DNA of 33,235 nucleotides from Pelagibius sp. (GTDB taxonomy: Bacteria; Pseudomonadota; Alphaproteobacteria; Kiloniellales; Kiloniellaceae), in the NCBI RefSeq assembly GCF_028289705.1, contig NZ_JANQOI010000168.1, forward strand, positions 1-33,235, written 5' to 3'. The notes below the pieces were generated by a model, which had not been told where the DNA came from, did no database searches, and was given only the letters and a program-made list of their open reading frames with translations. Within the stretch, counting starts at the first letter, position 1. The number at the start of each line of letters is the position of its first letter. The translations under genes and the position numbers were made by a program. Of this stretch, positions 1-33,235 are shown piece by piece.

Positions 1-10
1 GGTCTGTACC

Positions 11-75
11 GCCCGCTCCCCCACCCGGCCACCCACTAGGATAATCGCATTGGGTGGCCGGGTGGGGGAGCGGGC
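11..75. repeat. Perfect 25-bp inverted repeat (hairpin)
   Basis: Positions 11-35 and 51-75 are exact reverse complements, 25 of 25, around a 15-nt loop at 36-50. The arm is rich in C on one strand and begins GCCCGCTCCCCC. There is no T-run behind it, so it is not a standard Rho-independent terminator, though it could stop transcription from a gene to the left of the window. A near-identical single arm lies at 2721-2745 (24 of 25 bases match), so this is a dispersed sequence and not a one-off. It directly abuts the hairpin repeat at 70-107. Confidence 0.9.
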
Positions 76-107
76 CGGCACCGATTCGACGCAAGTCGAA
101 AGCGCCC
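70..107 (+). repeat. Intergenic hairpin repeat, copy A
   Basis: Contains a 6-bp stem TTCGAC/GTCGAA closed by a GCAA tetraloop at about 86-101, preceded by GCGGGCCGGCACCGA. It matches the copy at 8612-8652 over most of its length and, more loosely, the copies at 14445-14479 and 2690-2722 on the minus strand. The shared core is ACCG, a CGAC-to-TCGA hairpin, then A-rich bases and CGC. A second small palindrome, GCGCCC-AA-GGGCGC, follows at about 101-114. All copies are intergenic. The function is unknown; it looks like a REP-like palindromic unit. Confidence 0.6.
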
Positions 108-297
108 AAGGGCGCGTCTCTGTGGCGTAGAGCTATTCCTCCGGGGTAACGCGGGCCCTGCTGTACCGCTGAATTGCGGGCCCTGCCGCCCTCTACGCCC
201 GTCCCTCTGTGTGATCTCCCACAGTCACTCCGGATCGACCGCGACAGTCTGGCGGCCGCCGCATGGAACGCTCCAAGACTTCGTGGGAGAAACACCA

Positions 298-930
298 ATG
301 AACAAGGCAACCCTGCCCCTGGCCGCTGCCGGCCTGGTGGCGCTCTTTGCCCTCGCGCCGGGCGAGGCCTCAGCCCAGGCGGCCCAGGTCATCTCCGGCC
401 TGCAGACCATCAACGCCAAGATCGACGCGCTGGTCGTCCCCTTCAAGGTGGTGGAGACCACCGGCGGGCTCTGCGACAGCGCGGGTCCGGGAACCTCGAC
501 CGTCAACCTGGAGATCGACAACGACGGCACGGAGGGGCACTTCGTGGTCACCTCCGTCTTGTTCCTGACGGAGCTGCCGGGCGTGCCGGCCACCGGCTTC
601 AACAGCTTCAGCATCAACCACCTGGAGGTCGACGCCGAGCGCTTCTATACCCGCAGCGGCAACTTACTGGGGCCGACCGACGGGCCCGGCGTCTACGAGT
701 CCATCGACATCATGGGGGTTCCCCTGCGGCGCAATGGCGACAGCGACAATCCCATCGCCGGCGGCAACTTCCCGCATCAGATCGTCGCCGAGAGCAACGA
801 TACGGACGACATCCACATCAGCTTCTTCTGCAGCTCCACTGATGACGACATCAGCTTCAGCAGCATCCAGGTCTCCGGCTGGAAGCGCCCGGACGACACC
901 GTCACCCTGACCTTCACGCCGGGTAGCTGA
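298..930 (+). CDS. Secreted protein of unknown function
   Basis: A 210-residue protein with a clear Sec signal peptide: MNKATLPL, a hydrophobic stretch, then cleavage after about ASA (residues 17-19 onward). The mature part is acidic, rich in Ser, Asn and Asp, and has alternating polar and hydrophobic segments that suggest a beta-rich fold. Two cysteines remain in the mature chain (GGLCDSAG and FFCSSTDD), which could form one disulfide. I chose ATG 298 because GGGAGA sits 9 nt upstream and the signal peptide starts there; the open frame extends further but without a leader-like sequence. I do not recognise a family. It ends just before a strong hairpin at 946-977 and appears monocistronic. 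Confidence 0.75.
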   Translation: MNKATLPLAAAGLVALFALAPGEASAQAAQVISGLQTINAKIDALVVPFKVVETTGGLCDSAGPGTSTVNLEIDNDGTEGHFVVTSVLFLTELPGVPATGFNSFSINHLEVDAERFYTRSGNLLGPTDGPGVYESIDIMGVPLRRNGDSDNPIAGGNFPHQIVAESNDTDDIHISFFCSSTDDDISFSSIQVSGWKRPDDTVTLTFTPGS

Positions 931-945
931 CCGGGTGCGTTTCGT

Positions 946-977
946 GGCAGCCCGGGGCCGCGCCGTCCCGGGCTGCC
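946..977. terminator. Bidirectional hairpin after the secreted-protein gene
   Basis: GGCAGCCCGGG at 946-956 pairs perfectly with CCCGGGCTGCC at 967-977, an 11-bp all-match stem with a 10-nt loop. It starts 15 nt after the stop codon at 930. There is no U-tract on either side, so termination would rely on the hairpin alone or it may protect the mRNA 3' end. Confidence 0.55.
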
Positions 978-1000
978 GGTTCCGGCACGATCGAGGGGTC

Positions 1001-1144
1001 TCAGGCGCTTTCTGTGGGCCCGCGCAGACGCGCGTTCAGCAGCATCTGGGCGTCGAAGCGCCCGGCATAGGCAAAAGCCATGAGGGGCAGGAACTCGGCA
1101 AAGCCGAGGGCCCAGCGGGCCAGCTTGGTGTCGGCCAATGGCAT
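1001..1144 (-). pseudogene. Possible short membrane ORF or gene remnant
   Basis: The minus strand between the secreted-protein gene and the LysE gene has an open frame of about 47 codons from ATG 1144. It reads FAEFLPLMAFAYAG near the middle, a pattern like the first membrane helix of the YciB/VC0807 septation-protein families, but it stops after that one helix. No Shine-Dalgarno sequence precedes the ATG. It may be a truncated remnant, a genuine small membrane protein, or chance. Otherwise the 320 bases between 931 and 1250 hold only the hairpin at 946-977 and a possible promoter for the next gene (TATAGG at 1212). Confidence 0.2.
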
Positions 1145-1250
1145 GGGCGCGATGGTAGCCGCAGCGGCGGTGACGGGGAATGCCCCGCCGTGACCCCACC
1201 GCCTTCTTTGGTATAGGTTGGACACTTCAACGCAGCCTTTGGCCATCGCG

Positions 1251-1892
1251 ATGACCACTGTCCTTGCCCATCTGCCGGACCTGATGCTGGCGTATCTGGC
1301 CTATCTGGTGGCCACGGTCAGCCCGGGGCCGGCCAACGTGGCGGTCATGGCCCATGCCATGCGCCATGGCCGGCTGGCCGGCCTGCAGGTCGCCGCCGGG
1401 GTCCTGCTCGGCTCGCTGACCTGGGGCGTTCTGGCGGCCTTGGGCCTCTCGGCCTTTCTGTTTTCCTACGCGGAGCTCTTGTCGGTTGTCAGGCTTCTGG
1501 GCGGCCTCTACCTGCTCTGGCTGGCCTACAGGTCCCTGCGTGCAGCACTGGGGCCGACGACGCTTCTTCAGGTCGGCAACGGCCGGGACCGCTCGGCGGC
1601 CCGCTGTTTCGGCCTCGGCCTGGCGATCCACCTGACCAATCCGAAATCCATTTTCGCCTGGCTCGCCATCATCGCCATCGGCGTGGGCCCGGGCGCGCCG
1701 GCCTGGGTTTCTTTCCTGGTGGTCGGCGGCTGCTGGCTGATGGGCATCGTCCTCTACGCAGGCTACGCCCTGACCTTCTCGACCAGCCGCATGATCGCGC
1801 TCTACGGGACGTTCAGGCGCTGGATCGAAGGGATGACGGCGGGCCTGTTCGGCTTTGCCGGCGTGAAGCTGCTGATGTCATCCGACCAGTAA
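1251..1892 (+). CDS. LysE/RhtB-family amino-acid exporter
   Basis: A 213-residue inner-membrane protein of the LysE/RhtB family, which exports amino acids or similar small metabolites with the proton gradient. The family signature is visible: SPGPANVAVMAHAMRHG after the first helix and HLTNPKSIFAWLAI in the middle, and about six hydrophobic segments are spaced as usual. Length is typical (about 205-215). ATG 1251 was chosen because family members begin shortly before the first helix; an in-frame TTG at 1218 is possible, but a TATAGG element at 1212-1217 would put transcription start after it. The Shine-Dalgarno match is poor. The substrate cannot be read from sequence. It converges with trcR, 26 bp away. 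Confidence 0.85.
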   Translation: MTTVLAHLPDLMLAYLAYLVATVSPGPANVAVMAHAMRHGRLAGLQVAAGVLLGSLTWGVLAALGLSAFLFSYAELLSVVRLLGGLYLLWLAYRSLRAALGPTTLLQVGNGRDRSAARCFGLGLAIHLTNPKSIFAWLAIIAIGVGPGAPAWVSFLVVGGCWLMGIVLYAGYALTFSTSRMIALYGTFRRWIEGMTAGLFGFAGVKLLMSSDQ

Positions 1893-1918
1893 GACCGGTC
1901 CGGGACGAAACCCGGTTG

Positions 1919-2566
1919 TCAGTTGGTGTTCTTGGGCAGCCCGAAGTTCTCCAGCGAGAAGGGGTTGTCCGACGGCTCGCTCGGCGGCGGGGGCGGCGCT
2001 TCGTCCGGGACATCGGGCTTGGGCAGGGTGATCCCCGCCTTTTCCGCGGCCTTGCGGGCCTTCTCCACCGCCGCGTTGAGGTCCACCTGGCCGCAGAGCC
2101 CCAGCAGCACCGGGTCGCGGGGGCGGATGTTGGGGGAGTTCCAGTGGGTGCGTTCGCGCACCGCCTGGATGGTGGTCTTGGTGGTGCCGATCAGCCGGGC
2201 GATCTGGGAGTCCTTCAGTTCGGGATGGTGGCGCACCAGCCAGGCGATGCCGTCGGGCTTGTCCTGGCGCTTGGCCACCGGCGTGTAGCGGGGGCCCTTG
2301 GTGCGCTTGACCGGCTGCGGCAGGTCGCTCTTGGCGGCCGCCAGCCTGGTCTTGGGGTCGGCCTCGCAGCGGACGATCTCCTCGCGCGTCAGCTCGCCAG
2401 CGGTCACCGGGTCCATGCCCTGGATGCCCATGGCCACCTCGCCATCGGCAATGCCCTGCACCTCCAGCATGTGGAGGCCGCAGAAATCGGCGATCTGCTC
2501 GAAGGTCAGGCCGGTGTTGTCAATCAGCCAGACGGCGGTCGCCTTCGGCATCAGCGGTAGAGACAT
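1919..2566 (-). CDS. trcR: Cell-cycle transcriptional regulator TrcR (DUF1013)
   Basis: A 215-residue protein matching the alphaproteobacterial DUF1013 family, called TrcR, which acts in the CtrA/GcrA cell-cycle network and associates with RNA polymerase. Recognisable landmarks are the start MSLPLMPKATAVWLIDNTGL, the block FCGLHMLEVQGIADGEVA, and a helix-turn-helix-like segment with LKDSQIARLIGTTKTTIQAV around residues 125-150. The C-terminus is a proline-rich linker and a short conserved end, NPFSLENFGL. ATG 2566 follows a near-perfect AGGAGG 4 nt upstream. The open frame runs far beyond it but without the family sequence. Together with rcdA at 17.9 kb, two cell-cycle genes lie in this window. 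Confidence 0.93.
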   Translation of the reverse strand: MSLPLMPKATAVWLIDNTGLTFEQIADFCGLHMLEVQGIADGEVAMGIQGMDPVTAGELTREEIVRCEADPKTRLAAAKSDLPQPVKRTKGPRYTPVAKRQDKPDGIAWLVRHHPELKDSQIARLIGTTKTTIQAVRERTHWNSPNIRPRDPVLLGLCGQVDLNAAVEKARKAAEKAGITLPKPDVPDEAPPPPPSEPSDNPFSLENFGLPKNTN

Positions 2567-2689
2567 CAATCCTCCTCTCTTCCGACCGGCGCGGTTCCCC
2601 GCAGCCCGGCCGGCGGCATGGTCGTGCCGTCGTGGGAATAGACCGAATATAGGCCCCCGCCAAGCGCGAATAAAGCGGTGTGTAGGGAA

Positions 2690-2745
2690 TTTCCGCCCTT
2701 CGGGCGTGATTTCGGTTCCAGCCCGCTCCCCCTCCCGGCCACCCA
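2690..2745 (-). repeat. Intergenic repeat copy B plus single 25-bp arm
   Basis: Positions 2721-2745 match the left arm at 11-35 in 24 of 25 bases; no partner arm is present here. Read on the minus strand, the arm continues as GCGGGCTGGAACCGA, the same lead-in as copies A and C, and then a small hairpin CGCCC-TTC-GGGCG at about 2694-2707 takes the place of the GCAA hairpin. This occupies most of the 197-bp gap between trcR and the quinone oxidoreductase gene. Confidence 0.6.
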
Positions 2746-2763
2746 AGACGACAGTCGCCGAAG

Positions 2764-3768
2764 CTAACCCACCGTCAGGACGATTTTTCCGATGTGGCTG
2801 CTGGACTCCATCAGGGCGTGGGCCTTGGCGGCCTCTTCCAGCGGGAAGCTGGCGGCCATGACCGACGCGACCTGCCCGCTGTCCAGCAACGGCCAGACCT
2901 TCTCTTTCAGCTCGGCGGCAACGTCCGCTTTGAAGGCCACGGAGCGGGCGCGCAGGGTCGAGCCGGTGATGGTCAGGCGCTTCAGCATGACCGTGGTGAA
3001 GTTGATCTCCGCCTTGGGCCCACCGAGGAAGGCGATGAAGCTGAGGCGCCCGTCCGGCGCCAGGGCCTTCAGATCGCGCTGAATGTAGTCGCCGCCCACC
3101 ATGTCGAGGATCACGTCGACGCCCTTGCCGTCGGTGGCCTCCTTGACCGCGGCGACGAAGTCCTCCTCGCGGTAGTTGATGCCGCGCTCGGCGCCCAGGT
3201 CTTCGCAGGCCTTCACCTTCTCGGGCGAGCCGGCGGTGGCGAAGACCCGCGATCCCAGGGCCTTGGCGATCTGGATCGCCGTGGTCCCGATGCCGGAGGT
3301 GCCGCCGTGCACCAGGAAGGCCTCCCCGGGTTTGAGGGCCGAGCGCTGAAAAACGTTGACCCAAACCGTGAAAAAGGTCTCGGGCAGGGCCGCCGCCTGG
3401 CCCATGTCGTAGCCCTTGGGGACCGGCAGGCACTGGACTGCCGGTGCGGCGCAGTACTGGGCGTAGCCGCCGCCGGTCACGAGGGCCGTAACCGGGTCGC
3501 CAATGGACAGACCGGAAACCTCTTCGCCGAGGGCGGCGACGCTGCCGGCGACCTCCAGGCCCGGAATGTCGGAGGCGCCGGGCGGCGGCGGATAGCCGCC
3601 CATCCGTTGCAGCACATCCGGCCGGTTGACCCCGGCCGCGGCCACCCGGATCAGCACCTCGCCCGTTCCGGGTTCCGGCAGCGGCCTGCTCGCGGGGACC
3701 AGAACCTCCGGGCCGCCCGGCTCACGGATCTCGATCGCGGTCATGCTTTCGGGCAGGGACTGGCTCAT
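2764..3768 (-). CDS. NAD(P)H:quinone oxidoreductase, PIG3-type (MDR superfamily)
   Basis: A 334-residue zinc-independent medium-chain dehydrogenase/reductase of the PIG3/quinone oxidoreductase type, expected to reduce quinones in the cytosol with NADPH. The start MTAIEIREPGGPEVL is typical of the family. The segment AAGVNRPDVLQRMGGYPPPPG near residue 50 and the Rossmann motif LVHGGTSGIGTTAIQIAK near residue 145 identify the subfamily; the zinc-ligand cysteines of alcohol dehydrogenases are absent. ATG 3768 has GGAG about 7 nt upstream; the ATG at 3744 is an alternative. Its divergent neighbour is the DUF1192 gene. A gene order of DUF1192, quinone reductase and trcR is, to my knowledge, common in alphaproteobacteria. 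Confidence 0.9.
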   Translation of the reverse strand: MSQSLPESMTAIEIREPGGPEVLVPASRPLPEPGTGEVLIRVAAAGVNRPDVLQRMGGYPPPPGASDIPGLEVAGSVAALGEEVSGLSIGDPVTALVTGGGYAQYCAAPAVQCLPVPKGYDMGQAAALPETFFTVWVNVFQRSALKPGEAFLVHGGTSGIGTTAIQIAKALGSRVFATAGSPEKVKACEDLGAERGINYREEDFVAAVKEATDGKGVDVILDMVGGDYIQRDLKALAPDGRLSFIAFLGGPKAEINFTTVMLKRLTITGSTLRARSVAFKADVAAELKEKVWPLLDSGQVASVMAASFPLEEAAKAHALMESSSHIGKIVLTVG

Positions 3769-3941
3769 GTCGGGCTCCGGCTGATGGTTAAGGCGTGATC
3801 GACGTTCGGTCGGCGGGAATCGCATTCATTCCGGGGAGTTAGTATAGTGACGGGGTGAAAAATCAAGCGATCGCGCGGCGCCGCAGGTGCCCGGCAAGGA
3901 AGATCGCCGACGAACAGCGAGGCAATAGGGAGCCTGCCTGC

Positions 3942-4124
3942 ATGGATATCGAGGATCTGGAACCGAGGAAGCAGACGCCCAAACCCAAGGACCTGGAGAG
4001 CCTGGGCGTCGACCAGCTTGAAGAGTACCTGGCTGAACTGCAGGCCGAGGTCGCCCGGGTGGAGGAGAAGATCGCCGCCAAGAAGAGCTATCTCTCCGGG
4101 GCCGATGCCTTCTTCAAGAGCTAG
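3942..4124 (+). CDS. DUF1192 small protein
   Basis: A 60-residue acidic, helical protein of the DUF1192 family, found in alphaproteobacteria and without a known function. Family features visible here are the start MDIEDLEPR, the segment LESLGVDQLEEYLAELQAEV that predicts a coiled-coil helix, and the end SGADAFFKS. ATG 3942 was chosen because GGGAG lies 9 nt upstream and family members begin MD-(D/E)-(D/E)-. The sensor kinase gene starts 12 bp downstream, so the two are probably cotranscribed, although a functional link is not established. The divergent neighbour is the quinone oxidoreductase gene. Confidence 0.85.
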   Translation: MDIEDLEPRKQTPKPKDLESLGVDQLEEYLAELQAEVARVEEKIAAKKSYLSGADAFFKS

Positions 4125-4136
4125 AGCCCCCCGGGC

Positions 4137-6026
4137 GTGAGCGACAGCCAAGATCAGAACGCGCGCCCGGCCGGGGCGCTGCGCCGCCGCGGCGTGGTGC
4201 TGGGCCTGACGGGCGCGGCGGCGATCATGGGCCTGGTGCTGGTGCTGACCTGGTACTGGACCTCCGGTCTGTTCCTCGACCAGACCCACGGCCGCGCTCT
4301 GGCGAAGCTCGACCTCTATGCCAGCAACCTGGCCGGCGCCCTCGGCAAGTACCAGTCGGTGCCAAAACTCATGGCCCTGCGCGGCGACGTGGTGGAGCTC
4401 TTTCGGTCTTCCGAGGACGCGGCGGCCCAGGCCCGGGCCAACCGGCTGACGGAAACCGTGAACCGCCTGACCGGGGCCGAAGACACCTACTTCATGGACG
4501 CCGGGGGCACGACCTTCGCGGCCAGCAACTGGAACAGCGAGCGGCCCTTCGTCGGCCACAACTTCACCTACCGGCCCTACTTCCACCAGGCCATGCAGGG
4601 CGAGCTGGGGCGCTACTTCGCCCTCGGCACCACCTCCGGCAAGCGCGGCTACTATTTCGCCTCCCCGGTTGCCGGCGGGGACGAGGTCCTGGGCGTCGTC
4701 GTGGTGAAGATCAGCCTCTCGGACATCGAGGCGGCCTGGACCGCCGACGAGGAGGAGGTGATCGTCACCGACCCCCATGGGGTGATCTTCATTTCCAGCC
4801 GGCCGGAGTGGCGCTTCCGCAGCCTGGCCGCCCTCGATGCCGCGGCCCTGCAGGCCATTGCCGAGAACCGCCGCTACGAGGCGGTCGACCTGCGACCCCT
4901 GGCGATCGAAGAGCGCACGCTGGGCGGCGAAGGCCCGCGCCTGATCGCCATCGGCGGCGATGCCGCGGTGCCCGGGGTTCCCGAACACCTCATGGTGTCC
5001 AAGGCGATGCCGGAGGCCGGCTGGACGGTCCATGTGCTGGCGTCGACTCACCTCGCGCGCTCCCAGAGCCTGACCGCCGTGGTGGTGGCCGCCCTGGTCT
5101 GCCTGCTGACCCTGGTGCTGGCCGCCCTGATCCAGCAGCGCCGCAGCCGCCTGGTGGAGCGCATCGAGTATCAGCGCCGCGCCTCCAGCGAGCTGGAGCA
5201 GCGCGTCGAGGAGCGCACCGCCGACCTGACCGCCGCCAACCTGCGTCTGGAACGGGAGATCACGGAACGCCAGGCGGCGGAGGCCGATCTGCGCCAGGCC
5301 CAGGACGACCTGGTCCAGGCCGGCAAGCTGGCGGCCCTCGGCCAGATGTCCGCCGCGCTCAGCCACGAGTTCAACCAGCCGCTCTCGGCGATCCGCACCT
5401 ATGCCGACAACGCCCGCTTGCTCATCGAGCGGGAGCGCCACGGCGAAGCCAGCAGCAACCTGCGCCGGATCCGGGACCTGACGGTGCGTATGGCCGACAT
5501 CAGCAAGCACCTCATGACCTTCGCCCGCAAGCCCCAGAGCGAGCTGCGGCCCCTGGTGCTGGCGGAGATCCTGGACGAGACCCTGGATTTCCTGCGCATC
5601 CGCCTGGAGCGCGCCGACGCCGAGGTCTCCCTGCAGCAAAACGACCGCAGCCTCAGGGTGCGGGCCGGGCGGGTGCGCCTGCAGCACGTGGTGCTGAACC
5701 TGGTGGCCAATGCCCTCGATGCCATGGAAGGCCAGGAGCGGCCGAAGATCGAGATCACTCTCAGCGAGGAGAGCGACCGCGTGGTCATCGCGGTCCGCGA
5801 CCACGGGCCCGGCATCGACAGCGCGCAGATCGACCGCATCTTCGACCCCTTCTTCACCACCAAGGACGTGGGCAAGGGCCTCGGCCTCGGCCTGTCGATC
5901 TCCTACAACATCGTGAAGGACTTCGAGGGCTCGATCCGCGCCGAGAACCACCCCGAGGGCGGCGCCGTCTTCTTCGTGATCCTGCCCCTGCTGCCGGTCC
6001 GCGACGCCGTCCTCAAGTCTGCCTGA
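4137..6026 (+). CDS. DctB-like sensor histidine kinase
   Basis: A 629-residue membrane histidine kinase. Helix one is at about 20-42, a periplasmic double-Cache-type sensor follows to about 300 (FVGHNFTYRPYFHQAM is typical of C4-dicarboxylate sensors), helix two is at about 310-330, then a coiled-coil linker. The H-box is ALSHEFNQPLSAIRTYADNA with phospho-acceptor His410; the N-box VVLNLVANALDAM, DHGPGID, FDPFFTTK and GLGLGLSI complete the ATPase domain. Organisation is that of DctB, which senses dicarboxylates and controls their uptake through DctD. Start is GTG 4137, 12 bp after the DUF1192 stop, with a weak Shine-Dalgarno. No response regulator or dicarboxylate transporter lies within the window, so the ligand is unproven. 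Confidence 0.9.
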   Translation: MSDSQDQNARPAGALRRRGVVLGLTGAAAIMGLVLVLTWYWTSGLFLDQTHGRALAKLDLYASNLAGALGKYQSVPKLMALRGDVVELFRSSEDAAAQARANRLTETVNRLTGAEDTYFMDAGGTTFAASNWNSERPFVGHNFTYRPYFHQAMQGELGRYFALGTTSGKRGYYFASPVAGGDEVLGVVVVKISLSDIEAAWTADEEEVIVTDPHGVIFISSRPEWRFRSLAALDAAALQAIAENRRYEAVDLRPLAIEERTLGGEGPRLIAIGGDAAVPGVPEHLMVSKAMPEAGWTVHVLASTHLARSQSLTAVVVAALVCLLTLVLAALIQQRRSRLVERIEYQRRASSELEQRVEERTADLTAANLRLEREITERQAAEADLRQAQDDLVQAGKLAALGQMSAALSHEFNQPLSAIRTYADNARLLIERERHGEASSNLRRIRDLTVRMADISKHLMTFARKPQSELRPLVLAEILDETLDFLRIRLERADAEVSLQQNDRSLRVRAGRVRLQHVVLNLVANALDAMEGQERPKIEITLSEESDRVVIAVRDHGPGIDSAQIDRIFDPFFTTKDVGKGLGLGLSISYNIVKDFEGSIRAENHPEGGAVFFVILPLLPVRDAVLKSA

Positions 6027-6033
6027 GGGTTCT

Positions 6034-6249
6034 TCAGGCGTTCCGCTGCCGGCGGCTGCGCCAGAACATCAGCCAGCCGAACGGGCCGAGCAGCAGAACC
6101 AGCACCAGCCAGCCGGCCTTCGGGCCCAGGGGGCAGCGGCTGCCCGGCGGCGGGCGCCAGCCGCCGGCCCGCGGCGAGAGCAGCACGTGGGCGAGCGGCA
6201 GCAGGTAGCCGAAGGTGAGGATCAGCCAGGCCGTGAGTTCCGGGTCCAT
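6034..6249 (-). CDS. Small two-helix membrane protein
   Basis: A 71-residue protein with two hydrophobic segments, LTAWLILTFGYLLPLAHVLL near the N-terminus and AGWLVLVLLLGPFGWLMFW near the C-terminus, and a basic tail RSRRQRN. The layout resembles phospholipase-D-N-terminal-like or superinfection-exclusion-type small membrane proteins, but I cannot assign a family. ATG 6249 (MDPELTAW) was preferred over an upstream in-frame ATG at 6336 because the intervening sequence is not protein-like. It ends 7 bp from the stop of the convergent sensor kinase gene. Confidence 0.6.
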   Translation of the reverse strand: MDPELTAWLILTFGYLLPLAHVLLSPRAGGWRPPPGSRCPLGPKAGWLVLVLLLGPFGWLMFWRSRRQRNA

Positions 6250-6341
6250 GACTGCTATGGTGGCGCATCGCGAGCCTCCGCTCCAGCCGCTTTCAAGGGC
6301 GCCCCGGCGCCCGCTTCTGCCAGGATAGCTCTTCACCCAGC

Positions 6342-7286
6342 ATGCAAAGCATTTTCGAGACGGTTCTGCCGATCTTCGGGCTGATCCTCTGCGGCTATCT
6401 GGTGGGCCGCGGGCGCTGGATGAGCGAGGAGGCGGTGAAGGGCCTCAACACCTTCGTGTTCTACTTCGCGGTTCCGGCGCTGTTGTTCCGCTCCATGGCG
6501 CGCGGCCTCGGCCCCGTCGAGTTCTCCATCGTCGGCGCCTACATGGGCGCCGTGCTCCTCACCTTCGTTCTGGCCTTCGGCGTTTCCCGCCTGCTGTTCC
6601 GCACCGATATTGCCGAACGCACGCTCTTCGGAATGGGGTCCATCTACTCCAACACCGTGCTGCTGGGCATTCCGCTGATCTTCACCGCCTTGGGCGAGGC
6701 GGGCGGCGTGCAGCTCATGCTGATCATCACCGTCCACTCGATCATGGTCTTCCCGCTGGTCACGGTGCTGATCGAGTTCGGCCTGGGCGCCGGCCAGGGC
6801 TGGCGCAGCCTGGCGGTGAACACCGGCAAGTCCTTGGCCCTCAATCCCATCATCCTTTCTCTGGCCGCCGGCATCGCCTTTGGAGCGACCGGCTTCACCT
6901 TGCCGTCCCCGATCGACCGCTTCACCTCCCTGCTCGGCGCGGCGGCCCCGCCCTGCGCGCTCTTCGCCCTCGGCGCCTCGCTCACCAGCTTTACCATCGC
7001 CGGCGACGTGAAGGAGACTCTGGGGATCGTCATCATGAAGCTGCTGGTGCACCCCGCCATCATGGCGGTGATGGCGCTTTACGTCTTTGCGCTGCCGCCG
7101 CTGGCTGCGGCGGTGGCCATCCTGACGGCGGCCATTCCCTCCGGCGCCAACGTCTTCATCATGGCCCGGCACTACAACATCTACCTCGGGCGCTCGGCCT
7201 CAGCCGTGCTGATCTCCACGGCGGTCTCGGTGGTGACCCTGTCGATCCTGCTGGCCGTTCTCAAGGACTGGCTTGCGCAGGCGTAA
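6342..7286 (+). CDS. AEC-family (auxin efflux carrier-type) transporter
   Basis: A 314-residue inner-membrane carrier of the AEC family, with about ten hydrophobic segments in two halves. Typical features are the start MQSIFETVLPIFGLILCGYL, the segment ERTLFGMGSIYSNTVLLGIP in the middle, and AIPSGANVFIMARHYN near the C-terminus. Bacterial members move organic acids such as malate or malonate. A DctB-like dicarboxylate-type sensor kinase lies just upstream on the same strand, which makes an organic-acid substrate attractive, but the link is inference. ATG 6342 is the first start and gives the usual length. Its right neighbour converges, 34 bp away. Confidence 0.88.
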   Translation: MQSIFETVLPIFGLILCGYLVGRGRWMSEEAVKGLNTFVFYFAVPALLFRSMARGLGPVEFSIVGAYMGAVLLTFVLAFGVSRLLFRTDIAERTLFGMGSIYSNTVLLGIPLIFTALGEAGGVQLMLIITVHSIMVFPLVTVLIEFGLGAGQGWRSLAVNTGKSLALNPIILSLAAGIAFGATGFTLPSPIDRFTSLLGAAAPPCALFALGASLTSFTIAGDVKETLGIVIMKLLVHPAIMAVMALYVFALPPLAAAVAILTAAIPSGANVFIMARHYNIYLGRSASAVLISTAVSVVTLSILLAVLKDWLAQA

Positions 7287-7320
7287 ACCGGCGCGCGCCA
7301 ACAGGCGGCCGAGCAGCGGG

Positions 7321-7803
7321 TCAGAGGTAGGCGATAAAGCGCCCGCAGAGAATCACCGCCAGCCAAAGCCCGAGCGAGAGGGCGCCGGCCAGGCGCAGCC
7401 GGGGGCTGTTCACCGCCATCTCCGTCACCTGGGCCAGGGTCCAGTCGGGCGCGCGGCGTAGCAGCAGAGCATTGGCGATGGCGGCGGCGATCAGCAGTAG
7501 CTTCACCTGGAACAGCGGGGTCGCAGCGTACTTCACCGCGTGCACCGAAAACAGCAGCAGGCCGCAGACGACGGCCAGGATCAGCCCGCAGATGGCGACG
7601 GGCAGCAGCACCCGCGCCAGCGGGGCGATCGGCCGGTCGGCCCAAAATCCGAGCAGGCGCAGGTCGAGCGGTACGATGGCGCCGAACAGCAGCGCGAGGC
7701 CGGCGATGTGTCCGGCGTTGACGACGGGATAGACCCAGCGTGAGGCGCGCAGGGCCGATGGCAGGGCCATGTCCTGCAGCGCCGCCAGCGTCTCGACGAT
7801 CAC
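7321..7803 (-). CDS. Four-helix membrane protein, DUF6644/DUF2214-like
   Basis: A 160-residue membrane protein with four or five hydrophobic segments: a first conserved block with SRWVYPVVNAGHIAGLALLF, then LRLLGFWADRP, a pair of helices in the centre and a C-terminal helix ending CGRFIAYL. Histidines in GHIAGLAL and SVHAVKYA are conserved-looking and could bind haem or metal, but this is inference. Proteins of this type often sit next to DUF6152 genes, as here. The start is GTG 7803; an ATG at 7770 would also work. It lies downstream of the DUF6152 gene in the same reading frame, separated only by its stop codon and three 15-bp repeats. Confidence 0.7.
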   Translation of the reverse strand: MIVETLAALQDMALPSALRASRWVYPVVNAGHIAGLALLFGAIVPLDLRLLGFWADRPIAPLARVLLPVAICGLILAVVCGLLLFSVHAVKYAATPLFQVKLLLIAAAIANALLLRRAPDWTLAQVTEMAVNSPRLRLAGALSLGLWLAVILCGRFIAYL

Positions 7804-7810
7804 GGCAGGC

Positions 7811-7855
7811 CGGTTTCTGTTAGCCCGGTTTCTGTTAGCCCGGTTTCTGGCAGCC
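7811..7855. repeat. Three 15-bp tandem repeats between two coupled genes
   Basis: Unit CGGTTTCTGTTAGCC occurs twice exactly at 7811-7825 and 7826-7840, and a third time with one change (CGGTTTCTGGCAGCC) at 7841-7855. On the minus strand the repeats lie between the TGA of the DUF6152 gene and the GTG of the next gene, in the reading frame of both, and contain no stop codon. Confidence 0.9.
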
Positions 7856-7860
7856 CCGCG

Positions 7861-8241
7861 TCAGTCACGGTTCGGATAGAGATCGTAGGTCTCGCCGCCG
7901 ATGATCACCCGCTCGGCCTTCACCCGGCGGTCGGCGGCATCGGCGGAGCGGTGGCCGGAGATGGTGACTTCGGTGCCCACCGCCAGCATCTCGTCGGTGA
8001 GGCCCGCCCGTTCGTTGCGCCAGGGCTGGCCGACCTCCACCGTCCAATCCTCGCCGTCGACATCGACAGTCAGCACGCCGTGGGGGTTGCCCAGGCGTAC
8101 GCTCTTGATGAGGCCGGTCAGTTCGAAGTTGCCGTCCTCGGTCCAGCGCCAGCCGTGGTGGGCCAGGGCCGGCACGCCGCCAAGAGCGGTCAGGCTTAGG
8201 AGCAGACCGCCGCCGATGAGAAAGTCCCGTCTTGTGGTCAT
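7861..8241 (-). CDS. Tat-exported DUF6152-family protein
   Basis: A 126-residue protein with a twin-arginine signal peptide (MTTRRDFLIGGG, hydrophobic core, ALA cleavage) followed by the motif HHGWRW that marks the DUF6152 family. The mature region is a small beta-rich domain with repeated valine-rich strands (GVLTVDVDGEDWTVEVG) and ends YDLYPNRD. Function is not known to me; Tat export suggests that it folds, perhaps with a cofactor, before leaving the cytoplasm, and the two adjacent histidines at the mature N-terminus could bind metal. Both points are inference. ATG 8241 opens directly on the Tat motif. The gene leads a two-gene unit with the membrane protein downstream. Confidence 0.82.
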   Translation of the reverse strand: MTTRRDFLIGGGLLLSLTALGGVPALAHHGWRWTEDGNFELTGLIKSVRLGNPHGVLTVDVDGEDWTVEVGQPWRNERAGLTDEMLAVGTEVTISGHRSADAADRRVKAERVIIGGETYDLYPNRD

Positions 8242-8411
8242 GAGTTGAACGCCTCCGCCTTTGTGGTCTCTCCGTCTCAGGCTATCGCCGGCTTCGGCCT
8301 GCCGCGGGTGTCTATTTGGGGCCAGGGACCGCCAAGTCCACGAGCTTCCGGCCCGGCTGCCTGCGCTATGCCCGATGGCGAGAAAGGTCGCTGCGGAACG
8401 TTATAGAGGTC

Positions 8412-8591
8412 TTGTCTGGAATTTTAATAAAATCGTTAACTATTTTTTAGGAATTCGAGACTAATTTGCTTTGTGGACGGCCTAGCAAGCCCTCCCCGGG
8501 TCCTCCTGGGTCGTCTTTCGGATGTTTATCCGTTCCTTGTAACGCCTCCCTGTTAAACTTGCCGCCGGGCTCGTCCCGGCGGTTTTTCTTT
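8412..8591 (+). ncRNA. Candidate small RNA with its own terminator
   Basis: A strong Rho-independent terminator at 8562-8591 faces the plus strand, but no plus-strand gene precedes it: the nearest gene upstream is divergent. An AT-rich block at 8412-8450 could hold the promoter (TTGTCT at 8412-8417 and TTAACT at 8436-8441, spacing 18). A transcript from about 8450 to 8591 would be roughly 140 nt. It carries pyrimidine-rich CCTCC motifs (8491-8497, 8501-8507, 8545-8550), able to pair with Shine-Dalgarno sequences, as in alphaproteobacterial anti-SD sRNAs. I see no match to SRP RNA or tmRNA landmarks. The boundaries are estimates. Confidence 0.4.
8562..8591 (+). terminator. Strong Rho-independent terminator, orphan
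   Basis: CCGCCGGG at 8562-8569 pairs perfectly with CCCGGCGG at 8575-8582 around a 5-nt loop, followed at once by TTTTTCTTT. This is the best intrinsic terminator in the window. It lies over 300 bp from any coding sequence on its strand. Confidence 0.85.
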
Positions 8592-8611
8592 GCGCGTCCC
8601 GGCGGAAAGGC

Positions 8612-8652
8612 AGCGGGCTGGAACCGATGCGACGCAAGTCGAGAACGCTATA
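8612..8652 (+). repeat. Intergenic hairpin repeat, copy C
   Basis: Begins AGCGGGCTGGAACCGA and continues into a CGAC-GCAA-GTCG hairpin at about 8630-8641, then GAGAACGCTATAA. It aligns with copy A at 70-107 and, on the other strand, with copy D at 14445-14479 (shared GAACCG, CGAC to TCGA hairpin, AACGCT). Confidence 0.6.
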
Positions 8653-8843
8653 ACGGAAATTTGAGCGTGCAGACCGGCTGCCTTTTAGGGGCCTGCAGTG
8701 CAAGCTTGCCGGGCACTACAGATTTTCCTTTTGCACCTGCGAAAGGCATTTCGATCAAAGCGTTAACGATTCTCCGCTTGACCGGCTGAGGGACGCTGTT
8801 AGTGTTTGCGACGGCAAGTTGACAGGGTAGAACGTAAACAAGG

Positions 8844-8889
8844 GGAGGGGCCGCGATCCTTTGGGATCGAAGGCCCTCCTTCAATTTTG
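8844..8889 (+). promoter_or_regulatory. Terminator-like hairpin in the metY leader
   Basis: GGAGGG (8844-8849) pairs with CCCTCC (8874-8879), and CGATCC (8854-8859) pairs with GGATCG (8864-8869), giving a stacked hairpin followed by TTCAATTTT. It lies about 130 bp before the metY start, downstream of a weak possible promoter (TTGACC at 8778). It may be an attenuator for metY or the end of another short transcript. The landmarks of a SAM-II riboswitch, which often precedes such genes in alphaproteobacteria, are not evident. The rest of 8242-9017 apart from the features listed here shows nothing I can name. Confidence 0.35.
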
Positions 8890-9017
8890 GGCCAGTATTC
8901 GGCCCTGATTTTCTCCTCTCCGAGCTGCCGCCAAGTCCCGTAACGAGTGATGCGCCGCCTGGTCATTATCAGGGCCGATTGGTATATGCTGCGCGCAGAC
9001 CGACAGGAGGCTTCGTC

Positions 9018-10313
9018 GTGGCGGATCCCAAGTTCTTGAAATTCGACACCCTTTCCCTGCACGCCGGGCAACAGCCCGATCCGGTGACCGGCGCGCGGGC
9101 GGTGCCGATCTATCAGACCACTTCCTACGTTTTCCGTGACACCGACCAGGCCGCGGCGCTGTTTAACCTGGAACGCGCCGGCCATATCTACAGCCGGATC
9201 TCCAATCCCACGGTAGCGGTTCTGGAGGAACGCATTGCCGCCCTGGAGCACGGCGTCGGGGCCATCGGCACCGCCTCCGGCCATGCTGCGCTGCATCTGG
9301 CGGTAGTCACCCTGATGGGGCAGGGCGGCCATATCGTCGCCTCCTCCTCGCTCTACGGCGGCTCCATCAACCTCTTCACCCACACCCTGCCGCGTTTCGG
9401 CATCACCACCAGCTTCGTCAATCCCCGCGACGTGGCGGCCTTCCGCGACGCCATCCGCCCGGAAACCCGCCTGATCTTCGCCGAGGGCCTCGGCAATCCG
9501 GGCCTGGAGGTGCTGGACATCCCCGCCGTGGCCGAGGTGGCCCACGGCGCCGGCCTGCCGCTGATGATCGACAGCACCTTCGCCACACCCTATCTCTGCC
9601 GGCCCATCGAGATGGGCGCAGACCTGGTCCTGCACTCCGCCACCAAGTGGCTCGGCGGCCATGGCCTGGCCATCGGCGGGCTGCTGGCGGACGGCGGGCG
9701 CTTCGACTGGGAGGCCAGCGGCAAGTTCGACACCCTGACCGAACCCTACGAGGGCTACCACGGCATCGACTTCGCCGAGGAGTTCGGGCCCCAGGCCTTT
9801 TGCATGCGCGCGCGCTCCGAAGGTCTGCGCGACTTCGGCGCCACCATGAGCCCGCAGAATGCCTTCTACATCCTGCAGGGCGTGGAGACCCTGCCCCTGC
9901 GCATGGAACGTCACATGGCCAACACCCTGAAGGTGCTGGACTATCTGGAGCGGGAGGAGGCGGTTTCCTGGGTTCTGCATCCCAATCTGCGGAGCCACGC
10001 CGATCACGAGCTGGGGCGGCGGCTGATGCCCAAGGGCTGCGGGTCCATCGTCTCCTTCGGGGTCAAGGGCGGGCGGCCCGCCGGTGCGAAGTTCATCGAG
10101 GCCTGTCAGCTTTCCTCCCACCTCGCCAATGTGGGCGATGCCAAGACCCTGGTGATCCACCCCGCCAGCACCACCCATCAGCAGATGAGCGCCGCCCAGC
10201 TCGAAGCCGCCGGTGTCGGCGAGGACATGATCCGCCTCTCCGTCGGGCTGGAAGATCCGGACGACATCATCGGCGACCTCCGCCAGGCCCTGCGCGCCGC
10301 GCAAAAGGATTAG
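9018..10313 (+). CDS. metY: O-acetylhomoserine sulfhydrylase-type PLP enzyme (MetY family)
   Basis: A 431-residue Cys/Met-metabolism PLP enzyme, most like O-acetylhomoserine aminocarboxypropyltransferase, which makes homocysteine from O-acetylhomoserine and sulfide in the cytosol. Visible landmarks are FDTLSLHAGQQPDP at the N-terminus, YSRISNPTVAVLEERIAALE, SSSLYGGSINLFTHTLPRFG, IDSTFATPYLCRP, and the cofactor-binding segment HSATKWLGGHG with Lys210. Length fits the MetY branch (about 425-435), longer than cystathionine gamma-synthases. GTG 9018 was chosen because AGGAGG sits 7 nt upstream; the frame opens 39 bp earlier without a ribosome site. The alpha/beta hydrolase gene follows after 8 bp and is probably cotranscribed. 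MetZ-type activity cannot be excluded. Confidence 0.9.
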   Translation: MADPKFLKFDTLSLHAGQQPDPVTGARAVPIYQTTSYVFRDTDQAAALFNLERAGHIYSRISNPTVAVLEERIAALEHGVGAIGTASGHAALHLAVVTLMGQGGHIVASSSLYGGSINLFTHTLPRFGITTSFVNPRDVAAFRDAIRPETRLIFAEGLGNPGLEVLDIPAVAEVAHGAGLPLMIDSTFATPYLCRPIEMGADLVLHSATKWLGGHGLAIGGLLADGGRFDWEASGKFDTLTEPYEGYHGIDFAEEFGPQAFCMRARSEGLRDFGATMSPQNAFYILQGVETLPLRMERHMANTLKVLDYLEREEAVSWVLHPNLRSHADHELGRRLMPKGCGSIVSFGVKGGRPAGAKFIEACQLSSHLANVGDAKTLVIHPASTTHQQMSAAQLEAAGVGEDMIRLSVGLEDPDDIIGDLRQALRAAQKD

Positions 10314-10321
10314 GGTAATCT

Positions 10322-11110
10322 ATGGATCTTTCCGTTGACGGTCGGCACGTCCACGTCGCGACCGGTGGGCGGGCTTTCGACCCCGATCTGCCCGCCATCA
10401 TCTTCATCCATGGAGCCGGCCTCGACCACACGGTCTGGGCCTTGCCGGCGCGCTACTTCGCCCACCACGATGCCGCGGTGCTGGCGCCGGACCTGCCGGG
10501 CCACGGCGCTTCCGCCGGCGGCCCCCTGACAACGGTCGCGGCGCTGGCCGACTGGATCGTCAGGCTGATGGACGAAGCGACCCTCGCCACGGCGGCCCTG
10601 GTGGGCCACTCCATGGGCGCTCTGGTCGCCCTGGAGACCGCTGCCCGCCACGGCGAGCGCATCCGCGCGCTGGCGCTGATGGGCGTGGCGCCCAAGATGC
10701 CGGTCCATCCAGACCTGCTGGCCGCGGCGGAGGCCAACGACCATCAGGCCTTCGAATTGATGACTTCCTGGGGCTTCGGGCCCGGCGGCCATTTCGGCGG
10801 CGCCAAGGTGCCGGGAGCCTGGCTGATGGGCGGCGGCGAACGCCTGCTGGAAAAGGTGCGGCCGGGGGTGCTACATGCCGACCTGGCCGCCTGCAATGCC
10901 TATCAAGGTGCGGCGGAGGCCGCCGCCAAGGTCGCCTGCCCGACCCTGCTGGTCATGGGCAGCGAGGACAAAATGACCCCGGCACGCGCCGGCGCGAAGC
11001 TGGCCGCCGCCATCGCCGAGGCCCGCCAGGTCACCATTCCCGCCTGCGGCCACATGATGCTGGCGGAGAAGCCCGACGAAAGCCTCGATGCCCTGCGCAC
11101 GCTGCTGTGA
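10322..11110 (+). CDS. Alpha/beta-fold hydrolase
   Basis: A 262-residue alpha/beta hydrolase, close to the minimal size of the fold. The oxyanion-hole motif IFIHGAGLDHTVW is at about 27-39, the nucleophile elbow GHSMG at 95-99 with Ser97, the likely acid in VMGSEDKMTP (Asp216) and the catalytic histidine in ACGHMMLAEKP (His244). There is no signal peptide, so it acts in the cytosol. It starts 8 bp after the metY stop, so it belongs to the same transcript. A serine esterase or thioester hydrolase role is plausible; the MetX homoserine acetyltransferase, also of this fold, is larger (about 370 residues or more), so I do not call it metX. Substrate unknown. Confidence 0.88.
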   Translation: MDLSVDGRHVHVATGGRAFDPDLPAIIFIHGAGLDHTVWALPARYFAHHDAAVLAPDLPGHGASAGGPLTTVAALADWIVRLMDEATLATAALVGHSMGALVALETAARHGERIRALALMGVAPKMPVHPDLLAAAEANDHQAFELMTSWGFGPGGHFGGAKVPGAWLMGGGERLLEKVRPGVLHADLAACNAYQGAAEAAAKVACPTLLVMGSEDKMTPARAGAKLAAAIAEARQVTIPACGHMMLAEKPDESLDALRTLL

Positions 11111-11153
11111 GCGGAAAGACCGCGGAACATTCCACAAGCAAGGGTCCGTGACG

Positions 11154-11729
11154 ATGAGATCTCGACGCGTTTGCGCATCCTTTGCCGCCGCCCTGCTCTG
11201 CGGCGCCCTGGCGCTTGTGGGCGCGGAAGTAGAGGCCGCGACACTGGAGGCGGCGCGGGGCCCGGTGGTGCTGACCGTCGCCGGCGCGGTCTCCAACACC
11301 AACCGTCCGGCCTTCTCGGAGGCCGAGGACGCCTTCCTGAACTATCATGAGAAAAGCTTCGAGCGCGCGGCGGAGTTCGACCGCGCCATGCTGGAGGGGC
11401 TCGGCACGGTGAAGGCCGAGATCGCCTTTGCCGGCTGGCCGGCGCCCATGGTCTTCGAGGGACCGCTGCTGGCCGACGTGCTGGCCGCCGCCGGTGCCGC
11501 CGGGCGGGATATCACCATCGTCGCCTTGGACGGCTATGGGTCGGAGATTTCGGCTGCAGACCTGCTGGCCTATGAGTGGATCGTCGGCCTCAAGCGCGAC
11601 GGCCGCTATCTGAAGATCGGCCAGCGCGGGCCCCTCTGGGTGGTCTATCGGCGGCGCGACGGCAAGGCGCCGAGTGAGGAAGACGAGCTGCGCTGGCCCT
11701 GGGCCGCCTTCTTCATCGAGGTCAAATAG
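11154..11729 (+). CDS. Secreted sulfite-oxidase-fold protein without Mo-ligating cysteine
   Basis: A 191-residue exported protein: signal peptide MRSRRVCASFAAALLCGALA with cleavage near VEA, then a domain resembling the molybdopterin-binding fold of sulfite-oxidase-type enzymes (TVAGAVSNTN, AFAGWPAPMVFEGPLLADVL, DGYGSEISAADL, GPLWVVYRRRD). The mature chain contains no cysteine, so the usual molybdenum ligand is missing and the protein is unlikely to be a molybdoenzyme. Such stand-alone domains are often annotated as molybdopterin-dependent oxidoreductases regardless. ATG 11154 was chosen at the signal peptide; GTG 11148 is in frame. It follows the hydrolase gene by 43 bp on the same strand and converges with the SUFU gene, 27 bp away. 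Confidence 0.75.
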   Translation: MRSRRVCASFAAALLCGALALVGAEVEAATLEAARGPVVLTVAGAVSNTNRPAFSEAEDAFLNYHEKSFERAAEFDRAMLEGLGTVKAEIAFAGWPAPMVFEGPLLADVLAAAGAAGRDITIVALDGYGSEISAADLLAYEWIVGLKRDGRYLKIGQRGPLWVVYRRRDGKAPSEEDELRWPWAAFFIEVK

Positions 11730-11756
11730 ATCCGCCTGCGGAAGATCCGTGGTCTC

Positions 11757-12410
11757 TCAGATCAGCGAGGCGCGGCGCGGGTCGGTGACGGGAAAGGCGC
11801 CGCCGTCGATCAGGCGCGCCGCCAGCTTGTCCGAGCCCTCGGCCTTGGCGAAGTCCAACTCCGCATCGCTGATCCCGACGAAGTGCAGCAGGTCGACCCG
11901 GCCGGAGTCGAGCACGAAGTTCGCTTCGTAGTGCTCCGCCCGCCAGGCCATGACCGAGCGCAGGGCCGAATCGCCCGTGATGTCGATGGATGCGCGCAGG
12001 GGCACGCGGTGGCCGTAATCCAGGGGCGGGGCTTCGCCCATGCGGCCCGCCGCCAGCAGCAGGTTGAAGGCGGTGAGGCGGGCCAGGATCTCCAGGGCCC
12101 AGGCCGCCTGATCCGGCGTCTCCATCACCAGTTCCGTGCCGATCTCCGAGTAGCCCTCCGGGTCGTAGTCCCGCGCCGGGGTGTCCCAGGGGTTCGAAAG
12201 CCCGGAGGAGACGTAGACCCAGGTGCGCCGCTCCTCGGTGGGCGCGAACTCGAAGAGGCCGACATGCAGCCAGCGGGGGTCGACCTCCTTCTGCCCCAGC
12301 TTGGCGAAGAGATCGGCCTTCAGCGTGAAGATCCCCTCGCTTTCGGGACCGAAGCGCTTCGGGTATATCTCCCCTTCCCGCTGTTCCCAGACCTCTTCGA
12401 GCGAACTCAC
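11757..12410 (-). CDS. Suppressor-of-fused (SUFU) domain protein
   Basis: A 217-residue cytosolic protein that matches the SUFU-like domain family (PF05076-type). Typical stretches are LHVGLFEFAPTEERRTWVYV and SSGLSNPWDTP in the first half, SEIGTELVMETPDQAAWALE in the middle, and LLHFVGISDAELDFAK near the C-terminus. Bacterial members often occur alone or with polymorphic-toxin immunity functions, but no toxin gene is next to it here. The start is GTG 12410 with a G-rich ribosome site about 9 nt upstream. It is divergent from the thioesterase gene with only 20 bp between the start codons, so their promoters must overlap or lie inside the neighbouring coding sequence. Confidence 0.85.
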   Translation of the reverse strand: MSSLEEVWEQREGEIYPKRFGPESEGIFTLKADLFAKLGQKEVDPRWLHVGLFEFAPTEERRTWVYVSSGLSNPWDTPARDYDPEGYSEIGTELVMETPDQAAWALEILARLTAFNLLLAAGRMGEAPPLDYGHRVPLRASIDITGDSALRSVMAWRAEHYEANFVLDSGRVDLLHFVGISDAELDFAKAEGSDKLAARLIDGGAFPVTDPRRASLI

Positions 12411-12430
12411 TGCCGAGCGCCCCCCTTGAG

Positions 12431-12871
12431 ATGAGCGACCCCGTTTCCGAAACGCGCGACCGTTTTCCCCATTTCCTGACCATCCCGACGCGTTGGATGG
12501 ACAACGACATCTACGGTCACGTCAATAACGTGGTCTACTACTCCTACTTCGACACGGTGATCAACGAATACCTGATCGCTGCCGGCGGGCTGGACATTCA
12601 CGACGGCGGCGTGGTGGGCGTCTGCGCCGAGAGCGCTTGTCAGTACAAGGCGCCCTTCGCCTTCCCCGAGCCGGTGGAGGCGGGGCTGCGCGTCGGCCAC
12701 CTGGGCAAGCGCTCGGTGCGCTACGAGATCGGCCTTTTCAAGGCGAACCGCGAAGAGGCCGCCGCCGTCGGCCGCTTCGTCCACGTCTTCGTCGACCGCA
12801 CCAGCATGAAACCCGTGCCGATCCCCGACAGCCTCAACACCGCCCTGGCAAAGCTGCAGGTCGGCGGTTAG
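12431..12871 (+). CDS. Acyl-CoA thioesterase, 4HBT hot-dog fold
   Basis: A 146-residue cytosolic hot-dog-fold thioesterase of the 4HBT/YbgC-FadM type. The signature is RWMDNDIYGHVNNVVYYSYF at residues about 24-43, with the catalytic Asp of the DxxGHVNN motif, followed by AESACQYKAPFAFPEPVEAG and VGHLGKRSVRYEIGLF. It hydrolyses acyl-CoA or 4-hydroxybenzoyl-CoA-like thioesters; the acyl chain cannot be predicted. ATG 12431 is the only reasonable start, and no Shine-Dalgarno sequence is visible, so translation may be leaderless or the promoter lies in the SUFU gene. A long inverted repeat ends the gene at 12889-13030. Confidence 0.9.
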   Translation: MSDPVSETRDRFPHFLTIPTRWMDNDIYGHVNNVVYYSYFDTVINEYLIAAGGLDIHDGGVVGVCAESACQYKAPFAFPEPVEAGLRVGHLGKRSVRYEIGLFKANREEAAAVGRFVHVFVDRTSMKPVPIPDSLNTALAKLQVGG

Positions 12872-12888
12872 GACGCGCCGGGGGCTCC

Positions 12889-13030
12889 CCCCTCACCCAG
12901 CTCCGGCTAGGCTCACCCTTCGGGTTCACCAAGCCTGCGCAACCCTCTCCCACGCCGGGGAGAGGGTTTTGTTTTCCCCTCTCCCCGGCGTGGGAGAGGG
13001 AGGGGCCCGCGTCAGCGGGAGGGTGAGGGG
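12889..13030. repeat. 142-bp palindromic intergenic element, possible bidirectional terminator
   Basis: A perfect 24-bp inverted repeat (12943-12966 with 12977-13000) surrounds the 10-nt loop TTTTGTTTTC. The outer ends CCCCTCACCC (12889-12898) and GGGTGAGGGG (13021-13030) are also perfect inverted repeats, so the whole unit has terminal inverted repeats. It sits between two convergent genes. Elements with GGGTGAGGGG ends and a core of the CCCTCTCC kind are familiar dispersed intergenic repeats of many proteobacteria. It may serve as a shared transcription stop. Confidence 0.8.
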
Positions 13031-13035
13031 CTTTG

Positions 13036-13836
13036 CTAGCGCTCTGCCAGCCGGTCCAGCCGCAGGCGGTCGCGGGTGTCGGTCAGACGGTAGACGCCGG
13101 CGAAGACCGCGATGACGGCGCCCAGGGTGGTGCCGCCGGCGATCAGGAACATGATGAGAAGCTGGTACTTCACCGCCTCGATCGGGTCGACGCCGGCGAG
13201 AATCTGGCCGGTCATCATGCCCGGCAGGGACACCAGGCCGGTGGCGGCCAGGGAGTTGATGATCGGCATCAGGGCCGTGGTCAGCGCCTGGCGGGTGATA
13301 GGCAGCATGGCGCTGCGCCGCGTGGCGCCGAGGCAGAGCTGCGCCTCGATGCCGGCGCGCTGCTGGCGCGCGCCCTCGGTGAGGCGCTGCAGGCCGAGGC
13401 TGATGCCGGTGAGAATGTTGCCGAGGATCATGCCGAGCAGCGGCAGCGCATAGCGCGGATCGTACCAGGGCTGCGGCTGCACCTGGGTGGTGAGCGCGAA
13501 CACGGTCACAAGGCTCGCCGCCAGCAGCATTGACGTCGTGCCGATGCCGTAGGCCCAGAGGCGCTGCAGGCCGCCTTCCTGGCGGGCCATGATCTCCCGC
13601 CCGGCGAAGAGGATCATGGCCAGGGCGGCCAAGCCGGTCCACCAGGGCGAAAGCAGTTCGAAGAGCTTGGTGAGGACCAGGCCGATAAGGGCCAGTTGCA
13701 GCGTGCAGCGAAGCGCCGCAACGAGCAGCTTGGCCTCGATGCGGAGTTGCAGAAGCAACGAGAGCACGGCGACCCCGAGCAGCAGCAGCGCAGCCAGGCC
13801 GAGATCCAGCGGTGTCAGGCGGATGAATTCGCTCAC
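13036..13836 (-). CDS. fetB: ABC transporter permease, FetB/UPF0014 family
   Basis: A 266-residue permease with about seven hydrophobic segments. The start LTPLDLGLAALLLLGVAVLS, the block ALRCTLQLALIGLVLTKLFE, and MILGNILTGISLGLQRLTEG are typical of the UPF0014/FetB family (E. coli YbbM). FetAB exports iron and protects against oxidative stress in E. coli. Further family marks are EAQLCLGATRRSAMLPITRQ and SLPGMMTGQILAGVDPIEAV. The GTG start overlaps the stop of fetA by 4 nt (GTGA), so the two are translationally coupled. The gene ends 6 bp after the palindromic element. Confidence 0.92.
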   Translation of the reverse strand: MSEFIRLTPLDLGLAALLLLGVAVLSLLLQLRIEAKLLVAALRCTLQLALIGLVLTKLFELLSPWWTGLAALAMILFAGREIMARQEGGLQRLWAYGIGTTSMLLAASLVTVFALTTQVQPQPWYDPRYALPLLGMILGNILTGISLGLQRLTEGARQQRAGIEAQLCLGATRRSAMLPITRQALTTALMPIINSLAATGLVSLPGMMTGQILAGVDPIEAVKYQLLIMFLIAGGTTLGAVIAVFAGVYRLTDTRDRLRLDRLAER

Positions 13837-14432
13837 GCCAGGACTTCCTCGCGCAGGCGCCCGCGGTCGATATAGAACCGGCGGTCGGCAATGCGCTCGG
13901 CCTGACGGCGGTCATGGGTCACCCAGAGGATCGCCAGGCCGTTGCCCTGTTTCTCGCGCAACATGGCCTCGACCGCTGCCGTGGCCTCCTCGTCCAGGGG
14001 GCCGGTCGGCTCGTCGAGCAGCAGCACCTTGGGGCCGCGCTCCATTGCGCGCAGCAGGGCCAGGCGCTGGCGCTCGCCGGTGGAGAGCTGCCGGACCGGA
14101 CGCTCGGCCGTGCTGTCGGGGATCATCAGACGCCGTGCCGGCCCGGCCTGGCCGGCCCAGTCCAGGAAGTGTTCGGCCAGGCGGTCGGACCACCAGCCGG
14201 GCTCCGCCGGCACATAGCCGACCAGCCGCCGCCACGCGCAGGCCGCCATCTGGTGACGCTCCCGGCCGTCCAAAAGGACCTCACCGGTGCTGGGATCGAG
14301 ATCGGCCAACGCGCGCAGCAGCAGGGATTTGCCGGCCCCGGAGGGCCCCCTCAGGGCCACGCACTCGCCGGCGGCGAGGTCGAAGGAAAGCGGCTCGAGG
14401 CCCGGGCGGGCGAGGTGGCGGACCGACAGCAT
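13833..14432 (-). CDS. fetA: ABC transporter ATP-binding protein, FetA-type
   Basis: A 199-residue single ATP-binding subunit, small as FetA (YbbL) proteins are. Walker A GPSGAGKS is at about 30-37, the signature LSTGERQRLALLRAM near 120, Walker B VLLLDEPTGPLD near 140, and the switch histidine in VTHDRRQAERIAD near 170. It energises the FetB permease encoded by the overlapping next gene. ATG 14432 is the first start and immediately precedes the conserved N-terminal strand. In E. coli the pair exports iron; here the substrate is inferred from the partner. Confidence 0.9.
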   Translation of the reverse strand: MLSVRHLARPGLEPLSFDLAAGECVALRGPSGAGKSLLLRALADLDPSTGEVLLDGRERHQMAACAWRRLVGYVPAEPGWWSDRLAEHFLDWAGQAGPARRLMIPDSTAERPVRQLSTGERQRLALLRAMERGPKVLLLDEPTGPLDEEATAAVEAMLREKQGNGLAILWVTHDRRQAERIADRRFYIDRGRLREEVLA

Positions 14433-14444
14433 GGCGGGCGCAGT

Positions 14445-14479
14445 CTAGAGCGTTTTCGATCCGGGTCGAGACGGTTCAG
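14445..14479 (-). repeat. Intergenic hairpin repeat, copy D
   Basis: On the minus strand the 70-bp gap before fetA contains CTGAACCG, a CGAC to TCGA hairpin and AAAACGCTCTAGA, aligning with copy C at 8612-8652. The stem here is closed by CCGG instead of GCAA. It may act as the terminator of the lemA/TPM operon, which ends at 14503. Confidence 0.5.
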
Positions 14480-14502
14480 GCCCGTTCCTCCGGCCGGCGC
14501 CG

Positions 14503-14940
14503 TCACCAGCTCCCTGATGCACCGCCGCCACCGAAACCCCCGCCACCGCCTTTGAAGCCACCGCCGCCCGACCCGCGGCCGCCGAAGCCTCGAAGAAGGT
14601 CCGCCAAAGGACTGTGACCCATTCCAAAACGGCCGCCGACATCTTTCGAGGCTTTGATGCGGCCTTTGCGATCAGGCCAGCGCCTGAAGTAAGGACCGCC
14701 GAGTCCAAGGCGTTCAAAGAGGTGGTTAAGCCCCAGGTAGATGGCGAGGAAGCCCAGGATGATCAGGTACTGCTGGGTCTTCTTGCCCAGTCCCCCCTCT
14801 TCGGCTTGCGGCTGGTAGGTCCCGGTGGCTGCGGTACGAACGACCTCCGCCTCGGCTATTGCCGGCTGAGCGAGTGTCTGTGTGGCGAGCAGGATGAAGG
14901 CTGCTGCCACCAGGCGGACCAAAAGCGGCAAGCCGGCCAC
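14503..14940 (-). CDS. Membrane protein resembling the C-terminal part of a TPM protein
   Basis: A 145-residue protein with an N-terminal signal peptide or helix, a short extracytoplasmic segment beginning TGTYQPQAEE, one membrane helix (YLIILGFLAIYLGLNHLF) and a glycine-rich tail ending GGGGASGSW. The full-length TPM gene of the same operon has the same succession after its TPM domain: GTYEPLPEKA, a helix, a glycine-rich tail and the end GGGGSSGSW. The globular TPM domain is missing here. The start is GTG 14940, one nucleotide after the TAG of the gene before. It is the last gene of the lemA/TPM operon. No enzymatic role is evident; it may anchor or interact with the other two. Confidence 0.75.
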   Translation of the reverse strand: MAGLPLLVRLVAAAFILLATQTLAQPAIAEAEVVRTAATGTYQPQAEEGGLGKKTQQYLIILGFLAIYLGLNHLFERLGLGGPYFRRWPDRKGRIKASKDVGGRFGMGHSPLADLLRGFGGRGSGGGGFKGGGGGFGGGGASGSW

Positions 14941-14941
14941 C

Positions 14942-15559
14942 CTAGAGTTCGATCAGGTGATCGGGCAGCTCGTTCTTGTCGCCGGGTTTTGCCGGGAAGT
15001 GTTCCGCCAGCAGGGCGCCACAGGCGGCAACCGCCTTTTCAAACCCCTGCGCAATCTCTCCTGCTTTCACCGCCTGAACGAAGTCGGCGACGATGGCATC
15101 CCATTGGGCCTGATCCACGCGGTCGTTGATTCCCTTGTCGGCGAGGATCTCCACATAGCGCTCGGCGACGGAGACGAAGATCAGCACGCCGCTTCGGTTC
15201 TCGGTGTGATGCAGGCCCTGCTCCAGGAACTGCTCGCGCGCGCTGCGTGCGGCGCGCCTCAGCTTCACGGATTTGGGGATGAGCCTCATCTTCAGCGGTG
15301 GCCAGCGAAAGGCGAAGGCGAGCAGCAGGAAGGTCGCGAGCTGAAGGATCGAAATCACGGAGAGGTCGAGCTGCAGGTTGGCGAGACCGGCCAGCGGCAG
15401 GACCGAAAGCGCTACGACGCTGGCCCACAGCAGGGGGATGTAGGCATAGGGATCGCTTTGCCCGGCAATGACGGTGACCAGCTCGCCGCTGGTCTGCTTT
15501 TCCGCTTCTTCGATCCGGGCGCGCAGACGCTCCTTTTCGGTATCGTTCAAGAAGGTCAT
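14942..15559 (-). CDS. TPM-domain membrane protein (short form)
   Basis: A 205-residue protein with a cytosolic-type N-terminus (MTFLNDTEKERLRARIEEAE), the TPM segment KQTSGELVTVIAGQSDPYAY, a pair of hydrophobic helices (IPLLWASVVALSVLPLAGL and ISILQLATFLLLAFAF), and a C-terminal TPM half with ENRSGVLIFVSVAERYVEIL and DKGINDRVDQAQWDAI. Such short TPM proteins are often encoded next to LemA and YgcG-like proteins. Its function is unclear; the plant relative TLP18.3 acts in photosystem repair as a phosphatase-like protein. ATG 15559 starts one nucleotide after the TGA of the preceding gene. An upstream in-frame stretch encodes only alanine and glycine and lies inside that gene's tail. Confidence 0.85.
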   Translation of the reverse strand: MTFLNDTEKERLRARIEEAEKQTSGELVTVIAGQSDPYAYIPLLWASVVALSVLPLAGLANLQLDLSVISILQLATFLLLAFAFRWPPLKMRLIPKSVKLRRAARSAREQFLEQGLHHTENRSGVLIFVSVAERYVEILADKGINDRVDQAQWDAIVADFVQAVKAGEIAQGFEKAVAACGALLAEHFPAKPGDKNELPDHLIEL

Positions 15560-15560
15560 A

Positions 15561-16343
15561 TCACCAGCTCCCGGATGATCCGCCGCCACCGAAGCCGCCG
15601 CCGCCACCGCTGAAACCACCCCCGCCGCCGAAGCCGCCGCCACCGAAGCCGCCACTGCTGCCGGTGCCGGTCCAGAGTGATCGGCGGCCGCGGCGGCGGT
15701 GACGTCCCTGGACCGGCCCCGACCAGGTCCGCTCGTCGAACAGCCCGAAGCAATAGCTGAGGCCGACCAGCGCGAGGAAGAACCCCAGAATTACCAGGTT
15801 CTTGACGAATTCGTCGTTCGTAGCCTTTTCGGGCAGGGGTTCATAGGTGCCTGCGATGGCGGCGAGAATTGCATCGACCCCGGCGGCGATGCCGCCGGGC
15901 AGGTCGCCGCTGCGAAAGGCGGGCAGGATCTCCTGTTCGATGATGGTCTTGGCGATGGCATCGGGCAGGTCGCCCTCCAGGCCGTAGCCCACTTCGATGC
16001 GCACCTTGCGCTCGCTGGGCGCGACGATCAGCAGCACGCCATTGTCGCGGCCCTCCTGGCCGATCCCCCAATGCCGGCCGAGCTGGTAGCCGAAGTCTTC
16101 GATCGTGGTGCCTTGAAGGGACGGCAGAGTCACCACGACCACCTGGTTGGAGGTCTCGCTTTCGTGGCCTGCGAGCTTTTCCGTGAGGCGTCTTTCCTCG
16201 GCTGCGCCCAGCACCACCGCTGCGTCCACCACGCGGCCGCTCAGCGGTGGGAAGTCGAGCGCCGCCACCGGAACCGCGAGCGCAACCCAAAGGGTCGCGA
16301 CCAGCAGCAGAGCCGCGGTCCGGCAGGAGAAACGGAAGCGCAC
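15561..16343 (-). CDS. TPM-domain exported membrane protein (YgcG-like)
   Basis: A 260-residue protein: signal peptide (residues 1-28, ending VAALDF), a TPM domain at about 30-170 with LSGRVVDAAVVLGAAEERRL, NQVVVVTLPSLQG, FGYQLGRHWGIGQEG and RIEVGYGLEGDLPDAIAKTI, one membrane helix near 180-198, a basic stretch, and a long glycine/serine tail ending GGGGSSGSW. The domain faces the periplasm. This is the common YgcG-type architecture, and LemA is its usual neighbour. Start is GTG 16343, 9 bp after the lemA stop. The glycine tail is rich in simple repeats, a likely place for length variation. Confidence 0.9.
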   Translation of the reverse strand: MRFRFSCRTAALLLVATLWVALAVPVAALDFPPLSGRVVDAAVVLGAAEERRLTEKLAGHESETSNQVVVVTLPSLQGTTIEDFGYQLGRHWGIGQEGRDNGVLLIVAPSERKVRIEVGYGLEGDLPDAIAKTIIEQEILPAFRSGDLPGGIAAGVDAILAAIAGTYEPLPEKATNDEFVKNLVILGFFLALVGLSYCFGLFDERTWSGPVQGRHRRRGRRSLWTGTGSSGGFGGGGFGGGGGFSGGGGGFGGGGSSGSW

Positions 16344-16352
16344 GCCGGAGCC

Positions 16353-16955
16353 CTAGTTGAAGTTCACTTGCGGCGGTGCGGCCAGGGACTCCGGCTGGCT
16401 GAACGTCTCGCGCAGCGTCATGTCGGAGTAGAGCAACACCGCCCAGATGCGGCCCGGAAAGGTGCGCAGTTCGGTGTTGTAGGTCTGCACCGCCTGGATG
16501 TAGTCGCGCCGCGCCACGGCGATCCGGTTCTCGGTCCCCTCGAGCTGGGCTTGCAGGCTGAGGAAGTTCTGGTTCGACTTCAGGTCGGGATAGCGCTCCA
16601 CCACCAGGAGCAGGCGCGACAGCGCCTGGGTGATGGCACCCTGGTTGGCCTCGAACTGGCGAAAGGCATCGGGGTTGGAGAGGATGTCGCTGGGAATCTG
16701 CATCTGGGTCGCCTTGGCCCGGGCCTCGACGACGGCGGTCAGGGTTTCCTGCTCCTGGGCGGCGAAACCTTTGACCACCTCCACGAGGTTCGGAATGAGG
16801 TCGGCCCGGCGCTTGTACTGGTTGTCGACCTGCGCCCAACCTGCCTTGACGGCCTCGTCATAGGTTGGAATGTCGTTCACGCCGCAGGCGGCGAGAAGCG
16901 AGGCAAAGAGACTGCAGATCAGAAGGCGCGGCGCCAGTCGGCGGACTGCAAGCAT
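16353..16955 (-). CDS. lemA: LemA-family lipoprotein
   Basis: A 200-residue LemA protein. The N-terminus is a lipoprotein signal with lipobox LLAAC (Cys24) followed by GVNDIPTYDEAVKAGWAQV. Typical LemA blocks are QYKRRADLIPNLVEVVKGFA, ETLTAVVEARAKATQ, RYPDLKSNQNFLSLQAQLEG and ENRIAVARRDYIQAVQTYN, all helical. It is probably held on the outer face of the inner membrane. ATG 16955 was preferred because it places the lipobox properly; an ATG 54 bp upstream is in frame. It leads an operon with three TPM-type genes spaced by 9, 1 and 1 nt. Confidence 0.92.
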   Translation of the reverse strand: MLAVRRLAPRLLICSLFASLLAACGVNDIPTYDEAVKAGWAQVDNQYKRRADLIPNLVEVVKGFAAQEQETLTAVVEARAKATQMQIPSDILSNPDAFRQFEANQGAITQALSRLLLVVERYPDLKSNQNFLSLQAQLEGTENRIAVARRDYIQAVQTYNTELRTFPGRIWAVLLYSDMTLRETFSQPESLAAPPQVNFN

Positions 16956-17077
16956 GGTCAATTTCCCAGTGTGTTCGTTGCGCGAAAACCTATCATCAGC
17001 CCGTTCCAAGTTCTACTGCGCCGTGTGTCCTGATTGCGATTTCTGCCCGGCTTTGAGGGACAGGGGGTCGACATAAG

Positions 17078-17103
17078 AAAACCGGGCGGGCGCATGTGCG
17101 CCC
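17078..17103 (-). terminator. Rho-independent terminator of hsp20
   Basis: GGGCGCA and TGCGCCC (17088-17103) form a stem, flanked by further C/G pairing; on the minus strand it is followed by CCGGTTTTCTT (A-run on the plus strand at 17078-17081). It lies about 45 bp beyond the hsp20 stop codon. Confidence 0.7.
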
Positions 17104-17145
17104 GGCCGGCCGATGATCACTCTTGGAGGTGTGGGGAAGGGCCGG

Positions 17146-17646
17146 TTAGGCCGCTTCGTTCTCGATCACCTTGGCACTGCCGCCGACGGTGCCGATCTTG
17201 ATCGAGCGGGGCCGCTTGGCCTCCGGGATCTCCCGCACCAGCTCGACGGAGAGCAGGCCGTTCTCCAGCCTGGCGCCGGTCACCTTGATGTGGTCGGCCA
17301 GGTCGAAGCGGCGCTCGAAGGCGCGGGTGGCGATGCCGCGGTGCAGATACTTGGCAGCGCCGTTCTGGGCGCGGTTCTGGGCGCCGTTCTCCGCTCCGTT
17401 CTCGGCAGGGGCTTTCTTGCCGGTGATGGTCAGGCTGTTTTCCTTGACCGTGACGTCGAGCTCATCCTCCCCGAAACCGGCCACCGCCATGACGATCCGG
17501 TAGCTGTCGTCACCGGTCTTCTCGATGTTGTAGGGCGGATAGCTGTAGGCGCTGTCGTCGAGCCGGCTGGCGGCGTCAAGCGCGGAGGCAAGGCGGTCGA
17601 AACCGACGGTTGCACGGAACAAGGGGGAAAGATCAAGGCTGCGCAT
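17146..17646 (-). CDS. Hsp20/IbpA-type small heat shock protein
   Basis: A 166-residue small heat shock protein that holds unfolding proteins in the cytosol. It opens MRSLDLSPLFRATVGFDRLA, close to E. coli IbpA, and has the alpha-crystallin domain from PYNIEKTGDDSYRIVMAVAG to ARLENGLLSVELVREIPE, with the C-terminal anchoring motif near RSIKIG. Between the strands, after NSLTITGKK, there is an Asn/Gly/Ala-rich insertion built of ENGA, ENGA, QNRA, QNGA units; IbpA has only a short loop there. ATG 17646 is 9 nt after AAGGAG; the ATG at 17652 is 3 nt after it and is likely too close. Regulated by a sigma32-type promoter and a ROSE thermometer (see those entries). Confidence 0.92.
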   Translation of the reverse strand: MRSLDLSPLFRATVGFDRLASALDAASRLDDSAYSYPPYNIEKTGDDSYRIVMAVAGFGEDELDVTVKENSLTITGKKAPAENGAENGAQNRAQNGAAKYLHRGIATRAFERRFDLADHIKVTGARLENGLLSVELVREIPEAKRPRSIKIGTVGGSAKVIENEAA

Positions 17647-17648
17647 GT

Positions 17649-17758
17649 CCATATTCTCCTTCATGAGCAACATGGTTGGTCAACGGGCCCACCTGATGGT
17701 CGGACCCTCGTCAATCGCCGCAATTCTTGGGGACCCAGGCATCGGCATCCCCGGCGGC
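17649..17758 (-). promoter_or_regulatory. ROSE-type RNA thermometer in the hsp20 leader
   Basis: The leader folds into hairpins: GGGGA with TCCCC, GGGTCC with GGGCCC, and a final 27-nt hairpin at 17649-17675. In the last one CCAT pairs with the ATGG at the downstream start region, GTT pairs with AAT, and CTC of TTGCTC pairs with GAG of AAGGAG, leaving the G of TTGC bulged. Sequestration of AAGGAG by a UUGCU-type strand with a bulged G is the hallmark of ROSE elements, which repress translation of small heat shock genes at low temperature. The pairing is my own reading of the sequence. Confidence 0.82.
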
Positions 17759-17765
17759 CCAAGAG

Positions 17766-17794
17766 ATATTGGGCCTCCTCAGAGCCGATTCAAG
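17766..17794 (-). promoter_or_regulatory. Sigma32 (RpoH)-type promoter of hsp20
   Basis: On the minus strand CTTGAA (17789-17794) and CCCAATAT (17766-17773) are separated by 15 nt. This fits the heat-shock consensus CTTGAA, 13-15 nt, CCCCATNT. Start of transcription would be near 17758, giving a leader of about 112 nt that contains the ROSE element. Confidence 0.75.
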
Positions 17795-17956
17795 CCTCCT
17801 GGAGTCCCCGAATTAGGTAAAATTTCCTAGGACCGAATAGCCTTGGCCCCAAGGGATTATTAAGCGAGAAGGCGCTATCCTGGAGGGCAGAATCCGGAGC
17901 ATTGCTGCCGCGCGCAGCGCCCGCAAGGAACAGGCAACAGCCGCAAGAGAGCCGAC

Positions 17957-18379
17957 TTGAGCGATCACACCGTCGCCTTTTTTGATTCCACCTTCGAGGA
18001 GGCCCTGTCGCTGACGCGGGAGGCCAGGGACTACCTGACCCACAGCGAACCGGCAGAGCGCGACAAGCTGTCGCCGACGGACCGCATGGCGGCGAGTTGC
18101 GAGACCATGCGCCTCACCTCGCGGCTGACCCAGATCATGGCCTGGCTGATGGTTCAGAAAGCGATCCACGCCGGCGAGATGACCCGCGAGGAAGCCGCCG
18201 CGCCGGAATACCGGCTGTCCGGCAAGGAGGTCTGCGAGGAGACCCAGCCGGCCGTTGAAGGGGCAACCCTGCAGCCCCGCCTGCTGGACCTGCTGGAGCG
18301 CTCCCACAGGCTCTACGAGCGTGTCGCCCGGCTCGATGCCATGCAGGGGCATTCCGCGCGGCCCGCCCTCGAGGAGTAG
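17957..18379 (+). CDS. rcdA: DUF1465 protein, regulator of CtrA degradation (RcdA)
   Basis: A 140-residue helical protein of the DUF1465/RcdA family. In Caulobacter RcdA is an adaptor that helps deliver CtrA to the ClpXP protease and promotes the G1-S transition. Recognisable parts are VAFFDSTFEEALSLTREARD at the N-terminus, DRMAASCETMRLTSRLTQIM and AWLMVQKAIHAGEMTREEAA in the three-helix core, and RLLDLLERSHRLYERVARLD. The start is TTG 17957; no ATG fits upstream of the conserved N-terminus, and the Shine-Dalgarno site is weak. Its divergent neighbour is hsp20. A hairpin terminator at 18415-18438 separates it from rpmE. Confidence 0.88.
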   Translation: MSDHTVAFFDSTFEEALSLTREARDYLTHSEPAERDKLSPTDRMAASCETMRLTSRLTQIMAWLMVQKAIHAGEMTREEAAAPEYRLSGKEVCEETQPAVEGATLQPRLLDLLERSHRLYERVARLDAMQGHSARPALEE

Positions 18380-18414
18380 TCTTCAGATCCCGTCCGCCGC
18401 TCCCGGCAAAGCAA

Positions 18415-18438
18415 AAGGGCGGCCAAGAGGCCGCCCTT
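18415..18438 (-). terminator. Terminator between rcdA and rpmE
   Basis: AAGGGCGGCC (18415-18424) pairs perfectly with GGCCGCCCTT (18429-18438) around AAGA, a 10-bp stem. On the minus strand it is followed by TTGCTTTGCC, so it fits best as the rpmE terminator; it could also stop rcdA transcripts. Confidence 0.75.
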
Positions 18439-18474
18439 CGTCTTGTCCGCACCGGCCCCCGGAGGGGCCTCGGG

Positions 18475-18699
18475 CTACGACTTCAGGCCGAAACCGCCGA
18501 AGCGCTTGTTGAACTTGGCCACCTGGCCGCCGCTGTCCACCAGGCGATGCTCGCCGGTCCAGGCGGGGTGGGTCTTGGGGTCGATGTCCAGGCGCATGGT
18601 GTCGCCCGACGCGCCGTAGGTGGAGCGCGTGGTGAATTCGGTGCCGTCGGTCATGACCACGGTGATCTCGTGGTAGTCCGGGTGGATGTCTTTCTTCAT
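18475..18699 (-). CDS. rpmE: Ribosomal protein bL31, zinc-free type
   Basis: A 74-residue bL31 of the large ribosomal subunit. It begins [20 protein letters not shown] and ends [12 protein letters not shown], both conserved. The zinc-binding cysteines of E. coli RpmE are absent: the CxC and CxxC positions are VMTDG and IDPKTH. This is the usual form in many alphaproteobacteria, so it need not indicate zinc-limited expression. ATG 18699 was chosen because it starts the conserved sequence; an upstream ATG in frame would add a non-conserved piece. Single-gene unit with its own terminator. Confidence 0.95.
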
Positions 18700-18993
18700 G
18701 GCTTTGATCCTTGAAAAGGCGCCGCGCTGTATACCCGAGAGCGGGCTGCGAGGCAAGGCCGCATGATCCGGCCCTCGGCGCTGCCTCCTGAACCCGGTAG
18801 AACCGCTGATTCTCTCGAAATCCCGGCCCCTGCCGCCGTCCAGTCCGCGACGATGGAGCTTGCGGCAGAAGGGCCGGCTTGCTGGAATGGGCCGGGCGCC
18901 GTCCCCCAGTGGTCGGGCGCCCCTCTATTGTCTAGGAACCCGGCCGGCACCCAGGCCCGTCAGCCCTGGCTGCTTCTTGGAAGAATGCCCCGC

Positions 18994-20838
18994 ATGCGCA
19001 TGTCCGCTTCCGTGCCTGACCTCCCGACGAAGGGCCCTCGGTCCGCCGATCTGCGCGACGGGACGCCGGACCGCGGCAGCATGAAGCTGCTGGTGCGGCT
19101 CTGGCCCTTCGTCTGGCCCTACCGGCTGCAGATCCTGGGCGCCATGACCGCGCTTCTGATTGCCGCCGGCACCGTACTGGGCCTGGGCATGGGCCTGCGC
19201 CGGCTGGTGGACGAGGGCTTCGCGGCCGGCAACGCGATGCTGCTCAACCAGGCGGTCTTGGTGCTCTTCGGCGTGGTGATCTTGCTGGCGGTCGCCAGCT
19301 ATGCCCGTTTCTACCTGGTTTCCTGGATCGGCGAGCGGGTCGTGGCGGATATCCGCAAGCGCGTCTTCGACCATATCCTCACCCTTTCCCCCGCCTACTA
19401 CGAGGTGACCCGTACGGGCGAGGTGCTGTCGCGCCTGACCACCGACACTACGCTGCTGCAGACCGTCGTCGGCTCCTCGTTCTCCATCGCCATCCGCAAC
19501 ACGCTGCTGCTGCTCGGCGGCTCGGTGCTGCTGATCATCACCTCGGCCAAGCTGACCGCCCTGGTGTTCCTGGTGGTGCCGCTGGTGCTGCTGCCGATCC
19601 TGACCTATGGGCGCAAGGTGCGGCGGCTCAGCCGCGACAGCCAGGACCGCATCGCCGACCTCGGCGTCTATGCCGGGGAGACCCTGGATGCCATCCGCAC
19701 GGTGCAGGCCTTCGTCCATGAGGGCGAAGACCGGCGACGTTTCGCGTCCCGGGTCGAAGAAGCCTTCTCCACCGCCCGGCTGCGCATCGCCGCCCGCGCC
19801 ATGCTGACCGCCGTGGTGATCGTTCTGGTGTTCGGCGCCGTCAGCATCATCCTCTGGATCGGCGGCCACGACGTGCTGAGCGGGCGCATCAGCGCCGGCG
19901 AGCTCTCCGCCTTCGTGTTCTACGCCATCGTGGTGGCTGGCGCCGCCGGCGCGGTGAGCGAGGTGATCGGCGACCTGCAGCGCGCGGCCGGTGCGACCGA
20001 GCGCCTGCTGGATCTGCTCGCCGCCGAACCGGAGATCGCCGCCCCGGCCGTGCCGCGCCCCTTGCCGGAGCCGGCGCGCGGGGCCGTGCGGTTCGACAAC
20101 GTGGTCTTCAACTATCCCTCCCGTCCCGACCGTTCGGCCCTGCAGAGCCTGAGCTTTACGGTACAGCCGGGGGAGAAGGTCGCCGTCGTCGGACCCTCCG
20201 GCGCCGGCAAGACGACGGTCTTCCAACTGCTGCTGCGGTTCTACGACCCCCAAAGCGGGACCATCCGCCTGGACGGCGTGCCTCTGCAAGACACCGACCC
20301 GGCGGACTTTCGCGCCCGCATCGGCCTGGTGCCGCAGGAGCCGGTGGTCTTCTCCGCCGATGCCTGGGAGAACATCCGCTACGGCCGCCCGGAGGCCAGC
20401 GACGATGAGGTGCGCCAGGCCGCGGAGGCGGCGGGGGCGCTGGAGTTCCTCGAGCAGCTGCCTCAGGGCTTCGATACCTACCTGGGGGAAAAGGGGGTGC
20501 GCCTGTCCGGCGGCCAGCGCCAGCGCCTGGCCATCGCCCGCGCGATCCTCAAGGACCCGCCGCTGCTGCTGCTCGACGAGGCGACCAGCGCGCTGGACGC
20601 GGAAAGCGAGCGGGCGGTGCAGCAGGCCCTGGAGCACCTGATGGCCGAGCGCACCACCCTGGTGATCGCCCACCGCCTGGCCACGGTGCTGAAGGCCGAC
20701 CGTATTCTGGTCATCGACCAGGGCCATCTCGTGGAAAGCGGCAGCCACGAGGACCTGGTGGCCGCCGGCGGGCTCTACGCGCGGTTGGCCGCCCTGCAGT
20801 TCGGCGAGGCCGCGGCGTTGGACATTTCGGCGGCCTGA
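18994..20838 (+). CDS. ABC exporter, MsbA-related, fused membrane and ATPase domains
   Basis: A 614-residue half-transporter. Six transmembrane helices lie in the first 330 residues, with the core FDHILTLSPAYYEVTRTGEV and the coupling-helix region DLGVYAGETLDAIRTVQAF. The ATPase domain has Walker A GPSGAGKTT (residues 400-408), LSGGQRQRLAIARAIL (from 504), Walker B LLLLDEATSALD (from 524) and the switch His in IAHRLATVL. It resembles the MsbA-related family of alphaproteobacteria, exporters of lipids or hydrophobic molecules, acting as homodimers in the inner membrane. ATG 18994 has GGAAGA 9 nt upstream; 18985 and 19000 are alternatives. The frame is open back to 18763, overlapping the rpmE leader, but that part is not conserved-looking. 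Substrate unknown. Confidence 0.9.
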   Translation: MRMSASVPDLPTKGPRSADLRDGTPDRGSMKLLVRLWPFVWPYRLQILGAMTALLIAAGTVLGLGMGLRRLVDEGFAAGNAMLLNQAVLVLFGVVILLAVASYARFYLVSWIGERVVADIRKRVFDHILTLSPAYYEVTRTGEVLSRLTTDTTLLQTVVGSSFSIAIRNTLLLLGGSVLLIITSAKLTALVFLVVPLVLLPILTYGRKVRRLSRDSQDRIADLGVYAGETLDAIRTVQAFVHEGEDRRRFASRVEEAFSTARLRIAARAMLTAVVIVLVFGAVSIILWIGGHDVLSGRISAGELSAFVFYAIVVAGAAGAVSEVIGDLQRAAGATERLLDLLAAEPEIAAPAVPRPLPEPARGAVRFDNVVFNYPSRPDRSALQSLSFTVQPGEKVAVVGPSGAGKTTVFQLLLRFYDPQSGTIRLDGVPLQDTDPADFRARIGLVPQEPVVFSADAWENIRYGRPEASDDEVRQAAEAAGALEFLEQLPQGFDTYLGEKGVRLSGGQRQRLAIARAILKDPPLLLLDEATSALDAESERAVQQALEHLMAERTTLVIAHRLATVLKADRILVIDQGHLVESGSHEDLVAAGGLYARLAALQFGEAAALDISAA

Positions 20839-20850
20839 GGCGAGGCGTTT

Positions 20851-21234
20851 CTAGAACTCCCGCGAGGTGCAGCGGATGCGGCGGTTGCCGCCGACGTTGA
20901 CCGACTGCCGCGCATAGCAATGGACCACCACCAGCCGCCCGTGGGAGCGGTCCAGGAACCAGTTGCCCACCGGCTCCAGGCGGTCGATGTTGACGGCGTT
21001 TCGGTTGATGGTCGCCGTCGGCTGCTCGGCCGCGGCTTTTCGTGGCACTAGGCGCGCAGGCCCGCGGTGCACCACCACGCCGCTGCCGCCTTCGTTGCGG
21101 CTGACCACCGGCGCGGCGGACACGGCAAAGCCGTGCAGGACCGTGACCTTGCCGTCGGCGGCCCGGGCGGCCGTTGAGGGGACCAGCAGCCCGGCGGCAA
21201 GCGCGAAGGCCAGCATGACTGTCTTTCCTGACAT
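20851..21234 (-). CDS. Small secreted protein of unknown function
   Basis: A 127-residue protein with a Sec signal peptide (MSGKTVMLAFALAAGLLVPS, cleavage near ARA-ADG). The mature part is basic, about 100 residues, with two cysteines (VVHCYARQ and IRCTSREF), which may form a disulfide. No family is recognised. ATG 21234 is preceded by GGGAG at 7 nt. The convergent ABC exporter ends 12 bp away. The 288 bases between this start and the ankyrin gene at 21523 show no other feature I can support. Confidence 0.7.
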   Translation of the reverse strand: MSGKTVMLAFALAAGLLVPSTAARAADGKVTVLHGFAVSAAPVVSRNEGGSGVVVHRGPARLVPRKAAAEQPTATINRNAVNIDRLEPVGNWFLDRSHGRLVVVHCYARQSVNVGGNRRIRCTSREF

Positions 21235-21522
21235 GTGACGTCTCCCAAATATCTTTCAGGCCGGCAACGGCCTGTCTACGGCCATTTGCCCTCAAGCTCT
21301 ACAGCTCTTGATGATGAGCCTCGCATGTTGCGCGACGGGCGTCCAGCCGACCGCCAGGCGCTCCGGTTGACAGGGCTGCCCGGCGATCCATAATGCCGGT
21401 CTGGCCGAGCAGGTGGCCGACGGTCCGCGTGAAGGGTTGAACCCACCTCCCATAGCGAATGCACCACATCTTCTTTCTGCCCGTGAACCGCGGACGCCGG
21501 GCGCAGAGAGAGAAGGTGTCTC

Positions 21523-22785
21523 ATGACCAAAGCACTTCCGCCCCGGCCCGATCTCGGCTGGTTGAAGAAAACCGCCAAACAGCATCTCGCGCAGCTTCGA
21601 AGACGCGAGTCCTCCGCCAGGCTGCATCAGGCCCAGCGCGACATCGCCAAGGAGTACGGCTTCAAGAGCTGGCGCGCGCTCAAGGCCCATGTCGACGGCT
21701 TGAGCCTGGACGGCCAGATCATCGTCTCCACGATCGAAGGAAACGCCAGTGAACTGGCGCGCCTGCTCGCCGCGCACCCGGCGAAGATCGCCATTGCCGG
21801 ACATGCTTGGCGAAGGCCGCTGCTGCATCTCGCCGCGGAGCGCGGGCACCTGGCCTGCGTCGACCTGCTGCTTCGGCTTGGCTGCGATGTGAACCGGCGC
21901 GACCAGCTCGACCGGGCATCGGCCCTGCACTGGGCCGCCCAGGAAGGCCACCTCGATGTCGTCGAACGCCTGGTCGCCGCCGGCGCCGACATCGAAGGGG
22001 AGGGCGATGCCCATGAGATGGGGGTGATCGGTTGGGCCACCTGCTTCCGTCAGGTGCGCCACGACGTCGCGGCGTTTCTGATAGACCGCGGTGCCGAGCC
22101 GACGATCTTCGCCGCCGTCGCGCTGGACCGCCCGGATCTGGTCCGCCGCCTCGTCGAGGCCGACCCACGCCTGCTCTTTCATCAAATGAGCCGCTTCGAG
22201 AACCACGCCACGGCACTGCATTTTGCGGTGCTGAAGAACCGTGCCGAGATGGTCGGCCTGCTGCTGAAGCTTGGCGCCGATCCGTCCGCCAAGGACAGCC
22301 GTGGATATACGCCGCTCCACTGCGCCTCATCCAAGACCGACAAGACGATCGCCGACCAACTGATTGCCGCAGGAGCCGATCCTATGGAACAGAGTCCCAA
22401 CCGCTTCGAGTCCGCCGTGCCGATTCTCAACGTGAAAGACGTTCCCGCCTCCATCGCCTACTACGTCGAAAAGCTGGGCTTCCGGAAGGAGTGGGAGTGG
22501 GGCACGCCGGCCAACTATGCCTGCGTCCAGCGCGACGGGGTGAGGATCTTCCTTTGCCAGGACGGGCAGGGCGCGCCCGGCATGTGGATCTCGGTCTTCA
22601 TCCACGATGTGGACGCGCTCTTTGAGGACTACAGCGAGAAGGGCGCCATCATCCGCCAGCCGCCGACCAGTTTTCCCTGGGGCATCCGGGAGATGAACGT
22701 GGAGGATCTGGACGGCCACCGCCTGCGCATCGGCAGCGAGGCCGGCGGCCCCTCCGACGACGTGCCCTTGAACGAGGACCCCTGA
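21523..22785 (+). CDS. Ankyrin-repeat protein fused to a glyoxalase/VOC domain
   Basis: A 420-residue cytosolic protein of two parts. Residues 1-60 form a leader helix with IAKEYGFKSWRALKAHV, a motif seen before bacterial ankyrin repeats. Residues 70-290 hold five or six ankyrin repeats, e.g. RPLLHLAAERGHLACVDLLL, SALHWAAQEGHLDVVERLV, TALHFAVLKNRAEMVGLLL and YTPLHCASS. Residues 297-405 are a vicinal-oxygen-chelate domain of the bleomycin-resistance/glyoxalase group (VPILNVKDVPASIAYYVEKL, RDGVRIFLCQDG, MNVEDLDGHRLRI). The VOC half could bind a small molecule or metal; enzymatic activity cannot be read. ATG 21523 has AAGGTG 6 nt upstream. The combination looks unusual. Converges with the next gene. 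Confidence 0.9.
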   Translation: MTKALPPRPDLGWLKKTAKQHLAQLRRRESSARLHQAQRDIAKEYGFKSWRALKAHVDGLSLDGQIIVSTIEGNASELARLLAAHPAKIAIAGHAWRRPLLHLAAERGHLACVDLLLRLGCDVNRRDQLDRASALHWAAQEGHLDVVERLVAAGADIEGEGDAHEMGVIGWATCFRQVRHDVAAFLIDRGAEPTIFAAVALDRPDLVRRLVEADPRLLFHQMSRFENHATALHFAVLKNRAEMVGLLLKLGADPSAKDSRGYTPLHCASSKTDKTIADQLIAAGADPMEQSPNRFESAVPILNVKDVPASIAYYVEKLGFRKEWEWGTPANYACVQRDGVRIFLCQDGQGAPGMWISVFIHDVDALFEDYSEKGAIIRQPPTSFPWGIREMNVEDLDGHRLRIGSEAGGPSDDVPLNEDP

Positions 22786-22856
22786 ACCGCTTTACCGGAG
22801 GCCGGCAATAGAGGTGTGGACGATGGTCCGTGCGAGACGTCCGGGGTATCGCCGCG

Positions 22857-23852
22857 TCAGACCGAGGCGAGGAAGCGCGCGACCCGCCGGCCGACTTCGG
22901 CGGGCGCGTCTTCGGGACTGTAGTGTCCGGCGCCGGCAATGCGGTGCACCTCGCCGCCGGGAAAGGCCTGCTGGAACAGCGGCAGGAATTGGGCGGCATG
23001 GAGGGTTCGGTCGGCTTCGCCCCATAAGGCCAGCGCCGGTTTCCTCGCCAGCGCCAGCGCCGTTGCGGCATCCGGCTCTTCGAAGCGATGGTCACCCCTG
23101 GCAAAGCCCTTGGCCCAGCCAATCGCCCCCAGCGCGTGCCGGGGCGTTGGAAAGGGCGCGCCAAAGGCTGCCAGCCAGTTCTCGGTGATGATCTCGTTGC
23201 GCTCGAAGCCGTTCAGCTTGAGAGTCGACAGGATGTTGTAGTCGAGATGGCCCAGCACCTCTTCGAGGGTGCCGTCAGCCTCGGCCTTCAGGATCCATTG
23301 AAACCAGGGCGCTGCGGCGGCGTTGGCTGTCAGCCGGTCGAGGAGGTCCGCTTGGCCGAGGGGCGTGGGCCCGTTGACCGACACGACCCTCTTGATCCGC
23401 TCGGGCTGGCGGATTGCAAGCCCCATCCCGACGGGTCCGCCGAAGTCGTGCATGACGAGCGTCAGCTCGCGGAGGTCGTTGGACAGCACGAAGCGTTCCA
23501 GGTTGTCGATGTGGTCCTGTAGCCAGTAGGTCCTGTTCTCAGGGGCAGCGCTCTTTCCGAAGCCCATGTGGTCGATGGCAATCACCCGCGCATTCTGCGC
23601 CCAGAGTGGAATCTGGTGGCGGAAGAGGTAGCCCCAGGTCGGCTCGCCATGCAGCAGCAGCAGGGTGTCGGCGCCTTCGCCCTCGTCGACGTAGTGCATG
23701 GGAAACCCGGCGGCATCGCTGTAGCGGGCGCGGAACGGCCAGGTGCCTGCAAAGGTCTCGCCCGCCTCGACGGCAGGGCGCAGGTCGCTGCTGCCTCGGT
23801 CTCCGTCTTGCGTGGCCGAGGGCGCTTTTGCCGGCCTTGCCAGGGCGCTCAT
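22857..23852 (-). CDS. Haloalkane-dehalogenase-like alpha/beta hydrolase
   Basis: A 331-residue cytosolic hydrolase. The motif LLLHGEPTWGYLFRHQIPLW (residues 65-84) and the Asp nucleophile in VMHDFGGPVGMG (Asp136) identify the haloalkane dehalogenase/epoxide hydrolase group, with the base in GAGHYSPED. In the DhlA-type dehalogenases the residue after the nucleophile is a halide-binding Trp; here it is Phe137, so true dehalogenation is uncertain. ATG 23852 overlaps the stop of a 29-codon upstream ORF (ATGA), and the start is preceded by GGAG. The gene is divergent from a MarR regulator, and the shared promoter region has two palindromes, so substrate-responsive repression is likely. Confidence 0.87.
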   Translation of the reverse strand: MSALARPAKAPSATQDGDRGSSDLRPAVEAGETFAGTWPFRARYSDAAGFPMHYVDEGEGADTLLLLHGEPTWGYLFRHQIPLWAQNARVIAIDHMGFGKSAAPENRTYWLQDHIDNLERFVLSNDLRELTLVMHDFGGPVGMGLAIRQPERIKRVVSVNGPTPLGQADLLDRLTANAAAAPWFQWILKAEADGTLEEVLGHLDYNILSTLKLNGFERNEIITENWLAAFGAPFPTPRHALGAIGWAKGFARGDHRFEEPDAATALALARKPALALWGEADRTLHAAQFLPLFQQAFPGGEVHRIAGAGHYSPEDAPAEVGRRVARFLASV

Positions 23853-23938
23853 GGCTCCGACTCCGCAGAAGCCGGCCGGCGGACGGCGGTGAGGGATGCC
23901 GACAGCAGGCTGCCGGCGGCGATGATTTGGCACAGCAT
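23849..23938 (-). CDS. Possible 29-residue upstream ORF coupled to the hydrolase
   Basis: ATG 23938 is preceded by GGGAGAG at 8-9 nt and opens a frame of 29 codons (start MLCQIIAAGSLLSASL) whose TGA overlaps the hydrolase ATG by 4 nt. The peptide is hydrophobic near the N-terminus and would be mildly signal-like. The predicted transcription start is near 23948, which might trim the ribosome site, so expression is unsure. It may be a translational coupler rather than a functional peptide. Confidence 0.35.
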   Translation of the reverse strand: MLCQIIAAGSLLSASLTAVRRPASAESEP

Positions 23939-23954
23939 TGTCAGGTCTCTCCCA

Positions 23955-24017
23955 GGTATGTGAGTGACTCACATATAAGGCAAGCCACTTGCCATTCAAG
24001 TGTGTGAGTCACATATT
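23955..24017. promoter_or_regulatory. Divergent MarR-type promoter-operator region
   Basis: Two palindromes lie between the divergent genes. O1 at 23957-23975 has 9-bp perfect arms TATGTGAGT and ACTCACATA around one G. O2 at 24001-24015 has the core TGTGA-G-TCACA. For the hydrolase, TTGCCT (23978-23983) and CATACC (23955-23960) on the minus strand are 17 nt apart, with O1 over the spacer and -10. For the MarR gene, TTGCCA (23989-23994) and CATATT (24012-24017) are 17 nt apart with O2 over the spacer and -10. Binding by the MarR protein would block both promoters. Confidence 0.78.
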
Positions 24018-24023
24018 TTGTCG

Positions 24024-24533
24024 ATGACCAGAGAAACCCTGCGCACTGCCAACCTCCTGGGCGCGACGGCGCTTGGCCTTCACGACGAACTGCGGCGGGC
24101 GGTCGAAACGCGCTCCGGCCGCGCCGGCGAGGCATCGGCCGCGCTGAATGCCCTTGGCCATCAGCCCGGACTGTCCAACGATGCCCTCAGCCGGCTCCTC
24201 GATCTGACCCATACCGGGACAGTCCGCCTCATCGACCGCCTGGTGGCCGACGGGCTTGTGGAGCGCCGCACTGCCGCGCACGACAGGCGGAGCGTCGCGC
24301 TCTACCTGACCGCCGCCGGAAAAGAGGTCAGACGAGACATTCTCGAAGAGCGCTCGGCCGTCCTCGCGCCTCTCGTTTCACGTCTGAGCGCACAGGAGCA
24401 GAAGACGCTGGCAACGCTTCTCGGCAAGCTTCTGACCACGGTCTCGCGGGATGACACGCACAAGCTGCGCATCTGCCGTCTCTGCGACAGCGGGGCCTGC
24501 AAAGACTGTCCGATTCTGGTGCCCGTGGCTTAG
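24024..24533 (+). CDS. MarR-family regulator with C-terminal cysteine cluster
   Basis: A 169-residue winged-helix repressor. The MarR DNA-binding core is ALSRLLDLTHTGTVRLIDRL, the recognition region, followed by the wing VERRTAAHDRRSVALYLTAA. Long N- and C-terminal helices form the dimer interface. The C-terminus carries four cysteines (Cys151, 154, 159, 162) in the pattern C-x2-C-x4-C-x2-C, which could bind a metal or an iron-sulfur cluster or sense oxidants. ATG 24024 is within a few nucleotides of the predicted transcription start, so the message may be leaderless; an upstream ATG at 24000 would lie inside the operator. It probably represses itself and the divergent hydrolase. Confidence 0.88.
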   Translation: MTRETLRTANLLGATALGLHDELRRAVETRSGRAGEASAALNALGHQPGLSNDALSRLLDLTHTGTVRLIDRLVADGLVERRTAAHDRRSVALYLTAAGKEVRRDILEERSAVLAPLVSRLSAQEQKTLATLLGKLLTTVSRDDTHKLRICRLCDSGACKDCPILVPVA

Positions 24534-24587
24534 CAGAGTGGGGGATTGGCGCCGGTCTGAGCCGCGAGATCCCCGGCAACCAACCGC

Positions 24588-25082
24588 TCAGGCCTGCAGT
24601 TCGGCCAGCAATTCGGCGAGCAGTTCCATCCCGGCACCCCAGCCCTTGTCCATGCCGGCCATCGCGGCGGCGAAGCAGGCGATCTCGGCCTCACTTGCCT
24701 CATGGGGCACCCAAGTCAGACGCAAGCTGGTTTTCCCGTCCGCTTCCTCGAAGGTCACGGTCGTCAGCAGCACCCTTGGCCAGTCAGCCATCATGGGGTT
24801 GGAGATGACGTTCCAGTCCGCGTCGGATACCGAGTGCAGCCAGACCAGCCGCTCCGGCGGGCTGACCTCCGTGAATTCGACCCGCTGATAGTTGGACTTG
24901 CCGTCCCACCGCATCTCGTTGAGCCACAGCCCGCCGGGCTGCAGGTCGAAGCGGTGGACAAGCGTCTCCACCCGCGGGCCATACCAGCGCGCCAGAAGCT
25001 GCGGCTCAGTCCAGGCTTTCCAAACCAGTGCGCGCGGGGCATCGAACACCCGCTCCAGCACATAGGTCGGCAAGTCACTCAT
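24588..25082 (-). CDS. SRPBCC/AHSA1-family protein
   Basis: A 164-residue protein with the START-like SRPBCC fold of the AHSA1 family. It starts TYVLERVFDAPRALVWKAWT, followed by ARWYGPRVETLVHRFDLQPG, and has the late motif KTSLRLTWVPHEASEAE and the helical end GMDKGWGAGMELLAELL. These proteins have a hydrophobic cavity for small ligands and are usually encoded with an ArsR-type regulator, as here: its ATG lies 8 nt inside the end of the arsR-type gene, so the pair is translationally coupled. The ligand is unknown. Confidence 0.9.
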   Translation of the reverse strand: MSDLPTYVLERVFDAPRALVWKAWTEPQLLARWYGPRVETLVHRFDLQPGGLWLNEMRWDGKSNYQRVEFTEVSPPERLVWLHSVSDADWNVISNPMMADWPRVLLTTVTFEEADGKTSLRLTWVPHEASEAEIACFAAAMAGMDKGWGAGMELLAELLAELQA

Positions 25083-25461
25083 GTCCGTTTCCCCCGTGAT
25101 CGGATCCCTGCGTCTCGGTCTTCTTTAGCTCTTCCAGCAGGCCGTCGAGCTGGTCGAAGCTTTCTGACCAGAACTGCCTGAACGCTTCGAGCCAGCCGAC
25201 CGCGGCTGCCATCGCCTCTGCCTTCAGCCGCGCCGGCCTGCGTTGCCGGTCGACGTCCCGCTCGATCAGCCCCGCCCGCTCCAACACCTTCAGGTGCTTG
25301 GAGACCGCCGGCTGGCTCATCGCAAAGGGCTCGGTGAGTTCGTTCACCGAGGCCGCGCTGGCGGCCAGCCGCGACAGGATCGCCCGCCGCGTCGGGTCAG
25401 CAAGCGCGGCGAAGACCGCGTCCAGGGTCTCTGGGTCCGCCCCACGGTCAACTCCATCCAT
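25075..25461 (-). CDS. ArsR/SmtB-family regulator
   Basis: A 128-residue winged-helix regulator: ALADPTRRAILSRLAASAAS, then the helix-turn-helix AMSQPAVSKHLKVLERAGLI and the wing RDVDRQRRPARL, and a C-terminal helix ending in a His- and Gly-rich tail. No cysteine metal-site motif is present, so it is not an arsenic or cadmium sensor of the classical type; this subtype usually pairs with SRPBCC proteins, as it does here. ATG 25461 or 25467 starts the gene; the frame is open further upstream but passes the promoter and lacks likeness to the family. It overlaps the next gene by 8 nt and probably represses itself through the palindrome at 25460-25475. Confidence 0.9.
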   Translation of the reverse strand: MDGVDRGADPETLDAVFAALADPTRRAILSRLAASAASVNELTEPFAMSQPAVSKHLKVLERAGLIERDVDRQRRPARLKAEAMAAAVGWLEAFRQFWSESFDQLDGLLEELKKTETQGSDHGGNGHE

Positions 25462-25497
25462 AACCATATGGTTATATAAAGAATCATGCGGCGTCAA
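25460..25497 (-). promoter_or_regulatory. Promoter and palindromic operator of the arsR-type gene
   Basis: ATAACCATATGGTTAT at 25460-25475 is a perfect 16-bp palindrome covering the start codon and part of the -10. On the minus strand TTGACG (25492-25497) and TATAAC (25471-25476) are 15 nt apart. Transcription would begin near 25464, at or within a few bases of ATG 25461, so the message may be nearly leaderless. Confidence 0.7.
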
Positions 25498-25576
25498 CCG
25501 TCGGCGCTCCAGTTCGGGGCTCGCCGTACAGGGCGAAAGCGGCAGTCCTTGTGTCAGTCTGATGGGGGAAGGGGGC

Positions 25577-27298
25577 TCAGCGCTGGGTGAGCTTGAACTC
25601 GATGCGGCGGTTGCGGCGGAAGGCGATCTCGTCGTCGCCGGCATCCAGCGGCTGAAACTCGCCGAAGCCGGTGGCGGCCAGCCGGTTCGCCGGGATGCCC
25701 CGCTCGATAAGGAACTTCACCACCGAGATAGCGCGCGCCGAGGAGAGTTCCCAGTTGGAGGGGAACTGGAAGGTGGCGATGGGCGCGCGGTCGGTGTGGC
25801 CGTCGACGCGCAGCACCCAGTCCAGCTCCGCGGGGATGGTTCCCGAGATTTCCCGCAGGGTCTCGGCCAGCCGGCCCAACTGGACCTGGCCCTCCTCGCC
25901 GATGGTGGCCGAGCCGCTGCCGAAGAGGATCTCAGACTGGAAGACGAAGCGGTCGCCGACGATGCGGATGTCCTGGCGGTTGCCGATGGCTTCGCGCAGC
26001 CGGCCGAAGAACTCGGAGCGGTAGCGCGCCAGCTCCTGCACCTTGCTGGCCAGGGCGACGTTGAGGCGCTTGCCGAGATCGGCGATCTGCACCTGCTGAG
26101 CCTCGTTCTCCGCCTCCGCCAGATCGAGGGCCTCGGAAAGGGTGGTGAGTTGCTGGCGCAGCGCCGCCAGTTGCTGGTTCAGGAGGGAGATCTGGATCTG
26201 CGCCTCTTCGGAAAGCTGCTGCTGCTCCGCCAGGGCCTCGCCCTGTTCCCGTCCCGCGGCCTCGGCTGCCTTCAACTGCTCGGCCAGGTCGTCGCGCAGG
26301 GACTTGAGGATGGCGATCTCGGCCAGCTGGGTTTCGATCTTCGCCTTGTCCGCCTCGATGGTGGCATAGGCGTCCTCCAGATCCGCCTTGCCGGCGGCGA
26401 TCAGCGCCAGGGCCTCCTCCAGCTTCTTCTGGTCGGTGCTCATGCGCGCCAGCGCCGCCTCCAGCCGGGCGCGTTCGGCATCCAGCTCCGCGTTGCGGGC
26501 GGCCAGCGCCTGGCGGATCGTTTCCAGCTCTTCCTGGGTGAGGCTCTGGGCCTCCCGGCTCGCCGCCAGTTCCTCCTCGCTGGCGGCCAAAGCCTGCTGG
26601 CTTTGCTCCAGATCCTCCTGGCTTTGGGCAAGGTCCTGGCGGCTGCGTTCCAATTCCTCGGCACGGGCCGCGAGGGTTTCGCGGTTTTCCTCCAGCAGGG
26701 CCTGGACCGCCGCGAGGGCCGTCTCGCGCTCGCTGAGGTCGCTGCGCAACTGGGCCTGGGCCTGCTCGCTCTCGCCCAGCAAGGCCGTCAGCCGCCCGGT
26801 CTCGTCCTGCTCGCTGGCCAGCAGGCGGGCCAGCTCGTCGCGTTCGATGGTCAGGCTCGAGAGCTGCTCCGACAGGCTGTCGCGTTCGCTGAGCAGGGCG
26901 GCGAGCTGGTTGGTCAGGCTGTCGCGCTCGTCGGCCAGGGAGGAGACCTGGCTGGAGAGCGACTCCTGCTGTTCGCTGAGGGCGGCGAGCTGGCTGGCCA
27001 GAGACTCCCGCGAGGCGAGGGACGACTGCAGCTCGGAGGAAAGCTGCGCCACGTTCACCCGCAGTTCCTCGTTAGCGCTGCGCTCCAGCGCCAGCAGGTC
27101 GGCCAGCTCGGCGATCTCGCTTTCCAGGCGCAGCAGCGCCTCGTCCTTGCCGGTCAGGGCGACCGACAGGAAGAACTGCGCCACCATGAAGACCATGAGG
27201 ACGAAGATGACCACCAGCAGCAGGGTGGCGAGGCCGTCGACAAAGCCCGGCCAGATGTTGATGGACCGGCGCGACCCGCCGCGGCCGAGGGCGTACAT
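25577..27298 (-). CDS. MotB-like protein with long periplasmic coiled coil and OmpA domain
   Basis: A 573-residue protein. A short cytosolic N-terminus is followed by one helix at 22-45 with Asp21 at its start (WPGFVDGLATLLLVV), the layout of MotB/ZorB proton-channel partners. Residues about 50-435 are almost continuous coiled coil, including near-perfect 14-residue repeats at 98-167 (e.g. ESLASQLAALSEQQ, DSLTNQLAALLSER). Residues 443-573 form an OmpA-like peptidoglycan-binding domain (VLRVDGHTDRAPI, SSARAISVVKFLIERGI, RRNRRIEFKL). It likely pairs with the MotA/ExbB-type protein encoded upstream and transmits proton-driven motion to the cell wall. GTP- or flagella-related genes are not nearby. 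Confidence 0.88.
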   Translation of the reverse strand: MYALGRGGSRRSINIWPGFVDGLATLLLVVIFVLMVFMVAQFFLSVALTGKDEALLRLESEIAELADLLALERSANEELRVNVAQLSSELQSSLASRESLASQLAALSEQQESLSSQVSSLADERDSLTNQLAALLSERDSLSEQLSSLTIERDELARLLASEQDETGRLTALLGESEQAQAQLRSDLSERETALAAVQALLEENRETLAARAEELERSRQDLAQSQEDLEQSQQALAASEEELAASREAQSLTQEELETIRQALAARNAELDAERARLEAALARMSTDQKKLEEALALIAAGKADLEDAYATIEADKAKIETQLAEIAILKSLRDDLAEQLKAAEAAGREQGEALAEQQQLSEEAQIQISLLNQQLAALRQQLTTLSEALDLAEAENEAQQVQIADLGKRLNVALASKVQELARYRSEFFGRLREAIGNRQDIRIVGDRFVFQSEILFGSGSATIGEEGQVQLGRLAETLREISGTIPAELDWVLRVDGHTDRAPIATFQFPSNWELSSARAISVVKFLIERGIPANRLAATGFGEFQPLDAGDDEIAFRRNRRIEFKLTQR

Positions 27299-27333
27299 TA
27301 GGACCCGCTATCTGGATTGGGTGCGCCATGAGA

Positions 27334-27427
27334 CGGTCGGGAACGCCCCGTGGCTAGGAGCACCGGTGCAGGCGATGTGGGCCATCGGCCAGCCGGTGCG
27401 ACGACGTCCACGGGGCGTTCCCGACCG
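27334..27427. repeat. 94-bp hairpin with perfect 20-bp arms before the motB-like gene
   Basis: Positions 27334-27353 and 27408-27427 are perfect reverse complements (20 of 20), beginning CGGTCGGGAACG. The 54-nt interior has further complementarity (GCACCGG with CCGGTGC). It lies 36 bp upstream of the motB-like start codon, on the same transcript if the motA-like gene reads through. Its right arm overlaps the left copy of the 9-bp duplication of the adjacent mobile element. Confidence 0.85.
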
Positions 27428-27431
27428 CCCG

Positions 27432-27725
27432 CACTGCTGTCCGGTTTAGCTTTCTTCCGTTTGCGAAGAGGGTCGCATTGCAAGGTGTTGGAGCCGGGCA
27501 GTTGGTTGTAGGACAGGAAAGCGAGCCCGGAGTGGTGGACGGCTTTTGGCTGAAAGGTTGTCACCCCCACCCCAACCCTCCCCCGTCGAAGGGGGAGGGG
27601 GAAGTTATTGGAGCGGCTGGGAAAACTCTCCTCCCCCCTTGACGGGGGGAGGTTGGGAGGGGGGTGAGCTACACACCCGATGGCAGCCTGTTTTCCCCGA
27701 TGCTGACCTAAACCGGACAGTAGTG
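27432..27725. mobile_element. MITE-like non-autonomous element, 294 bp, with 9-bp target duplication
   Basis: The ends are 18-bp inverted repeats, CACTGCTGTCCGGTTTAG at 27432-27449 and CTAAACCGGACAGTAGTG at 27708-27725, with one mismatch. Exact 9-bp direct repeats GACCGCCCG flank it (27423-27431 and 27726-27734). No transposase is encoded. Near the left end, minus-strand codons read NQLPGSNT, weakly like the C-terminal MPGLNT of IS481-family transposases, which hints at, but does not prove, the parent. The centre holds a GC-rich palindrome (separate entry). It sits between the motA-like and motB-like genes. The rest of the 568-bp gap (27299-27866) contains the hairpin at 27334-27427 and, right of the element, a weak stem (GCGGGGTC with GGCCCCGC) and nothing else I can name. 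Confidence 0.85.
27559..27669. repeat. GC-rich palindromic repeat nested in the MITE-like element
   Basis: The left arm TCACCCCCACCCCAACCC and the right arm GGGTTGGGAG-type sequence ending GGGGGGTGAGC are imperfect inverted repeats over about 28 bp, with smaller internal hairpins (CCCCCGTCGAAGGGGG). Elements ending in GGGGTGAG are frequent proteobacterial intergenic repeats; a related unit lies at 12889-13030. It appears to have been inserted into, or captured by, the element. Confidence 0.6.
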
Positions 27726-27866
27726 GACCGCCCGCGGGGTCGCTTTTCGCTCCGCACCCGCGGCGTGGCCCCGCTTGCCCGATGCACCACATCGTGCTGC
27801 GCGCGGCTTCTGTCAGGTGCGGCCGAAAAGTCGATCTCATGATGCACCTAATCCTGAGAGTGGGCC

Positions 27867-29021
27867 CTAGCCTTCCTCGGCCATGGCGGCCAGGGTGCGG
27901 GTCAAGAGGCGGATCTCGCTGCGCAACTCTTCCACCGCCTGTTCGCGTCCGCCGGCCATCTCCGCGGCCATGCGTTCGAGCCGCAGGTCGAGGTTGCGGA
28001 TATGGCCCTTGGTCGCCTTGTCGAGACCGGCTTCCTCGCCGCTGGCTTCGGCGATTTTCGCCAGCAGGGGCTTGAGGCTGGCCTGGGTCTCGGCGATGGA
28101 CAGCATCACCGACTGTTCGGTGCGCATGTGGTCGGTGAGGTTGCTTAGCCGCTCGGTCAGCGCCGCCAGATTCTGGTTGATGGCGACGCGGTCTTCCTCC
28201 CCGCGGGCCACGGTGCGCTGGAGCTGTTCCATACTGTCGGCGGTCTTTTCAAGCAGCGCGTGGACGTAGGCGGAGACCGGCTGATCGCCTTCGCCGGTGA
28301 CGCCGGCGCTGCTCAGCTTGGTGATGCTGGAGAGCCACTCTTCCAGCTCGTTGACGAAGCGGTTGTGGGCCTGGGCCGAGTTCAGTTCGAGGAAGCCCAG
28401 AACCAGGGAGCCGGCGAGGCCGAAGAGCGAGGAGCTGAAGGCCGTGCCCATGCCGGAGAGCGGCGCTTCCAGGCCGCCCTTCAGATCCTCGAAGAGGGCC
28501 ACCGGGTCGCTGCTGCCGCCAGAGAGGCCGCCGATGGTCTCGCCCACCGCATTCACCGTGTCCAGCAGGCCCCAGAAGGTGCCCAGCAGGCCGAGGAAGA
28601 TCAGCAGGCCGATGAAATAGCGGGAGATCTCGTGGGACTCGTCGATGCGGGTCTGGATGGTATCCAGAAGGGTGCGCATCGACATGGTGGAAAGGCTCAG
28701 CCGGCCGGCCCGATCGCCGATCATGGTGACCATGGGCCCCAGCAGCCGGGGCGGCGATTCCTGGGACAGGGTGCCGGGAAAGATCAGCCCGCCGCGGCTT
28801 TCGCGCCGTAGGGTTTCCAGCCAGTGGATCTCGCCCCTGAGGCCGAGCACCTGCACGAAGCTGAGGCCGATCCCGAACAGCAGGATCAGCATGATCAGCC
28901 CGTTGAGCAGCCAGTTGGCCAGAAAGGCGTCCTGCAATTGCGGTGCGATGAAGGCGCCGGCAATGATGACGGCAGCCAGGAAGAGCACCATGCGCAGGAG
29001 ATAGGTCTGCAGGAAGGACAT
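27867..29021 (-). CDS. MotA/TolQ/ExbB-family proton-channel protein
   Basis: A 384-residue inner-membrane protein. Two N-terminal helices (LLRMVLFLAAVIIAGAFIA and LLNGLIMLILLFGIGLSFVQ) are followed by a cytosolic stretch, then two helices in the ExbB/MotA core, FIGLLIFLGLLGTFWGLLDT and GMGTAFSSSLFGLAGSLVLG, typical of the family. The C-terminal third, from about 250, is predicted helical and cytosolic with heptad patterns. With the MotB-like protein it should form a proton-driven channel. ATG 29021 is the natural start, with a weak ribosome site. The motB-like gene follows downstream after a 568-bp gap that carries the mobile element. A stem ACCCGCTC/GAGCGGGT (29042-29068) lies in the leader. 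Confidence 0.87.
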   Translation of the reverse strand: MSFLQTYLLRMVLFLAAVIIAGAFIAPQLQDAFLANWLLNGLIMLILLFGIGLSFVQVLGLRGEIHWLETLRRESRGGLIFPGTLSQESPPRLLGPMVTMIGDRAGRLSLSTMSMRTLLDTIQTRIDESHEISRYFIGLLIFLGLLGTFWGLLDTVNAVGETIGGLSGGSSDPVALFEDLKGGLEAPLSGMGTAFSSSLFGLAGSLVLGFLELNSAQAHNRFVNELEEWLSSITKLSSAGVTGEGDQPVSAYVHALLEKTADSMEQLQRTVARGEEDRVAINQNLAALTERLSNLTDHMRTEQSVMLSIAETQASLKPLLAKIAEASGEEAGLDKATKGHIRNLDLRLERMAAEMAGGREQAVEELRSEIRLLTRTLAAMAEEG

Positions 29022-29041
29022 CCGAGCGGTCTTACCCTTGC

Positions 29042-29068
29042 ACCCGCTCGTTCCCCCCTAGAGCGGGT
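29042..29068. repeat. Small hairpin in the motA-like leader
   Basis: ACCCGCTC at 29042-29049 and GAGCGGGT at 29061-29068 are perfect inverted repeats with an 11-nt loop, 21 bp upstream of the start codon. The rest of the 303-bp gap 29022-29324 shows no gene or convincing promoter. Confidence 0.45.
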
Positions 29069-29324
29069 CTCCCAATGAATCCGTGCCGTCGCCGCGAATC
29101 GCTGCCGCGCCGGGACTCGGCACTACATATCACGCACCAGGGCCTGTCGCACTCATTTCGCCGTCGTGGCAGGAGCCGATATTCGCCCTGGTCAATCCAT
29201 TGAGGGTTAGGAGCGGGCGGCACCGTGGGGTGAATTCCCACAAGGCATCCGCGGCGCGGTCCTAGGAAGTATCAGCCCCGTCCCGAAGGGATCCGGCGAA
29301 ATGCATGTCGACAGACCCTAAGGG

Positions 29325-30800
29325 TTAGCTGCCAATGGGCTTGATGTCGACCCGATTTGCGGGGCCGCTGCCGGAGAGGGCGCTGGGCGGGCGCACCTGG
29401 ATTCGCGCCGAGGGGATCCCGGCGTCGATCAGGAAGGTCCGGACCTTGAGAGCCCGGGAGAGGGCCAACTGGCGCGCGAGATCGGGCGATCCCTCTTCGC
29501 TGGACGCGAAGCCCAGGACCTGAATGCGATCTTCATCGCTGCCGCGCAGGTCATCGGCCAGGGTGCGGAGCGCGGCGCGCGCCGAAGGCGTCAATTCGGC
29601 CGAGTCCGCATCGAAGGTGAAGGAAATGTCTTCCATCGCCACCGGGTCCAGCAGGGCGGCGGTCTGCTGCAGGGTGGCGGGGGAGGCCGGTGTCTCGGCG
29701 ACGGGCACGTCGGTGGCGGCCGCGCGCTCCTCAGGCAGCAGGCTGACCGGCGCGCTGTCCTCGCTGACCGCCGGTGAGGGCGAGGGCAGGCTGCTCGTCG
29801 GCGGCGCGTCGGCACGCAGGGAATCGTCCGGGCGTTCGGACAGCAGGGCGACATCCGCCACCTCGGCCAGCGACGGATCCGCCGGCGCCTCCGCCGGCTC
29901 GCTGGCCATCGTCTCCAGCGAGCTCTCGGCCACAACGGTGGCCGGTTCGGGGGCCGCTTCAGACGCAACACTGGGGGACGGCGCGGGCGTGTCTGCGGTC
30001 TTGCCCGCAAATTCGGGTGCCAGTCCCGGCGGTGGCGAGAGTTCCGCCGTTTCGACCGGAATCGGGGCCAGGGAAGGCCGCTGCTCGGCGAGGCTCTCCT
30101 GCAGGCCCGGTTCCTGCTCGGCCGGCTCCGCTGCGGCCATCTGCGCGGCGGGCGCTTCCAGGGCGGCCAGCATCGCCGGCGTCGGCTGCGGCTTGCGCGG
30201 GGCCGGCATCGGCAGGGGACGGGAATCGATGATGACGGTCTGGAACTCCCACTTGCCGTCATCGGCCGCCGGCGGCTGGTTCCCCTTGGCCAGCGGCAGC
30301 AGAAGCTGGGACTCCGGCTCCGGCCCGTTGGCGAAGGCGTTTTCGAAGGCCTTCTTGCGCTGCTGGTCGTTGGCTTCCACGGAGAAGCCCGGGGTCAGGC
30401 TGCTGGAGGGGGCCTGCAGCGGCGGGAACAACAGGGTTCCCGGGCGGGTCACCAGAATACCGTCGCCCTGGCGCGGCGGCTGGCCGGGCTGGGCGTTGGG
30501 GGTGCTGGGCTCGAGCCCGGGGAACTGTACCGCCGGCCCGATGGGCACCGGCGCGTTCAAGGGCGGCGGGCTGGGCGGCAGCGGGGCGATGGGCTCCGGT
30601 CCCGGGCCCAGACTGTCCAGCACCTCGGTATTGATGTGGATGCCCGAATTCGAGCGGGTCTGGGCCTCCGCCGGGTCGCCGGCCAGAGCCAGCGTCAGAG
30701 CGCCGGAGGCCGCAAGAAGTCCCGCCGCGATCGCTTTCAGCGATCCGGCACCACGGATTTCATGGCGCGTGAAGCACCCGCGATCGGCGGACATGGTCAT
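29325..30800 (-). CDS. Secreted OmpA-family protein with long Pro/Ala-rich linker
   Basis: A 491-residue exported protein. The N-terminal signal peptide spans about 1-48 (LKAIAAGLLAASGALTLALA, cleavage near AEA-QT). Residues 50-390 are low-complexity, proline-, alanine- and glutamate-rich, likely unfolded, with repeated PAP/EPA motifs. Residues about 391-491 form an OmpA-like peptidoglycan-binding domain (DISFTFDADSAELTPSARAA, VLGFASSEEGSPDLARQLAL, ALKVRTFLIDAGIP), ending in GPANRVDIKPIGS. No lipobox is seen. ATG 30800 has AGGGG 5 nt upstream; ATG 30794 is also possible. It precedes the MotA/MotB-like genes on the same strand and may tie them to the envelope. Confidence 0.82.
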   Translation of the reverse strand: MTMSADRGCFTRHEIRGAGSLKAIAAGLLAASGALTLALAGDPAEAQTRSNSGIHINTEVLDSLGPGPEPIAPLPPSPPPLNAPVPIGPAVQFPGLEPSTPNAQPGQPPRQGDGILVTRPGTLLFPPLQAPSSSLTPGFSVEANDQQRKKAFENAFANGPEPESQLLLPLAKGNQPPAADDGKWEFQTVIIDSRPLPMPAPRKPQPTPAMLAALEAPAAQMAAAEPAEQEPGLQESLAEQRPSLAPIPVETAELSPPPGLAPEFAGKTADTPAPSPSVASEAAPEPATVVAESSLETMASEPAEAPADPSLAEVADVALLSERPDDSLRADAPPTSSLPSPSPAVSEDSAPVSLLPEERAAATDVPVAETPASPATLQQTAALLDPVAMEDISFTFDADSAELTPSARAALRTLADDLRGSDEDRIQVLGFASSEEGSPDLARQLALSRALKVRTFLIDAGIPSARIQVRPPSALSGSGPANRVDIKPIGS

Positions 30801-30936
30801 TCGGCCCCTGAATTCCCCCGGTTCTCCGCAGAGAACGCTTTTGGTTAACAGTATTCCTCCTGCAGGCCCGGGACAACCGAATTGCGGGCGCGGACGGCGC
30901 CGGCCCGCCGCGGCGACACGGACTGCGAGGACCCTA

Positions 30937-31752
30937 TTATCGCGCCCTTTGGTTACCCAAAGGTTTGCGCAGGAGCTTCATGAGGTCGCTGTGGATGTTG
31001 TTGTTGCTGGCCAGAATCGACCCGCTTTCCAGGTTGATTGTCTTGCCGTTCAATTCGCTTACGTAGCCGCCGGCCTCGCGCACCAGGATCGTCCCGGCGG
31101 CGATATCCCAGGCCGAGAGGCCCCATTCCCAGAAGGCGTCGAAGCGCCCGGCGGCCACATAGGCCAGGTCCAGGGCGGCCGAGCCCCAGCGGCGGATGCC
31201 GGCGGTCTGTTCCATCACCGCGTCGATCTCGCCCAGGTATCGCTCGCGGTCGCCGTGGCCGATGTAGGGGGCGCCGGTGGCGATCAGGCTCTCGGCCAGG
31301 CGGTTGCGCGAGGAGACCCTGAGCCGCCGGTCGTTGTGGAAGGCGCCGCCGCCGCGCTCGGCATGGAAGAGATCGTCCTTGATGGGATCGTAGATCAGCC
31401 CGGCGATGATCTCGCCGCGCTCCTCCAGGGCGATGGAGATGGCGAACTGCGGCAGGCCGTGGAGGAAGTTGGTGGTGCCGTCCAGGGGGTCGACGATCCA
31501 GCGCCGGCCGCTGTCGTCGCTCGGCGCCACCGCGCCGGACTCCTCCATCAGGAAGCCGTAGCCGGGCCGCGCCCGCGACAGCTCCTCACGGATGGTCTTC
31601 TCGGCTTTCAGGTCGGCGGCGGAGACGAAGTCCGCCGGCCCCTTGCGGGAGACCTGGAGATTTTCGACCTCGCCGAAGTCGCGCTTGAGGCCGCGCGCGG
31701 CCTTCTCGGCGGCCTTGGCCATGACGTTGATGAGGGCGGAACGGGTGGCCAT
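30937..31752 (-). CDS. suhB: Inositol monophosphatase family protein (SuhB)
   Basis: A 271-residue cytosolic phosphatase of the inositol monophosphatase family. Motifs present: GPADFVSAADLKAE, the metal-binding MEESG, WIVDPLDGTTNFLHGLPQFA, and SAWDIAAGTILVREAGGYVS, giving all acidic metal ligands of the Mg-dependent enzyme. SuhB hydrolyses inositol phosphates and also acts in rRNA transcription antitermination in E. coli. ATG 31752 begins MATRSALINVMAKAAEKAAR, standard for the family. It is 65 bp downstream of efp on the same strand, an arrangement I associate with alphaproteobacteria. The frame extends upstream through efp in another meaning and is not coding. Confidence 0.95.
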   Translation of the reverse strand: MATRSALINVMAKAAEKAARGLKRDFGEVENLQVSRKGPADFVSAADLKAEKTIREELSRARPGYGFLMEESGAVAPSDDSGRRWIVDPLDGTTNFLHGLPQFAISIALEERGEIIAGLIYDPIKDDLFHAERGGGAFHNDRRLRVSSRNRLAESLIATGAPYIGHGDRERYLGEIDAVMEQTAGIRRWGSAALDLAYVAAGRFDAFWEWGLSAWDIAAGTILVREAGGYVSELNGKTINLESGSILASNNNIHSDLMKLLRKPLGNQRAR

Positions 31753-31817
31753 GGCGGCAGGGGGCTTTCTTGACGGCGGCCGAGAGGCGGAGAGAAGGGA
31801 GGGGCGGGGAGCCTGGC

Positions 31818-32384
31818 TCAGCCCTTGGCCCGCTCGACGTAGCTGGCGTCGGCGGTGTTGACGACGATGCGGGTGCCGCTTTCGATGTGCGGCGGCACCA
31901 TGACCCGCGAGCCGTTCTCCAGCACCGCCGGCTTGTAGGAGGAGGAGGCGGTCTGCCCCTTCACCACCGCGTCGGCCTCGACGATTTCCATGATCACCGT
32001 GTCCGGCAGCATGACGGAGATCGCCTCGCCCTCGTAGGACTCGATGGTGACGGTCATGCCGTCCTGCAGGAAGACCACCGGCTCGCCCACCATGTCCTTG
32101 TGCAGGCTGATCTGCTCGTAGCTCTCGTTGTCCATGAAGGTCAGCATGTCGTCGTCGGCGAAGAGGTACTGGAACTCCTTCTGGTCCAGGCGCACCCGCT
32201 CCACGTCCTCGCTGGCGCGGAAGCGCTCGTTCAGCTTGGTGCCGTCGCGGATGTCCTTCAGCTCCACCTGCAGATAGGCACCGCCCTTGCCGGGCTGGGT
32301 GTGCTGGATCTTCACCGCGCGCCAGAGACGGTTCTTGTGCTCGATGACGTTGCCGGGACGGATGGCATTGCCGTTGATCTTCAT
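31818..32384 (-). CDS. efp: Translation elongation factor P
   Basis: A 188-residue EF-P, which relieves ribosome stalling at polyproline. The three domains are evident: KOW-like [20 protein letters not shown] with the tip loop QPGKGGA, whose lysine (Lys33) is the beta-lysylation site used with EpmA, then the OB domains with [20 protein letters not shown] and the C-terminal EF-P signature around [20 protein letters not shown] and [14 protein letters not shown]. The tip sequence fits lysine modification, not rhamnosylation of an Arg. ATG 32384 is the normal start. Several neighbours in this window are proline-rich (the OmpA protein, the TrcR tail), so EF-P would matter for them; this is inference. 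Confidence 0.97.
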
Positions 32385-32461
32385 GTCTGATGGGTCCGAG
32401 AAGTGGTGCCGCGAAAAAGCGCGCGGAAGCTACCAGCTTGCCCCCAAGGTGACAACGCCCC

Positions 32462-33115
32462 TCAGAGGTTGTGGCCGGCCGCTTTTGCAAGGCCGGTGAA
32501 GGCGGCGAGGGGGTTGTCCACGTGCAGCCACATATCGGCATTCAAGGCGATGAAATCGGCGCCGGCTTCGGCATAGGATCGGACCGCCGCCGGGTCCCCG
32601 GCGCCGCAGACGACCAGCGGCGGGGTCATGGAGCGGGCCCACCAATCGACCAGGTCCGGATCGGTGGCTTCCGAGCCATCCAGGGCGCCGAAGGCGACGT
32701 AGTCGGCGCCCTCCTCGCCGGCCAGCATGGCGGCGTGGCGGGAGGCGCCGCAGGCGGCCCCGAGGATGACGCCCTCGCCGAGCTGGCGGCGCAGGGCCTT
32801 CACGGCACCGGGCTTCTCGCCGAGCGACAGGTGCACCCCGTCGCCGCCGCTAGGCTCGACCAGACCGACGCGGTTCTCGAACAGCACGGCAACGCCGGCG
32901 GCCTGGGCCCGCACCAGCAGGGGCGTGGCCCGTTCCAGATGGGCATCGTCGTCGAGCGCGCCGTCGCGCAGCAGCAGCACCGAGAGCCCGTATTCGAGGG
33001 GATCGCCGAGCCCGGTGAGCAGGCCGTCGAGGGCGCCGGCCAGTGCGTCGCCGGCCGCCGCCGGGTCGTCCAGCGGCGGAGTCACAAGGAGGAATTGGGG
33101 GAGCGGGTCAGGCAC
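32462..33115 (-). CDS. ThiE/TenI-family protein
   Basis: A 217-residue TIM-barrel protein of the thiamine phosphate synthase/TenI superfamily. The fold is recognisable from AAGVAVLFENRVGLVEPSGG, DGVHLSLGEKPGAV and ADYVAFGALDGSEAT. Several ThiE catalytic motifs are changed: the QxRxK-type loop is LLLRDGA, the usual ND is EN, and the HxGQxD loop is HLSLGE, so thiamine phosphate synthase activity is doubtful. It may be a TenI-like or other thiazole-related protein. Start is GTG 33115, 24 bp after the stop of the next gene upstream. No other thiamine genes are visible in the window. Confidence 0.75.
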   Translation of the reverse strand: MPDPLPQFLLVTPPLDDPAAAGDALAGALDGLLTGLGDPLEYGLSVLLLRDGALDDDAHLERATPLLVRAQAAGVAVLFENRVGLVEPSGGDGVHLSLGEKPGAVKALRRQLGEGVILGAACGASRHAAMLAGEEGADYVAFGALDGSEATDPDLVDWWARSMTPPLVVCGAGDPAAVRSYAEAGADFIALNADMWLHVDNPLAAFTGLAKAAGHNL

Positions 33116-33139
33116 GGCGTTCGAGGGGTAGGTGATCGT

Positions 33140-33235
33140 TTATGACTGTTGCAGCCATTGGCGGCAGGCTTCGGCGGGGTCGCTCTGCCCGGCCAGGTCC
33201 AGGCTCTCCAGCTTGCCGGTGATCAGGTGATAGCC
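33140..33235 (-). CDS. 3' end of an unidentified gene (cut by window edge)
   Basis: The last 31 codons of a minus-strand gene enter from the right edge and stop at TAA 33140-33142. The C-terminus includes YHLITGKLESLDLAGQSD and ends QWLQQS. I do not recognise the family. Codon use and the 24-bp spacing to the ThiE/TenI gene suggest the same transcript. Confidence 0.6.
   Translation of the reverse strand, partial: GYHLITGKLESLDLAGQSDPAEACRQWLQQS

Follow-up and report, generated by a model that had tools for sequence, protein, structure and literature searches.

The gap between the motA-like and motB-like genes in the analyzed window, a 33,235-nt stretch of a Pelagibius sp. contig (NZ_JANQOI010000168.1, positions 1 to 33,235), is best explained by two nested insertions: a miniature inverted-repeat element (MITE) of the IS4 family lies inside an older mobile element made of two hairpins, and the outer of the two is probably carried as a tolerated element of the mRNA. 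We give this reading a probability of roughly 0.78. The 294-bp MITE, presumably moved in trans by an ISRel1-like transposase, inserted with a 9-bp duplication, and the point of insertion is the linker of what is, on good evidence, an older mobile element, ~264 bp long and non-coding. Within the motA/motB operon the outer element would most likely be tolerated, and possibly retained, as part of the mRNA, where its long and stable hairpin structure may space the two reading frames; neither frame appears broken, and the flanking stop and start seem intact.

The inner element occupies positions 27432-27725 (plus strand). Its 18-bp inverted ends, 27432-27449 on the plus and 27708-27725 on the minus strand, are complementary at 17 of 18 positions (94%, one mismatch), and it is bracketed by an exact 9-bp target duplication (27423-27431 and 27726-27734). 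The direct repeat starting at 27423 and 27726 was scored as 10 nt, that is, the 9-bp repeat plus a C that on one side is also the first base of the inner element. Inside lies a GC-rich palindrome (27561-27667), with matches elsewhere in the genome, whose 38-nt arms (27561-27598 and 27630-27667) agree at 84%. The element carries no transposase gene, i.e., it is non-autonomous. Ends, target duplication, further copies in the same genome, and empty sites in relatives establish a MITE-like transposition between the two genes, as the sequence-only reading of the window had proposed. The trace of an IS481-type C terminus that it had also suspected found no support: a 180-aa open frame across the region had no Pfam match (E ≤ 0.001), and the ends are those of the IS4 family (ISRel1 type). 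This frame (27298-27840, minus strand) spans both the inner and the outer element, has no family match, and is probably a chance occurrence.

The inner MITE had 33 matches in its own genome at E ≤ 0.001, the window copy included. Five of them span 285 or more of the 299 query bases, and many of the remaining ones are partial or consist of the GC-rich palindrome only. When the end pattern was searched with up to two mismatches, 14 matches were obtained (two being the window's own ends), versus one for the reversed pattern. At the same junction, four same-genus relatives (L053, L054, L057, and L058) have a single target copy and no insert; the target 9-mer is exact in the last three and carries one substitution in L053. 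Thus the sequence does not stand at the same place in all relatives and its ends recur in the genome, the reverse of either having been named beforehand as grounds for giving up an insertion. End pairs could be placed in six of the fetched own-genome copies. Only the window copy, which for this reason looks to be among the youngest, has an exact 9-bp repeat; among the other five pairs, two have mismatches at 2 of 9 positions and three at 7-8.

Three contigs of the same assembly (C10, C12, and C192) stop 97-98 bases inside such ends. Assemblies break at repeats, and the contig ends suggest that a repeated relative sits unassembled in the genome. A search of the assembly for the parent gene with the transposase profile PF14294 gave no matches. 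Among plasmid records, the 97-bp end of C12 had ten matches, all from Rhizobium, and neither the inner MITE nor the C192 end had any. In the Rhizobium locus L243, ends identical at 17 of 18 positions to those of the MITE flank a gene annotated as an IS4 family transposase, with a 9-bp duplication; in a neighboring record such a gene is annotated as ISRel1 family. The L243 transposase contains DUF4372 and DDE_Tnp_1 and matches NF033592 at 260 bits, against a cut-off of 115. Elements of the IS4Sa type have CA------T ends and direct repeats of 8-10 bp (excerpt of PMC2266710), and the inner MITE has both. It likewise has what characterizes a MITE, namely several copies, an empty site, and ends in common with an IS encoding an IS4 transposase. 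Hence it resembles ISRel1-type IS4-family elements in its ends, its 9-bp duplication, and its IS4Sa-subgroup features, and differs from them in lacking a transposase gene and in having a GC-rich palindrome within its interior. A local parent IS, with an ISRel1-like transposase acting in trans, was presumably responsible for its movement. Many IS4-type ends adjoin GGACAAGCCC or GAACAAGTCC within REP-like palindromes (own-genome loci L003, L010, L034, L038, L039, and L040, and locus L245), suggesting that this IS/MITE group prefers such palindromes as targets.

Removal of the MITE and one target copy leaves about 265 bp between the genes, a figure given correctly in the sequence-only reading, which had overlooked the content of the gap. 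It is filled by the second mobile element, of ~264 bp, which extends with the MITE from 27301 to 27867 (plus strand) and was recognized by its presence and absence in the genus and by its dispersed copies. Its terminal inverted repeats lie at 27301-27333 (plus) and 27835-27867 (minus); with flanking bases, including TA, they form 35-nt arms (27299-27333 and 27835-27869, 80%) that bracket the whole intergenic gap. On one side is the motB-like gene (25577-27298, minus strand), encoding a 573-aa protein with an OmpA domain that matches the NCBIfam peptidoglycan-binding protein PRK09039. On the other is the motA-like gene (27867-29021, minus strand; 384 aa, MotA/ExbB/TolQ type), whose TAG stop (27867-27869, minus strand) is formed by the right terminal repeat together with flanking bases. 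The motA-like protein had no Pfam or NCBIfam match and was matched by the PADLOC ZorA profile at E 9.6e-15. A role in defence was set aside because 40 of 41 genomes, the own genome included, have a homologue; the ZorA/ZorB matches reflect membership in the MotA/MotB superfamily.

Between the terminal repeats are two structured domains. Domain A (27322-27438, minus strand; covariance model R1, E 2.7e-12) has as its stem a perfect 20-nt inverted repeat (27334-27353 and 27408-27427), and domain B (27724-27848, plus strand; R1, E 8.4e-20) contains the core GCTTGCCCGATGC, with a pattern match at 27773-27796. The MITE sits in the linker between them and leaves both whole; it landed inside the older element. 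We read downstream of the motA-like gene in 30 relative loci, the own locus included. The outer element is present at this site in five of the eight genus genomes (own, G001, G003, G005, and G007), with spacers of 268-274 bp, the own spacer being counted without the MITE and one target copy. In the element-free genomes G002, G006, and G004, stop and ATG are separated by 3, 6, and 6 bp, respectively. Since three of eight genus genomes do without it, the outer element is dispensable. Of 22 loci from other genera, 19 have an ATG within ~20 bp of the stop and three are ambiguous (L064, L075, and L077). A candidate target duplication, TTA, flanks the outer element on both sides in three of the five copies at this site (L053, L057, and L058); the own copy and that of L054 carry mutations in it, and the empty sites have diverged too far to establish either TA or TTA. 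An apparent spacer around a MITE may, as here, itself be a mobile element.

Dispersed copies of the motA/motB spacer were found in G003 and G004, three in each, at 78-90% identity. For seven further copies, the joined flanks were searched in the genus: all 18 aligned relative loci lack the element, their aligned flanks lying 1-55 nt apart. That the outer family is mobile is well supported; its mover and function we infer. Gene gaps that hold copies include secD|secF and mraY|murD in G003 and psd|pssA in G004 (loci L120, L123, and L105; genes named by matches over NCBIfam cut-offs), and the test for empty relatives covered copies other than the one at psd|pssA.

A scan of named genomes with the core GCTTGCCCGATGCNCCNCATCG returned at least 117 stretches; among the 80 matches listed, the titles are those of Alphaproteobacteria or, for two, of unspecified Proteobacteria. 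We extracted 121 cores, of which 70 were 255-275 bp long with a terminal stem scoring 40 or more; 67 remained without second-strand duplicates and 56 after thinning. Most extracted copies are 257-273 bp long, closed by end repeats of 30-40 bp, and adjoin TA. Members often start with TAG at each end and occupy TA-rich sites, so that one reading frame entering the element stops at once. A preference for stop codons was considered and rejected: in 53 of 105 open frames the first stop falls between -6 and +3 of an element edge, as expected of ends that begin with TAG. In a sample of the class, Alphaproteobacteria judging by the named matches, 46 of 385 genomes had a match at E ≤ 0.001; in a sample of the phylum 26 of 398 did, 14 of them outside the class, with the weakest match (G775) covering 26 nt. 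Copy numbers per genome are lower bounds, being drawn from at most nine (class) or eight (phylum) scored candidates, own genome included. Inspection of three outside-class loci (L329, L332, and L333) showed elements of 264-287 bp that have closing end repeats and differ in the apical stem; R1 found a single domain in each. Four outside-class genomes (G614, G771, G536, and G543) are at or near the limit of ~8 scored matches, and the family may be abundant outside the class. Short forms of 159-194 bp with closing end repeats (L124, L147, L164, L185, L199, and L203) look like single-domain versions. One copy in G004 (L109:1426-1733) is longer in domain A by ~35-40 bases that include a hairpin. 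Among plasmid records, the L057 outer element weakly matched one, from Sinorhizobium, over 24% of the query.

Model R1 was built from the right-hand domain in 39 sequences chosen for diversity (alignment A1). It finds the left-hand domain as well, always on the opposite strand; the element thus consists of a terminal inverted repeat and two hairpin domains of ~100 nt that are inverted copies of each other. R1 detected both domains in 13 of 13 genus loci with the element and neither in ten of ten empty-site loci; of 39 loci in other genomes and classes, 30 have both. The predicted fold is far stabler than that of shuffled sequences (z-scores -13.2 and -12.4). Covariation in A1 is 0.350, versus 0.133 after shuffling (reached in 0 of 500 shuffles); the number of pairs changed on both sides is less striking (28 versus 24.2, 17 of 500). 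In 70 model-aligned matches, whose alignment was fitted to R1 and leans towards it, 42 of 45 pairs changed on both sides and the value is 0.648, versus 0.161 for shuffled and at most 0.114 for slid partners. Among 56 full-length elements, 89 of 107 pairs show at least two Watson-Crick types. The apical stem is invariant in A1 because the search pattern fixed it; among the wider set of sequences it shows compensated variation. A first structural alignment of 87 cores was misaligned, with weak folds (-5.8 and -15.4) and the reverse strand scoring better, and was superseded by size-matched alignments. L253 has a tandem repeat of the apical hairpin unit in its right-hand domain. Rfam 15 had no match in the window at the gathering threshold; at E ≤ 5, six loci gave five matches, all sub-threshold, the best being mir-140 on L084 (31.4 bits versus 70).

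If selection saw double-stranded DNA alone, G-U and A-C would be expected equally often at paired positions. For pairs predicted on both strands, the G-U to A-C counts for domain A, domain B, and the terminal repeat were 128:49, 47:103, and 54:71, respectively (56:23, 23:49, and 17:29 in 24 thinned sequences). Because the domains are inverted and the G-U excess falls on opposite strands, both favor the domain's own sense strand. The bias of domain A disappears when minus-strand prediction alone is used (128:133), and a sign test by column is modest (37 to 18, p 0.014, the columns not being independent). These counts suggest that each domain acts in its sense form and as a folded single strand, which might be RNA or, during transposition, single-stranded DNA. 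As the domains are inverted copies, a transcript of either direction holds one of them in sense first and the other in antisense, and the element would act the same in either orientation. Taken further, the family could represent a superfamily, undescribed within these searches, of mobile non-coding elements in Alphaproteobacteria and beyond, with two inverted structured domains read as single strands, fast-changing matched ends, and single copies in tight gaps of essential operons that can be kept as RNA elements; we rate this wider proposal slightly below an even chance. Were it true, any orientation of insertion would yield the same folded product.

The strand signal also bears on the reading that the outer family consists of ordinary MITEs of a TA-target transposase (e.g., IS630/mariner-like), in which the needs of transposition and inverted-repeat repair keep the palindromes matched and no RNA role exists. 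Like a MITE, the outer element has terminal inverted repeats, dispersed copies, and empty sites; its end repeats adjoin TA in most extracted copies, and G-U and A-C are about balanced in the terminal repeat (54:71), as for double-stranded DNA. RUP has been described as a TA-site MITE of IS630-Spn1 (excerpt of PMC2229807). Against this reading, the domains show the G-U bias. MITEs usually conserve their ends and vary inside, whereas the outer family varies in its ends, which are of several types (GAGC, ATACCAA, ACCCGC, and GTACCC), and conserves its internal loops and domain fold. In addition, when ends of the GTACCC type were searched with up to three mismatches in the eight genus genomes, no IS carried them; all 20 matches, in six of the eight genomes, were paired ends of complete elements. 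We consider an ordinary MITE family unlikely, if well short of negligible.

About equally doubtful is the view that the motA/motB copy is a host regulatory element, kept by selection, that sets how much of the two proteins is made relative to each other; the rest of the family would then be its source and not its function. The five copies at this site cluster together, apart from five other copies, with bootstrap 100 (the tree included five of the six dispersed copies and left out the one on contig C304 of G004), and they change slowly. Identity between the elements of the five species is 91-97%, versus 63-89% at fourfold sites of the motA-like gene, i.e., 1.9- to 5.3-fold less change in ten pairs; in the closest pair, G001 and G005, the whole motA-like coding sequence (95.4%) is better conserved than the element (93.0%). 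Compensatory change also speaks for this view: of 107 pairs in eight subfamily copies, 16 show changes on both sides, which 0 of 500 shuffles reached, although the count of further pair types was unexceptional (87 of 500 shuffles). Against a regulatory role, the element is missing in G002, G004, and G006, and the own-genome copy tolerated an addition of 303 bp. In a single-gene motA-like tree, carriers form two groups separated by non-carriers (supports 71 to 100), so that either one insertion was lost twice or the element arrived twice; the single origin of the motA/motB copies favors loss.

Less probable again is the reading of the outer element as a REP/BIME-like dimer, with a hairpin-recognizing transposase, tyrosine (RAYT-like) or other, moving it in the form of single-stranded DNA. 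Strand-specific wobble pairs suit folded single-stranded DNA as well as RNA, and head-to-head hairpin dimers inside longer palindromes are known for some REP families (excerpt of PMC3733652). According to the same excerpt, however, REPs measure 20-40 bp and carry GTAG or CGTC tags, while the domains of the outer element are ~100 nt long and have internal loops. Finally, that the inner MITE itself separates the genes and supplies a promoter, as the sequence-only reading had entertained, is very improbable: it does lie between both genes in its own genome, but at least five species already had them separated by the older element, the genes stay apart in four relatives that lack the MITE, and a simple scan of 27200-28000, which covers the sigma-70 type alone among promoter types, found no site. 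Terminators were not found in the same interval either.

With nested insertion of an IS4-type MITE into an older two-hairpin element as the preferred reading, the two elements compare differently with known systems. Small palindromic repeats are among the commonest non-coding parts of bacterial genomes, and their origin, mover, and effect are mostly open. To this question the outer family brings a structure backed by covariation, a strand signal, dated empty sites, and copies inserted within essential operons (secD|secF and mraY|murD), which make it testable whether such an element works as RNA or DNA, what moves it, and whether it is tolerated or used. The inner element is of an ordinary, known kind; the outer family matched no described one, and a search of open-licence literature found no description of it. 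Chunjie, a MITE of Geobacter, is similar by description only, being ~235 bp long and located in an operon apparently without disrupting it (excerpt of PMC10969869). CIR elements of Caulobacter and Brucella, which are described as ~110 bp long, with no stem closing the 5' and 3' ends and with GANTC in the apical loop (excerpt of PMC2229807), are like the outer element alphaproteobacterial and intergenic, with two hairpin arms, a linker, and TA ends. The outer element differs from them in size (264 bp), in being closed by terminal repeats, and in having no GANTC in the apical loops of inspected copies. REP/BIME elements are likewise intergenic and palindromic; the CGTC type, with stems of 8-9 bp and loops of 4-5 bases, is common in Alphaproteobacteria, often as head-to-head dimers and in some cases within longer palindromes (excerpt of PMC3733652). 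In place of a short tagged stem and loop, the outer element has a ~100-nt unit with internal loops, a variable apical stem, and closing terminal repeats of 30-40 bp. Judged by these published descriptions, it resembles CIR and REP/BIME elements in kind and is set apart from both by the features that define them.
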